From: Anadara kagoshimensis | Taxonomy: Eukaryota > Mollusca > Bivalvia > Arcoida > Arcidae | Direction of reading: 5' to 3' | Length of the DNA: 64,000 nt | Assembly: GCA_021292105.1 (NCBI GenBank) | Contig: CM037861.1 | Location: 52,292,920 to 52,356,919 of the forward strand | Shown here: positions 1 to 64,000 of the stretch, in pieces | Layout: the number at the start of each line of letters is the position of its first letter | How positions within the stretch are numbered: position 1 is the first letter of the stretch | Translations under genes and position numbers: made by a program | Notes under the pieces: generated by a model | Told to the model about the DNA's origin: nothing | Seen by the model: only the letters and a program-made list of their open reading frames with translations | The model's database searches: none

Positions 1-180
1 ACATTTAATGTTTTCGTGTGACCTCGGCATTTACGATATGACCTTTGTTCAAGGTCATGCCACACCTTTGGACCATGAAGAGTATTCATGTGAAGTTTAT
101 GACACTCGTCAAAAGCATCTATGAGATATGGCCCGAACACGATTTTACACAGACAGACATGTTTATTCCTATATAACCCC
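1..180. repeat. Degenerate molluscan interspersed repeat
   Basis: Contains GACCTT/AAGGTCATG words, 'gatatggcccgaacacgatt' and 'acagacagac', features of a common mollusc repeat type that also appears around 470-675 and 4440-4655. It is cut by the window edge. Class is unknown. Confidence 0.4.
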
Positions 181-469
181 TCAAGTTCCCTAAAACTAAA
201 AAATGATTTACGATGATTAATATTTTCGGTAGAACATCAGAACTTAACAGTTGGTGCCTGTAATGTACCATAAAGGATATCATACCAAAAGCGGCGTTTA
301 CAACGTATTTTGGAGGTTAATACCTAACGGTGATTGGCTTTGCCTTCACGGACCCTACTTAGCATTTCAATTGACTGCAGTTTAGCCAAGCAAGTCATTT
401 TAAGTTATATATAAAATAAAGCCCATTTTGCTATAGTGTTCAGCTTTTGTAGATAATAATTATTTCATT

Positions 470-675
470 TAGGCTTTTTGGAAACTAAAATAATGTCACT
501 GCTCGTGCAAATTGCTGTCTGTCCGTGTAAATCGTTTCCGGGCCATATGGACGACTGTCATAACACTTCACATGAATATTGGTGTGTCATGACCTCCAAC
601 AACGATCATATCGGAAAGGTCAATGGAATTTGGCTCTCAAAGACTGTTCTAGTTTTTGATTGTGTAATAACATTT
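470..675 (+). repeat. Interspersed repeat related to 4440-4655
   Basis: Shares the order 'gtctgtccgtgt', 'cgtttccgggccatat', 'aaggtcaa' and a terminal 'gactgttctagtt' with the copy near 4440-4655 (there 'gactgctctagtt'). It has no coding features. The open frame inside it (478-678) is a chance frame in a repeat. Confidence 0.45.
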
Positions 676-3660
676 TAGGTCCAGTTTAGACCCAAATTCA
701 CAACAAATGAGGAATTAATATTATTGCTAAAATACGTGTTATAAACTTATTTGTATTTGAGTCGAATCAAGCTATATGAAAAGGTACGTGTACGTACAAT
801 GTAGCACTTAGCTACATATAGTTCCATGAAATGGATCATGGCCTATTTACAAAATTCGGATGGTTTGAGAACTATTGCTTGTTATAACAACAGTTATATT
901 GAACAGACGAAAATATACCTAATGAAAAAATGTTCACAGATTTGGGGCTTTTTGGTATACTTCCTACTAAAGGAAAGATATTGCTAATTGAAAATATACC
1001 GAATGTATCATATTCTATCTGTGACTTCCTTTAATGACAAAAAACTTTGAAGTTATGCTTATCATGAATTCGAACTTTAACAAATATTAAATTTGGAATG
1101 ATTTTTTTAAGATGGCGATACAGAAAAAAATCCAACCTTTGATAACAATGAATAAAATACCAAAATAACCTGTATGTTTTATAAATAGAGGCATCAACGA
1201 TTTTATCAGTAATTTGAGTCGGTTATAAATCATTCTTTCGATAAATTTTGAAATATTTAGACAGACAGGTGATTAAAGCCGTATCTACCTGGTAATTACG
1301 GTTCTGTTTGGTGTACGGTATGATAGCCGGTTACTAACCAGTTGTCGAAGTCACGGCTAATGTCTATATAATATGTATCAAAATACTGAATTACAAAAGT
1401 ATGGAGAAGGGTTAGTGTTATACTGGTATTGTATCACAAAGATTAAGATTAACAGGGCCCAGTAACCAATGGTTCCTAAAATAAAAATAAGGATGTGTCC
1501 CTAAATTTTATAAAGTTTAGCTATCCGTTACTGTTATGTATATATTCTTTTCTGAAGTGACCTGGGTCCAAACTGAAAAAAGTTAGGCGTTATACTTGCG
1601 TAACGCTTTGGTTGCAGGCTAACTCTCAACTAACGCGTTTTAACACATAGGTGGATTTGACTTTAGTTAAAATGTTCCAGTTTGAGACAAGCTGTTTTAC
1701 ATGCATATAGTCAGCTTAACACCATTTTCTTAATATTGCATAATTTGTATTATAAGTTTGATAGGGATTTTGCTTTAAACAACTACCTTGAATGCGATAT
1801 TGTGATGTCATGATGATGTCATGTGCAGAATATTATCTTTTTTGTTAGAATTTTCATATCACACCCAGCAGCTTTGAGCATTGTAAAAATACGCCATTTT
1901 TAAAAAATCCCAGTAACAAAAAGTTGAAATATTAATTAATCTTTGCTTTATGAATTAGCACATAATTTGATAACTGTTTGCAACTAGATCTCGTTTCCAG
2001 ACCAGTGTTGGCTTTCAAGTACTTCTGTGGCTCAAATCCACTTGTTTCACTTATTTTACTTAAAAAAGCATATTTAAAATAGAAATATTTCAACATCGAC
2101 TGGTATATATGTGTTTAGTTTTGCAAAACATTGGTACACAAAAATCGGTACAAACCATCGATACAAGGTATGTTAAGTCTAACTTCGACTTGATGAGTTA
2201 TATTTATGGTTCAATACAAATGTTTATGATTTGTTTATCCTAATAACTGACCATAGGTCATACAACAGATGTTACAGGAAAACATGTCAGAAACAAACAT
2301 TCTTTATACACCCCCCCCTTATACACGTGTAGGTATTTAAAACCTGATGCTAGATTCCTTCTTTCGTTATTTTTGGAAAGTTTAACAATCAGTGTCACTA
2401 CAAATAATAAATTTGACAAATTCCACAAAACTAGAATACAAATGTGATCGTAAAACTGACATAGAAATTTCTAAATACATCTTGCGGTCGTACAAAATCA
2501 TTTAATTTACCCAATATTAGTTAAGGAACCCCTTACTTATATATTCTGAAACTAGAACCATTTAACTTGGAAATAACAGTCGAACACATAACGGATAACG
2601 ACAAAAACAACATAGTAAAACACAATGTGATCTTAAAGGAGTTTATTATAATTTTGGTTCCAAAACCACCGTTGGTAATGTTAATCAAAGCTATAACAAT
2701 ACCCCATGCACGTAAGTTCATTCATAAGCAGCCTTGCAAGTCCAACAGCGTATTGAGCAAAAAACGCCAGACCAACTTTCTTTGATAAGAAAGACAGACA
2801 AGACAGAAAGTTCCTGTTCATACACTCCATATTGAAAGTATAGACCGAAGTTGTTGATGAATGATCACGACTTGGATAATTGAATATTAAATGCAATACA
2901 TGGCCAAGGTGTCAGACACTTTCCAAACTTCTATAAGAATAGTTTTTATACGTTAATTATAAACTGCGACGTGCTAGGAGAGAATGTGATTACGTGCCAT
3001 TGAGAAGTTGTGACGTCATCTAGTAAATGTCTAAAGAATGCATCATATTCATGTAATTGGTATGTCAGACTCGGAGTTAATTAACTCTATAAGTTGTTTG
3101 TGAAGCTGGAGTGTTTGGCCACTGTTAAACTACTGATCACTGACTTGAGAGAGTATTACAGTTTGTTTTTTGAGGTTCCATTGGGGGATGAGCAATATTT
3201 CGTTCTTATGAAATTCGATTTTATAATATATTTATATATGAGAAATCCATTTTTCATGATAAGTTTTAGCTCAAACTGAAATTGAGATGATAAGTTGCCC
3301 TGGCAATAAAAATGTGATAACTTCAAACGTTATTTCAGTTTTGTTAACTGCTCGGTGTCCATGTTGCCTCTCGTCTTATCTACGAGTTTGTGTACACCTA
3401 CGCCGATTTTACATATCCCGCACTTGTATATATCCTACAGATGTTTTCTACTAAATGGAGCAGATGATGGAAATGCACGAGAAAATTACCTTCTAAAGGT
3501 CAAACCCGATGTACTTCAAAAAAGTTTGAATTACTTATAAATTCTAAATTCACCTAAAACTTTAAAGTTTGAAACACTATAACATCACAAAAAAATTTAA
3601 AAGCATTTTTCCTTGATAAGTTAAGATCATTGACCTTTTTGCAACCATATCAGTGATACC

Positions 3661-3661
<1 letters not shown>

Positions 3662-3746
<85 letters not shown>

Positions 3747-3747
3747 G
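3662..3747. repeat. (GA)n microsatellite followed by poly-G
   Basis: A pure GA dinucleotide run of about 70 bp with one interruption (GAGTAGAG), followed directly by a G run of about 12 bases. Confidence 0.95.
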
Positions 3748-4258
3748 TCAGTGCATTTCGAAGTTCTGCTTCTAAACTGGCAACTGATCTATGGTCAGTG
3801 TATTTAAACTGTTCCCATATTGCAGTTAAATTGTCAAATTCTCTGCATAATTATATGGAATATATTAGGTTCACGCTTACTATGATTATCTATCCGTGGG
3901 TTAATTAATAAATTATCCTATCCGAGATATAATTAATAAATTAGCCGACTGACCAGATATTGAAGATAAATATAAGTAGACACATTGGGATATTGGAAAC
4001 ACGTGCGTGGAACATTAGACATAACATATTGTTTGACAGTCCGTCCAGATAACAATATCGCTAACATTCATTCATATATCAGACATATTCCTCTATATAA
4101 ACGGAACACATGTACCTTAATTGTTCTAGCATTCATGTCATTATATAGGCAAACCAACATTGTGTTTTCGAGTTGGTTACTTTGAATTGAATTTGCTTGG
4201 ATAAAAAGTAATAATTAGATTATCAATTAATCTAATTGTTCAATATAGCATATCCAGT

Positions 4259-4423
4259 TACAGTCAAACCTGTCTATAAAGGCCACCAAAGGAAAGCAGT
4301 AAAAGTGACCGGCTTTATTGACAGGTGACCTTTATACACAGGTTCTTATATGAATAAAGAACAATTGGGATACAATTCTACTGGCCTTTATAAACAGGTG
4401 GCCTTTTAGACCTTGTGACTGTA
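4259..4423. mobile_element. MITE family A, copy 1
   Basis: Terminal inverted repeats TACAGTCAAACCTGTCTATA and its reverse-type end (GACTGTA). The inside has GGCC-centred inverted segments ('aaaggccacc' / 'ggtggcctttt') and the shared core 'gaacaattgggatacaatt'. Three other copies lie in this window. It has no coding capacity. Class is unknown; flanking TA would fit a Tc1/mariner-type MITE. Confidence 0.75.
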
Positions 4424-4439
4424 TATTACACTTTATTAT

Positions 4440-4655
4440 AGAAACCAAAAACGAAGTTAAAGGTGATATAGAATCATCCTGCTTGCGTGTCCGTCCCAAT
4501 ATCTTTCGGATTTTAATAAAACTTAGTATAAACTTAAAATAACACGAGAAGTTGTGTGAAGTCAGAAGTGAAGGTCACAAGGTCCAATCTTCGAAATAAC
4601 AATTCGGCTGTATTTGGGAGGGGGTATTTGTCTCTCAAGAGACTGCTCTAGTTAA
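4440..4655 (+). repeat. Interspersed repeat related to 470-675
   Basis: Begins near 'ttgcgtgtccgtccc', has 'gtgaaggtcacaaggtcc' in the middle and ends 'caagagactgctctagtt'. It matches the order of words in the repeat at 470-675. Confidence 0.45.
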
Positions 4656-5399
4656 TTTCGTATATCTATTATATTGTTGAACGGATTGAACGCAACGATA
4701 TATGCAATAAAACTTCGATGTTCGATGTTCAGTAAATTGGATTTATATGTCGACAGTATTCAGACACGTGTACTTTTTGATTTATTTATATGATATATAT
4801 TTGATTATACATTTTGACATACATCTTCCAATAATGTACGGTATAGAAACTGCTTCAATATTTGTTTTTTGTAGCACTGGCAGAATTGTTAGACTAGCTT
4901 TGCAAATAAACACACACCTACTATATATAGAAACAACGCAGAAAATACACGAAGAAAACGTAAAACAATACTGTTATACTGATACGAAGTGAATATAAAT
5001 AATATCAATTTTCATCTTTTATTACAAGTGTTACCGTTCCTGCTGGTTTTGCCTACAAGAATCACAGATAAGTACCGCGTGTGTCTGTGGTTTCCAGACA
5101 CTTTACTTAATAAAACGGCTTATATTTCAGCCGTACGTAATACTGAAGTGTGTTGCATATAGCGAAGTAACATAGATAAAACAATAAATTAACTCTTACT
5201 TTTGCTTTTTATTATTTGGAAAAAAGAAACTACAAAAAACCCATTAAATAATGATTTTTTTCTTAAGTTTTATAGATAAGATAACATGCACTTTTGATTT
5301 TTTTTTCAACATTTGAAAAAAAAAAAAAACCATTATCATGAATTGTGATGGACAAAAAATTCAAATGAAATATTTTTTTATTTCATATATATTTGATTA

Positions 5400-5565
5400 T
5401 ATGAAAATGGGTCACCTATGGAAAACAGTAAAAATGACATTTATGGTAGGTGGTCCTTATACACATGTTCAAATGAAATAAAATGAATAAGGAGCAACTG
5501 ATGCTTTAAAAGCCTGTCCTTATATAGAGGTGGCCTTTAAGGGCAAGTTTAACTTAACTGTATAT
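5400..5565. mobile_element. MITE family A, copy 2 (degenerate)
   Basis: Core words 'gtggtccttatacacatgttc', 'aataaggagcaactg' and 'ggtggcctttaa' align with family A. The left terminal repeat is decayed and the right end still reads 'aactgtata'. Confidence 0.55.
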
Positions 5566-5767
5566 AATTTCTGGCCCATTTTGGCCTATTTTGAAATTTC
5601 GTAATTTTGCCGATATGTTGTAATTGAGAACTTTTAAGTTATAAGTACACCCTACTCCGAACGAGCTTACACCCAGGGATAATTCGTAAGACAACTTGCC
5701 CAAGTTTCATGATCATTTCTTAAATAAGATTTTCCTTAACTTAAATCTGACATTTTAATTCTGTATT

Positions 5768-5788
5768 TTTTTTGGGGGGGGGGGGGGG
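5768..5788. repeat. Poly-T / poly-G tract
   Basis: A T run directly followed by a G run of about 16-17 bases. Simple sequence. Confidence 0.9.
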
Positions 5789-6193
5789 TTACTTTTCAAG
5801 ATATTCCATGCATTTAAGATATCATTATGAAGGCCACTCTTAGTTTATTACATCTACCAGTTATATTCCAATTTTGTCAACACTATTTATTTGTAGTTTT
5901 ATATCATATTGCGAAAAAGTTGCTAGATTTTAGTTAAGGAAAATGGTTGTGAAACTGGAGCCAGTACTTCTCTGAGGCAATCCTAAACCTTGTAAAAATT
6001 TTATTTTATTTTACACACGTTCATTAGTAACATATAAGGGTTTTAACGTACATATGAAATAAGAGAAATCAGAGGCAAACAATAACGTTTTGTGAAAATT
6101 TTGCCCTAGCGACCTGAACGGGTATCAGACTACTATATGAGCAAAGAACAAACAATAAGCATTTTATATCGGAAATTTGTTATAGTACTGTAT

Positions 6194-6399
6194 GTCAGGC
6201 CCGTCGAAAGTTTTACACTAAGCTAGCGAATAAATGCCGAATCTCGTTTCCTCGTTAGCTACATCTCGACAGATTTTCGTCAGTATCTATTTGTCTATCG
6301 ACAGCTTTGCGATCACTAGCTATCCATAAATCTCGGTCAATCAGAAGCCGAGTTTCGACTCCTTTTCGTTAGCTAAGTGTTAAACTTTCGACAGGTCTG
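6194..6399. mobile_element. MITE family B (hAT-like), copy 1
   Basis: Inverted ends 'CAGGCCCGTCGAAAG' and (right end read backwards) 'CAGACCTGTCGAAAG', each continuing into a TTACACT/TTAACACT word. The 8-mer TACTGTAT occurs at 6186-6193 and again at 6400-6407. A CAG start with an 8-bp duplication is typical of hAT elements. Two extra bases (GT) lie between the left 8-mer and the CAG. It has no coding capacity. Other copies are at 39045 and 63687. Confidence 0.7.
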
Positions 6400-7236
6400 T
6401 ACTGTATATAAAATATAAATTTAAACCCCGACGGGGGTTAACACATACCCGATAAACTGAGATACTTTACAGTTACAAATATAAATACTTAAACACTTAA
6501 AATAACATTAAATGAACAAAATGATTTATATAGAGAGAGTGACAATGAAAAATTATACCCATGTATCGCGTTGTAAAGTACAGACGAGCGCGATACAAAG
6601 ACAGTCATTTGAAATTTTAACACCAGATCGGCAGGTACAAATCCGACAGGTAGAGTTTGTTATAAGGGAAGTTGACAGTCTATTGTGACTCATTTTGGAT
6701 ATGAATTTCAATTTTAAAAATTATTTACATACCGAAAATAATTGTGAATACACGTATTTTTAGTGGAGGTGTATTGACCGGCTACAAGGGTATATTAATT
6801 TAATTTTACACATACAAACCGAAAATTAAAGTACCAGTGTGTGTTTATGTTGTTAAAGCGTGTTTCGATTTTGGATACTATCAAGTACATAGTATTATTC
6901 AGCTAAAAGTTTGTATTTTTTAATTTTAAAGAATTTTTTTTTCACGGGTAGAACTTATGAATTAGTGATAAAGTCTCACATTGTTACCGATATTTTCAAT
7001 TGTACAGACGTGTCGTATTATATTTTGTTTAAATTTTCTAAATGAAATAATTAAAATATGTATAACAGAAATAATTTCGGTAATTTTGGTACCAAGGTCT
7101 ATAGGCTGTTTTATTTTAAGGCATCTAGTGACTGACAGGGTTTCATCATAGATTCTCCGCCAAAACATAGCCGACTGATAATTTTATATTGAAATCACAC
7201 ATTTAAACTAGCTATACTATAGTGTTGTATATGTAG

Positions 7237-7276
7237 GTAACACCTGGCAGTTTTTGTTCAATAGGGCTCCTGTCAT
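7237..7276 (+). pseudogene. Partial copy A of the PDZ exon 5' end
   Basis: After an acceptor-like 'gtatatgtag' the sequence repeats the first ~37 bases of the real PDZ exon (starts GTAACACCTGGCAG, then CAATAGG). Read in the PDZ frame it gives VTPGSFCSIGLL and then runs into AT-rich DNA and a stop. The 3' two-thirds of the PDZ exon is missing, so it cannot make a domain. It is part of a three-fold tandem duplication with 7388 and 7558. Confidence 0.8.
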
Positions 7277-7387
7277 ATTATAAAATTTTGAATTTTCTTA
7301 TTTTGATTTTTTAATACTACATTATTTTCTTTTAAATTTATAATATGACCTTCCGTCAAAACTTAGCACTTATTCCTTAACGGTGAG

Positions 7388-7425
7388 GTAACACCTGACA
7401 GTGTTACGCCAATAGGTCTCCAAAA
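7388..7425 (+). pseudogene. Partial copy B of the PDZ exon 5' end
   Basis: Second truncated copy (VTPDSVTPIGLQ in frame), preceded by 'aacggtgag' instead of a good pyrimidine tract. The following 'aaatattataaaattttgaattt' type sequence matches the one after copy A, and the 'gtagcacttat...ttaacagtga' word before the true exon matches 'ttagcacttat...ttaacggtga' before copy B. This shows tandem duplication of exon start plus flank. Confidence 0.8.
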
Positions 7426-7557
7426 ATATTATAAAATTTTGAATTTCTTATAAATTTTTGAATATTTCATTCAGCAAATTCAAAAATTCATACCAAACGT
7501 AGCACTTATATATTAACAGTGAATTCAGACTAATAGTTGTATATTTGTTATTTGTAG

Positions 7558-7706
7558 GTAACACCTGGCAGTGTTTCGTCAATAGGCCTACGTCAGGGTG
7601 ACATAATACTGAAGATCAATAATAATAACGTAACTAACGTATTTCATGCCGATGGACAAGAATTAATTAGAAGTGCAGGTGACATGTTACAATTAACAAT
7701 TAAAAG
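7558..7706 (+). CDS. Exon: second half of the PDZ domain
   Basis: Acceptor 'tttgtag', donor 'AAAAG|GTAGGT'. It starts in phase 0 and leaves two bases (AG) that are completed by the first G of the next exon. It encodes VTPGSVSSIGLRQGDIILKI followed by NNNNVTNVFHADGQELIRSA and GDMLQLTIKR. This is the usual PDZ course from the VTPGS turn through GLRxGDxIxxIN, the H-A-(D) helix and the last strand. The carboxylate-binding loop and first strands are on a missing upstream exon. The VTPGS word is typical of PDLIM/Zasp PDZ domains. Confidence 0.92.
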
Positions 7707-10700
7707 GTAGGTCATAGATAAATAATTACAATAGATGTAAATCTGATGTATTGTGTCTAACGATGGCTATCTATAACAAAAATTGTTTTCACTAAAGAAC
7801 CTAATACTTGTTCCAGTGTAATTTGAAACGCCAATAGAAGCCAAACTATACCTTTTTTGAACATTTGCTTGGTACATAATTCTAAATTGAAGTTTCATAA
7901 ATCAAGCCGGTATTGTTTCAGCTGTATTTTGTATATTTCACATTTTCGTGTAATTAGAAACGCCAAATAGAAGCCAAACTATACAGTTCGGAACATATGT
8001 CTTAGTACATAATTCTAACTCTTGATAATTGTGTCCAAGGATGACAATCTTCAACAAAACTAAGTTTCACTAAACAATCTGATACTTGTTTTAGTTGTAT
8101 TGTGTTTATGTTCCACATCTTCATGTAATTTTAAACGCCAATAGAAGCCAGTCTTTACTTTTTTTAACATTTGCTTGGTACATAATTCTAAATTGAAGTT
8201 TCGCAAATAAAGCCGGCACTTGTTTCAGTTGTTATTGTATGTTTCACATATTTATGTAATTTGAAAGGTGATATAAACCCAATTATACTGTTTTGAACAT
8301 ATGAATTGGTACATGATTCTAGCCATTCTTTATGTGTTATCGATTATTAGAATTTGAATTGTTTATAATTTTCTTGCCGTATGTCACATGTTCTCTCAGT
8401 CACAATTTGAGCCCCTTATGTCATATCTGCACTTAGGGGTTTGCTCTATAGGCACTAAGGGACTTTCTCTATAAAATAAAAAGTGCATTGAAGAGAAATA
8501 TATTAAACTTTGTTTAATCTTTCACTTTTCAAAGATGTTTTATTCCTCTTGAAAAGAACACAATTCACGCCACTGGACGCACATTTATACGGGGGTCATT
8601 CAAAAAAGTTCTGTCACATTTTTCGAAAAACACTTATATGATGCAGTAATCATATTAATTTTGTTGAAAACTAGTTAAAGCTATATGTTCCAGTAAACCA
8701 GATTTCAAGAGGGAATTCCCCATGGTTGCTCCCCCGTGGCTATTGTGCTAGATACTATTATTTCGTCTTATATAATTACCAGTATTCTTATAGTTCGGTG
8801 TTTGTGTCCTTGCAAATATTATACCCTCCTCTAAATTACAGACTGAAACAAGGTACAATGGTAAATTATTTTTGATATGTTGATTGAACGGGATACCAAC
8901 TGGCCTACATTTGCAAATTTAAGTCCTTTATAGTCGTTTTATGGCTTTCAGTGGTCTCATTATATGTTTACCGTATCTTGTGTCTTATTTCATCCTGAAA
9001 AATATTGCATTGGCTATTGAAAAATACACGTTATCTAACTGCAAATTCGACATGGAACATCGACCTTAGAAACAAGTCGATTGTTTTGTTTTTTATTAAA
9101 ACATTATCTAATTACAAAAAATACTAGTCTCTTTCTAATAACAATAAAGCATGAACGATTTCAACATTTTCTGTATACATTCGACAGCGGATACACCTGT
9201 TTGCTGAACGTACCCTGTTTATTTTCATACCATCAATATCAGACGCAAGATTACTTAAACAGATAGGTACTCACTGACTATATAACATATAGTAACAACT
9301 GCATATTCCAAGGCGATCACTTCAAGAATGCATTACAGTATGAAACATTTGATAAACACTCGCTCCTCTCGCCAAAATCTTACTTCCTAAAGTAAAACTT
9401 ATTCCGAGTGCTATATATAATCCATGCTTGTTTGTTCTATTTATAATGAGAAATGTGTTAAAAACATCAACTAGAGAAATGATGTAATTATACCAATACG
9501 ATGGAAGCTGTTTAGAAAGAGAATTTTTGTGTTATTGCCAGAAACAGAATTAAAACTTTTCATTTGTTTCTATTTTAGGGGTCCACCAGTTGCTGCGAGC
9601 GCCCCAGTGAGTCCTACACCTTTATCGCAACAACAGCAGTTTTACACATCTCCACCTAGTCCAACATCTCTTCGAAGTTTCTCTCCTGTCTCCGACGGAT
9701 TTCCGAATTATCAGAGGACTTACTATACCGACGATCCGTTTGAATTACAACGCCAGTTTGCATCTTTACCTAGACATGCAACAACTTCAGGTATGCAGGG
9801 AAGTGTAAATTATCAAGATTCTTACGGGCAGCCGTCATACAGACAGACGAGCAATGCTCCCTACGGAAGTGGAAGTTCTACCATGCCAAAACCTACACCA
9901 TATCGACCAAGTGGCGGGAACATCTCTGTATCACATATGAGAAGTGGTAGTGACAGTAGTGGTTATCAGACGTCATCTTATAATCAAAGCCCGAACACGT
10001 TTGATACGCCATCATCGCCTGGATATTTGCCAGATTATACTGTATCGGCTGCTTATAGAGGTTACCCCGACTCTGCCGTTAACAGACCTGGACCAGGGAT
10101 TAATCCTCCATCTTACCAAAGTAGTATCGCTAATAGAAGGGACGATATTTCCTCTCCGTCATACTCTAGACAAAATTCTATAGGATCTCAACGAAGTGCT
10201 TTTAGTCAAAATGATAATTATTCTTCTCAATATGAAGGTCAAAGAGACAATCAGATAAACAGAGCTTATGAAGGTGAACAATCTTACTCGCCTTACCAAC
10301 GTCAAAATTCTAGAGGAACAGAAAAACCGGAAAGTTACAATAAACAATATTCACGGGATTATTCACCTGGGGATTATTTAGCTCGATCGAATGCTGCTGA
10401 CATCCAAAGACAAACGTCATCCGGGTACCAACGTCAGCCGTCATACGGATCCAGTCAACCGTCAAATTATGATACTTCTAGTCCGTCGTCTGCATTTGTT
10501 CGTCAAACATCACAAAGTTCAAACATAGATCCTTCACAACAGAACTACAACATAAGTAGACAGACTTCACGTGAAACTAAGCCGACTAGAGGTTATCAAC
10601 GACAAACTTCTTCCGGGGCATGTCCACAAACATACGAAGCTACGGTTTCCTCTCCTATTCACGGATCAGGCGCGTATTTCGACAGAGATGATAATACGTA

Positions 10701-12649
10701 CTCTCAGTCAAAGCCTTATGAAAGACAATCGTCTGCTACAAAAACAACCGGGTCAACAGGGATCAATTCATTAGAGGATATTTTATCACCGTTTGATAAA
10801 TTTGATTCAAATTATTATAATGAGTTTATGAATAGGCCAAGTGAGCCGAGACACGATGCCGATAGTGGTGTAGTTTCGGATATTTCAGAACCAGTTCCGG
10901 CTTTTCAGTCGCCTACTTTTAATTATTCTTCAAACAACCCTTATTCTTCTGGATCAGGATACAACCAGTCGGGATCACCACAAATGCAACAACAAAACAA
11001 CCAGTATCCACCGCGACAGGTACATAGCTATCATCATATAGGACAGTCACAAAGGGCACCACCTCCAGAAACCATCCAACAAACACCACCATCACCGCCA
11101 CCACCACCCCCACCGGCACCTATGGCAGCACCACCTCCTCCTCCCCCTCCGCCACCCCCACCACCATTAGATCCTGGCATGTGGAGCCAACAACCAAAAA
11201 AGCCTTACAGAGTAAGTATATATAGTTTTTGCATGGAATGAGTCAAGCAGCTTTATATGTTGGCTACCTGTAATGACTTTATCTAAGGTTTGTGAAGTAA
11301 GCTTTGCTTTTTAAATGGCTCTTATGCGTAGCTAGTTAAAATGTTCGCCAGTGGGTTTGTGTTGTAGTGATAGTTGTGTGTAGAACGTTTATTGTCATAA
11401 GCTTCTCTTTCGATTAAACCACAGTCATATTGTTGTTGCTTTCTTTGTCGTATAAAACTAACACATCAGTTTTAACGACCATAAAACCACATGCTTGTCT
11501 TTAAATAGTATTAATCTATCGATAAAGCATAGGAGTTTTGTTCTATTTCGCAATGCTTGCCTAAAAGTAAAAAAACGAACGATTTATGCTGGTTTTTCTT
11601 AGCAACAGTATTAGAATTATCTATGAATATGCTTTTGTGCTTTTTTAAGTTAGTGATTAGGATTTTTCGGAAGCGTCAATGCCTTATATTTTGCCATATT
11701 GACAAAACAGGTCTAAATCTATGGTTGACAAACACGGTTATCAGCTTTATTTGAGGTGACCAAAAACCAGTAAATACTATGCACATCACTTCTTAAACAT
11801 GTAATGGTTATACATTCCATTTATATTTCCAAATTTAAGACATGTTCAGGATTTGTTGAAATTTTGATACGATCCCTTGCATTCCTCAAACTACTTGTTG
11901 ATGCATTTGTTATATATGAGTCATATAGAATTTAGTTTTTGTATTCCATATACATGGTAGTATATTATTTTGAAATGCCGTTATCATTATCGCGTACATA
12001 CAACACCTTATCATCGCATACAATACATATATCATCATTGTGACGTCATCGACTTCTAAGTTGCATTCATACACGAGGATATGCACGTACTGATACACTG
12101 ATTGTCTAAGAAAATGACAAAATTTGGCATAGTTAACCATTTTTGCTAAAAACATCGCGTTGGATTGATGGAATTTGAATTCAATAACAATCTTTAAAAG
12201 AGAAAGTAAGAAAACAATAACCCCCGATTATATTTAATGCCATTGAAATAAATTACGATACCACATCTATTGAGGTAATCAGGGCAGTTGTTCAATTTTT
12301 GTGTTCATTATATGGTATTATTTATTCGAAAATCTCCGTATGCAGCAAACAATATTTTGCTTCTCATGAGCCAATTTACCACATCCCTTTCCCTTGTCTT
12401 TGTACTTCATAAAATAGTATGTTAGATATCCACGGTACATTTCATTATATGTTTTGATCGATCAGTTGTCATGTTAAACGTGTGGAGGCCTTTCAATCCG
12501 AATTTCTGTTTCCGACAAGTGACCATTTGATTTTTCTCGTTGGATCGTGCTTGTAGTACATTTTTTTCTCATTAGGTTTTTGGATCCAAAGGTTAATCTT
12601 GCTGATGTATTTTGTCTTTTATACTAGAATCATGAATTGACTCTGTTTT

Positions 12650-12688
<39 letters not shown>

Positions 12689-15600
12689 TCACAATAAAAC
12701 AATACCAACAATAAGTCTTCAGTACCTATATATAATTATTATTTTGTTACTATGGAAACTGCCCGATATAACCTGTGTCTCTGTATTATCGGTATGTTTC
12801 TTAGTGTAATGGTAATAATTATCGTCCTACAAGAAAGTGTTGATGGAGAGAATACCGGTGTTGTCCTGAAAATGTGAAATAAGAAAGAAAAGTTAGGTCG
12901 AGATGTGGGTAAGATGAACTTTATCAATTTTAATAACGTGACTGATAAAAAGAGCAGGGATTTAATTGAAAAGTGTGAATTTTGATTTTTTTACTTACTT
13001 TTGACATGTTGACCAAATTTATGTACTGTGGAAAACTTCTTAGTTCATGGTATATGTATGTATTTTGGACGGTTTCCATGAAAACTTACATAATATATAA
13101 AACGCATTTTTGTGTAAATGGTGCTAATTTTCAAGTGAAATTATATAATATATCGTAACTAAACCTGTTATACAGTATGTCAAATATCATCCATCAGGTG
13201 TTCATCTTATACAGATATGCATTTATATATGCTTTCCTATAAATAACTTGCATAAAATTATATGATCTGGGACGCTCATCAATTAGCAAACATAAGCAAA
13301 CAAAAATAGCAAAACATTAACGTTCTAATGCTTAAGTGAATATATAATTTGTATTAAAACGCTATTGTTTGGCTATTTCTGTTTGCTTATGTTTGCTGAT
13401 TGATGCAAGTACCAGATCAGTCATGTCAAGTGGTTACATGCTGAGGGGTTTTCATGTTTTTCATGCTTTGTTCAGCTTATTGGCTTCTATTGCTTTCCGT
13501 AGGTTAGGTACGTGTACGGCGTATTTGATTTACACAAGGAGATTTGTTTATTTCTGTTTCGCTGATTGAAAGCATCCCTGGTGTTATTTTGATAGGAAAA
13601 AATATTAAAACCTGAATGAACAACAATGCCAATGTTTAGAACGACAAAGTTCACACAAAGATTAAACACATTAAATAAAGTTCAATATGTACTCTGGTCG
13701 AAAGACTTTAGGCTTGTCTTAAATCTAATGTTTATAAAGAGTACAAACTTGATGAACGTTTAACAATAAGCTAGCTTAAAAAAACAACATTCACTACAAG
13801 TGGACGAGATATGGAAAGCTAGTTGCCCAAAAAACTGCAAAGATACAGCTAGCCAGGGGTCAATATGAGCTACCGTTGCTTCTATATGTAATTCTTTAGC
13901 TTAGTTTTAAACTTGCGAATGGTATGTACTGTACGATGGCGATTCAAAACATTTCGAGACCATTAAATGGAAAATTTAAGATGAAATCATCATTTTGGTT
14001 ATAACGTTCATTTCCTTAATCTTCAAAGTGCTCTACCTTGAACACTTTTCTGTCTGGCAATAGCAGTGCATTCAAAACCTGTTTACCTAGGAAGATTATC
14101 TTAGCTTTCTTTTTCCTTTACTTGCCGTATTCTTAGCTTCATTAACTTTACATACCAAGTACATGTTTGACTACACTTGATGTGAAGTGAAGGTAAGAAC
14201 CTAAACAAAGACTTGTACACAACTTGTTAGTTTCTAACAATATTAGAGAGAAAATGTTTTGATATTGTTAGAGCGGAATGGGGCAATGCTCTTATACAGG
14301 CTATTCCACAATCATACTCATACTGGGATAGTGGAAAAAATCACATTATGCAGAGAAAACCACCCACCTTCGACAAAAGAAATGATAAATTGGATATTTT
14401 TAAAGATTGTTCTGCTAGACTATTCACCCTTTCATTATATTTATAAAAATCCTTATGTTCTAATGGTGTATGTAATTAACATTGTTTCAAATCTACATTA
14501 ATTTCTTGGCATGTCATAATTAATGTATAAATATTTTTTATATATGTAATGATTTAGGTTACTGCATGCGGTACAACATATATCCTAAGCACATTACTAG
14601 ACAAACTGTTTTTGCACATTCTACTAATGACATATTTTTGGCGCTTCATCAATGTATTTTTGTACCTTAGACAAGTGCCTTGATATGTTCCTATCAATCC
14701 AACATGGATATTTGGAAGGAAACAAATGAAAATATTTAAAAATTCAAGGTCATTGGTTTGTAATAGAATATCACAAAGTTTTCACAATTTCGTTGATTGT
14801 TTATTCAGCATTAATTAGCTACGCCAAAACAAGTACCGAGTGACGTACATTGGTTGTGACGTCATCAAGGGCAATGTATTAATGTCGTCTTGGTGATGTT
14901 CACAATGTGGCGTTATATTTTTATCATAATTTATAAGCATCCAATCCGATTGATTTTCATTCGGGTCACTGAGAAGTAATTCGAAAGGACTTGATTTAAA
15001 ATCTTAAAATCAATGCTGAAAGTACTAGAAGGAAAGAGATTGCAATATTAAAATAAGTTGCACCAAGATCCATAGAACTTTTTAAACTTTGTTCTTGCAT
15101 TTTTCTTGTGTATTATATATAGTAGCTAGAGTGGTTACCAGCATCTTAGGCTATTAACTATCATTGGATTCATATTTATGAATTGTACATGTTATATATA
15201 AAAAATCTAAACATTGTTTGATGAACCACAGCTAAACAACTTACTATCTATTGTTGTTCCAATTCTCCACAAGGGGAGAAGGATATGTCATGTATATTTT
15301 CCGGAGATATCTATTCGATATTATATTAGTTGTCAATGTTTACTCGAACAAAACAAGACCCCATACACAAGTGTACAGATACGCTAGCGTACAAGTGTAA
15401 TGCGTCAAGTTTGACCTGGTCGCTTGACCTTTAATTTGAATATTAAATTGGGCTAATAATATAAACTGTGATTTAGGTAAGACAGCATGTTTCATTTCCA
15501 TAAACATCCAGTATACCCGGTATTACTATCATCTGTCTTTATGTATCAACTTTATAAAGCCCATAAATGACACCATGGGTATGTCTGTTTTAATATTCAA

Positions 15601-18600
15601 ATTAAAGGTCAAACGGACAGGTCAAACTACATATAAGTTGTCAATTTTGACTTGAGCAAAACAAGACCCAAGTGTAAACATGTAAGCTGGATGAAATCTT
15701 TGTCTTAACTTTTTCAATACCTTCCTACAATATATCAAATGCTATTATATAAACTAGTAGAATGATAGTCAGTAAAAGTTAAAATAAGAAAATATTGCGT
15801 AAATTATATATGGAATACACATTTATATTAGAGTGCATTATTTTATCAAAAGGACTGTTTTCATGTAATAGTATATAATCGATAATCCCCTAGATACATT
15901 TATATAAATAGGATATGTGACTAAGGTGAAATGTAATAAAAGTTATAGAAGTTTTCTCTATCGTATCAATATTGCATAATTGACCGTAAAATACACAGAA
16001 ATTTTACCTTTGCAAGTATAGCTTACCAGCATACATAATAATGTTTCACCTGTGTAAAATATAGTATGATTTCTTGTACTGATCATGAGGTATGTAGAGT
16101 TTTGTTATATTTATTATGATGATATATTATTCTAGCCAGGCTTGTGTGAAATATTGTTTTTTCAAACTATTTCAATTTTTAAATGTTTTTTGTTTTGCAT
16201 ACATATCGATAATACATGTATGTATATAATAGAAAAATTGTTATAATATTTTTTTTAAAATTTTACTTTCCAGTCTGAGAATGATTACAGAACGCCAGGC
16301 GATGGCAGTCCACGTCCGCCAGGAGGACAGGAGAGAGTCCCTGATAAGATCCTTAATCAAATGTCAAAACAAAGTGGCAATTCACCCAAACCGTTTGCCT
16401 ACATTACTGGAGGAATTGATCTCAAAGAGTTCAGGAAGAAAAAGTAAGATCGTATTTATATCTTACAGAGAGTTGGTATAATCCATAACTTGTAAAAACA
16501 AAGGAGATTTTTTTCGAGTAAATATCTGATTTATACCTGTTTGATTATTCAGACAATAATGTGTTTAAAAGTAAAAAAAACAACATATCAATAGATGTCC
16601 AAATCACAACCCGATGCAAATCAATTCCTTAAAAGTGGCAATTTAAGGTATACATTGTAGAAACTTCAACCAGGGAAATGAGACCGGGCGTCCTGGAAGA
16701 GTTCGCACCTCCTGTTTAGCTAGCTACAACCGACTTTTTTAGCTCACCTGAGCCGAAAGGCTCAGATGAGCTATTGCTATCTATCACCGTCCGTCGTCCG
16801 TCGTCCGTCGTGCGTCGTCCGTCGTCCGTCGTGTGTAAACTTTACATTTTAATCTTCTCCTCCAAAACTACTGAGCCAAATTTGATGAAACTTGGTGATT
16901 ATTATGCCTGGGTACCAGCCTTTCAAAATTGTGTTCGGGGTTTGACCACGCCCAACAATATGGCTGCCGTTACTATAAATAGCCAAAAGACAAAAAAATC
17001 TTCTTCTCTGAAACCAAAAGGTGCAGGCAAATTTCTGAGGTGCAGGCAATTTGATTAGATTTTTGGATTCAGGATACCTAGATACACTAAAATTGTGTTT
17101 TTCATGAAAATTGGACGAAAAATAGGTTACGCGTTTTTTGCGTAAAATTATGTAATTTTTAAAATGAGACATTTATTGTTATAACTTCATAATGGCTGAA
17201 GATAATTGTATGGAGTTTTCACTGTTGATCTTGTCTTGCAATTTTCTTCCGATTGATGTCAAGGTCGAAGGTCAAGGTCATGTCCCAGTTTTTGACCTTT
17301 GATAAAAAATGCTATTTTTTAAACATTTCTGGTGATAATGATGTAGGATTTTTAATTAATTGTAGGTATTGACATCACGATCATTTTGATATATCGATTA
17401 AGGTCATGGGTTCAAAGGTCAAGGTCACAGATGTACAAGTTTACCAAAATAGTTAATTATCTGCAAAACTATGAACTTTTTGTATAGGCATGTATATTAG
17501 AATATTGTAGGTAATGGCCCAATGGTCATTTAAATATATAAATAAAGGCCATGAGTTCAAAGGTCAAGGTCACAGATGTAAACAAGTACTGAAATGATTA
17601 TTTATCTCAAAAACTATAGACTTTTTGTATAGGCATGTATATTAGAATATTGTAGGTAATGGCCCAATGGTCATTTTGATATATGAATAAAGGTCATGAG
17701 TTCAAAGGTCAAGGTCACAGATGTAAACAAGTACTGAAATGATTATTTATCTCAAAAACTATAGACTTTTTGTATAGGCATGTATATTAGAATATTTTAG
17801 GTATTATCCTAATGATCATTTTGATATATGAATGAAGGTCATGGGTTCAAAGGTCAAGTTCACAGATGTTTATGAATACCTGAATGGTTAATTATCTTGA
17901 AAACTGTTAACTTTTTGTATATGCATGTATATTAGAATATTGTAGGTATTAGCCTTACAACCATTTTGATATATGAATGAAGGTTATGGGTTCAAAGGTC
18001 AAGGTCACAGATGTGAACAAGTTCTGAAATGATTATTTATCTCAAAAACTAGAAACCTTTTGTATAGGCATGTATATTAGAATATTTAGGTATTATCCTA
18101 ATGATCATTTTGATATATGAATGAAGGTCATGGGTTCAAAAGTCAAGGTCACAGATGCAAATGAATACCTAAATGGTTAAATATCTTGAAAACTATTAAC
18201 TTTTTGTATAGGCATGTATATTAGAATATTGTTGGTACTGGCACAGTGGCCATTTTGATATATGAATGAAGAGCATGAGTTTAAATGTCAAGATCACAGA
18301 TACAAACAAATACTGAGATGATTATTTATCTCAAATACTATAAACTTTTTGTATAGGGATGTATATTAAAATATTGGCCTAATTATCATTTTGATATTTG
18401 AATGAAGCTCATGGGTTCAAAGGTCACAGGTGAGCGTTAAGGCCCATGGGCCTCTTGTTTTATATCAAAATGGGAATGAAAGAAACATGGAACTATGAGA
18501 CGTTCAATATTAGATAAAATGATGATCATGTTATAAAATTTTACAAGTTTATAGTATTGGCATATGCGTATTACCTTTCTGCTATAACTCCTTTCGCTTT

Positions 18601-21600
18601 TTCGCTGATTATGAAAACTATTTGTTTTGTTTTATATCAGCCGTCCAGCACCTCCAGTGATGCCTAAAGCATACAAAGGACCGAATGTAGACGATCAGCA
18701 GCAACAGCAGCAACAACAACAACAGGCTGTTAGGGGACATCACCCACCACCGGACAAATATATAGCATATTCAGCAGGGTATGATTTTTAAATTTTGTTT
18801 TGTGTGTTTTATCTCATTTGACAAAGGGTCATGTGAGATAATGCAATAGCACATCATATGCTTGTGTGTCGTTTAAACACATTTTCGACTTCTCTAAAAC
18901 TATTGGAGATTTCAATGAAACTTGGTCAGAGATATACATGGGTCGGTGCACTTAAACCTGGAAATGCCATGCTTACCAACTATAGTTCAAGGTGATCTAG
19001 GTTGCATAACATAAACAGGGTCATTAGTCTATAATTTGTTCATTTGGTGAAAATTTGTCCAAAATGGATTATGCGTTTTTGGACCGAATTTTGTTAAATG
19101 ACCTCATATTGTTTTTGATTTACTATTTGAACATATGTTGGTATAGGATTTTTGTTTTGACGTTTTCTTTTAATCAACTGCAAAATTGTACCAACGTCAA
19201 GGTTATGACCTTTTTTAACTTTTGTGCTTCTAATGCTTTCTATTTTTTCTTCTTCTGATCATATTCAAGTGTAGTTATTATCTTGGATACTTTTAAACAT
19301 GAATCAGGATCTTGACAGTATTGATGAACAATTGACATTGTTTTATCTTGGTTATATTTAATATTGATATCTGGACCTTTGCTTACGATTACAAAAACTA
19401 CTACAGTCCAACCTACCTTAAAGGGCCACCTTCTTATAAAGGCCAGTAGAATTGTATCGCAATTGTTCTTTATTCACATCATTTGAACCTGTATATAAAG
19501 GCCACCTGCCTACAAAAGCCACTTTTGCTGGTTCCCTTTGACGGCCTTTATAAACAGATTTGACTGTATAAGATAAAGTAGAATACATAAACGAGACCAA
19601 TAGGATAACGTCCAACTTTGAAGTTATAAATACATTTTGGAATAGTCCGTGATTTATGCTATCTTACATTTGCACGGGAATCGTCGGTTGTAATGAGTGA
19701 TAAAAATAGACATGTACTGGAGAATATTATGGACGACAAAATATGCAATTCCGTAACATACCGAATGTTCCAGTAATAGTTACATAAAATGCCAACAACA
19801 TTATCAGTGATAAAAATCTGTCTATTTAATTTAGTAACATGTAACGTACAATAAATAATAGGCAAACATACTTATCCATGTTCCTATCCCTTAACCAAAA
19901 TAAAAACTTTGAAACTGGAAACGCGAATTTCCACCAGGAAAGCGAGGCCGTGTGCTGCGGAATGATAAACACCTTCTGTTAAGCAACAATAAACCCCCAC
20001 GTTAGAAATCAAATTTGATTATGAAAAAAAACATGGATCAATGGGACGTTAGAGATAATAAACCGAGAATAAATTATCGATAAGAGTAATTTGTTTGTAG
20101 CCGAAATGCAAGTAAATCCAGTAAAATTTAAAAGTGGGTTCTTGGTTACAAGGATGAAAAATAATTGTACACCCATTTTATAAAATGAAAAAAAAATGTT
20201 TATCAAGCAAAGGACTTTACAACGTGATTATCATTACACTTTAATTAACAAACATTCTGGTCAATGTTAAGTAAAAACATCGAAAACTTGCAAATAATGC
20301 TAAAGACGTGAACGTCCGCCAGAAATTGAGGCCGAGTGCTCAGGAACGGAAATATCCTCCTGTGTAGCTAGATTCATCCGCCACATGAGAAATCAAAATT
20401 GAAAATGAAAGGAACATAGAACTATTGGACGTCTATTATATTCGGGATAATTTTGGATAAAAGTAATTTGTATTTAAGAAAACACAAGTACAAACTGTTA
20501 AAACACAAGGATCTGCTGTATAACTTGACTATCATTATACCTGATGTTAATTTTTACTGTGTTAGGATTATGATATATGCTATGTTGTTCTTGTTCTTTA
20601 CTTTGTTATTTCAACTTGTATTGAGTTATCAGAATGTTGTTCAATTTGTTATCTTAACAGATCCTACGGAAAAAGTCGACATGATCAGCAAAGCTAAAGA
20701 CCTTTTAATATAGATTTTAAATATTTCAATTATCCCAATTTTGGTCCGAGTTCTACTGAATTTTGTTCCGAAACGACTGTCTTGTGCTGCAAAATTAAAA
20801 ACAAATTTAGTAACACGTGCGTTATGACCTCTTTAAGTGAACATTAAAGACTTATTCCAAAATAATTCAGAATCCCTTTCTCATACATTTAGATGTAAGT
20901 TCTTAATACAAACCAGTGAAATGGTTATTAAAAAGGTAATGACCGGTTCACGTCTCTTATTGCGGCTTATCCGTAGGACCTGTTATGTTCTTTTAATGAC
21001 CGCCTTATATTTGAACTTATCGAAGATAACAGTTTTTTGACGAATGCGTTTCAGATTGGGTTGATGAATTGATTAACATATTTTATTAATTTGTTCTTGG
21101 TGTTTTATTAAACTGTTGTTCGTTGTTTAATTATAAATAATTTGTTCCACTAACATGTTTACTAAGTTTTATTTGACATTTTGAGATGGTGTATATAAAA
21201 TTACCATAAAATCATAATTTCTATAGGTAAATAAAAAATAAACACTAATCCATGCCCGAATCACAACCCAGAAGCAAAGTGAAAGTTTTGAAATTGACAG
21301 ATAAGGTTAAATACGCGATCTTCCACCAGTGAAGTGAGGCCGGGTGCACCGGTTGGGTAAGCATCCCTGTTAAGCTAGCTACATCCGCCATTTATCCGTC
21401 TTGTTCTGAAAAGTAAAACAAAATTTCATGTTTTAGTTTGATTGTTTGATTCTACATCTATACGTGTGAACCAAAAACAAATATACCAATCCACGTTTAT
21501 TCATAATTATAAAGAAATATTAGTGACATTCAATCATTATCTTTTCTTGAATTCAGAAAGAAAATTTTTCTTAACATCTTTCATGTTATTTGACTGTTTT

Positions 21601-24600
21601 GGATTTCTGCAATCTTTAATCAAATATCAATAAGTACAAACAGCAATGCTCGCTAGATATTGGTATTTGTATGTTAGATTTTGCTTTTATTTCAGTGCGA
21701 GAACTAGTCCTCAGCCCTATCGAAGCCCCAATAATAATGTAAATAGAAATTATTCTAACTACACTGTTCCTTTGAAGACTATTCGGTGAGCCAAATCCAA
21801 TTTGTATGCACATGTGATATGGTCGTCAACATAGTAACGTAGTCTATTGTAACACTAGAAAATAAAGTAAATTTGTAGGAATCAAATTAGTTCCCATATT
21901 CATGTTTCGACTTGCTTGGTATCAACTATGTAACCTTGCGCTAATATTATTGTTAATTTTGCAACATTTTTATATGCAAAAAGTAAAAAACATCTTTTAT
22001 AACTTCTATAACAGAATTTGTTTAACTGATTAAAAAAATTCCATAGCAATATGTATTTCTTTACCAAACAAAGAGGCAAACGGGAACTAATTTTTCACAG
22101 TAAGGAATGATAAAGCTTCATACATACAAATAACATAGCTCCTAACATAAAATATGAAAAATAGTCCATTGTGTACATTTTGGATTCCATAACATATTTC
22201 ACAAACACGTAAGAAAATTACTTTGAAGTCGGATTCTTTTCTGATGAAAGTATAAAAACTGCATATTCTAGATAGTTAACATTTGTCATGTTTGTACAAA
22301 TTAATGCATTTTTTGTGTGTGCATGTAATGTAGTTTAAATAGACTGGGATAATTAAATGGTCTTAAAAGTAAAAACAGACAAGATATCAACTCAACAATA
22401 TCATATGCATTATGGTAGATTGAAGAAAAAATGCTCGAACACAGAAATCTGTAGTTACATTATTGTGCATGTATTTTTCTAAAGACTCCGAAATTGAAAA
22501 TCAACAATAATGAAGCATCTTGACAAAAACACGTCTGTTTCAAAATGTAATGTGTATAGATCTAATGTAACTGATTCGCGAAGGCGACTTTTTCTGTATG
22601 ATAGTAGAATTAGTAAAAAAAAATCATCACAAACAAGCATGGGAAAGTATTCTAGCACTAAGGAGTGACGCTTACCTGATATTAGTTCTTTGAAATAAGA
22701 TTATATGATTATACCTTTCTAAGTGACCTTGGGCATCATGTTGAACAAACGACATACGGACTTATGTTGATATATCATAAATTATAAATAGTTAAATTTT
22801 ATACTAGGCAGAAAGTATTCATACTAAGAAATTAAACAGCAACAAAATATTCAGGATTAAGGAAATATTACAATTACATATGAGTTTTACATATTTTGTA
22901 GAAAATGCTTGTATATCGTATCTTCTCAAGTCTTTTGTTACCATTTTAACAAGCATGTCATTTATAGAGAATTAAAGACACTGTATCATGATAATAGAAG
23001 AGCTTCTTAAAAATATCATCTATTGAAATCGCGGATAATAATAATACAGCAGTCAAATGTCACATATTTTCTACGTATAAATGTGGGCCTATGAATGTTG
23101 GATTTCATGCCTTAGTTATCAGATGGTCCTACTGGAACTTACATGTCCATATCATTCAAATCATTTTATATCTTTATCATTAAACATCTCTTTTTATGTG
23201 TATCGTACTTCAAGTTGTTATATCTTATCTGAATTTCATTCCATTTGAGAATTTTTCTATTCTGTTTCTTTACCATTTTCTAATTGTGTTTAGCACTTCA
23301 TAATACATTTTCGTCCGTCATTGATGAATTGAAATATATTTACTAATAAACAAATGTATAATGCTATACATTTCCGATTCAATAATTGATGCATGTTAAG
23401 CTATTTGAATATTTAATAATAAAATTTTAATTTGATGTCTTGTATTTCGTATTTCAGAACACCTGAGCCTGCTAAAGACTTACAGAATTCCGAGGTTCTT
23501 AAAATGATACAGGCCAGTGAAAATCAAGGTAAGAGAGTTATCTCACCGGAACCGGAAACTAAGGTAGACACGGGATTCATCAAAGGTCAGAATTATGGGA
23601 TGTCTTTTAAAGTATTGCAATGGATGACTGAAACGGATCAAGACAACGATGTGTCAGAGGACGTAGATGAACAGTGTATGATTACGATATATTGTCCTTC
23701 CTTTGACCTCCTCTGCAAACTGTCAGCTTTATATTTATATATATATCCATGATTGCAGCCTTGACCTCTGTCTTTTCTTCTGAATTTCCTCTGCTGTTGT
23801 GTCGTATTCCGAAATAACTTCGTTTGATATGATACATTTTCCACAAAAATGACAACATAAACCAAAATACTGTGTGTTTTGTTGAAACAAGATTCTGATT
23901 TGACAGCCATTGTTTTGATACTGCATCACATTACACTTTCCACGGAGAAGATATATAATTGTTGTATAGGTCTGGTATCTATATATTATCCTCTGTGATA
24001 CATATATCTACCATTCTTTTGATTTTGTTGTTCGTTTGTAAATTATAACCTTCCAAGTATCATGTATGCATTTGGATGAAATCTTTACCAATATTACCGT
24101 AACAAACAAAAACTTTACTTTTTATAAGAATTAATGAAATAATGGTCATTCAACAAGATGTGTTGTTTCATAAACATGCCACAATTTTGTTCTATCACTT
24201 TGCAATTCAAACCATACTCCATCTCACACTTGCCTTTCTCTATATAACTGCTTTTTAACATTCACATATTTAGCCTTTTTCTTTTTAACACATATTTGCT
24301 TAAATCTTTATAAATTATAATCTTAAATTATAGAGTATATTTTTGATATATTAAATATTTAAAAAATATAAGGTTCACCCTTATACACGTAATATGACAT
24401 TGGATGTATAAGATGTCAATAAAAGCATACGATAAGGTCAAATATGTTGTTAAAGAGGAATAACTGCTTCACAGGTCCGACAGGGAATTTTGAAGTACGG
24501 CGTAAAGTGCTTTCTTTTTAAAAATGTACTACTTGAAATATTCAGAATGCATGGCATCGACCTTTATATTTATAAAGGGTTTTTTAATATTTATAACATC

Positions 24601-27600
24601 AACAATATTAACTCAAAGTCGTAAACTTGACTACAGCCAGAGCCATCAAGAACACGAACAATACAAGTAAATTATACTGTAAAGATATTTAATTTCGTGT
24701 GTATTTATTTTCGCGATATAAAAAATTTAGATATATCCGCGTAGTTAAATTTTCGAGTTTTTGAAATATGCACAATAACACGTTAAGTATAATATAATTT
24801 TTGGTATATGTTAATTTTCGCGCAAAACAAATGACCGCGAAATAAGCGAAAATTAGTTAACCGCGAAAAAAAATATGATTACAGTATAAAGATCCAAACA
24901 ATACAAGAAAATATATCTATGTCGACTTTGTACACACACAAGAGTAAATATATAGTGGGTAATGTGAACTCTAAAGATGGCCACGTGCTATAACAGTTTC
25001 TCGTACATGCACTTTATTGACATACAAACGCAGGTTTTTTCTTCACTTCTATAAAACATCTATATTGAGGGTGTTGTTTTGCATTTAAATAGCGCGCTGT
25101 TGACCTTGAGTCTAGTCACCTTTGGTGGAAAAAATATTGTTAACTTCATAATTATAACATTTCATATTTAATATACAGTGTATATCATTTTTTATCCACT
25201 TGAAATGTTGCGAATATTTTCATTTAATTTATTAACACATATTTAACACACATTTTAACAGGTAAACAACAGCCTCGTAAAACTAGCAAACAAAGAAATC
25301 CATTAATGCGACACAATTCTGAGGATGATGAAATGCGATTTTCTGGACTGAATAAGAGAACTGATATACCGTCCAAAACATTTATGATGCTGAATAAGAT
25401 GTCTGTGAATGATGACCAATATCCCCCACAAGTCCAGGTCCAAGGCCCAGACAATGGCGATCAAGGTAATATCTTCATAATAAAATAGCTACTTTAGTAA
25501 TTATTGGTCATGTAATGGTGAGAAATAATATTAATTTTTCCTGGTTACTTTTTTAAATGAATTAATTTATTTTTAAAAACTTTTTTCTGAACATTTCAAT
25601 TTTTGTCTTTCTTTTTCAAACATAAATACTTTAGATGAATTTAAAATTAGGTAATTAATTATGATATTTTATCTTAAAAACGTAAAGATAAATCTTTAGT
25701 TCATACCTGTAAAATGTATGAAACAATTGAGTTATGCAAAAAATGAACATGTTTTATGTCTGTTATTTTTTTTTACTTCTAAGTATGTAAGTTCAGGTGT
25801 TTAACCTAATTTTGACAGTTTCAAAGTTTGTACGAAGGTGAGTCAACAAGTAACCAGCTTTTCCCATTTCCGATTGTCAGACACGGTCATGATTTTCGTA
25901 CATGGTTGCCTTAGATGGTTTATAACTCGATACACAATTGCACCTGTATTGAGTCATTATGTAATACGATATTGAATTTCAAACATCGCCAGTGATGCAA
26001 AGGCATGCTTTTCATCAAAAGTTGAGTACCGTGCTGTAATTCGGTACTTGTAAAACATGCGAGGAAATTCAAGACGAGTTAACCGAAGTTTATGGGTCTT
26101 CATCATCATCCTATGCTCAGGTTAAAATGTGGGTATGGGAATCCAAATGCGATAGACCGTCTATAGAAGATGAAACTAGGTCTGAATGCCCACTGGATGC
26201 CACAGACGAAAAAATGTATATAATCAGATAGACGAATGCAATGGAAGCTGTAGAGCGAAACGAGTATGAATTAATACCACATCCTGCTAAATCGCCTAAC
26301 CAAGCTCCAAGCGACTTCTTCCTAAAATTGAACAATGATATCCGTTGGCGTCATTTCGGGTCTGACGAAGAAGTCTTGAAGACAGTGGTCTACTTGCATC
26401 ACACTAGACGGCAATTACATAGAATCAATGTAGTTAGAAGAGATGGATGTCAACCGGAAATAAGTTAGTCTAGTTACTTATTGACTCACCCTAGTAATAT
26501 GCTTTTGGATTGTAATTTGTTTGTTTTTATTAAACTGTTCAGCACGAATTTTATTGTGAAATGTGTTTAAAAGTGTTTTTGCAGTTTTAGAAGGTTATGC
26601 AATCTTCTCGCTTTTATTAACACAAGTGTGAAATAAACAACTTGGATTTTGAAACTCTTGACCAAACATTTAAAATTTTTTTTGTATAAAAGTCTTTCTC
26701 AATGCTGAAAAATTAAAAGAAATATAATATAAAAATAGAAAATAAAAATAGAAAGCGTTTCACTAACGGGTTTATAACCATGTATCTTTTAGACGACGAA
26801 GAACAAGTAGGACACTATGACCAAAAATCTATACGATACATGGGGAAGAATATTCCCTCTCCTTCTTTCCGTTTGTTACAAAGTTTAGCAAAGGAAGATG
26901 AAAATGGTAAGTTTAAATGAATCACACATTGTAACGCATGACAGATAATCGTATACCTATACATTTATTTTTGTTTTTGTTTAAATATTTTTAGTTATGG
27001 GTGTTCCGATATATTTTGTTTCTTATTTTTCCTGTTGTATTTTATACTTCCACTTATAAAACCACACTTATTTCTAAATTCATCAGTTTTATACTCCAGA
27101 ATGTGCATATTAAAAACACATATATAATGCCGTGTCAACTGCCTAAAATATGACGTGAATAGTTTTGGGTTAAGCTATATGTGACGTGAATAATTACGGA
27201 CTAGCAAAACTCTTCGCTTATTTCTTGTTTCGATGTTTAAAAAAATGCAAAAATATTTTAACTAGAGGAAGACTTTTATAAATTTGTATCGAAATCATAT
27301 ATCACAATTTAAATAAGGTTAAAGTCGATTGTAGATTATATTTTTGTGCCACTTGTTTAGAAAATGGCGCGAGTTTGTTTAGTTTTCAATGCAATCAGGC
27401 GATTGGTTAGTATGGTGTGACGTTATTAATGTGCTTGTGAAAGAAGCATAAATTACTGAATTAAACTTTTAAAAAAGATTGGTTTTTACATATCTAATTT
27501 AATATCTGCGAATCCGTTGCACAGTTTAAGCTGAGAATGCGCCCTGCATTAAATCTTTGTTGGCATGCGTTTACCAGTTCTTAATTATGTTACATTATCA

Positions 27601-30600
27601 TTGTTGTTGTTGTTTATTATGCATATATCTACAGCACGCAATAATCTTAAACCAACTACAACTTATTCTGAAGATGATTTGTCCCAAGATGATGACGATG
27701 GATTACCCGATACCCTTAGTGGCGATGAAAACCCAAGATATATGGGATCCCATATACCCTCAAAGTCCTTTAAATATTTGCAGCATTCTATTGGACAAGA
27801 CGAAAATGAAGCAATTCAAAATGGTAATACAACCGCTTTTGGTGTTTTGTGCATATTTTACATATATAAGTATAAAGTGATTTGTGTGAAACTTTGATAC
27901 AATATTTTTTTATTATATTGTACTTGTATACTCTGCTTTGTTTTGGTTTGAACTCCCTGTTTGTATTATAAATGTATTGTTTCGGATGTGTTAAAAATAA
28001 ATGTTCAAGTCATTTTGCTCGAAATTTTTCTAAGCGGTTGATTATTTTTTCTTTGATATTTTTCAAAGCCCATATATCATATCAATGATTAAAAACCTAT
28101 GGCATATCATCATCTCAATCTTCTCCCTATTATTGTTCTTTCTTCTGACAATATGTTGCCCTACGCATTTTCCTTTTTAATAGAATTTTATGAGACTTCA
28201 GTCTTGTGGCGGAGTAGATTGCCTTTTGTTATTTGTATTTTCGTCATGCACAAGGTTTTGGTTTCATAATAGGCTCAAACTCAGAAAATTGTGACTTTTT
28301 GTTTTCTATTGATTTTTCACCACAGAGACCTTAAAACTACCACGTGGGTATTACCTTTAACACATGAAGTTAAAAGTAGGCTACAGTGATCTAAGGTTTT
28401 ATCGTTGACTTGTTTTTTTTTTTTTTTTTTTTTTTTTTGATAACTTCAGCAGTTTAAGTCATTGATTTCTATAAATTTGTGCTATAGCCAACTGACTTTA
28501 CAAAAGAAAGCAGTTTTCTAGGTGAAAGATTGGCGGTCTTCTTTTCATAGTTGACAGATGTCTCTATATTTCTCAGTTATAGCTCATTAAAAGGATATTT
28601 TACCCATACCTATATCTACATGTATAATCAACCGAAAAGAAAAAAAACCCACCGATTTCCGATTTAGGGTCCATTCTTAAATGGAATTCCGTTTGAAGAA
28701 ACAATGAAGTTGTACCCTCTGAATTTATTAATATCTTCGACCAGTCTCAGATAAAATGAATATATCATATATTCACTGAAGGTTTGATAAAATTCATTTT
28801 GGTAATAAAGTTTTATTGTGCCATAATCCATAAGCTAAACGTTGATCAGTTTCTTTCCTTTCAGATTTTTCTCTGTTGGATATTTGGAATAGTGAAATGT
28901 AAAATTTGACAATTTACATACATATTATTTGAAGACGTATATCAAGTTTATACAACTATTAAAAAGAAATTGTATATATTGTCCCTGAAATTTGTAACCT
29001 CGGGGCTTTTTCTGTAAATAATTAACTTTTTTAAAATGTAAGCTTTTGTATATTATCTATAATAACATAAAACGTCTTTCAAAGAGACGCAAGTTTAACG
29101 ATGTTTTTTAAGCCCGTTTGAAATTAATAATTTTGTTATTTTACTAAACGCATTTTCACCACGTTTTGTTTTATGCATGTTTTAATCCTTGTGTTATGTT
29201 ATATTTGTTTCCTCTTGTTAATCATTAATTCCTTATTTTTAAATACAAACCTATTTATCAGTTCAACATCGACATAAACCTAGACATACTGAAGTAGCAG
29301 AAGAGGAACAGGAAGAACCAACAAGTGGTGACGAGAATCCGAGATATATGGGATCACATATACCTTCTAAATCATTCAGATACCTTCAGATGTCTATTGG
29401 TCAGGACGATAAACAACAGAAACCAAAACCGGGTACAGTGCTTCTAGTAGAATGTTACTAGTAGTTGTAGAATAGCATTTCGATATTATAGATATAAGGC
29501 CTTAGTACTCTGGCTTTACAAATGACACATTGCGAGTCATGTATGAAATATATTACATTAGATAATTTTACAGTCTGCGCAAAGGCAAAAGAGCTTATCA
29601 AGTATAAAAATGGCTTCAAGACATTGTACCATCATATATTGGCATAGGATTAAATTTTTAGCTTAATAATCGTCATTGTGTTGTTCAATATCCATCCTGT
29701 TCTTGTGCTTTAATATAATCATTTGCAACATGGCGCATGCTTCTTCGTTATTTTCACATCATTTATGTGAAATATGTTATTTTCGTGTTTGTATTGCCAT
29801 CATGAAGACTATGGAGATGAATGGTGCTTTATTTCTTATGTTTCCAATCGAACATTTCAAACGTTAGAATATAAATAGATGTCGAGAAATTCAGTAAATT
29901 TCACCACTTTAAAATAAATTTTGTTTAAGTTTTTTTTTAAATAAACACATTTTTTGCATAAAAATGGTTAAAATCTTATACTTATTAGTATTTTAATACA
30001 CGATACCGAATGGAATAACACGTCTGATTTCAATTCTAATCCTGGTAACATTGTACACTGAAGTTACATTATTTACTATTAGTCTTTGGTAGTGAAGTTA
30101 AGCCTACCTTTCGTTAGTGGCATTCTTTAAAACGTTCTTTAAAAACTACACATCGACACTTTTTATACTATAACGGAAATTGCATGCAATGATGAGACCT
30201 TTTACGATAAATACTGTATTAAAATCAATTTGAAAATTATTTATATCCGGAATCTAGTTTTATGATGCTCGTAATTAAAAGTAATTTGGTTTTGAAATTA
30301 CATGAACATGATAAACTGTTGATAATTATAGCATTTATATCAAGGGGGTAAATATTAAATATCTTCCCTTTTTCCAATATGAACATTTGTAATTGCTACT
30401 TATTTTGTTCGATTGTTTTCAAATATCAGCTTTTTAGACGAGGTATCTTAAAGATAAGAAATTTTATCTCTGTGTTTGACCCCAAAAACATAAAAACAGG
30501 AAAATACTCGTGGCAGCTTCCTCATCCGTGCTCATTATTTTAACCCTCATAGCAATTCCTTGTGTGGATGTGATGCAATTATAACCGAAAATGCGTTAGA

Positions 30601-32528
30601 CATTATAGCCTTTTAATTAGAATTATGTTACTGTCCTTGAGGTTCAAATGGCTATAGGTTAAAGGAAAATGTTCGCTCTTAATAATTTCAATCATACATT
30701 TTTCCACTCTATTTTCGTTTACTAAAATATGTCAATATGGCCAATTGTTTCATTAGAAGATGATATGAAATTATTTGTCTTGCTACCAAAATTGTTTTTG
30801 CGTATTGGCATTCATACGTTATACTGATTTTACATTTGCCCACAATCCCGGTCATATTCATTTTTATCTTACTTCTTTCATAACAAAAGAAAGTTTGTTT
30901 TCCTTAACTGTTATTACTTTCACATACGGCTTCTCCTGAAAAATTGATTGAGCTTGATTTTGTAAAATTATAAAGATCATTCAATATACAACTATGCTAT
31001 ATATCTTTAGAAAATATATATGAACTTTTCAGTTTTGAAACATTAAAGATACCAAACATATTATATAGTGAAGCAAACTCGAGATGATTTTCGCCTGGCG
31101 TGAAGGGAATTAAACTTCTTTCATAACACCAGGCTTGATTATTTTTTGTAGTTTGCATGGTAGTCTTTATAATGCTATAGTAAAAGAATTGTTATCGATA
31201 CATATCGAGTGTACTACCGTAAATCGGGTTATTTTTGCGTGGTGCAAATTTTGCGGATTTTTAAAAAAATGCGTATGTTATATTTTGTGTGTTTAATTTT
31301 TACGGATTTAAAATTTACTGAAAAATTCCGATTTACCGTATTTGACATATGATAATACAAACTTTATTAAGTACTAGTATTTTCCCATGATAAGTGCCAA
31401 AACCCAATCAGCTATTTCTAGTGCGATTCTTTGATTTTCTAAGGTCTTAGTTCGATAGTTTAATTTCGCCGATAAAATCAAACATAGCTTTTATCTGCCT
31501 TTTGATGTGTATCCTTTGCGAGTGTACTTTGACAGAATATTATTCTTTATTGTTCCCTCGTTCTTGTTTATCAAATTAACTTTTATACAATTTATAGCTT
31601 GCGGGCATATGATTATCTGATGATGAAAAGTATTTTAAATAATTTTAATATTTTAAAGGTTTTCAATCTCAACCAATTTAGTTTTGCCTCCAGGATCGGA
31701 TTATTTTATGCAGAGTGCAACATTGCAAGATGTCGAACCCCCTTAGTTAAACATTTTCCTATGGAGTTTTGTACAATTCTTTATCGTTGAGAATCTTGTT
31801 ACATAACTTATCGACAATTTATTCTCGATTTCAATTAAAAATAAAAAGAATAACGTGTAATTTAACAAATGCATTGTTTGTGTGCCAGAAAAAAATTCAG
31901 TCAAAACATTTGGTGCCAGATGGGGAAATTCTCGTTATGATATATATCTATGTACCTAGTGCATAACAACTCGCCTAGCTTAACTCTTTATAAGTATATA
32001 AATACTTTAGATAGAGTACTTAAAGTAAGAATCTTTAACTTAAAAAACATTAACTTATTCAGGTGTTTCAGTTTTTATACTAGAAAAAGATTTTGAGTTT
32101 TTTGTTGCAATTGAAATATTTTATTGATAATAGAGTTCTATTTATTTTTTCACATTCCTACTCTCCCGGAGCACGCACTCGCACTCACTTCATTGGTGGA
32201 AGTTCACGTGTTTAACCTAACTTGTCATTTTCAAAATTTTACTTTGCTTCCGGATTGTGATTCGGACATGGATTTATATGTTTGTTTTCATTTAATTTTT
32301 CAAATTTACAGTAAATTGAAGTTTTTTAATTATCCATTTCAACCAAAAGTTATGTTGTAACTCAGATATCATTAATGGCAAAATTATTCAACTTTTCATT
32401 TCATGATGTATTATGTTTTAGAACCACAACGATCTGAAGAACCCCAGCAAAAACGTTCATTGAAGATCATCACAACCAGCAGGGCTGTGAATCCTGCAGA
32501 AGAAGATACTCCAAGCACAGATTTCTAA
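7558..32528 (+). CDS. Zasp/PDLIM-like PDZ protein (ALP-Enigma family), 5'-partial, 11 exons
   Basis: Exons 7558-7706, 9579-11211, 16274-16443, 18641-18778, 21696-21785, 23458-23528 (or -23675), 25262-25465, 26793-26906, 27635-27823, 29262-29432 and 32422-32528 all have AG/GT borders. They join in one frame of 3036 nt (1011 residues plus stop), or 3183 nt with the longer sixth exon. Order: PDZ second half (residues 1-50), disordered Ser/Tyr/Gln-rich and poly-Pro part (to ~594), 'YITGGIDLKEFRKK' exon, poly-Gln exon, then a C-terminal part with SEVLKMIQ and repeated SFxxLQ motifs. The family (vertebrate PDLIM1-4, LDB3; insect Zasp) links alpha-actinin and other Z-disc or stress-fibre proteins. 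That role is inferred from family membership. No LIM domain is visible before the stop or downstream. The family assignment is firm, but which paralogue it is remains open. Confidence 0.88.
7707..9578 (+). other. Intron with a tandem array at its start
   Basis: Phase-2 intron. It contains the 7800-8330 tandem repeats. At 8592 there is a 'gggtcattcaaaaaagttct' word that resembles a transposon end, but no partner end was found. Otherwise nothing is recognised. Confidence 0.7.
7800..8330. repeat. Tandem repeat, alternating ~130/175-bp units
   Basis: The word 'gccaatagaagcca' (with variants) recurs at about 7831, 7963, 8138 and 8268. It is followed each time by 'cttggtacataattcta' or a variant and preceded by 'cttgtttcag..gtat' words. 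The 307-bp spacing between the first and third shows duplication of a two-unit block. Non-coding. Confidence 0.75.
9579..11211 (+). CDS. Large exon: disordered Ser/Tyr/Gln region and poly-Pro tract
   Basis: Acceptor 'ctattttag', donor 'TACAGA|GTAAGTATA'. 1633 nt, open throughout. Nine or more sites of the form [Y/F]xRQxS or RQxS (RQTSNAP, RQNSIGS, RQNSRGT, RQTSSGY, RQPSYGS, RQTSQSS, RQTSRET, RQTSSGA, RQSSATK) match basophilic-kinase consensus and lie about 15-40 residues apart. An acidic-aromatic stretch (GINSLEDILSPFDKFDSNYY) follows, then a proline tract (SPPPPPPPAPMAA, then a run of 12 P) of the type that binds EVH1, SH3 or profilin. A small frame upstream of 9579 is intronic and not part of the protein. 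The function of the disordered part is inferred, not shown. Confidence 0.9.
12654..12684. repeat. (GA)n microsatellite
   Basis: About 15 GA units, uninterrupted. Confidence 0.95.
15403..15632. mobile_element. MITE family D, copy 1
   Basis: Left arm TTTGACCTGGTCGCTTGACC then TTTAATTTGAATATTAAA. The right arm at 15589-15630 is its near-perfect reverse complement (TTTAATATTCAAATTAAAGG, TCAAACGGACAGGTCAAA). The outer flanks also share an 'aaaacaagaccc' direct word. It has no coding capacity. A related copy is near 41089. Confidence 0.7.
16274..16443 (+). CDS. Exon encoding the 'ITGGIDLKEFRKK' segment
   Basis: Acceptor 'ttactttccag', donor 'AAAAA|GTAAGA'. It begins in phase 0 (directly after the large exon) and ends with two bases left over. 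It encodes a polar stretch (SENDYRTPGDGSPRPPGGQE), then RVPDKILNQMSKQSGNSPKP and FAYITGGIDLKEFRKK. The last block looks like a conserved short module of Zasp-like proteins, but I do not recognise a named domain. The open frame starting at 16281 is a shadow in another frame. Confidence 0.85.
16590..16735 (+). repeat. SINE-like repeat family S, plus-strand copy
   Basis: Word order 'aaatcacaacccgatgcaa', 'gaaacttcaaccagggaaat', 'gagaccgggcgtcctgg' and 'cacctcctgtttagctagct' is shared with copies at 19895, 20280, 21240 and 56300. Reverse copies are at 32160, 35800, 52560 and 54900. It has no terminal inverted repeats and no coding capacity. I call it SINE-like only because it is short and dispersed. 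Confidence 0.6.
16737..18462. mobile_element. Common molluscan repeat with terminal hairpin and 145-bp core array
   Basis: The left end is a strong hairpin (AGCTCACCTGAGCC, loop GAAA, GGCTCAGATGAGCT), followed by a (CGTCCGT)n-like stretch and 'ctcctccaaaactactgagcc'. The right end reads GGTGAGCGTTAAGGCCCATG then GGCCTCTTG, with a GGCCCATGGGCC palindrome. I know these end sequences from many bivalve genomes as a dispersed repeat. The class is uncertain. Confidence 0.75.
17345..18440 (+). repeat. 145-bp tandem array, about 7.5 units
   Basis: The word 'ggcatgtatattag' (last copies slightly changed) recurs at 17487, 17632, 17777, 17922, 18067, 18211 and 18356, giving a 144-145 bp period. Each unit also carries 'cattttgatatatgaat', 'aaggtcatgggttcaaagg' and 'caaggtcacagatg'. 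Non-coding. Confidence 0.92.
18641..18778 (+). CDS. Exon with poly-Gln run
   Basis: Acceptor 'ttttatatcag', donor 'CAGG|GTATGA'. It starts with one base that completes the previous codon and ends with two bases left. It encodes RPAPPVMPKAYKGPNVDD, ten Q in a row (mixed CAG/CAA), then AVRGHHPPPDKYIAYSA. The mixed codons suggest the Gln run is fairly stable. Confidence 0.85.
18800..19260 (+). repeat. Degenerate copy of the 16.8-kb type molluscan repeat
   Basis: 'ttctctaaaactattggag', 'caatgaaacttggtcagag', 'ccaaaatggattatgcg' and 'gtcaaggttatgacc' parallel the first 500 bases of the repeat at 16737. The tandem core is absent. Confidence 0.5.
19402..19568. mobile_element. MITE family A, copy 3
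   Basis: Ends TACAGTCCAACCTACCTTAA and TTTGACTGTA. It includes 'gtagaattgtatcgcaatt' and 'gttctttattcac', the family-A core in reverse orientation relative to copies 1 and 4. Confidence 0.75.
19895..20080 (+). repeat. SINE-like repeat family S, plus-strand copy
   Basis: 'aaactttgaaactggaaacg', 'tttccaccaggaaagcgagg', 'cacgttagaaatcaaattt' and 'tcaatgggacgtt' follow the family order through to its 3' part (TGGGACGTC box). Confidence 0.6.
20280..20460 (+). repeat. SINE-like repeat family S, plus-strand copy
   Basis: 'gtccgccagaaattgaggcc', 'aaatatcctcctgtgtagct', 'catccgccacatgagaaatc' and 'actattggacgtc' match the family. Confidence 0.6.
21240..21405 (+). repeat. SINE-like repeat family S, plus-strand copy
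   Basis: 'ccatgcccgaatcacaacc', 'agaagcaaagtgaaagtttt', 'ttccaccagtgaagtgaggc', 'gcatccctgttaagctagct' and 'acatccgcca'. This is among the better preserved copies. Confidence 0.65.
21696..21785 (+). CDS. Short exon, basic/Asn-rich segment
   Basis: Acceptor 'cttttatttcag', donor 'ATTCG|GTGAGC'. One base completes the previous codon and two are left over. It encodes ARTSPQPYRSPNNNVNRNYS then NYTVPLKTI(R). No named motif. Phase continuity on both sides supports it. Confidence 0.83.
21786..23457 (+). other. Intron, nothing recognised
   Basis: AT-rich, without recognisable repeats or exons. Confidence 0.6.
23458..23528 (+). CDS. Exon with the SEVLKMIQ motif (short form)
   Basis: Acceptor 'cgtatttcag', donor 'AATCAAG|GTAAGAG'. 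It encodes TPEPAKDLQNSEVLKMIQAS then ENQ(G). SEVxxMLQ/SEVLKMIQ upstream of an SFxxLQ motif is a hallmark of the C-terminal region of PDLIM1-4 and Zasp proteins. It ends with one base left, matching the GT that opens the next exon. Confidence 0.88.
23529..23675 (+). CDS. Alternative 3' extension of this exon (SFKVLQ module)
   Basis: Reading on through the first donor, the frame stays open for 147 nt (49 codons) to a second donor, 'GAACAGT|GTATGA', in the same phase. The extension encodes an acidic segment with GMSFKVLQWMTETDQDND, a member of the SFxxLQ motif set in the later exons. Both ends can be spliced to 25262 without changing the frame. The choice of donor would therefore add or remove one motif copy. 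Confidence 0.72.
23676..25261 (+). other. Intron with a family-E MITE
   Basis: Phase-1 intron. A MITE lies at 24673-24887. The remainder is unremarkable. Confidence 0.65.
24673..24887. mobile_element. MITE family E, copy 1
   Basis: Perfect terminal inverted repeat ATACTGTAA / TTACAGTAT. The inner part has many TTTTCGCG/CGCGAAAA words in opposite orientation on the two sides ('attttcgcgatataaa', 'gaccgcgaaataagcg'). It has no coding capacity. Confidence 0.65.
25262..25465 (+). CDS. Exon: SFxxLQ-type module 1 (diverged)
   Basis: Acceptor 'cattttaacag', donor 'GATCAAG|GTAATA'. 204 nt, symmetric phase 1-1. It encodes a basic stretch (GKQQPRKTSKQRNPL), then MRHNSEDDEMRFSGLNKRTD and IPSKTFMMLNKMSVNDD. 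'IPSKTFMML' corresponds to IPSKSFKYL of the later exons, with the final LQ changed to LN. Confidence 0.87.
25466..26792 (+). other. Intron interrupted by a mariner fragment
   Basis: Phase-1 intron. It contains the 662-bp mariner at 25833-26494. Nothing else is recognised. Confidence 0.75.
25833..26494 (+). mobile_element. Internally deleted mariner element with both ends
   Basis: Left end CGAAGGTGAGTCAACAAGTA and right end (read backwards) CTAGGGTGAGTCAATAAGTA agree at about 21 of 25 bases. TA flanks both sides (25831-25832, 26495-26496), the mariner target duplication. Near 26120-26220 the plus strand reads VWESKCDRPSIEDETRSECP, the mariner helix-turn-helix/linker region. From 26241 it reads LIPHPAKSPNQAPSDFFLKL then HFGSDEEVLKT, the end of the catalytic domain (the SPDLAPSDYHLF-like box). 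The central part with the first catalytic aspartates is deleted and there are stops, so it is not active. Confidence 0.88.
26793..26906 (+). CDS. Exon: SFxxLQ module 2
   Basis: Acceptor 'gtatcttttag', donor 'GAAAATG|GTAAGT'. 114 nt, symmetric phase 1-1. It encodes DDEEQVGHYDQKSIRYMGKN then IPSPSFRLLQSLAKEDEN. It shows the full module: acidic lead, RYMGxxIPS, SFRLLQ, then an acidic tail. Confidence 0.9.
26907..27634 (+). other. Intron, nothing recognised
   Basis: AT-rich 0.7-kb phase-1 intron without recognisable features. Confidence 0.65.
27635..27823 (+). CDS. Exon: SFxxLQ module 3
   Basis: Acceptor 'atatatctacag', donor 'CAAAATG|GTAATAC'. 189 nt, symmetric phase 1-1. After an acidic lead (YSEDDLSQDDDDGLPDTL) it encodes SGDENPRYMGSHIPSKSFKY then LQHSIGQDENEAIQN. 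The SGDENPRYMGSHIPSKSF block is nearly identical to the next exon, so the two arose by recent exon duplication. An open frame that starts at 27565 includes intron upstream of the acceptor. Confidence 0.9.
27824..29261 (+). other. Intron with poly-T tract
   Basis: Phase-1 intron. It has a T run of about 30 bases at 28409-28438. No exon-like SFxxLQ copy was seen in it. Confidence 0.65.
29262..29432 (+). CDS. Exon: SFxxLQ module 4
   Basis: Acceptor 'ctatttatcag', donor 'AAACCGG|GTACAG'. 171 nt, symmetric phase 1-1. It encodes VQHRHKPRHTEVAEEEQEEP, TSGDENPRYMGSHIPSKSFR and YLQMSIGQDDKQQKPKP. It is nearly the same as module 3 in its core, while its lead segment differs completely. Confidence 0.9.
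31215..31340. mobile_element. Small MITE related to family E
   Basis: Perfect 13-bp terminal inverted repeats TACCGTAAATCGG / CCGATTTACCGTA around an AT-rich centre with 'tttttgcgtgg' and 'ttttgcgg'. Confidence 0.65.
32160..32290 (-). repeat. SINE-like repeat family S, minus-strand copy
   Basis: 'ggtggaagttcacgtgttta', 'acctaacttgtcattttcaa', 'tttgcttccggattgtgatt' and 'cggacatggatt' are the reverse complement of the family 5' part. Confidence 0.6.
32422..32528 (+). CDS. Terminal coding exon
   Basis: Acceptor 'attatgttttag'. It starts with two bases (AA) that complete a Glu codon and ends at TAA 32526-32528. It encodes EPQRSEEPQQKRSLKIITTS then RAVNPAEEDTPSTDF. No LIM zinc-binding Cys/His pattern is present, so this transcript ends as a PDZ-plus-linker protein without LIM. 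Insect Zasp66/67 and short Zasp52 forms are known to be similar. Confidence 0.87.
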
Positions 32529-32573
32529 TTCTAGTGCATTTAACATTTGATATATCTCAAAATTGTAATATCG

Positions 32574-32579
32574 AATAAA
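32574..32579 (+). terminator. Candidate poly(A) signal AATAAA
   Basis: AATAAA 46 bases after the stop codon. Further AATAAA words occur near 33176 and 33518, so a longer 3' UTR is possible. Confidence 0.5.
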
Positions 32580-35500
32580 GGGATTTATTTTGTAAAATAT
32601 CTATAATTGGAAATCCCAAAATGCTAATATATAATATCGCAGATATTTATATGTGTTCATATTACCATACAAACGTAAGATGAGTGCCTTTTGGGTTCTA
32701 TAACCAAATGACAAATGAATGAAGTATGGTGATATGGCATGTTATATAGTTAATTTGACGTGGAGACAGGTCTGTACTCATTTTTATACAATATATTAAT
32801 CTAGACATATTGCCTATTGAGCCAATAATTTAAGAACATTTTATAATAGTAATGCTTGTGGTTTTTAAATTGTCTTATGGTGTATAAGAAAAAACAATTA
32901 TATTACATTAATGTATCATAGGATTTCATGTTATCGAATGAAATCCGAACAGCAACTATGCAATTATATTTATTTGTTGATATGAACAATATATTTTCGA
33001 TCTGTATATCAAATTTTTGCAATATGTCTTTAGGAAATATACATAGGAGGATGACATTTCATAGAAAAATATTCACAAAAATATAGGTTGCTTTATGCAT
33101 GCAAACGGATTGTTTACATTAATTTCGTTGAATTTCCTATCAAACACATTATTGTTATACATATTTCTAGTCGAAAATAAAGACGTTACATAGAAGAATG
33201 TTTATAGAAAATGCATTTGCAGATTAATGTCATGGGTGTCATGTAACATTTAATTAATGTCCATCAATAGTTTTCATAGATGTTAAATGATTATTTACAA
33301 ATATATGCAAAATGAATACATTGTTTGTTTGTGTACAGTTTACACTAGAGAGAATGGTTACTGTTATAAAGTAACGTGGACAGTTTTCTCTTGTTTATAA
33401 CGGTGCATTTTATATTATGTACTTACTATAAACATTCAGTTTCGTAGAAATTTACATTTGCATAATAACCTACATTATTGTATATTTTGTATTGGATTTT
33501 AATTGTGTATGCATAATAAATGAATAGAAAAAAAAACAACATAAAATCTGCAAAAATTAATGTTCAAAAATACTTTTAGTTGAACTTTTTACGACTTTTC
33601 CATTCAGACCGGTAGGAATAAATTAAGAAAAGAGAATGCCGAATGCGAAACGCAAGTACAATATTGAATAACATTATTCATATTATTTTGCAATCGTTCT
33701 TGTTAATGGGATAGGAAAATGAACAACTTTGCGAAATGTAATCTTCAACTCCATCTATCAAAGAAAATACCTTCAGAGGGAAAAATGGCATTACGAAAAT
33801 CCTCTGAATAATTATTCTATTTTCGAAGGCATTTACTATATTTTAGTTTTGAAACAAGTTTTCCATGGTTATATTAATTGAGGTTCAATGGAAAGTTAAA
33901 ATAGAAAAAAATTCTGTTGAGTAATTAAAGTTTTGAGCAAGACCAGTTCGTGATTAAAAGATAACATAAAATATTGTAGCAAGGCATATTCACTTATTTT
34001 CTTGTAAAGTGTGTTAAAGCTTTGTACAGATATTATTATTGTTATATATTTATTAGATGAAATTTACATTTAACTTTGTATAGAGTAATATTATATATAT
34101 GTATATGTATTTAGGGTGCATGTCCGAATTCCGCATGTTGTAGTTTATATTCCTTAAACATCCTGATCATTATACCGTGTGTGTTGAATTAAACTGCATA
34201 GCATTACATTATTGCTATCAATAAATTATTTATATTGCTACTTCTATATGCAATAGTTGTCACTCGCAGTACCTCAGTCGATTATATATAGTGCAATATT
34301 CAATACTCTAATTAATAGTGTGTAAGTATCCATAGAAACGGCAAACTGTCTGACCTTGATATAATTTCTGAACATAATTTAACTTTTTATCTCGCTTCTT
34401 GTTTGTTTGTTTGTTTGTTTTTGTGACATGTTCTTGATAGTTCTACCAGTACAATGTTATGATCACGACATGTTTCTAGATAGTCCTAGCATTGTTGTGT
34501 TATTTTTGTGACATGACCTTGATACTCTTAGCTTTAAACATATACATTGTCATTCAGGTGTAGGTTTATATTACATTTTCAAACAGTTTGCTACCAACTT
34601 TGGACATTAAAGACATTTATAATGCCTGGTAAAACTGAATCGTATTATGGTACATTAAAATATACGTGTGATATAAGCATGCATTGGTAAAATATTTGGT
34701 ATAGACCGAACCACCTCCTGAATGTGTATTACGAGCTGAACTGAGAATTACAAAACTACTTGTCATTGGCTGTTTTGACAAAGGTGTTTTACAAAATATT
34801 TTTCAAAGTTGAACAGTTTCTTCCCATACTTAGAGTTTGTTGACCTTTCAGACACATACAAAGTCTCATACCACATGATTTACATTAGAAATTACATAAA
34901 TAATGCATGCATGTACTCTTTACTATTTAAAGACGAGTTCAGATAATCATGCAGAGATGATTGTATTAAAGACATGTAGATTGATGCTGATGCCAGACAC
35001 AATTGGTGCTGCATAGAGTTCAATTGTAATAATGATACATATGGATTTTAACACTCTGTTGCAATGAAATACAACTAAAATTCAGAATGTTTAAATGATG
35101 TTTTCTATTAACGATATTAAATTTAATCTGAAACAATATATTACATTACCCACATTCTTAGAATGTTCGATAAATTTTATCCAGGACTTCTATTTCCATT
35201 TCAAATAACCAGCTTAAAAAGGTTAAAAGTAGATTTTAAAATCACAAGATATATACAAGATTCTTGACATTAATTTGTTTTGACATCAGTACTTGCATCA
35301 GCATACGTAAAAGGGGCAAATAACTCTGTATAACAACTGGAAATGGGATTGTGATTTACGAAATAATTTGGTGACTGGAGTTGGCATTGATTGATTGTAA
35401 ATAGTAAGCATATGTATAAAAGCCATACAATGTATTTATTATTTATTTACCTATGTAGATTGATTACAGTTGTCTGTCTTGTGGACTGTTCTGCCAACAT

Positions 35501-37889
35501 TTGTGGAACGCCGTATTAATAAATAAAATACATCATTTTGTGTCCGCTTATTTATTGATTGATTGATTTATTTATATCAAGTATCCTCATCACAAAAAGC
35601 GCAAACATTACAGCAAAAGCCCATGGAAAGCTCTATCATGGCACTTGGAATACAAATGGAAAACAAGATATTTGTCACTAAGTAACCTGTACTCAATGAT
35701 TTACATTTAATTACCAAGAGAGATAAAAAGAGGGCTGAAAAATTACCTTTAAATGCTGTTGACACAACTCTTTATAGTTGTTCCAAGGTTTTCTTTTGAT
35801 GAGGGATATCTGACGTCCCGTAGTTCCATGTCTCTTTCATTCGAAATTTTGATTACAGACGTGGCGAGTGTAGTTAGCTTAACAGGAGGTGCTTACCTTT
35901 CCGGAGCATCCATCTAACCTCACTTCCTGGTAAAAGTTCGCGTTTTAACTGAAGCCGCCAGTTTTCTAAATTTTTGTTGGTTTTGCCTTGCATTGTGATT
36001 TGAACGTGGGTGGGTATGTTTGTTTTTTTTATTTGTTGTCTGGTTTTTTTCACTGCAAAATTAGAAAATCCGAGCACTATTCATTATAATGGATATACGT
36101 GACTAACTTTTTGGTTGGATTCCTGATTCTAGGATTTTCTGTTATTTCTAGTATCTTAACGCCATCCCGAATAAACATTTTTTTAAATTTTGAACTCTTG
36201 TACGGTGGCAGCATGGTCTAAGAATGTGCGATAGAAAAGGCCATGTGGTGTAAAAGTGTGCGGGGCGAACAATTGTATCTTTAAAGTTGTCTTTTATCGT
36301 ATAGTGTGTTATTTAATTAAGCGCATGGATAATAGCTTGGAAATCCATTTCTTTCTTCAAAACACGTTTTATCTACATCCACCAGTAACCAACCCCTTTC
36401 TACAAAATCCTTTGAAGGAGTTTGAAAAATGGTCTAATCAACTGTTGACGTTTCTTATAAACTTTATATGAAAAGGTGCTGGGTTTCGGAGATTATCTTG
36501 ATCTTGACTCTTAGTTTATCTTGGACAACTTTCTATTTCGTCCTTTTGAACGTACCAACGTAATCAGCCAATTTAAGGGCGATTCTGAGTTTTGTAGCAA
36601 TTTTTAGGCTGGGTATGCAGAATAAATAATTTATGCTTTTTGGATATCAACAAATTCATTTGAAAAACAAAACTTACGTTATGGACATATTTGATGACAT
36701 AAAACCGTTTTTAAATTGCAGATACGGATCTATGACATTTTGAATTTTTGCGACGACAATCGTGAATGGCAGAATTAGAGATAGTAAAAAGTGTATGACA
36801 AAACGCACTTGTGTACCAAATTTCATATTTGTATTGAAAAGAACTGTGCTGCCAATTTTCAGACTTTATGCTTTTTTCAAAACAACGTATTTAGCCTGGC
36901 TGTTTCATGTGCTAATGTTTTGAATATTCATATAAAAACAAATGCATACCAAACCATGTTCAAACCACAATTCAAAAGCAAAAGTAAAAACTTTGAAACT
37001 GGCGATTCAGGCTTAACAAGAAGCAACGGGGCTAAACATAATAATGACTGATGTATTATAAAAGATTCCAATAAACATTACTCATAATAATTGTTGTTTT
37101 CTATTCTGAATCTTAAATTTTCTCTTAAGTTCTGGGTCTATAAATTTGAAAACACAATTTCCACTTCCACTTTCATATTCAAATATTGGATTTTATTTTG
37201 ATATTACTGGCAATAAATAAATAATTCAATCAGAAAAAAAAACACATTTGAGATTTATGTATAATTGTGTTTGATGTGGTTTTTTTGTGATTTATAACCT
37301 TTGTTCGCGCCATTTATACCACGTGATTTATGGTCTCGATCAATGAGATTATTCGGATCTTGTTGAATGAAAAATATAATATGAATGACAAACTCGTGGG
37401 AGCTTAAAAAAATCTAATATTTTTGTAATTTCATAGAATGAAAATAGCTCATAAATTTAATTTCAACTTGAAATGACTCTTGTTAGAATGTTAATACAAA
37501 AACCAAGATTTATCTTGATATTCATATCAACTTACAACGAGTTGTCAAAAGGATTTAAATATTTCATAAAAGAGTGCATATATGGTCGTGATATGAAAGA
37601 TAAGGAGATCGTATCATTGACAGGGTTTCAGAATGAAGAACTTCAATAAAGAAATGACAATGTCAAGGTAGAAGTCACACGTGGCTGTATGATTGTATCA
37701 AATACAATACTCTATAAACGAGCTAGGAGACTCTGTGTAATAGTCCACTTAACATTTGATTACAGGAATTAAAGGGATTCATTTTAGAAAGAAACTATCC
37801 AGAACAATGAATCAATCATGGTATTTCCAAAGCTAAATCTATTGAAACAACGGAACTACTATACGAAGGATTCAAATAAAAAATAATAA
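32580..37889. other. 3' flank, non-coding
   Basis: Possible 3' UTR for the first part. AT-rich, with a short (GTTT)n run near 34401, (ATTG/ATTT)n near 35556 and a reverse SINE-like copy. The open frames at 36256 and 36791 have no recognisable domain. Confidence 0.6.
35800..36040 (-). repeat. SINE-like repeat family S, minus-strand copy (long)
   Basis: 'gatatctgacgtcccgtagt', 'gtagttagcttaacaggagg', 'tgcttacctttccggagcat' and 'cacttcctggtaaaagttcg' run in order. It includes the TGACGTCCC box of the family 3' part. It covers the minus-strand open frame at 35874-36077, which is therefore not a gene. Confidence 0.65.
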
Positions 37890-38230
37890 AATCGCCATCC
37901 CATTTGTATCCATATTCAATCCAAAGAACCTTGAATTAATAAAACACAGTCTTTCCATATTTCGTACCAATGACAGGATGAGGCGGGTCTTGGAGGAAAA
38001 ACAAAATTATTGAAAGTAAAAGACAACTGCCGTCATTGAAACAAATACTAACAAAAGCTAGATGCTGTTCTAATGAAGAAATCTATGAAGTCAAAAAATG
38101 TGGCAGATCAAATTGTAGAACATGTATTCACCTAGAAAGACATTCAAAACGCCTTATTGATGGCTTTGTTTTCAACGTCAAAGCAAAAATGAACTGCGCA
38201 AGTGATAATTTGATTTATATCACCATATGA
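37890..38230 (+). pseudogene. Broken Penelope-like element, linker plus start of GIY-YIG region
   Basis: One frame reads IPFVSIFNPKNLELIKHSLS then IFRTNDRMRRVLEEKQ up to a stop. The next frame continues IIESKRQLPSLKQILTKARC, then YEVKKCGRSNCRTCIHLERH and FVFNVKAKMNCASDNLIYIT before a stop. The order NP..., LKxIL(T)xA, KCxxxxCxxC, MNCxSxNxIY is that of Penelope-like retroelements between reverse transcriptase and the GIY-YIG nuclease. The frameshift, stops and loss of both main domains show that it is dead. Confidence 0.75.
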
Positions 38231-38469
38231 GGTAAATTTTGTTCGTATTCAACAGGAGAATAACGTCCTCAATCTTTGTCTTGCCACACTAGATAAAAAC
38301 ATGTAGTTGAATTCTGTAATGAATATTTTGCTTCAATTATTTGTTTCTTATTTTTTTATAATTATATTCTTTATTTAGAGAGGGGACACACAGAATTAAA
38401 AACTATGAAAAGTGATATTTATTCTACGTTTTTTTAAATTATCTATTATTTTGTTTTATTGATTTTATA

Positions 38470-38560
38470 TTTTTCAAATTTTATTTTATTTTATTTTATT
38501 TTTTTTTTTTATTTATTTCAAATAATTATTTTATTTATTTCTTTATTATTAATTTCTTTT
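38470..38560. repeat. (TTTTA)n / T-rich low complexity
   Basis: Runs of TTTTA and T of about 90 bases. Confidence 0.85.
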
Positions 38561-38852
38561 GTTATTTTTGGAGATCTATTTCCATCTTCAATCAAACGTT
38601 TATCAGTATCAACTTGAGATTGATTGTATATCCTATAATGATATTACTATTTGTAATAGTGACGGAAGATCACTGGGTAATTCAATAACAAATGTTGGTT
38701 GATGTCAGTACGCTGTTATTTATCCTATTTAGCCATTTCTATTTGAAGTAACATATAAACGACAAACGTAAAATCCAGTATAACACACACCCTACTTCTG
38801 TCATCAATCAATGAAATGTGTTCCTTACTTTCAACCCACGAGATATTGTATA

Positions 38853-39035
38853 TACAGTCAAACCTGTCTCTAAAGGCCACCCAAGGGAACTAGTAAAAAT
38901 GGAATTTATGGGCAGATGGCCTTTATATACATGTTCAAATAATATAAATAAAGAACAATTGGGATACAATTCTATTGGTATTTAAAAGCAGGTGGCTCTT
39001 ATATACAGGTGGCCTTTAAGGCAGGTTGGACTGTA
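38853..39035. mobile_element. MITE family A, copy 4
   Basis: Ends TACAGTCAAACCTGTCTCTA and AAGGCAGGTTGGACTGTA. The core 'gaacaattgggatacaattc' is identical to copy 1. It is directly followed by a family-B MITE. Confidence 0.8.
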
Positions 39036-39044
39036 TATACAGTA

Positions 39045-39275
39045 TAGACCTGTCGAAAGTTTAACACTTAGGTCTTGCACTACTTTTGAATGCATTATTT
39101 CATAAAAATTCAAAAGTAGCTTGTCATATTAAGCTGAAAAATTAGTGCCGAATCGGTAGCTCGTTTCGGGCCATCGTTAGCTATATCTCGGCTACATTTC
39201 GGCAGCTGCTACCCAAATCTTTGCTGATTAGTAGTCGAGCTTCTACTCTTTTCGTAAGCTCGGTACCTGTAAATC
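39045..39275. mobile_element. MITE family B, copy 2 (right end lost), with hairpin insert
   Basis: Left end TAGACCTGTCGAAAGTTTAA. The inside has 'cgaatcggtagctcgtttcg' and 'tcggctacatttcggcagct' like copies 1 and 3. A short hairpin element (39077-39120) sits just inside the left end. The right inverted repeat cannot be recognised. Confidence 0.6.
39077..39120. repeat. Small palindromic hairpin element (family H)
   Basis: CTACTTTTGAA...TTCAAAAGTAG arms around 'gcattatttcat'. The same arms and centre occur at 53941-54053, and a variant at 58968-59025. Confidence 0.75.
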
Positions 39276-39575
39276 ACTTTTTGGTGGCTGAAGAAGCTAA
39301 TTTGTTAAAAAGAAAACAAACAAAATGAAAGATTATTGAATCACATGAGTAATTTGGAAACAATTCGGGAAGAAATTGGGTGTCACTTAATTACAACATC
39401 ATTTGCTGCTTATAACAACAACATCACAAACAACATTAACAATAACAACTGAAATGAGATGTCATTAAAAAAATGTCTCTAAAAGAATCCCACTTCTACT
39501 CTATAGTGTAGCTTCATAAAGGTCTGTTAAATTTACACAGAAAAGGAGCAAACACTATATGCTCCCATTTCGTTT

Positions 39576-39614
<39 letters not shown>
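39576..39614. repeat. (AAT)n microsatellite
   Basis: About 13 units of AAT/ATA. Confidence 0.95.
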
Positions 39615-39615
<1 letters not shown>

Positions 39616-39945
39616 TAAAATTATAACACAATGCATAAAAATCAAAGATTAAGATCAAATGCCACTGATTGATAAGACGTTGACAGTGATGTATTAATAC
39701 TTGTATCGTTTGTGGGTAAAAAGAGAATTATGCAAATTAAATATCCATTGAATGAGCTTATCTCGACGGGAGACCTCATCCATGCTTATCTAAAAGACAT
39801 TGACAATTACACAGTTGACTTCTCAAATCAATATTAATATCATGATATTTGTGTAAAAACACTTAGATGTTTCACGTAATTTTACTCTCACCTAATTAAT
39901 TTTCTACAGGATGTTATCATTTTCTGGCAGGTTCTCTATTTATAG

Positions 39946-40150
39946 AATCCATCAATATTTGCAGCACAAACATTATTTTACTGGTAAAATTATAATGATA
40001 TAATATATAGAATTCATCAATATTTACAATACAAAAATTATTTTACTGGTAAAATTATAATGTTTTATAGAATTTATTAATATTAGCAATAAAAAAATAT
40101 TTTACTGGTAAAATTATAATTTTATATAGAATCTATTAATACTAGTGTTT
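39946..40150. repeat. ~60-bp tandem repeat, 3-4 units
   Basis: Starts 'gaatccatcaat', 'gaattcatcaat', 'gaatttattaat' and 'gaatctattaat' at 39946, 40011, 40070 and 40129. The first three each contain 'attttactggtaaaattat', which itself has a TTTACTGGTAAA dyad. Confidence 0.85.
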
Positions 40151-42203
40151 TCATTACAAAGATTATTTCGATTCATTGTTAAAATGTTATATTCATATCC
40201 CTCACAAAATTGTATTATAATTTGGCAATACTTGATGTTATAAGAGTTTGTTATAGATTTATTTATTACGACTGCAGAGTGATAAACTGTCTTCTGATGT
40301 GAATGACAAAATTGCATGCTTTTTCTCCATATTTCTTTTTCTAGAATGAATTATGATTTCTCCATAAAGATAAGGCTTAATACGTTTTGAATAATGCATT
40401 TTCACATTAAGTGTAGCACAATCAACGTGTTTACCGTTAATTGTAGCTAATTTTGCACGCTAAGTCGTTCGTTTAATTCTTCGTTTGAGTATTGCTGTTC
40501 ATTGGTTTAGAAAATGTAAAATAAATTACAATTCACTTTAGTATAACAGGAAAAACTCTGAATGCTGAAGTGATTTCACTTTTCAGCTTCAAAATCAATA
40601 GCTAGGAAATATCAGGCGAAAATTAGATACTAAAATTGCTTTCTAAATTGTGTTTTAGACAAGAGTTTCAGAGCATAAAAAACTAATGGCTAACTTGATT
40701 TGAGCTTTATCATTACCGCGTGGCTCTACCAGAGTTGTTCAAGATCGATTTTGGAAAAAGTTGACACGACACGTTAAGGCAGTTGAAACAATTTTTGACA
40801 ATAGAAAAATTAGGGCGAAATCCGTTTGCGCCATTTTAAGCTTTTAGCATCCTTTTGCGCCACTACGTAATTTGCGTCACCACCATTTTCGCCAGTTTTT
40901 CCGCCACCAACTTTTTAAAAATGCTTAGTCGTTTTGCGCCAATATAAATTATGGAATGAAACATTCTAGATTACTATATATAATGTTAAATATCCATGTA
41001 CATTTTTAAACAACTTAAAGTTATAAATAAATTGCACGTGCTAATGCCTTTTCTTTTCAACACAAACTACATGTATAGGTAAACAACAATAACCTGTCCG
41101 TTTGACCTTTAATTGAATTATTTATCACGGACCAATGCATTTATGTATCGGGAACACACGTGGTTTTTAGACAACATAATGAGAACACTAATCAAGTACC
41201 TTGTGTATACACTAATTTTTAATTACCTATGAATCCTTACATCGCCCATGTACTGGGTGGACCCTCCTATATGAATATTCCTAATGAAAGGTTAAACGGA
41301 TAGGTCAATTGCCTGTGTGCATGTATATATTGGGGAATTATTGTTAAATATACGCACTTTCCGTTTTAACACCACTGCTACATTTCAGTGATGAACATGT
41401 ACAACACATGTTGTTTAAAGCGACAGGCAACAAAAACTATACAAGTTATAAGAAATCAAGAAACGCAATATACCTCCGGTAACACATTGCTGACACATTT
41501 CAATCATGTACGACAATGATGCTCAAAGTGACAAACAACAAAAAAGTTATAAGAAGTCAAGAAACACAACGCCTATTCAGTAAAACACTATCAAAAGATA
41601 AAAGACCAATACGGTTCACCTAAACACACAGCATTAGCCGTTGTGATAGCAACACGGTTTTAATAAGGCACATATTTGAAGAGAGACTAAATAACAATTA
41701 TACTCAATTCATGAAAAGTTCAAGTGAACTTTTACAGCAGATGAAAATTAAAATTAGAAATTTTTTTTTCGTAAAATACGTCAAATCAAACAAAGCTGGC
41801 ATAAAAAGGCCTTTTACAACGTGTTTCAATGGTTGTTTTTCATTTAGCTTTGTAAACCATTTTTTTTAAAGCCAGCAATACTTTGGATTGTATTTTGGCG
41901 ATAAGATAATTAGTTCCATCAAAAACTCGATAGGTGTAAAAAGTTCGGTTCCGATGAATTACCGTTTAGAACCTGTAACATAAAGTACCAGAGACTCCGG
42001 TGTATAATTACCATGTTTTAAAGCTATTAAATTTTATGCTCCAAACTTGTGATTTTCCAAATCAATGAGCTAATAGAATCATAAAATGTTATCATGTCCC
42101 AAGACTTCTTAATATGCCATAACTGTTCAGCGTAAAGTATGAGCAAAAACAGATTTGGGAATGGCAAGTTTATTATGTAACTGTTCTATCGAATATAAAA
42201 AGT

Positions 42204-42206
<3 letters not shown>
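40150..42206. other. Non-coding stretch with a family-D MITE
   Basis: AT-rich. At 40800-40940 several GCGCCA/TTTTCGCC words occur without clear ends. A family-D MITE lies at 41089-41320. No gene was recognised. Confidence 0.55.
41089..41320. mobile_element. MITE family D, copy 2
   Basis: Left arm ACCTGTCCGTTTGACCTTTA, right arm AAAGGTTAAACGGATAGGTC, near reverse complements of each other. The same arms are found in the copy at 15403-15632. Confidence 0.65.

Positions 42207-42256
<50 letters not shown>
42207..42256. repeat. (GA)n microsatellite
   Basis: About 24 uninterrupted GA units. Confidence 0.95.
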
Positions 42257-42259
<3 letters not shown>

Positions 42260-42324
42260 AATACACATATTGAGACCGCTGCGATGGTTATAATTCCTGC
42301 GCAATGTACCTTAAGAAATTGTAT

Positions 42325-42549
42325 ATGTATTGCCCGGGTCTGGTATATCATTTACGAAAGAAAAGTTTGAATACGTCCAAGATGATAAAACAGCAGTACT
42401 TTTTGGTTACTAACCATTCTGCTTAATTTTACAACCGATGGCACCTTTATGTAGACAAGAAATTGTACCCTTGCAGTACGCAATACTGCTTAAAGACTGG
42501 CATTGACCTGGCATATTTTTCACGAAGGAAAAGTTAGTACACAATATAG
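42325..42549 (+). repeat. ~61-bp satellite, part left of the retrotransposon
   Basis: Degenerate units with 'ctggcatatttttcacgaag', 'gaaaagttagtacacaatat' and 'agtacgcaatactgcttaaa'. The last unit is cut at '...caatatag' by the LTR element. The array resumes at 50428 with 'ctgaaggatttgtattgcc', in register. Confidence 0.85.
42546..42549. repeat. Target-site duplication, left copy (ATAG)
   Basis: ATAG directly before the 5' LTR. The same four bases follow the 3' LTR at 50428-50431. Confidence 0.85.
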
Positions 42550-43086
42550 TGTCACAGGGTGACATAATTAATTAATTAGTTACATAATTAATTAATTACT
42601 TACATCATTTCTTAATAGGGAGTTAATTCTGATACAAAGGCATTAATTAATAACACCATAATGTGTATTGGTAGTTGATTTTTTATTTACTTTGGGCTAA
42701 TATTTTGATAATTATTGGTTGGGAAATATTTCATAAATTTTACTTAAATTCTCCATTAAGTTATAGGTTTTAAAACTTAGTAAATTTAGCAGAAGTCACT
42801 TTATTTTTAAAAGTTCAATAAGTGTGTTATTTCCCTATAGAAATACCATGGTGACCTTACAGTTGTGAGAAATATGTTAATGTCCTAATTTCTTGTATAA
42901 ACATTGACCACAGTACTATTGTTAAAAAGAGGAAATTTATTGAAATTGATACTAAATTTAACTTCTTACTGTACTGGTCAAGCAGTAGTACCTTTGAAGT
43001 GTGGGGGATAGGTAGGGTCAGGTTATTTTGACCCCCATTTTATTAGATTTCATTGGTCAGTAATTTGTGTAGGATGATGGGGATCT

Positions 43087-43095
43087 TATAAAAAG
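43087..43095 (+). promoter_or_regulatory. Candidate LTR TATA box
   Basis: TATAAAAAG in 'gatcttataaaaagaggag', the best TATA-like word in the LTR, ~100 bases before the hairpin array. The identical copy is at ~48818 in the 3' LTR. Confidence 0.5.
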
Positions 43096-43187
43096 AGGAG
43101 TATTTTGGGATTTCAAGAGTCCTCATGTAGAAAATTGGAGTGCTTGGTTCCAATACCTGGTCGCTGGTCCACATGGATTTTACTTAG

Positions 43188-43439
43188 TTTAGCGTTGCCA
43201 GCTAAAATTAATATAGTATTCTAGTGTTACCAGCTAGTGAGTTATATTCTGGTTTATTATGGAATTACTTCGACGCTACCAGTCGAGTTTCATTATATTA
43301 CGACGCTTCCAGTCGTGCCCAAGTGGAATTCGACGTTACCAGTCGAATTTCACTTGCAATTCGGCGAGACCAGTCGATTATCCTATGTTTGTCGATGTGA
43401 CCAGTCGATTTTTGGTATATTTCGACGTGACCAGTCGGA
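43188..43439 (+). repeat. Array of eight stem-loops with constant CCA-ending 7-nt loops
   Basis: Loops start at 43194 (GTTGCCA), 43226 (GTTACCA), 43275 (GCTACCA), 43305 (GCTTCCA), 43335 (GTTACCA), 43366 (GAGACCA), 43397 (GTGACCA) and 43427 (GTGACCA). Each is flanked by 5-8 bp of complementary sequence: TTTAGC/GCTAAA, CTAGT/GCTAG, TCGAC/GTCGA, ACGAC/GTCGT, AATTCGAC/GTCGAATT, TCGGC/GTCGA, TCGAT/GTCGA, TTCGAC/GTCGGA. The last six are spaced 30-31 nt. Paired changes (TCGAC/GTCGA against ACGAC/GTCGT) and G-T pairs keep the stems. The whole array is repeated in the 3' LTR. Confidence 0.88.
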
Positions 43440-43888
43440 TTTCTGTTGGATTGTTTTAATATTTATGGTACTAATCCAAAACATGCGAGGTAACTTTATA
43501 TGTGGTCTGAATTTTGTGTCAATGGGGTCGGGAGCAGTCACATTCTTGTTTAGCAGTCACATTCTTGTTTAGGAGTCAATTTCTTGTTTAGCAGTCATTT
43601 TTCATATTTTTGCCCTATATTCGTGTAGGTATATTTTTGGGGGGTTTATTCATTTTTGAGGTAAAGTAGGTTTTTACTGTTTTTCAGTATTTTCTATTCT
43701 TGTTAAGGTTAAGGAAAGTACAAATAATAGTTTTGATAAGGTTTTGATTATTGGGATTAATAATAGTTTTTGGGAATACTAGTTTACCCTCATTTTTTTT
43801 TATTGTCCCTGAATTAATGCCTTGTTAAGGTTATTTTTCATGAGGAGGAAGTGAGATTTGTAGGCTGAGAGTTGTATATATTTGTGTA

Positions 43889-43894
43889 AATAAA
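43889..43894 (+). terminator. Candidate LTR poly(A) signal
   Basis: AATAAA in 'tgtgtaaataaagttttg'. It would set the R/U5 border about 20 bases later. Confidence 0.45.
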
Positions 43895-44065
43895 GTTTTG
43901 ATCTAGTTTTATAATAAATGTGAATATATGCATTTCATTTCTTACAGTTTTCATTTACTTTAGGGATTAGTTTTAATAAGTGTTGTAGCCTGAATGCTCA
44001 GTATTTTATTTAGATTTATCAGATTTAGAAATTATATTTATATTTGCATTTAAATTTGAGACTTT

Positions 44066-44115
44066 TGTCTTAGTTACCATAAGACAGTAGTGCCAGAATT
44101 CTAGTGACCATAGAA
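44066..44115 (+). repeat. Two further LTR stem-loops of the same type
   Basis: 7-bp stem TGTCTTA/TAAGACA with loop GTTACCA (44066-44086), then stem TTCTA/TAGAA with loop GTGACCA (44099-44115). Both stems are perfect and unrelated in sequence to the upstream array. Confidence 0.85.
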
Positions 44116-44695
44116 GGCACTGGTATCAAATTTATATGGTTAATTTAATACACAAAATTCATATAAATAATTTTTACTGATTTTTGGCATAATTGATTAT
44201 ATTAAAATTTCGAGTTATACTTGAGCATTCAGATAACAGCCCTTGTTTGTGAGTAAGATTCATCTTTGGATTTCTGATTTTATTGAGTCCCTTAATTTTG
44301 GTTGAGTTTAGCTGAATATATGCACTTGATCTAGTGTCATTATCTTGGTAATTGAGTTTTATAATCAGTATCTGAACTGACAGAACAGAAATAGATCAAT
44401 TCAAGCTATACTGGCTTGCGGATTCACGCACGTTGAGTTCTTGTTCCTCTTTTGAGGTGGTGGCAGCTTTTACCTTTTGTTGTTTTGCTTGAGTCGTGTA
44501 CTCGGCGGTTATTGAACTCAACACTCTGTTGCTCGGTACACGTGATTTGACGTTGTCCTGAACCTTTACTTCCAAGCTAGATACTCGGAGATAGAACCAC
44601 ACCATCTGGCTTCGGTCGTTTAGGTTAGGATTTCGCCAAACTGTGAGAGGAGGTTTATCCTATATATAGGAATGAAACCTCCAATCCTGCCACAG

Positions 44696-44713
44696 TGGTG
44701 GCAGCGGTGGGAT
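44696..44713 (+). promoter_or_regulatory. Primer binding site, tRNA-Leu type
   Basis: TGGTGGCAGCGGTGGGAT, one base after the 5' LTR. Its reverse complement ends in CCACCGCTGCCACCA, the 3' end (with CCA) of animal tRNA-Leu of the AAG/UAG type as I know it. Confidence 0.85.
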
Positions 44714-44766
44714 AAATTGGTTGATTTATTTATTTGTTTGTTTCTGGCAGTTAAGTGTTTTTTTTG

Positions 44767-44785
44767 TATCTCGTTACCAGAGATA
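44767..44785 (+). repeat. Leader stem-loop with GTTACCA loop
   Basis: Perfect 6-bp stem TATCTC/GAGATA around loop GTTACCA, 54 bases after the primer binding site. This is a typical place for packaging signals in retroelements. Confidence 0.85.
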
Positions 44786-44929
44786 TCTGATGTTTTGTGA
44801 TTTTAGGTGAAATTTGCATTGTTAAGGAAGTTTTTCTATAGGTTGTTTTATACAGCAGGGTTTTTGTTAGGTTGATTTTTTTTCGGGGTTGTTTTGTGTA
44901 ATAGGGAACCAAGACATTTTGATTAGATT

Positions 44930-45064
44930 ATGGATTCTGATAGGGATCATACTTATACCCGACAGGTATTGGAACCAACCACGACTGCTCCCTTGACCAA
45001 AAATTGGTCTCGGTCACCCATCGTTTCCCAGCCACAGAAGGTTTGTTGGTGGGACACTAAGTAG
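44930..45064 (+). pseudogene. Short frame after the leader, possible gag remnant
   Basis: ATG-initiated 44-codon frame (MDSDRDHTYTRQVLEPTTTA..., ending WWDTK, stop TAG). It is the first substantial frame after the primer binding site. The following ~300 bases read as a peptide with several stops (e.g. KRLVKQLEESEKAPHSHSSK). I recognise no domain. Calling it gag rests on position only. Confidence 0.35.
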
Positions 45065-45314
45065 GGAATTTATTTTTGGGGTTAAGCCCACTCAAACATT
45101 TGATGATGTTGACAAAGGCACTGATTACGTTCAGCCAATCTGTGGCAACTCTTCTATCAAGAATTCATTTTAAAAGGGAATAAACGGCTCGTGAAGCAAC
45201 TGGAGGAGAGTGAAAAGGCGCCTCACTCTCACTCTAGTAAAAGAGCAATGACAAGTTAGTCGGCACAACTGGCTAATTAAGAAGAGTTATATAGATTGGT
45301 TGAGATGGGAACAT

Positions 45315-45334
45315 GCATTCAATTACCAGAATGC
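45315..45334 (+). repeat. Stem-loop, 8-nt loop AATTACCA
   Basis: Perfect 6-bp stem GCATTC/GAATGC. The loop ends in TTACCA as in the 7-nt versions. Confidence 0.75.
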
Positions 45335-45621
45335 CCATTGTCTAATAAATGATGACATAGCAAACGACAGATTATAAACAAATTTAGGTGGTATTGTTTA
45401 TAACAGTGTTTGGTTTTAGGTTATATGATTTTACCTGTTAGCTTTATGCCAAAGTTAAGGTTGACTAAATGTAGGCTGTTTTGCTTACTAAAGTTTTAGG
45501 TTATTAGTGTATTTGGTTTATTGGTCATTTTTGGGGAAGATAATTTCACCAGAAGATGGTAATAAGTGGAATTTAGTTCTTGGTTATGATTTGGAAGAGC
45601 CAGTCCAGAAAATTCTGAAGT

Positions 45622-45640
45622 CTAGTAGTGACCATACTAG
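45622..45640 (+). repeat. Stem-loop with GTGACCA loop
   Basis: Perfect 6-bp stem CTAGTA/TACTAG around GTGACCA. Confidence 0.8.
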
Positions 45641-45777
45641 TGAAGAATGGATCTAATGTCATGTATAGTCCACAAACATGGCGAGGTTTAGATATAGTCA
45701 CCTCTCCTTTGTTTTTTGTTTTTTTTTTTGTGTATAAAGCATTTATGGTGAAGGGTTTAGTTTTAGTTTTAGTTTTT

Positions 45778-45794
45778 GAGATGCTACCAATCTC
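45778..45794 (+). repeat. Stem-loop with GCTACCA loop
   Basis: Perfect 5-bp stem GAGAT/ATCTC around GCTACCA. Confidence 0.8.
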
Positions 45795-46502
45795 TGATTG
45801 TTTTTTTAGGGTATTTCTTATTAGACTTGGTTAGTTGTTTAGCTTAAAGTAGTTATTTGGTTGTATAAATATATACCTTAATCATTTTAGTTCACGTTGT
45901 AATACACAGAGTGTGTTGTATTGCATTAAGTGAATTTTGTTTTAGTATTTTGGGTTAATGGTGAATGAGTACACTGGAAATTGTGAAGATATTTGACGTA
46001 CAGTGGATGTTGTCAGAGGATTGACTACTTTTAGAATTTGTATTAGAAGTCAGGGTGTTACTTCTGAATACTTTTCAATTCTTGTTAGTGAAATCAACAT
46101 GGTGTTTTGTTGGAGGTGTTTTGAAGTGTTGTGTTTGTAGTATACATGATTCGTGCCCCTAGTGAGGTTTCTGAGGGGATAGACCCGCGTTTTGGTCCCT
46201 AAATTTGCTTGAAAACTTTGTTTCGGTCAACTGCATTCAATGTAGTTTTACTTTGCTCTATAGACGTATAGATGCAAGTATTCTAAATTTGGCTAATCAA
46301 TAATCTTCTATTCCCTTAGGTGACAGAGTAATGTTTGTTACTGGAATGTTTTGTTTTCTCTCTCACCTGGACAAGATGGTCAAATTAGAATTACATTATG
46401 CAAGCGTTATGTGGTTGCGACTATGTCGTGCCATGGTTTGTGGGGAAAGTCGATTAGTTAATTTGGTTGGCAGGTCAAGTGAAGCCAAGACCCCCTATCC
46501 CG

Positions 46503-46521
46503 CATGTTGCTACCAAACATG
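46503..46521 (+). repeat. Stem-loop with GCTACCA loop
   Basis: Perfect 6-bp stem CATGTT/AACATG around GCTACCA. Confidence 0.82.
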
Positions 46522-46548
46522 GTTTTTTTTTTTTTGGTTGTTGTTTTT

Positions 46549-46624
46549 CCTCGACCGGGTCACATGGGTTGATGTCCGTGAGGTTTGCCTCGACCGGGTC
46601 ACATGGGTTGATGTCCGTGAGGTT
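46549..46624 (+). repeat. Two 37-bp direct repeats
   Basis: 'cctcgaccgggtcacatggg' followed by 'ttgatgtccgtgaggtt' occurs twice with a 39-bp period (46549 and 46588). Confidence 0.9.
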
Positions 46625-46685
46625 ATAAGTCCGTCAGTATGGGACGGCAATGCTTAGGATTGGCCATCCTAAGAACCAGGGAAGG

Positions 46686-47400
46686 GTGTAATTTAAACCC
46701 TGGTAATCATGAATTGTTGTAATGCTGATTTCAGTCTCAAGTATTTACCAGAATGTCAGGAAACATTCGGGAAGTGTTTTACATTGTGTTTTGTGCGTCA
46801 TCCTCCTTTATGACAGCTGTCGTCAAGGTCAAAGTTCGTGTACAATAAAATATCTTGCTAATAGTTGGGAAAAAGTAAATATTTTTGGTTATAGAGAAAT
46901 GTAGTTTAGAAATTAACAATCCTTCAGGTGTAATGTAAACCCTGGTAATCATGAATTGTTGTAATGCTGATTTCAGTCTCAAGTATTTACCAGAATGGCA
47001 GGAAACATTCGGGAAACGTTAAACTTTGTGTTTTGTGCGTCATCCTTTTTTTGACAGCTGTCGTCAAGTTCCGTGTACAATAAAATATCTTGCTAATAGT
47101 TAGGGAAAGGTAAAATATTTTGGTAATATTGAGAAATGTAGTTTGGAAATTTAACATCCCTTCAGGTGTAATGTAAACCCTGGTAATTTTGTACGTATTG
47201 TAATGCTGATTTCAGTCTCAAGTATTTACCAGAATGGCAGGAAACATTCGGGAAACATTATACTTTGTGTTTTGTGCGTCATCCTCCTTTATGACAGCTG
47301 TCGTCAAGTTCTGTGTACAATAAATATCTTGCTAATAGTTGGGAAAAGGTAAAATATTTTGGTTATATTGGGGGACTATGTATGGAAATTAATTTCCTTA
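46686..47400 (+). repeat. ~240-bp tandem repeat, three units
   Basis: The word 'gtgtaatgtaaaccctggta' (first copy 'gtgtaatttaaacc') starts at 46686, 46928 and 47166. Each unit has 'gctgatttcagtctcaagta', 'ggaaacattcgggaa' and 'tgacagctgtcgtcaag'. Each also has a CTGGTAA...TTACCAG dyad about 45 bases apart. Non-coding. Confidence 0.9.
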
Positions 47401-47499
47401 CAAGTTACAGTTGTAGAGTTCAAAGGTTGTATATGATTGGATTGATTTCTTTTCTCCCTATTTTTTTATGAAAAAATTTTCTTGAGAATTGTTTTAAAA

Positions 47500-47517
47500 T
47501 TCATTTTTACCAATGAA
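47500..47517 (+). repeat. Stem-loop with 8-nt TTTTACCA loop
   Basis: Perfect 5-bp stem TTCAT/ATGAA around a loop ending in TTACCA, shortly before the 58-59-bp minisatellite. Confidence 0.65.
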
Positions 47518-47529
47518 GCTGAATAGACC

Positions 47530-47920
47530 ATGTCAGCTGGTGCTACCGACCAGTGAGCCTGGTGTACCATATAGATGGCGTAGAAACATGGGAACTGGTG
47601 TTACCAACCAGTGAGACTGGCGCACCACATAGTTGGCGAAGAAACCGTGAGAACTGGTGTTACCAACCAGTGTGTCTGGTGTACCACATAGATGGCGAAG
47701 AAACCATGGGAACTGGTGTTACCAACCAGTGAGCCTGGTGTACCACATAGTTGGCGAAGAAACATGGGAACTGGTGTTACCAACCAGTGAGCCTGGTGTA
47801 CCACATAGTTGGCGAAGAAACATGGGAACTGGTGTTACCAACCAGTGAGTCTGGCGTTACCAGCTAAGACTCGTCCAGCCCCGACCAGTGCTTCGGTGGT
47901 TGACGTTTCCAGTCAAATTA
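47530..47920 (+). repeat. 58-59-bp minisatellite built on the GTTACCA stem-loop
   Basis: Six units start with stem CTGGT at 47537, 47595, 47654, 47713, 47771 and 47829. Each reads CTGGT, loop GTTACCA (GCTACCG in the first), ACCAG, then 'gtgagcctggtgtaccacat' and 'agttggcgaagaaac'. Two more stem-loops follow: one with loop GTTACCA at 47856-47862 (outer stem AGTCT/AGACT) and TTGAC/GTCAA with GTTTCCA at 47900-47916. The open frames on both strands here are repeat translations. Confidence 0.9.
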
Positions 47921-48268
47921 TTTTATTTTATTTCAGGTTTTTAATTTTTTCAGGCATATGGTAAATGGTAAAAGAAAAGGCAAAGAATCGCGTGGTAAAA
48001 TAAGGTTAAGTCCATGAATAGTGATCACTTGGACACTATTCTTTTTATTTCTCAATGAAAATGTGAAAGTTTAAATTTCTTCTTAATGTTTCCATAAAGA
48101 TAAGTCGTTATGACACTAATAGTGCATCACTTGGACACTATTATTTTAATGTTTGTGTTTTGAACTTCAACTTTTGAATCTATGGTGAGAGAGCAATTGC
48201 GTGTGAGATTATTATTCAGGTAATTGTACATGTATTATACTTGTTAAGTTCGGGTCGAACTTTTATTT

Positions 48269-48280
48269 GGTAGGGGGTAG
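48269..48280 (+). promoter_or_regulatory. Polypurine tract
   Basis: GGTAGGGGGTAG directly before the 3' LTR, the plus-strand primer position in LTR elements. It has two T interruptions, so the working tract may be AGGGGG. Confidence 0.75.
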
Positions 48281-50427
48281 TGTCACAGGGTGACATAATT
48301 AATTAATTAGTTACATAATTAATTAATTACTTACATCATTTCTTAATAGGGAGTTAATTCTGATACAAAGGCATTAATTAATAACACCATAATGTGTATT
48401 GGTAGTTGATTTTTTATTTACTTTGGGCTAATATTTTGATAATTATTGGTTGGGAAATATTTCATAAATTTTACTTAAATTCTCCATTAAGTTATAGGTT
48501 TTAAAACTTAGTAAATTTAGCAGAAGTCACTTTATTTTTAAAAGTTCAATAAGTGTGTTATTTCCCTATAGAAATACCATGGTGACCTTACAGTTGTGAG
48601 AAATATGTTAATGTCCTAATTTCTTGTATAAACATTGACCACAGTACTATTGTTAAAAAGAGGAAATTTATTGAAATTGATACTAAATTTAACTTCTTAC
48701 TGTACTGGTCAAGCAGTAGTACCTTTGAAGTGTGGGGGATAGGTAGGGTCAGGTTATTTTGACCCCCATTTTATTAGATTTCATTGGTCAGTAATTTGTG
48801 TAGGATGATGGGGATCTTATAAAAAGAGGAGTATTTTGGGATTTCAAGAGTCCTCATGTAGAAAATTGGAGTGCTTGGTTCCAATACCTGGTCGCTGGTC
48901 CACATGGATTTTACTTAGTTTAGCGTTGCCAGCTAAAATTAATATAGTATTCTAGTGTTACCAGCTAGTGAGTTATATTCTGGTTTATTATGGAATTACT
49001 TCGACGCTACCAGTCGAGTTTCATTATATTACGACGCTTCCAGTCGTGCCCAAGTGGAATTCGACGTTACCAGTCGAATTTCACTTGCAATTCGGCGAGA
49101 CCAGTCGATTATCCTATGTTTGTCGATGTGACCAGTCGATTTTTGGTATATTTCGACGTGACCAGTCGGATTTCTGTTGGATTGTTTTAATATTTATGGT
49201 ACTAATCCAAAACATGCGAGGTAACTTTATATGTGGTCTGAATTTTGTGTCAATGGGGTCGGGAGCAGTCACATTCTTGTTTAGCAGTCACATTCTTGTT
49301 TAGGAGTCAATTTCTTGTTTAGCAGTCATTTTTCATATTTTTGCCCTATATTCGTGTAGGTATATTTTTGGGGGGTTTATTCATTTTTGAGGTAAAGTAG
49401 GTTTTTACTGTTTTTCAGTATTTTCTATTCTTGTTAAGGTTAAGGAAAGTACAAATAATAGTTTTGATAAGGTTTTGATTATTGGGATTAATAATAGTTT
49501 TTGGGAATACTAGTTTACCCTCATTTTTTTTATTGTCCCTGAATTAATGCCTTGTTAAGGTTATTTTTCATGAGGAGGAAGTGAGATTTGTAGGCTGAGA
49601 GTTGTATATATTTGTGTAAATAAAGTTTTGATCTAGTTTTATAATAAATGTGAATATATTGCATTTCATTTCTTACAGTTTTCATTTACTTTAGGGATTA
49701 GTTTTAATAAGTGTTGTAGCCTGAATGCTCAGTATTTTATTTAGATTTATCAGATTTAGAAATTATATTTATATTTGCATTTAAATTTGAGACTTTTGTC
49801 TTAGTTACCATAAGACAGTAGTGCCAGAATTCTAGTGACCATAGAAGGCACTGGTATCAAATTTATATGGTTAATTTAATACACAAAATTCATATAAAGT
49901 AATTTTTACTGATTTTTGGCATAATTGATTATATTAAAATTTCGAGTTATACTTGAGCATTCAGATAACAGCCCTTGTTTGTGAGTAAGAGTTCATCTTT
50001 GGATTTCTGATTTTATTGAGTCCCTTAATTTTGGTTGAGTTTAGCTGAATATATGCACTTGATCTAGTGTCATTATCTTGGTAATTGAGTTTTATAATCA
50101 GTATCTGAACTGACAGAACAGAAATAGATCAATTCAAGCTATACTGGCTTGCGGATTCACGCACGTTGAGTTCTTGTTCCTCTTTTGAGGTGGTGGCAGC
50201 TTTTACCTTTTGTTGTTTTGCTTGAGTCGTGTACTCGGCGGTTATTGAACTCAACACTCTGTTGCTCGGTACACGTGATTTGACGTTGTCCTGAACCTTT
50301 ACTTCCAAGCTAGATACTCGGAGATAGAACCACACCATCTGGCTTCGGTCGTTTAGGTTAGGATTTCGCCAAACTGTGAGAGGAGGTTTATCCTATATAT
50401 AGGAATGAAACCTCCAATCCTGCCACA
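48281..50427 (+). repeat. 3' LTR (2147 bp)
   Basis: Same start and end as the 5' LTR. The differences I found are one T fewer in the run near 49524, and single extra bases near 49660 ('atatattgcat'), 49898 ('cataaagtaatt') and 49990 ('gtaagagttcat'). These account exactly for the 2-bp length difference. Confidence 0.93.
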
Positions 50428-51210
50428 ATAGCTGAAGGATTTGTATTGCCTTGGCATGTTATTCACGCAGGAAAAGTTAGTACACAATATTGCTGAATGA
50501 CTTGTGTTGCCCTGGCATATTATTCACGAAGGGAAAGTTAGTACGCAATATAGCTGAAGGACTTGTATTGTCCTGGCATGTTATTTACGCAGGAAAAGTT
50601 AGTACACAATAATGCTGAATGACTTGTATTGCCCTGGCATATTATTCACGAAGGGAAAGTCAGAACGCAATATAGGTGAAGGACTGGTATTGCCCTGGTA
50701 TATTATTCACGAAGGGAAAGTTAGTACGCAATATAGGTGAAGGATTGGTATTGCCCTGGCACATTATTCACGAAGGGAAAGTTAGTACGCAATATAGGTG
50801 AAGGACTGGTATGGTATTAACCTTGCATATCATTCACCAAGGAAAGGTTAGTACGCAATATAGCTGAAGGATTTGGATAATCCTGGCATGTTATTCACGA
50901 AGGAAAAGTTAGTACGCAATATAGCTGAAGGACTTGTATTGTCCTAGCATTTCATTCACGAAGGAAAATTTGTACGCAATATAGCTGAAGGTCTTGTGTG
51001 ATCCTGGCATATTATTCACGAAGGAAAAGTTAGTACAATATATAGCTGAAGCTGTCTTATATTAAAAAAGGAAACGTTTGTACGAAATATAGCTTAAGGG
51101 CTGGTATTGTCTTGGCATATTTTTCAAGAAGGAAAAATAAGTACGCAATACAGCTTAAAGACTTGCATTGTCCTGACATTATTCACGAAGGAAAAATGTG
51201 ATTACAACTA
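50428..51210 (+). repeat. ~61-bp satellite, part right of the retrotransposon
   Basis: About 12 units of the form 'agctgaaggacttgtattg', 'tcctggcatattattcacga', 'aggaaaagttagtacgcaat'. Units vary at single sites, some with a shorter centre. Non-coding. The first four bases (ATAG) are the right target duplication of the LTR element. Confidence 0.92.
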
Positions 51211-52559
51211 AAGATGATAAGAAAGAAAGCCGGGGGATCCGGAAGGTAAATTCATTAGAATGTCAGTTTTATACAAACACTTGGGTTCCTGTGGTGATAA
51301 TTATTTTAAATGTAAATCAAACCATCTAAATAACAAATAAACAGAATAGCAGCAGGGATGGAGTTACATGGATTTACGGGAGTGTATTAATATTATACTT
51401 TAATCGTTATTATGTGATGTATGTGTAATCAATAGAAAGAACGCGTTATAATTATATAATCAATATCGCCACGATGAAGTAGGCTAAATCAGGGTTCATA
51501 CTTTCTTTCTCTGATGTAAGGAAAAGGATGAAAGGACTTCCATTTGTGTTCTTTCCTCTAAATATTTAATTATTTTAATTTTGAAGGAAAAAGTCTAAAT
51601 TGACAAAATTAGACAATTTTGATTTTTATGAAAAAATATTTTTTCAATCAATTTACATAGATACAAAAAGGCACAGCGAATCAAATGAAAAGGTACGATT
51701 TTATGATGATTAATATAAACATAAAATAAAATAAAGAACGTTACAGACAATTGTCACTAGTTTAAGTATGACCAGAGTCATCAGAACATGTTTCAATATG
51801 AAGATATAAATAAACATAATAAATACAACGAGCAAAGCAAGTACAAATTAGTATAAAAATATATATAAATCTATAAACTTAACATCGTTAAGTTACTATG
51901 CGTTACTGGAAATGTATCTTACATAGGTCACATCTTAATAGAACAAATACGAAAGAAACGACAACAAAGACCCACCGATGGCAAAACTGAACATTAATGT
52001 GCTACTGGGTTTCCAAGTGTTAAATAAAAATCAAAAGGAGGTCATTAGAAGACATTTAAGAAGATGAAAGGAATTTGTCTTTGAAAAACACGTACTTGGC
52101 ATTAGCCAAAACAACTAAGAACATAAAACAATACAAGTTAAAGATAGCAATACCTTTATAAGGCAATGCAGACATAGACAATTTATAGTGAAGCATTCAA
52201 AATAACTGAAAAATGCCAATAATACAGGAATACTAAGTCCAGATCAATCACAGATGGAAAAAAATCTAATATATATAAATGATTTTACCATTAAAAAGAA
52301 GCGACTGTTAACTCGAAGTAATATCTGAATAGCACCTACGTATACTCACCTACAACACTATGAATTGAAATACCAAATCAGATCATCACTGATAGATAAT
52401 ATAACTCTCGACTTTGATAGAACACTGGATATATTCAAACACATAAGATCCAATGATGTGGAAAACCCAGGCCAGTTGTACTTGAACAACCCTATATCTT
52501 AGATTAAGTCTTCACCACACAGTATAAGAGAAATACCACATTATAATTACAACGCGCTT

Positions 52560-52665
52560 TGTATTTCCTTTCCGGAGCATCCGGTCTACTTCCCTGGTAG
52601 AAGTTTACGTGTTTAAATAAATTTTGAATTGGGATTTTGACATGAATTAGTTCTTCTGTTTTTTT
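52560..52665 (-). repeat. SINE-like repeat family S, minus-strand copy
   Basis: 'cctttccggagcatccggtc', 'cttccctggtagaagtttac' and 'gtgtttaaataaattttg' match the reverse complement of the family. Confidence 0.55.
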
Positions 52666-53940
52666 TATTATCTATATAAAATTGAAGACTTTATATACTT
52701 TTAATATCGGGTAATTTTTTTTATATCTATATGACCAACATATATTTTGGATCATGTACAATACTACAATATCCTACAACTGGACAATATTACATGTTCT
52801 GTCTTATTCCCATCCTAGCGCTGTCGGACATAAATACCCATTGTTTATTAATCGATAAATCTCCTACTTCTGCACAAAAAGCAAAAGAAAAACAGCTATC
52901 TATTAAAATAAACCTTTCTGACCCTCAGCCAGAGAGAATCATTGATCAATTACAACTAATTCCAAGGAAATATTCGTAAACGATAACAAATTATATTCCG
53001 TTTGGATAATGATGAAAAAGATACTTTCACACGCAGTATACCTAATTACGCCGACGTGTTATATTTATTTTCAATAAAACTAAACCTGATTGTCAAGACT
53101 TATACAAGATATATCTGTATATAGACTGTATATATAGACACACAAAAAACTAATTAAATGATAAAACAAAAGGAATCTTATTAGGATTTTAATGAAAGTA
53201 GACCTGCCAGATTTGGATTGGGGTGTTTTCTAATAATAATTTGCTTGAAAACCTCTCTGGATTGTTGTTTAATGTAAATAATGTATTGGGTATAGTGGAG
53301 GGGGAGGACTAGAGAGTCAAAAATAGGATTTATTTACGTCAAACTGAAGGAAAGGGCTTAAAATAACAACAATTAATGGGAAGTATAAGTTTGGATGCAT
53401 ATAAACATAAGTTATATAACACCTACATGACCAATCAAAAAAGCTAAATGTTGCAATATGAAAATAAGATGGATATGTCCTTCTGATGGTGTTGGTGGGC
53501 GAGTATAACTTCCAGGGTTCGAGTCCTCTACCTGATATATCCTATTTTTTTCTCCAGTAACCTACGCAAGTTATGATTATTCCTATCGTACCCTCGATAT
53601 AAGTGAAATGACTAAGATATCGGGGAAATGAATTAGGGTTTAGTAATGACGCTGTTTGCCTCAGACAAGGTCCTTGAAAAAAATTTGACAGGGGCTTGAA
53701 TATCCATTACTACAATACCACTCTTACAACGAAAGAGGACAAATAATGTATAAATCTGTAATGTGTATGTGACACGATAAATAACTCTATTGTATAATGC
53801 AATCAGCAAAACGCACAGGCAAAATTTCTGCACCTTCGCCTAAAGTTGACATATTCTTTACTGGGATGCTAAACACCATTCTCATCTCAAATCAACTCAT
53901 GTGATGTACATGACATTATTCGGCGAAACACTTATACAAG

Positions 53941-54053
53941 TGTCATGTGCTACTTTTGAATTTTTATGAAATAATACAATTCAAAAGTAGCACATGACAA
54001 TTGCTACTTTTGAATTGTATTATTTCATAAAAATTCAAAAGTAGCACATGACA
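53941..54053. repeat. Perfect 52-bp inverted repeat with nested hairpins (family H)
   Basis: Arms 53941-53992 and 54002-54053 are exact reverse complements, with a 9-base centre (CATGACAAT). Each arm starts or ends in TGTCATGTGCTACTTTTGAA or its complement. Each contains its own shorter dyad CTACTTTTGAATT...AATTCAAAAGTAG, so the unit can fold as one long or two short hairpins. It looks like a head-to-head dimer of the ~58-bp element seen at 39077 and 58968. Confidence 0.92.
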
Positions 54054-54889
54054 CAAGGATTCAATGCAAAGACCTGAAAGCAAGATTTCGTGTATTGTCG
54101 TCATTCCAACGAGAACTTAAAACACAATATATCCAAAAAGATCCGTGTAACGTCACAAATCTATTGAGAAATATTAATAAAAGCAGAACCCGTGGATTTT
54201 TTCAATAAAAATATATAGGAAATAAGATAAAAACGTCTTGATACTTAATAATTATACCTATGATTGTATCTTGATATTATTTCTCTTATCCATAATCGGC
54301 AATTGACGTGTTTCTACCTAGTTATATTGTCATATTTAGATACATATGTATGTTTTATTTTCAATTGCTACTCCATTTTTTAATATATAAAAACTATTTA
54401 TTTCATCTCAATTATTTTACAATCATATACTTTTTAAAAGGACAGACCTCACTAAAACATTAACTGAAAAAACAAAGGTGTTTACAGGGTTTCTTATTTT
54501 CACTTTTTTGGTTTTTATTTGTTATATTTTTTGTACTTAAACATATGTTTGGATTTGTACTTAACTAAACCACTTTGGTTGTTGTCACGCAGACAACCTA
54601 CAAGAACTTTGTCCACATGCTCTCATGAGCAAAGTAGCAAATTTTCAAACATTAAAAGTTTCTTTTCTTGTAATTTTGGCATCACATTTGACAACTTGAA
54701 TAAAGCTGAGGATACCTTTACTAAATGTAGCAATTAAATTTCTTTAACAAAATGATGGCCTAGGAATATTGCAAGCGTTACCCGTATGCTTCTCAGGGCA
54801 CCCAAAAAGCTCCATGGCCGCCATTACGGTATTGTTTATAAGTTCGATGTCTCTGTGTTCAGGATAGCCCTGGATACGTTCCTTTCACT

Positions 54890-55045
54890 CAGTTTGATGA
54901 CACACGTGCAGGATGTAGCTAGCTAAACAGAAGGTGCTTACCTGTTGGACGTTCACGTGTTAAAACCTTACTTGTCAGTTTCAAAGTTTTTACTTTGCTT
55001 CTGGATTCTGAATCGGACATGGATTAGTATGTTTTGATTTGGAAG
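54890..55045 (-). repeat. SINE-like repeat family S, minus-strand copy
   Basis: 'ggatgtagctagctaaacag', 'aaggtgcttacctgttggac', 'cttgtcagtttcaaagtttt', 'tactttgcttctggattctg' and 'aatcggacatggattagtat'. Confidence 0.65.
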
Positions 55046-56299
55046 AACTGTTAGTCGCAATGGACATCGCTATTTTTAAATTCCCGTGCTACAAGGAAAC
55101 GATAAGTATCTGTCACATGGATAAAAGTACAATGTGCTCGATCTGGTTTATTTTGAGTAACAATAAATGTATGAAAGTAAATGATTATGCAATTTTGCAT
55201 TTAGAGCTAAACCAAGAAGACGTGTGCCCAATACGCATTAGGCTAATTAGTCACGTGACCATTCAACGCAAAATACGTAGGTAAGATGACATTTATTCCT
55301 TTTGTTATGTAGATCCATTAGTTCGGTAGTGTGGATACGGTGGTTTACAAAATGTCAACGAACAGGGAAAATTTGGTAATTAAGAATGGTGGCGTAAATA
55401 ATAGCAAAATCTATTTCGCATGCCAATGGGGAAAAGTTCTCGATTACACCAACTGTTTGGATTTTTAACTGTTATTGAACTAATGGATTAGTAGTACTTT
55501 AATAGTGAGTATGATGGTAAATGGAGTAACTAATAACTACAACAATAATTTATTTAATTGCTTTCGATGACACATTTTAATCTCCCAATACAGTGTTAAG
55601 AACAGCTTATCACAGATGACATAACGATGGCTTTCAACAGAAAGACCTGGCCACCTCGATAGGTTACTGCATCCTGACCTTAGAAATATGCATAAGTGAG
55701 TAAAAGTAAAAACAGTTGCAGGAAAACCAAACAAGTAATGCTATTTTTTCTTTCTTTTTATGTACTTTTGATGCCATTACAAACTGATTTTGTTATTGTC
55801 GTTAAAATACGCGAATGTATTTTTAACAGTCATTCCAAAAACTACCCACAATCCATAAAGGATACATTTCAGCTAATTAACAGTAATAAGTAGATGTGAC
55901 ATCAGGTATTCTTAAACTGTCGGAAACAGGTTTCCTGCCTAGCATAGCCAAAATGGCAATAGCGAAACTGACGCCAATGTGTTCCAAAGATGGATGACAC
56001 TTCAGACATCAGCATTATGATCGGTATTGGACAATTTGACGACAAGATGAGGTACGCATATTTGCATATTTTTTTCCCTGTCAGTTAATGTAAATCCCGA
56101 TTGAAGATATCAACTCAGTGTAGCTTAAACCCCTGTTCTTGGTAATAGGAAATGTAACTAACTGAGGCCATGAATGTCCCTAGTACCTAGCAATAGAAAT
56201 GTAACTAAGGGCATGGTCGTTCTGTATAGTTACAAGTATCCCAGCCAACAGAAAGTTTTTGTTTAAAAACAATTGAAGTAATCAAGAAAACAAATATAC

Positions 56300-56520
56300 T
56301 AATCCATTTCCGAATCACAAGCTAAGTAAAAACTTTGAAACTGACAAGTTAGGTTAAACACGTAAACTTCCACCAGGGAAGTGGGACCGGGTTCTCCGGA
56401 AGTGTAAGCACCTACTGTTGAGCCAGCTACATCCGCAACATGTGTAATTTAAGTTGAGTGAAAATAACATGGACCTATGGGACGTCAAATATATCCAGTG
56501 CAATCCTGGACACATATACA
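56300..56520 (+). repeat. SINE-like repeat family S, plus-strand copy (best preserved)
   Basis: 'ctaatccatttccgaatcac', 'ttgaaactgacaagttaggt', 'taaacacgtaaacttccacc', 'agggaagtgggaccgggttc', 'gtaagcacctactgttgagc' and 'ggacctatgggacgtcaaat' give the full family order. Confidence 0.7.
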
Positions 56521-56799
56521 TCAAACGTATTCACAATACTGTGATGACGGCCAGAAGTAACCAACTGCGTGTTAATTAAAAAACTGTAATTGATCTTTAA
56601 AAGATTTAAGTAGACAGTATATAACCAACACTATAATCATGTCATGTCAATGTAGAATTTCAGTTTTGTTAAAACGAAAGTACAGTCATACATCAAACCA
56701 GCAATATAATACACAAAGTCTCCAATCCAATGAAGTCGAAAATGTTATCTTTGTATTGCATAATTAGGCTCAACAAGCAGCAATGTTCGTACGAAAACA

Positions 56800-57370
56800 T
56801 CAACATCCTTCTTCACTTAAGTTTTAGTTAAGTAAAGCTAGCAAAGTAAAATAGAATGCAATGAAAGAGATTTTCTTTGTCGGATGGCCAATAGCACGCT
56901 TACCTTACGGAGCACCTATCTCACCTACATTTCTTGGGTCTTGAATTTTGCTTTTGTTTTTGTTTTGTGACGTGCCTGTTTGTGAACTATTGAATACCGT
57001 TATTGTCATAATCCCTGCTTGTATACATTTATAATCTATGTAAACATTATTTCTTAAATGACTGGTATCATTTTATGTTTGTCCAATGTTGGGACGTGCT
57101 GAAAATATAAACATCCTTCTTCAAGTTAAGTGAAACTAGCAAAGTAAAATAGATTGCGATGAGAATTTTCTATATCAGAAGGCCAATAGCACGCTTACCT
57201 TACGAAACACCTGTCTCACCTACACTTCTTAGTCTTAAAATTTGCTTTTGTTATTGTTTTGCGAACTTTTAAATACCGTTATTGTCATAATCCCTACTTA
57301 TATACATTTATAATCTATGTAAACATTATTTCTCAAATGACTGGTATCATTTTTCTGTTTGTCCTGAGAT
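56800..57370. repeat. Tandem duplication, ~280-300-bp unit
   Basis: 'aacatccttcttca', 'gctagcaaagtaaaatagaa', 'ggccaatagcacgcttacct', 'taccgttattgtcataatcc' and 'aatgactggtatcatttt' each occur twice, with spacings of about 298 at the start and 281 further on. Part of the unit resembles a degenerate minus-strand family-S repeat ('cttaccttacggagcacc'). Confidence 0.85.
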
Positions 57371-58967
57371 CGAAGTAATATTTGATCAGGACCTGACATT
57401 GTTGGCTTTTTCCGTAACGATAATCACAACATATCCATTGGTATATTGCTTACAATAAATCTTGATGGTAATGGAATTAATGTTGTGTCGTGTCAGAATC
57501 CATGACACATTTATTGTTATGTTTATATGTAAGATAGGAAATGGTTTTCTCACATCCCGGACGATACATGCATGTTTACTGATAATAACATTTTTGAATT
57601 ACCTTATGCGTCAATCACGCTATACTTTAGCAAGTCCTACCATATGTAAAAAAAATGCCTCAAACATGTTCTGTCTTTACAGTTGATGGGAATATTGTCC
57701 TAAAATAAGGAACATTTTTTAACCAAAATATCTTTGCGCAGGTATTCCCATTCCTATTCCTGAATCATGGTTTGTATTTTCGTTAGAGTTGTAATTGCGA
57801 GTGAAGGTCAAACAGTTCATAGAACGAGATTTCTCTATATGATATACATTGTATTACTCAGTAGGTTGAAACACAACTAGAACCATACTGATTATTACAT
57901 AATGCATTGAGGACATTCTGAAATGTACCAAGGCTGAGTCGGTGTAAACCATACTTTTCAATTATGTATTTTATTTACAAAATTGAATTTATGCCAGCAG
58001 ATTTATAAGTTTATAAGCAAAACACTGTTAGAATCACAGAACACAGTTGCCATAACTTGCCAACTCATGGTTGGAATTTGAATTTTTCTTTTTTTTTGTC
58101 GGGAATGAGTCAAAGTGTATCCATTGTATCGAGTCTTTTCCTAGTAGATATTATACACCCAAGTTTTATCACCAGACTCTAAACATGCATGGAAGCTTTC
58201 TGGATTTAAATTATAAATAACAAGAAGTTCTCGTCTTTACTTTTAAGGATCCGCGACCTAGTTGCGGTAATCGGGAAAATACATCCATGTGAACTGCATT
58301 ACACTGTCTTACTATGTACTCAATCTTAATTCGGCGATCTTTCTTTATGCGGGTCTCCAAAGAACTGACTATTTCCATTGTGATGACTTTAGTTGTTGTT
58401 TGACCGAAGGTTTTCCTCAAAGTGGCTTGGACGTTTTGTGTTGGATAGTGCGTTTACAATGAACCCATCTACATAATTCAGTCGTCTCTCTTATTTTATG
58501 TTTAATAGAATATTACTGTATATTTCTAAGAAACTGTAATTCATAAGACTGAATAAACGACATCGAATTTGGCGTAAACAAGAATAACCGAGACTAACAA
58601 CGAAATACCAACAAGAGTAAACCAGGAGATACACCTATATTAAAATAACCAATTAAAAAATCCGACTTTGGAGGAACACCGGGTACAAACAAATTAATAC
58701 CTAGTTATGTGAATCAAAAACGGGCATTAATAGTTGACATTAATAATAACTTAATAAGAAATTAATAAGAAATCGGAATTTAGGATTGAATGTCTATATA
58801 GATGTCGTATACATATTTTTTTTAATTAATCATTCAATATATTGTATATATACTATTTTGTGATTGTATTGAATTATTAAATCTAAAATATGATATATGA
58901 TATGGTATATAGTAATAGTTTTATCATCAAGAATGTTTGGTTTGTGTAATGTTATCTGGTTTGAAAC

Positions 58968-59025
58968 TGACATGTGCTGATTTTGAATGCATTATCTTCA
59001 TAAAAATCAAAATCAGCACATGACA
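58968..59025. repeat. Family-H hairpin, variant copy
   Basis: Arms CATGTGCTGATTTTGA and TCAAAATCAGCACATG are perfect complements around 'atgcattatcttcataaaaa'. The arm sequence differs from 53941 (GATTTTGA for ACTTTTGAA) but is changed on both sides. Confidence 0.8.
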
Positions 59026-62000
59026 AAACTGTAATGGTATTTTCCGACTGTAGCACTATCGGTCATATTTAACACGGTGGTTTGTTTTTCATTGCCAAGT
59101 CCGATTCCAATAGGTTGGATAATTTGTTATACAGCTGACTGCGGGAAATAGAGTGGGCTAATTAGGAATATTGTATCTTGACCACATGAGACGGACTAAT
59201 ACGTTAGCAACACCGTAACTGAGTCAACAGAAGGCTGAGTTATTTCATTGTTTGTATTTACACGCTCATTTTACACGATTGATGATGTGGTATTTCCATC
59301 TGACTGTATGACTTTGGACTTTAAAGTATCTTTTTTGTATGACTTTTGAAGGAACAACGCATTTTGAAATATAAAAATGTCAGGTCCTTTTTTGACATTG
59401 CATCCACTGCTTTAAGACAAATTATAAACAAGATAGAAGTTATACGGTTTTTGACGTTACAATAAAATTATACTCGTTTTAATTTTATAGCACTAGACGG
59501 TCGTTTCGGGAAAACATTTCCTCATAAGTAGTGCTTCGACCAAAATTGTGAAACCAAAATTATTTTCCCAAAGATGATGAAAAGATATCCAAAAGACCAA
59601 AATATATATTACCAAATTTAGCTAGAGAAATACTTTGCATGGGGATTTTAGATTTTAATTAACAGCAAATTAAGATAATTAGCATATTTCTGACATTAAT
59701 TTACAATCGTTTCAATTTTTTTGACAGCATCACTGCTTCTTTGTTAATTGCATAGATTATGTCCGTGATTCCACTTGATAATATTCACATTTATATTAAC
59801 TTTTTAAAATTTGTACTCCACAATCTATTATTTCTTTGTTATATAATTTAGAACTAGAAAAATAAATCGGATTATGCGATAAAACTAGGTTACCGCTACT
59901 TTACAACAAAGATAAAAAGAGCGCATGTATTTTATACACAATTAATTAACATGGTTTGGATATCAAACGAGAACTCAACCCAAGAAGCGTACTTGCGTCA
60001 CTTCAGGATAAATTAAAAAAAAATCAGACTTCCGTTCTCATTATAACATCTGACAAAATATATATTTCGCCATTTATCGAAATCACTTCATTTTTGGCAT
60101 TACTCAAATGTGCAAGTGGATAAGGCTGGGTACTGTTTACTTAGAATTATTTCTCTAAAGCGAAAAAAAGTTATTTTTCGGAGGAATTTTGAAGATTTAA
60201 AACCTTAAATTAAGATATTTTTCCACAAAAAATGTTGTTTGTTATTTTGTTTTAATTTGTTTCATTCTGCAAGCACTTTTACTCTATCAAAGATTGACCT
60301 TAAATGAATACAGAAGTTGAAAAATAACATATCTACTTTATCATTACAGTATAACGCCTGCATAATATTATAAGCAGTCTTAACATTTCAACTTCGGAAT
60401 AATCACAATAATTTGGAATCATTTCCAATAACTTTATCATAAGAATTAGGACATAATCGTGTGGGACGATGCTGGTTTTCAGATGAGTGATTCATTATTC
60501 TGTTAAATGAGACCATCAAATATTTGTAACAAATAAAAATCTATATTTCTCAATTGGAGGAAACAAAACTACGATAAATTTCCTATATTAATGGACATTA
60601 CGGTTTTATTACTGAAATATTCTCCCGGAGTTAGGATAATCACTGGCCCGTCATCTGTGACTTTTCTGGAGACGTTACTTATTAGAGTTCTAGAGACGTA
60701 TTGACGAGATGGTGGCTGTAACACACTCTATTCCTTCCTCCGCCATTCAGAATTGATCTTTGCTATCGTAGGCAAAGGTATATTGATTTGGCAGAATCTT
60801 TCTGAAATAAACAAGATCACGTGATGATAATTAATGATTATTTAAATGAGAAGAACGGATATATTCAAATGTTATCAATGTACAAGTTACTTCCATATAG
60901 GAGAATTGGCCACAAGAAGATCTTGTAAAAGGATAATCGTCTACAGTTAAAGGTCAGTGCATATTTAATTATCTTGGAAGTTCAATTAAGAAATTTTTTT
61001 TTTCTTACAAGCCATGTATACTCTCTGGTAAACAAACAAACAAACTTTTCATCCGTTTTATTATACATGCTAGAATTTTTTATAATGGGTTTTTTCTTTT
61101 AAAATACATGTACATATTTTACTTATCAAAGTAATTCTAACTGAAGTATGGTTTTCATTTTTTATAAACAATACTTTTTGGTACTTTTGAATTAATGGTA
61201 TTCGAGAGGAAAACTTTTTGTTTTCTATGTAGATGAAAATAGTATGAGAAATGAAAATTGAAAAGAATGATATATATAAATCATGTGTACATTTCTAAAA
61301 TAAAACCATTTTAATACAAAAATTTTGCTGGGCTAATTGAAATTTAATCGTAATGGTTGAAGTCATGAAATTTATTTTCGAGCCTTTTGTCAACATTCAA
61401 CTTTTCTATATCGGGTTATAATGTTGTCTAAATTATTAATAATTAAGTAAGGAAATTGCAGTGATTTACTGATATAACAACCGAAAAATATAGTTTTTCA
61501 TCATCAACGACAGTTACAACTTTCCAAGGTGTAAAGAATAGTTTTATCAAATTTTCGAATAAATTTCTATTATTCTCCTATGTTCTTACCCGTCTTATTT
61601 CTTAGAAGAAACCAAAATAATCTTGTTATTAAACCTTCTAATACTCATATATATTGAAATTTTGAAGCAAAAATATTCAAACATTGCTCACTTTAGTTTA
61701 ACAAGATGATATAATTTCAAAATATTAATTGAATAGTTTACAGCAGTTGTTATAGAAACACAAGAAAAACAAAGCATTTTAACCTGGCCTAGATTTTACA
61801 TATTACGGTAACATTGAAACAATTGATGTATAATGAACAAAACGCAAAAAGTTCAAAATTGAATAAATCAACTTGTGACTGTAAATTGTGTATGTAACCA
61901 AGATCACGGATATCACCAAGCAAAAGAAATAAGGACAGTACACGATAAAGACATATTGACACCAGTGATTAAAAAAAACCTCCTGAATTTTGGCAACAAC

Positions 62001-63686
62001 TTAGTATTACTGAAAATACTTTTACATAAAATTAAATTAATTTAATTTAATATTAATATTAATATATGCAAAATGTTGGACAACTATTGGATGTCATTTT
62101 CTAATTCATATGCTTTTAATTAAAAAAATAAGTTTTTTAATTTGTCATTAGTGCAAATAAATATTTATTTTAATTAGATATTTTACACGTTCACACCGTA
62201 ATTTGTTAACTAATTAATTAGATACGAATAATTCTGCGTACTAGCTACTCAAATGATTTTTTAGACAAATATGTTCTGTGAATTTAACAGGTGTAAATAT
62301 TCCAATTAGAAAAAAAGTTTTGAACATTTTAAATATATTTACTTATGATTCCGCACTGAGATCAATATTATTTAACATTATCACACATGTTATAATTGCT
62401 AAAAGTAATTATTAGAGTTTAGTCTTTACCCTTCGTTGTTAGGAAGTTCAAATCCTTCGTTTGCTCTGTCCTGTTTTAACAGTAAAACTTACGGCTCACA
62501 AATGCATCACGTCATATATGTAGTACTACTGCTGCATTACGCCACAAAGCTGTGTCACGCCACAAAGCTGTGCCCCATGATTTTATACAAAATTCACCTT
62601 ATTTTTTAACAGTTACCTTAAAACATTGAATAAATACACCAAATATACCAATTGTAGACACGCCACAAAAGAAAAGCATGTGGTGAACATGCCTCGATCA
62701 AGCATATCACACATGGTCTTCGTAACTTGAGATAAGAACAAGGAGATAAAGTAAAGTACATAAAGCATCAACAAACAAGATAGATAATACAGAGCAAGTA
62801 ATATCTGAAACAACGTAATATAGATATAGCCTTCTAATTGGGCACAGTGTTTTAGCAAAAAAAGCGAGAAATATATTTTTCAACTTCCAAAAAATTATAA
62901 AAAAAATATTGATATCCATGTAGTTTAGGGAAATCTCACCCCAAGGGTTGAATATTTCAATCTAAGACAAGGCGACAAGGCTTGCAGAGTATGCATAAAA
63001 TAGACATGGGTAATCGAATTCAAAATGTTTGCAAATAGAATGTTCCTTATTCAAACTCCTACAAAAAAAAGAAAAAAAAACTGTTCCTAATTTGTTTTTA
63101 TAAAAAATGTATAAACATGGGTAGTTGTTCATACTAGTTTTAACATTTTAAACGCTCTGAAAATTTCTAAATTTCGAGACACGGGTGTCATTTCCCACAA
63201 GATTGCATCATATTCTGCACACGATGACGTTATGATATGGTTGCCCATAACTATGTCACGTCACATCAATACAACGCGATGAAAGATAGACATATTCCAC
63301 ATGGCTTAAATGAAGAATAGTTGGCATTTTCAGGTCTTCAACGGAATTTCATTAAAGTCATTCTGGTTCTATGTTTATAATTTTGAAAATAGATGAACTT
63401 TTAAACGCATTGTGTACACTTAAACTCATTCGATTAATTTTAAAAGCTGAATTTGACATAAAAGATATGATGCTTATTAAGCAAAACGGATATTGTAACT
63501 TTATTTAACTCGATTGATTTAAGTACAAAAAAGTATAAAAAATAAATCACTGAAATGTATTTTAAGGCAATTTAAAGAAAAACACATGTAGAGCTTATGT
63601 TTTGATAATTATATGTTGTTGGTAGGAAATGAATTTGGCAACTTATATTATTATTATATAACCGTGTGTATGTCCCGAATACCGTA

Positions 63687-63892
63687 CAGACCTGTCGAAA
63701 GTTTAACACTACATTAATAAATTCTGAGTGCAAAATTTGCAGCTCAACGTTACATATACCTCGACAGAGTTTCAGCAGATACTGTCTATCTTTAAGCAGC
63801 TCTTTGTCCATTAGCTATCCATATCTCAACCACTCACCAGCCACGTTTCGACTCCTTGATGTTAGTTCAGTGTTAAACTTTCGACAGGTTTG
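63687..63892. mobile_element. MITE family B (hAT-like), copy 3
   Basis: Ends CAGACCTGTCGAAAGTTTAA and (read backwards) CAAACCTGTCGAAAGTTTAA, nearly perfect 24-bp inverted repeats. The inside resembles copy 1 ('acctcgacagagtttcagca', 'ttagctatccatatctcaac'). I found no clear 8-bp duplication here. The open frames over it on both strands are not genes. Confidence 0.75.
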
Positions 63893-64000
63893 TACACTAT
63901 GTTAGTCTTGGCACTGTTATTGTTGTTTTTCAAGATTATATTTGTACTATAAGATAAAACGTATAAATATTCATATCTAGAGATTTGTTTCCGACAATTG

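What the first reader, a model, noticed from the sequence alone, without database searches (positions are those of the whole stretch)
42550..50427. A retrotransposon packed with covarying stem-loops that share a CCA-ending 7-8 nt loop
Seen: at least 24 sites per element (10 in one LTR, 14 in the interior; 34 counting both LTRs) have a loop G-N-N-[A/T/G]-C-C-A, or an 8-nt loop ending TTACCA, closed by a stem of 5-8 pairs. The stems are mostly perfect; a few LTR ones have a terminal G-T pair and the one near 47856 is imperfect. Stem sequences are unrelated between sites (TATCTC/GAGATA at 44767, GAGAT/ATCTC at 45778, CATGTT/AACATG at 46503, CTAGTA/TACTAG at 45622, TGTCTTA/TAAGACA at 44066, TTGAC/GTCAA at 47900, CTGGT/ACCAG six times). 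So the structure and the loop are kept while the stem sequence is free. All of them read in the sense direction. A chance ACCA would have a matching 5-bp stem about once in 1000. The few GTTACCA/GCTACCA/GTGACCA words I checked outside the element lack stems. Inference: an RNA structure repeated along the transcript, perhaps bound by the Gag or reverse transcriptase of a partner element (packaging or trans-mobilisation), or a binding site for a host RNA-binding protein. I know of no described LTR element with this layout.
Basis: partly seen in the sequence, partly recalled or inferred. Interest (0 to 1): 0.92.

Follow-up and report, generated by a model that had tools for sequence, protein, structure and literature searches.

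The report
Retrotransposon clade with repeated CCA-loop hairpins
A group of related jumping genes in one animal genome carries, along its RNA, many small hairpins that share the same loop ending but have different stems; evolution keeps them folded, probably so that a protein can recognise and package that RNA.

Summary
The window holds a young LTR retrotransposon without long reading frames (42550-50427). About 25 sense-strand hairpins share a 7-8 nt loop, nearly all ending in CCA. Of 21 sense GYKDCCA words, 19 sit in stems of at least 5 pairs, against 0 of 6 antisense and 0 of 40 outside.

The genome holds Gypsy-type relatives with gag-pol genes that carry the same hairpins, some inside gag and protease. 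Two further families of one Gag clade carry CCA-loop hairpins with other stems; the sister clade nearly lacks them.

At one protease site, two families (37-49% Gag identity) keep the loop at the same codons while 3 of 6 stem pairs changed on both sides. Among copies, stem changes shared by three or more rows all keep pairing (9 of 9); rarer ones mostly break it (13 of 19).

So this is a selected sense-RNA structure. My best mechanism, not shown, is a dispersed signal read by the clade's Gag for packaging; a host RNA-binding protein is the main rival. Seven literature searches found no description.

The parts
42546..42549 (.). target-site duplication ATAG, left
   Evidence: sequence
42550..44694 (+). 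5' LTR (TGTCAC...GCCACA); TATA box 43087, AATAAA 43889 and 43913
43188..43439 (+). row of 8 CCA-loop hairpins in the LTR, loops starting 43194, 43226, 43275, 43305, 43335, 43366, 43397, 43427; mostly about 30 nt apart, about 100-350 nt downstream of the TATA box
44065..44087 (+). hairpin tgtcttaGTTACCAtaagaca (plus an outer T-G pair) in the LTR
44099..44115 (+). hairpin ttctaGTGACCAtagaa in the LTR
44696..44711 (+). primer-binding site TGGTGGCAGCGGTGGG (tRNA-Leu-like, recalled)
   Evidence: sequence
44766..44786 (+). hairpin gtatctcGTTACCAgagatat in the leader; its loop starts 77 nt after the start of the PBS
45315..45334 (+). hairpin gcattcAATTACCAgaatgc (8-nt loop)
45438..45458 (+). hairpin ttagcttTATGCCAaagttaa (imperfect; loop GATGCCA or GATACCA in 8 of 9 copies)
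45622..45640 (+). hairpin ctagtaGTGACCAtactag; the same hairpin is in an ORF of the gene-bearing relative
45778..45794 (+). hairpin gagatGCTACCAatctc
46503..46521 (+). hairpin catgttGCTACCAaacatg
46653..46673 (+). hairpin cttaggaTTGGCCAtcctaag
47500..47517 (+). hairpin ttcatTTTTACCAatgaa (8-nt loop; poorly kept in copies)
47537..47846 (+). tandem array with six CTGGT/ACCAG hairpins (first loop GCTACCG, five GTTACCA)
47847..47872 (+). imperfect hairpin around GTTACCA at 47856 (bulged A)
   Evidence: sequence
47900..47916 (+). hairpin ttgacGTTTCCAgtcaa
48269..48280 (+). polypurine tract GGTAGGGGGTAG
   Evidence: sequence
48281..50427 (+). 3' LTR with the same 10 hairpins (loops 48925 to 49835); differs from the 5' LTR by 4 single-base indels and no substitution
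50428..50431 (.). target-site duplication ATAG, right
   Evidence: sequence

Best explanation
The element is a non-autonomous member of a Gypsy-type (Metaviridae-like) family whose sense RNA carries 20-30 dispersed stem-loops with a shared loop end (CCA) and free stems. Shown here by computation: the hairpins are far more than chance, lie on the sense strand, are selected as RNA structure, are shared with gene-bearing relatives and are typical of one Gag clade in this genome. Inferred: each loop is a weak binding site for the clade's Gag protein (its CCHC knuckle or capsid), and many sites together mark the RNA for packaging, so that an RNA without genes is still packaged and copied by the partner's proteins.
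For: Sense-strand and far above shuffles. Unselected words covary. Of 28 different stem changes at 14 hairpins, those in three or more rows: 9 keep pairing, 0 break it; those in one or two rows: 6 keep, 13 break; Fisher p = 0.0008. Loop CCA differs 8 times less between copies than the loop N positions (0.0099 against 0.0793). Relatives with gag-PR-RT-RH-IN carry the hairpins (domains of L014). Protease site, 27 of 30 loci aligned: families A and B both 6 of 6 pairs at the same codons with 3 pairs changed on both sides; family C 2 of 6; the other eight distinct sequences 1 to 5 of 6. Representatives of the hairpin clade: sense 18 of 70 G...CCA words, antisense 0 of 50; sister clade 2 of 134 and 1 of 110 (4 of 13 and 9 of 17 loci). 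The three hairpin families form one side of a Gag-tree branch, 95/91. So sister elements in the same host do largely without the signal, which fits an element-borne reader better than a general host need. Identity to the gene-bearing relative jumps between 73 and 99% along the element, as expected if their RNAs are co-packaged and recombine.
Against: No binding data. The conserved CCA is not the exposed G that retroviral nucleocapsids usually prefer (recalled). The relative's stretch between L014 4980 and 8122 (mostly pol) has no hairpin. Several hairpins are predicted weak in context. Stems as a whole differ between copies only slightly less than the surrounding sequence (0.036 against 0.046). 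Restriction to one Gag clade equally fits any factor specific to that clade, or loss in the sister clade. Sister loci are not quite empty: L053 has 3 sense and 0 antisense CCA hairpins, L059 one of 11 pairs, L046-L049 and L058 one with an 8-nt loop ending CCA. At the gag and pro/RT sites the A-B homology rests on gap placement by me.
Confidence: 0.5

Rival explanations
1. The loops bind a host RNA-binding protein that exports, stabilises or localises the element RNA, as constitutive transport elements do for simple retroviruses.
For: Fits sense-strand, dispersed, structure-selected sites and their retention in copies without genes. Loop-in-stem recognition by host RRM or KH proteins is common (recalled).
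Against: Elements of the sister Gag clade in the same genome nearly lack the hairpins, so the need is not general; no enrichment in the rest of this window.
Confidence: 0.3
2. The hairpins serve another element-coded step: RNA dimerisation, reverse transcription, or binding of the third-ORF product found downstream of pol.
For: An ORF of 138 aa lies 3' of pol in the gene-bearing relative, and its C-terminal part has relatives near many of the Gag loci (coordinates compared). Strand transfer also needs terminal RNA structures (recalled).
Against: By coordinates the third ORF also lies downstream of gag in hairpin-poor families. The shared loop end is too short for stable loop-loop pairing (inference).
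Confidence: 0.12
3. A DNA-level or mutational cause: cruciform sites, palindrome-making template switches or tandem duplication.
For: One stretch is a tandem array (47537-47862) and another a regularly spaced row (43188-43439, spacing); perfect stems can arise by template switching (recalled).
Against: Conserved loop on one strand only; G-T pairs occur in the sense strand while pair-breaking changes shared by three or more rows are absent; compensated changes at homologous codons between families; 17 distinct sequences among 21 words.
Confidence: 0.03

Closest known systems
Dispersed packaging signals of single-stranded RNA viruses (MS2-type; PMC6281560, passages)
   Same: Many dispersed stem-loops with a short shared loop motif and otherwise variable sequence; proposed contact with a capsid protein.
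   Different: Those are RNA viruses; here it is an LTR retrotransposon, the loop end is CCA, and binding has not been tested. In the passages I saw, PMC6281560 does not apply the model to retrotransposons.
Retroviral Psi and the Ty1 5' packaging pseudoknot (PMC8396678, passages)
   Same: Cis RNA structure thought to let Gag choose its RNA.
   Different: Those are structures near the 5' end; here 20-30 separate hairpins lie in the LTR, leader, gag/protease and 3' region.
RsmZ/CsrA-type RNAs with repeated GGA loops (recalled)
   Same: Repeated hairpins, shared loop, one multivalent protein.
   Different: Bacterial regulatory RNA, other loop; no relation claimed.
Retroviral CTE/RRE export elements (PMC4829213, search listing with start of abstract)
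   Same: RNA structure needed by retroelement RNA.
   Different: One local element each (recalled), not dispersed repeats.
TRIM and LARD non-autonomous LTR elements (bivalve TRIMs: PMC6934838, search listing with start of abstract)
   Same: LTRs and no genes.
   Different: TRIMs are small with a short interior; whether they hold CCA-loop hairpins was not tested here.

Membership tests
LTR retrotransposon, non-autonomous | two near-identical LTRs, target duplication, PBS, PPT | tested here: met
LTR retrotransposon, non-autonomous | no gag-pol reading frames | tested here: met
   longest stop-to-stop frame 117 aa; keeps a piece aligning to the relative's gag start
Ty3/Gypsy (Metaviridae-like) family | gene order PR-RT-RNaseH-IN with a CCHC Gag in the gene-bearing relative | tested here: met
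   (L014; pol lies in several frames)
Ty3/Gypsy (Metaviridae-like) family | named clade (Mag, CsRn1 or other) | not tested
   no tree with named reference elements was built
Dispersed packaging signals | many stem-loops with shared loop motif and variable stems | tested here: met
Dispersed packaging signals | evolutionary conservation of the structure | tested here: met
Dispersed packaging signals | capsid or Gag protein binds the loops and packaging depends on them | not testable with these tools
   needs binding and packaging assays
Known Rfam RNA family | match at gathering score | tested here: not met
   0 matches in the window

The most novel reading that the evidence does not exclude
One Gypsy Gag clade uses a distributed RNA code, dozens of CCA-loop hairpins spread over LTR, leader, coding and 3' sequence, as its packaging mark, with the loop reader (perhaps the His-Met/Ile-Arg knuckle) evolving together with it; any RNA that keeps the hairpins is mobilised in trans.
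Probability: 0.35. Interest if true: 0.92.

Novelty: new variant of a known kind. Interest (0 to 1): 0.86.

Why it matters
How LTR retrotransposons pick their own RNA is poorly known; Ty1 Gag binds many RNAs with high affinity and low specificity in vitro, with a preference for its packaging signal seen only in competition (PMC8396678, passages). A family with a clear repeated loop, free stems, natural gene-free copies and hairpin-poor sister families in the same host gives a ready test of what the mark is and who reads it. It would extend dispersed packaging signals from RNA viruses to retroelements, or else reveal a host protein that these elements exploit.

Tried and rejected
Pattern scans of viral contigs with two hairpin strings gave 5 stretches with 0 to 3 such hairpins per strand among 7 to 35 words and no run of them: taken as chance. 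Relatives of the RT in viral contigs: one distant locus (L064, 32% identity), not pursued; of the Gag: none. Phage collection: no match. Rfam: none. An 18-protein list of Gag homologues gave no DNA. A YBX1 motif UUACCAUC (PMC10403220, passage) resembles the loop but is given there without stem context; not pursued. tRNA-3'-end mimicry (loop NCCA) and loop pairing with the PBS were considered and dropped without a test: only CCA is shared. The copy number of the pol region was asked for four times and never answered. The pairing-probability part failed and was redone.

Literature searches for novelty; no listing described such hairpins in an LTR element. Papers seen in passages: PMC10403220, PMC6281560, PMC8396678; all others only as listings with the start of the abstract.
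Full report
What it is. The window holds an LTR retrotransposon at 42550-50427: LTRs 42550-44694 and 48281-50427, target duplication ATAG, PBS 44696-44711, PPT 48269-48280. The LTRs differ by four single-base indels and no substitution, so the insertion is young or was homogenised. No frame exceeds 117 aa.

The observation. With G..[ATG]CCA loops and stems of at least 5 pairs, 20 of 27 sense words in one LTR plus interior are hairpins, against 0 of 16 antisense and 3 of 164 in the rest of the window, both strands. 1000 dinucleotide shuffles gave a mean of 0.155 and a maximum of 2. Without naming a loop, 11 of 30 perfect hairpins of 6 or more pairs (loop 4-9) end in ACCA. All 21 GYKDCCA words, not chosen for stems, give 91.2% paired cells and a covariation score of 1.056, against 0.284 in shuffles and at most 0.184 when slid. 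The pattern itself was made after seeing the sites.

Copies in the genome. The first 1000 bases gave 42 matches at 76-100% identity (only 40 of 56 candidates were scored); the interior piece 45850-46500 gave 17. Twenty stretches were fetched; they include near-complete copies and stretches in which only one LTR was found. In all 20, antisense GYKDCCA hairpins are zero; with the looser G...CCA, antisense hairpins occur in two (L026 2 of 21, L031 1 of 20). Fourteen hairpins were followed through six short pieces with 8 to 27 rows; rows had to cover 90% of a piece, so the most diverged LTR arrays dropped out. There were 28 different stem changes. Of the nine found in three or more rows, all keep pairing; of the 19 found in one or two rows, 13 break it (Fisher p = 0.0008). 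Paired LTRs of one element count as two rows, so the threshold of three is meant to pass over single insertions. That is what selection in the active lineage followed by decay after insertion would give. The CCA is nearly constant (0.0099 differences per pair of rows); the loop N positions (0.0793) and the loop's first base (0.0757) are free; stems (0.036) are only slightly below the rest (0.046).

The partner. L014 with L015, and L016 with L017, hold relatives of about 11 kb. L014 has Gag (CCHC), protease, RT, RNase H and integrase domains; L016 has matching frames. In both, pol lies in several frames; whether any copy is active is unknown. They carry the hairpins in LTR, leader, gag, protease, the pro/RT stretch and the 3' part, none between L014 4980 and 8122. 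Counted over L014 and L015, flanks included, the sense strand has 29 and the antisense 2. The window element keeps a stretch like the gag start, at 73% identity, and lacks most of gag-pol. Identity to the relative runs from 73 to 99% in blocks, which suggests recombination.

Distant relatives. A Gag search gave 91 matches (90 of 629 candidates scored), 30 of them as loci of 3.5-4.4 kb. Under one rule these hold 50 sense and 1 antisense CCA hairpins, repeated copies included. The Gag tree puts families A, B and C, the 13 loci that I labelled hairpin-bearing beforehand, on one side of a branch (95/91; midpoint root; one row short). Representatives: 18 of 70 sense and 0 of 50 antisense G...CCA words in the clade, 2 of 134 and 1 of 110 in the sister clade (13 of 30 loci used, one to three per family). 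Sister loci hold a few CCA hairpins (L053, L059, and one with an 8-nt loop in L046-L049 and L058).

Compensation between families. In the protease frame A has GAGCTT-GCAACCA-AAGCTC and B has AAGTTC-CAGACCA-GAACTT at the same codon columns without a gap: three pairs changed on both sides and none broken (27 of 30 loci aligned). Family C, with B's loop letters there, pairs at 2 of 6; the other eight distinct sequences at 1 to 5 of 6, the best (L060) with a loop ending CCT. At the pro/RT stretch (CTAGTA-GTGACCA-TACTAG against AAAGTA-GCCACCA-TACTTT) and in gag (TCAGC-GCAACCA-GCTGA against TATGC-RACACCA-GCATA) two pairs each changed on both sides, but there the homology rests on gap placement: the BLAST alignment has a two-codon gap inside the first for L036 and L037, and puts the second five codons apart.

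Mechanism. Shown: a sense-RNA structure under selection, tied to one Gag clade in this genome and kept by gene-free copies. Inferred: Gag reads the loops and packages the RNA. A knuckle was found in 22 of 30 loci; it reads HMR or HIR in families A, B and C and HW or HF in most sister loci, with L059 (HCS) and L060 (HLR, no hairpins) as exceptions; this is one phylogenetic contrast and no proof. A host protein remains possible (0.3).

Comparison. The layout works like the dispersed packaging signals described for RNA viruses (PMC6281560, passages), but membership needs Gag binding, which is untested. Ty1 and retroviral signals are 5' structures (PMC8396678, passages). Seven literature searches listed no such LTR element; the library lacks most subscription journals.

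Noticed in passing
window 44446-44467; L034 949, L044 738, L042 460: Near the LTR 3' end a small CCTC/GAGG hairpin is followed by TGGTGGCAGC, the first ten bases of the true PBS; seen in three families with otherwise diverged LTRs. Perhaps a PBS-like decoy or primer-tRNA contact.
   Followed up: partly
L015 333-749 (and L017): A third ORF of 138 aa lies 3' of pol in the gene-bearing relative; no Pfam match. Its C-terminal part has relatives in the genome, in frames up to 516 aa, several of them a few kb downstream of Gag matches of both clades by coordinates.
   Followed up: partly
L034-L063: CCHC knuckle residue after His is Met or Ile in the hairpin families and Trp, Phe or Cys in most others; L060 (Leu) has no hairpins; no knuckle was found in 8 of 30 loci.
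   Followed up: partly
window 48016-48041 and 48117-48143: A second kind of repeated hairpin before the PPT (gaatagtgATCACTTGGAcactattc and taatagtgCATCACTTGGAcactatta), outer pair changed on both sides; one or both present in several copies.
   Followed up: partly
window 42467-42546 and 50428-51197: The element sits inside a 61-bp tandem repeat.
   Followed up: no
L019/L020: Three LTRs 5.3 kb apart share two interiors, a tandem element pair.
   Followed up: no
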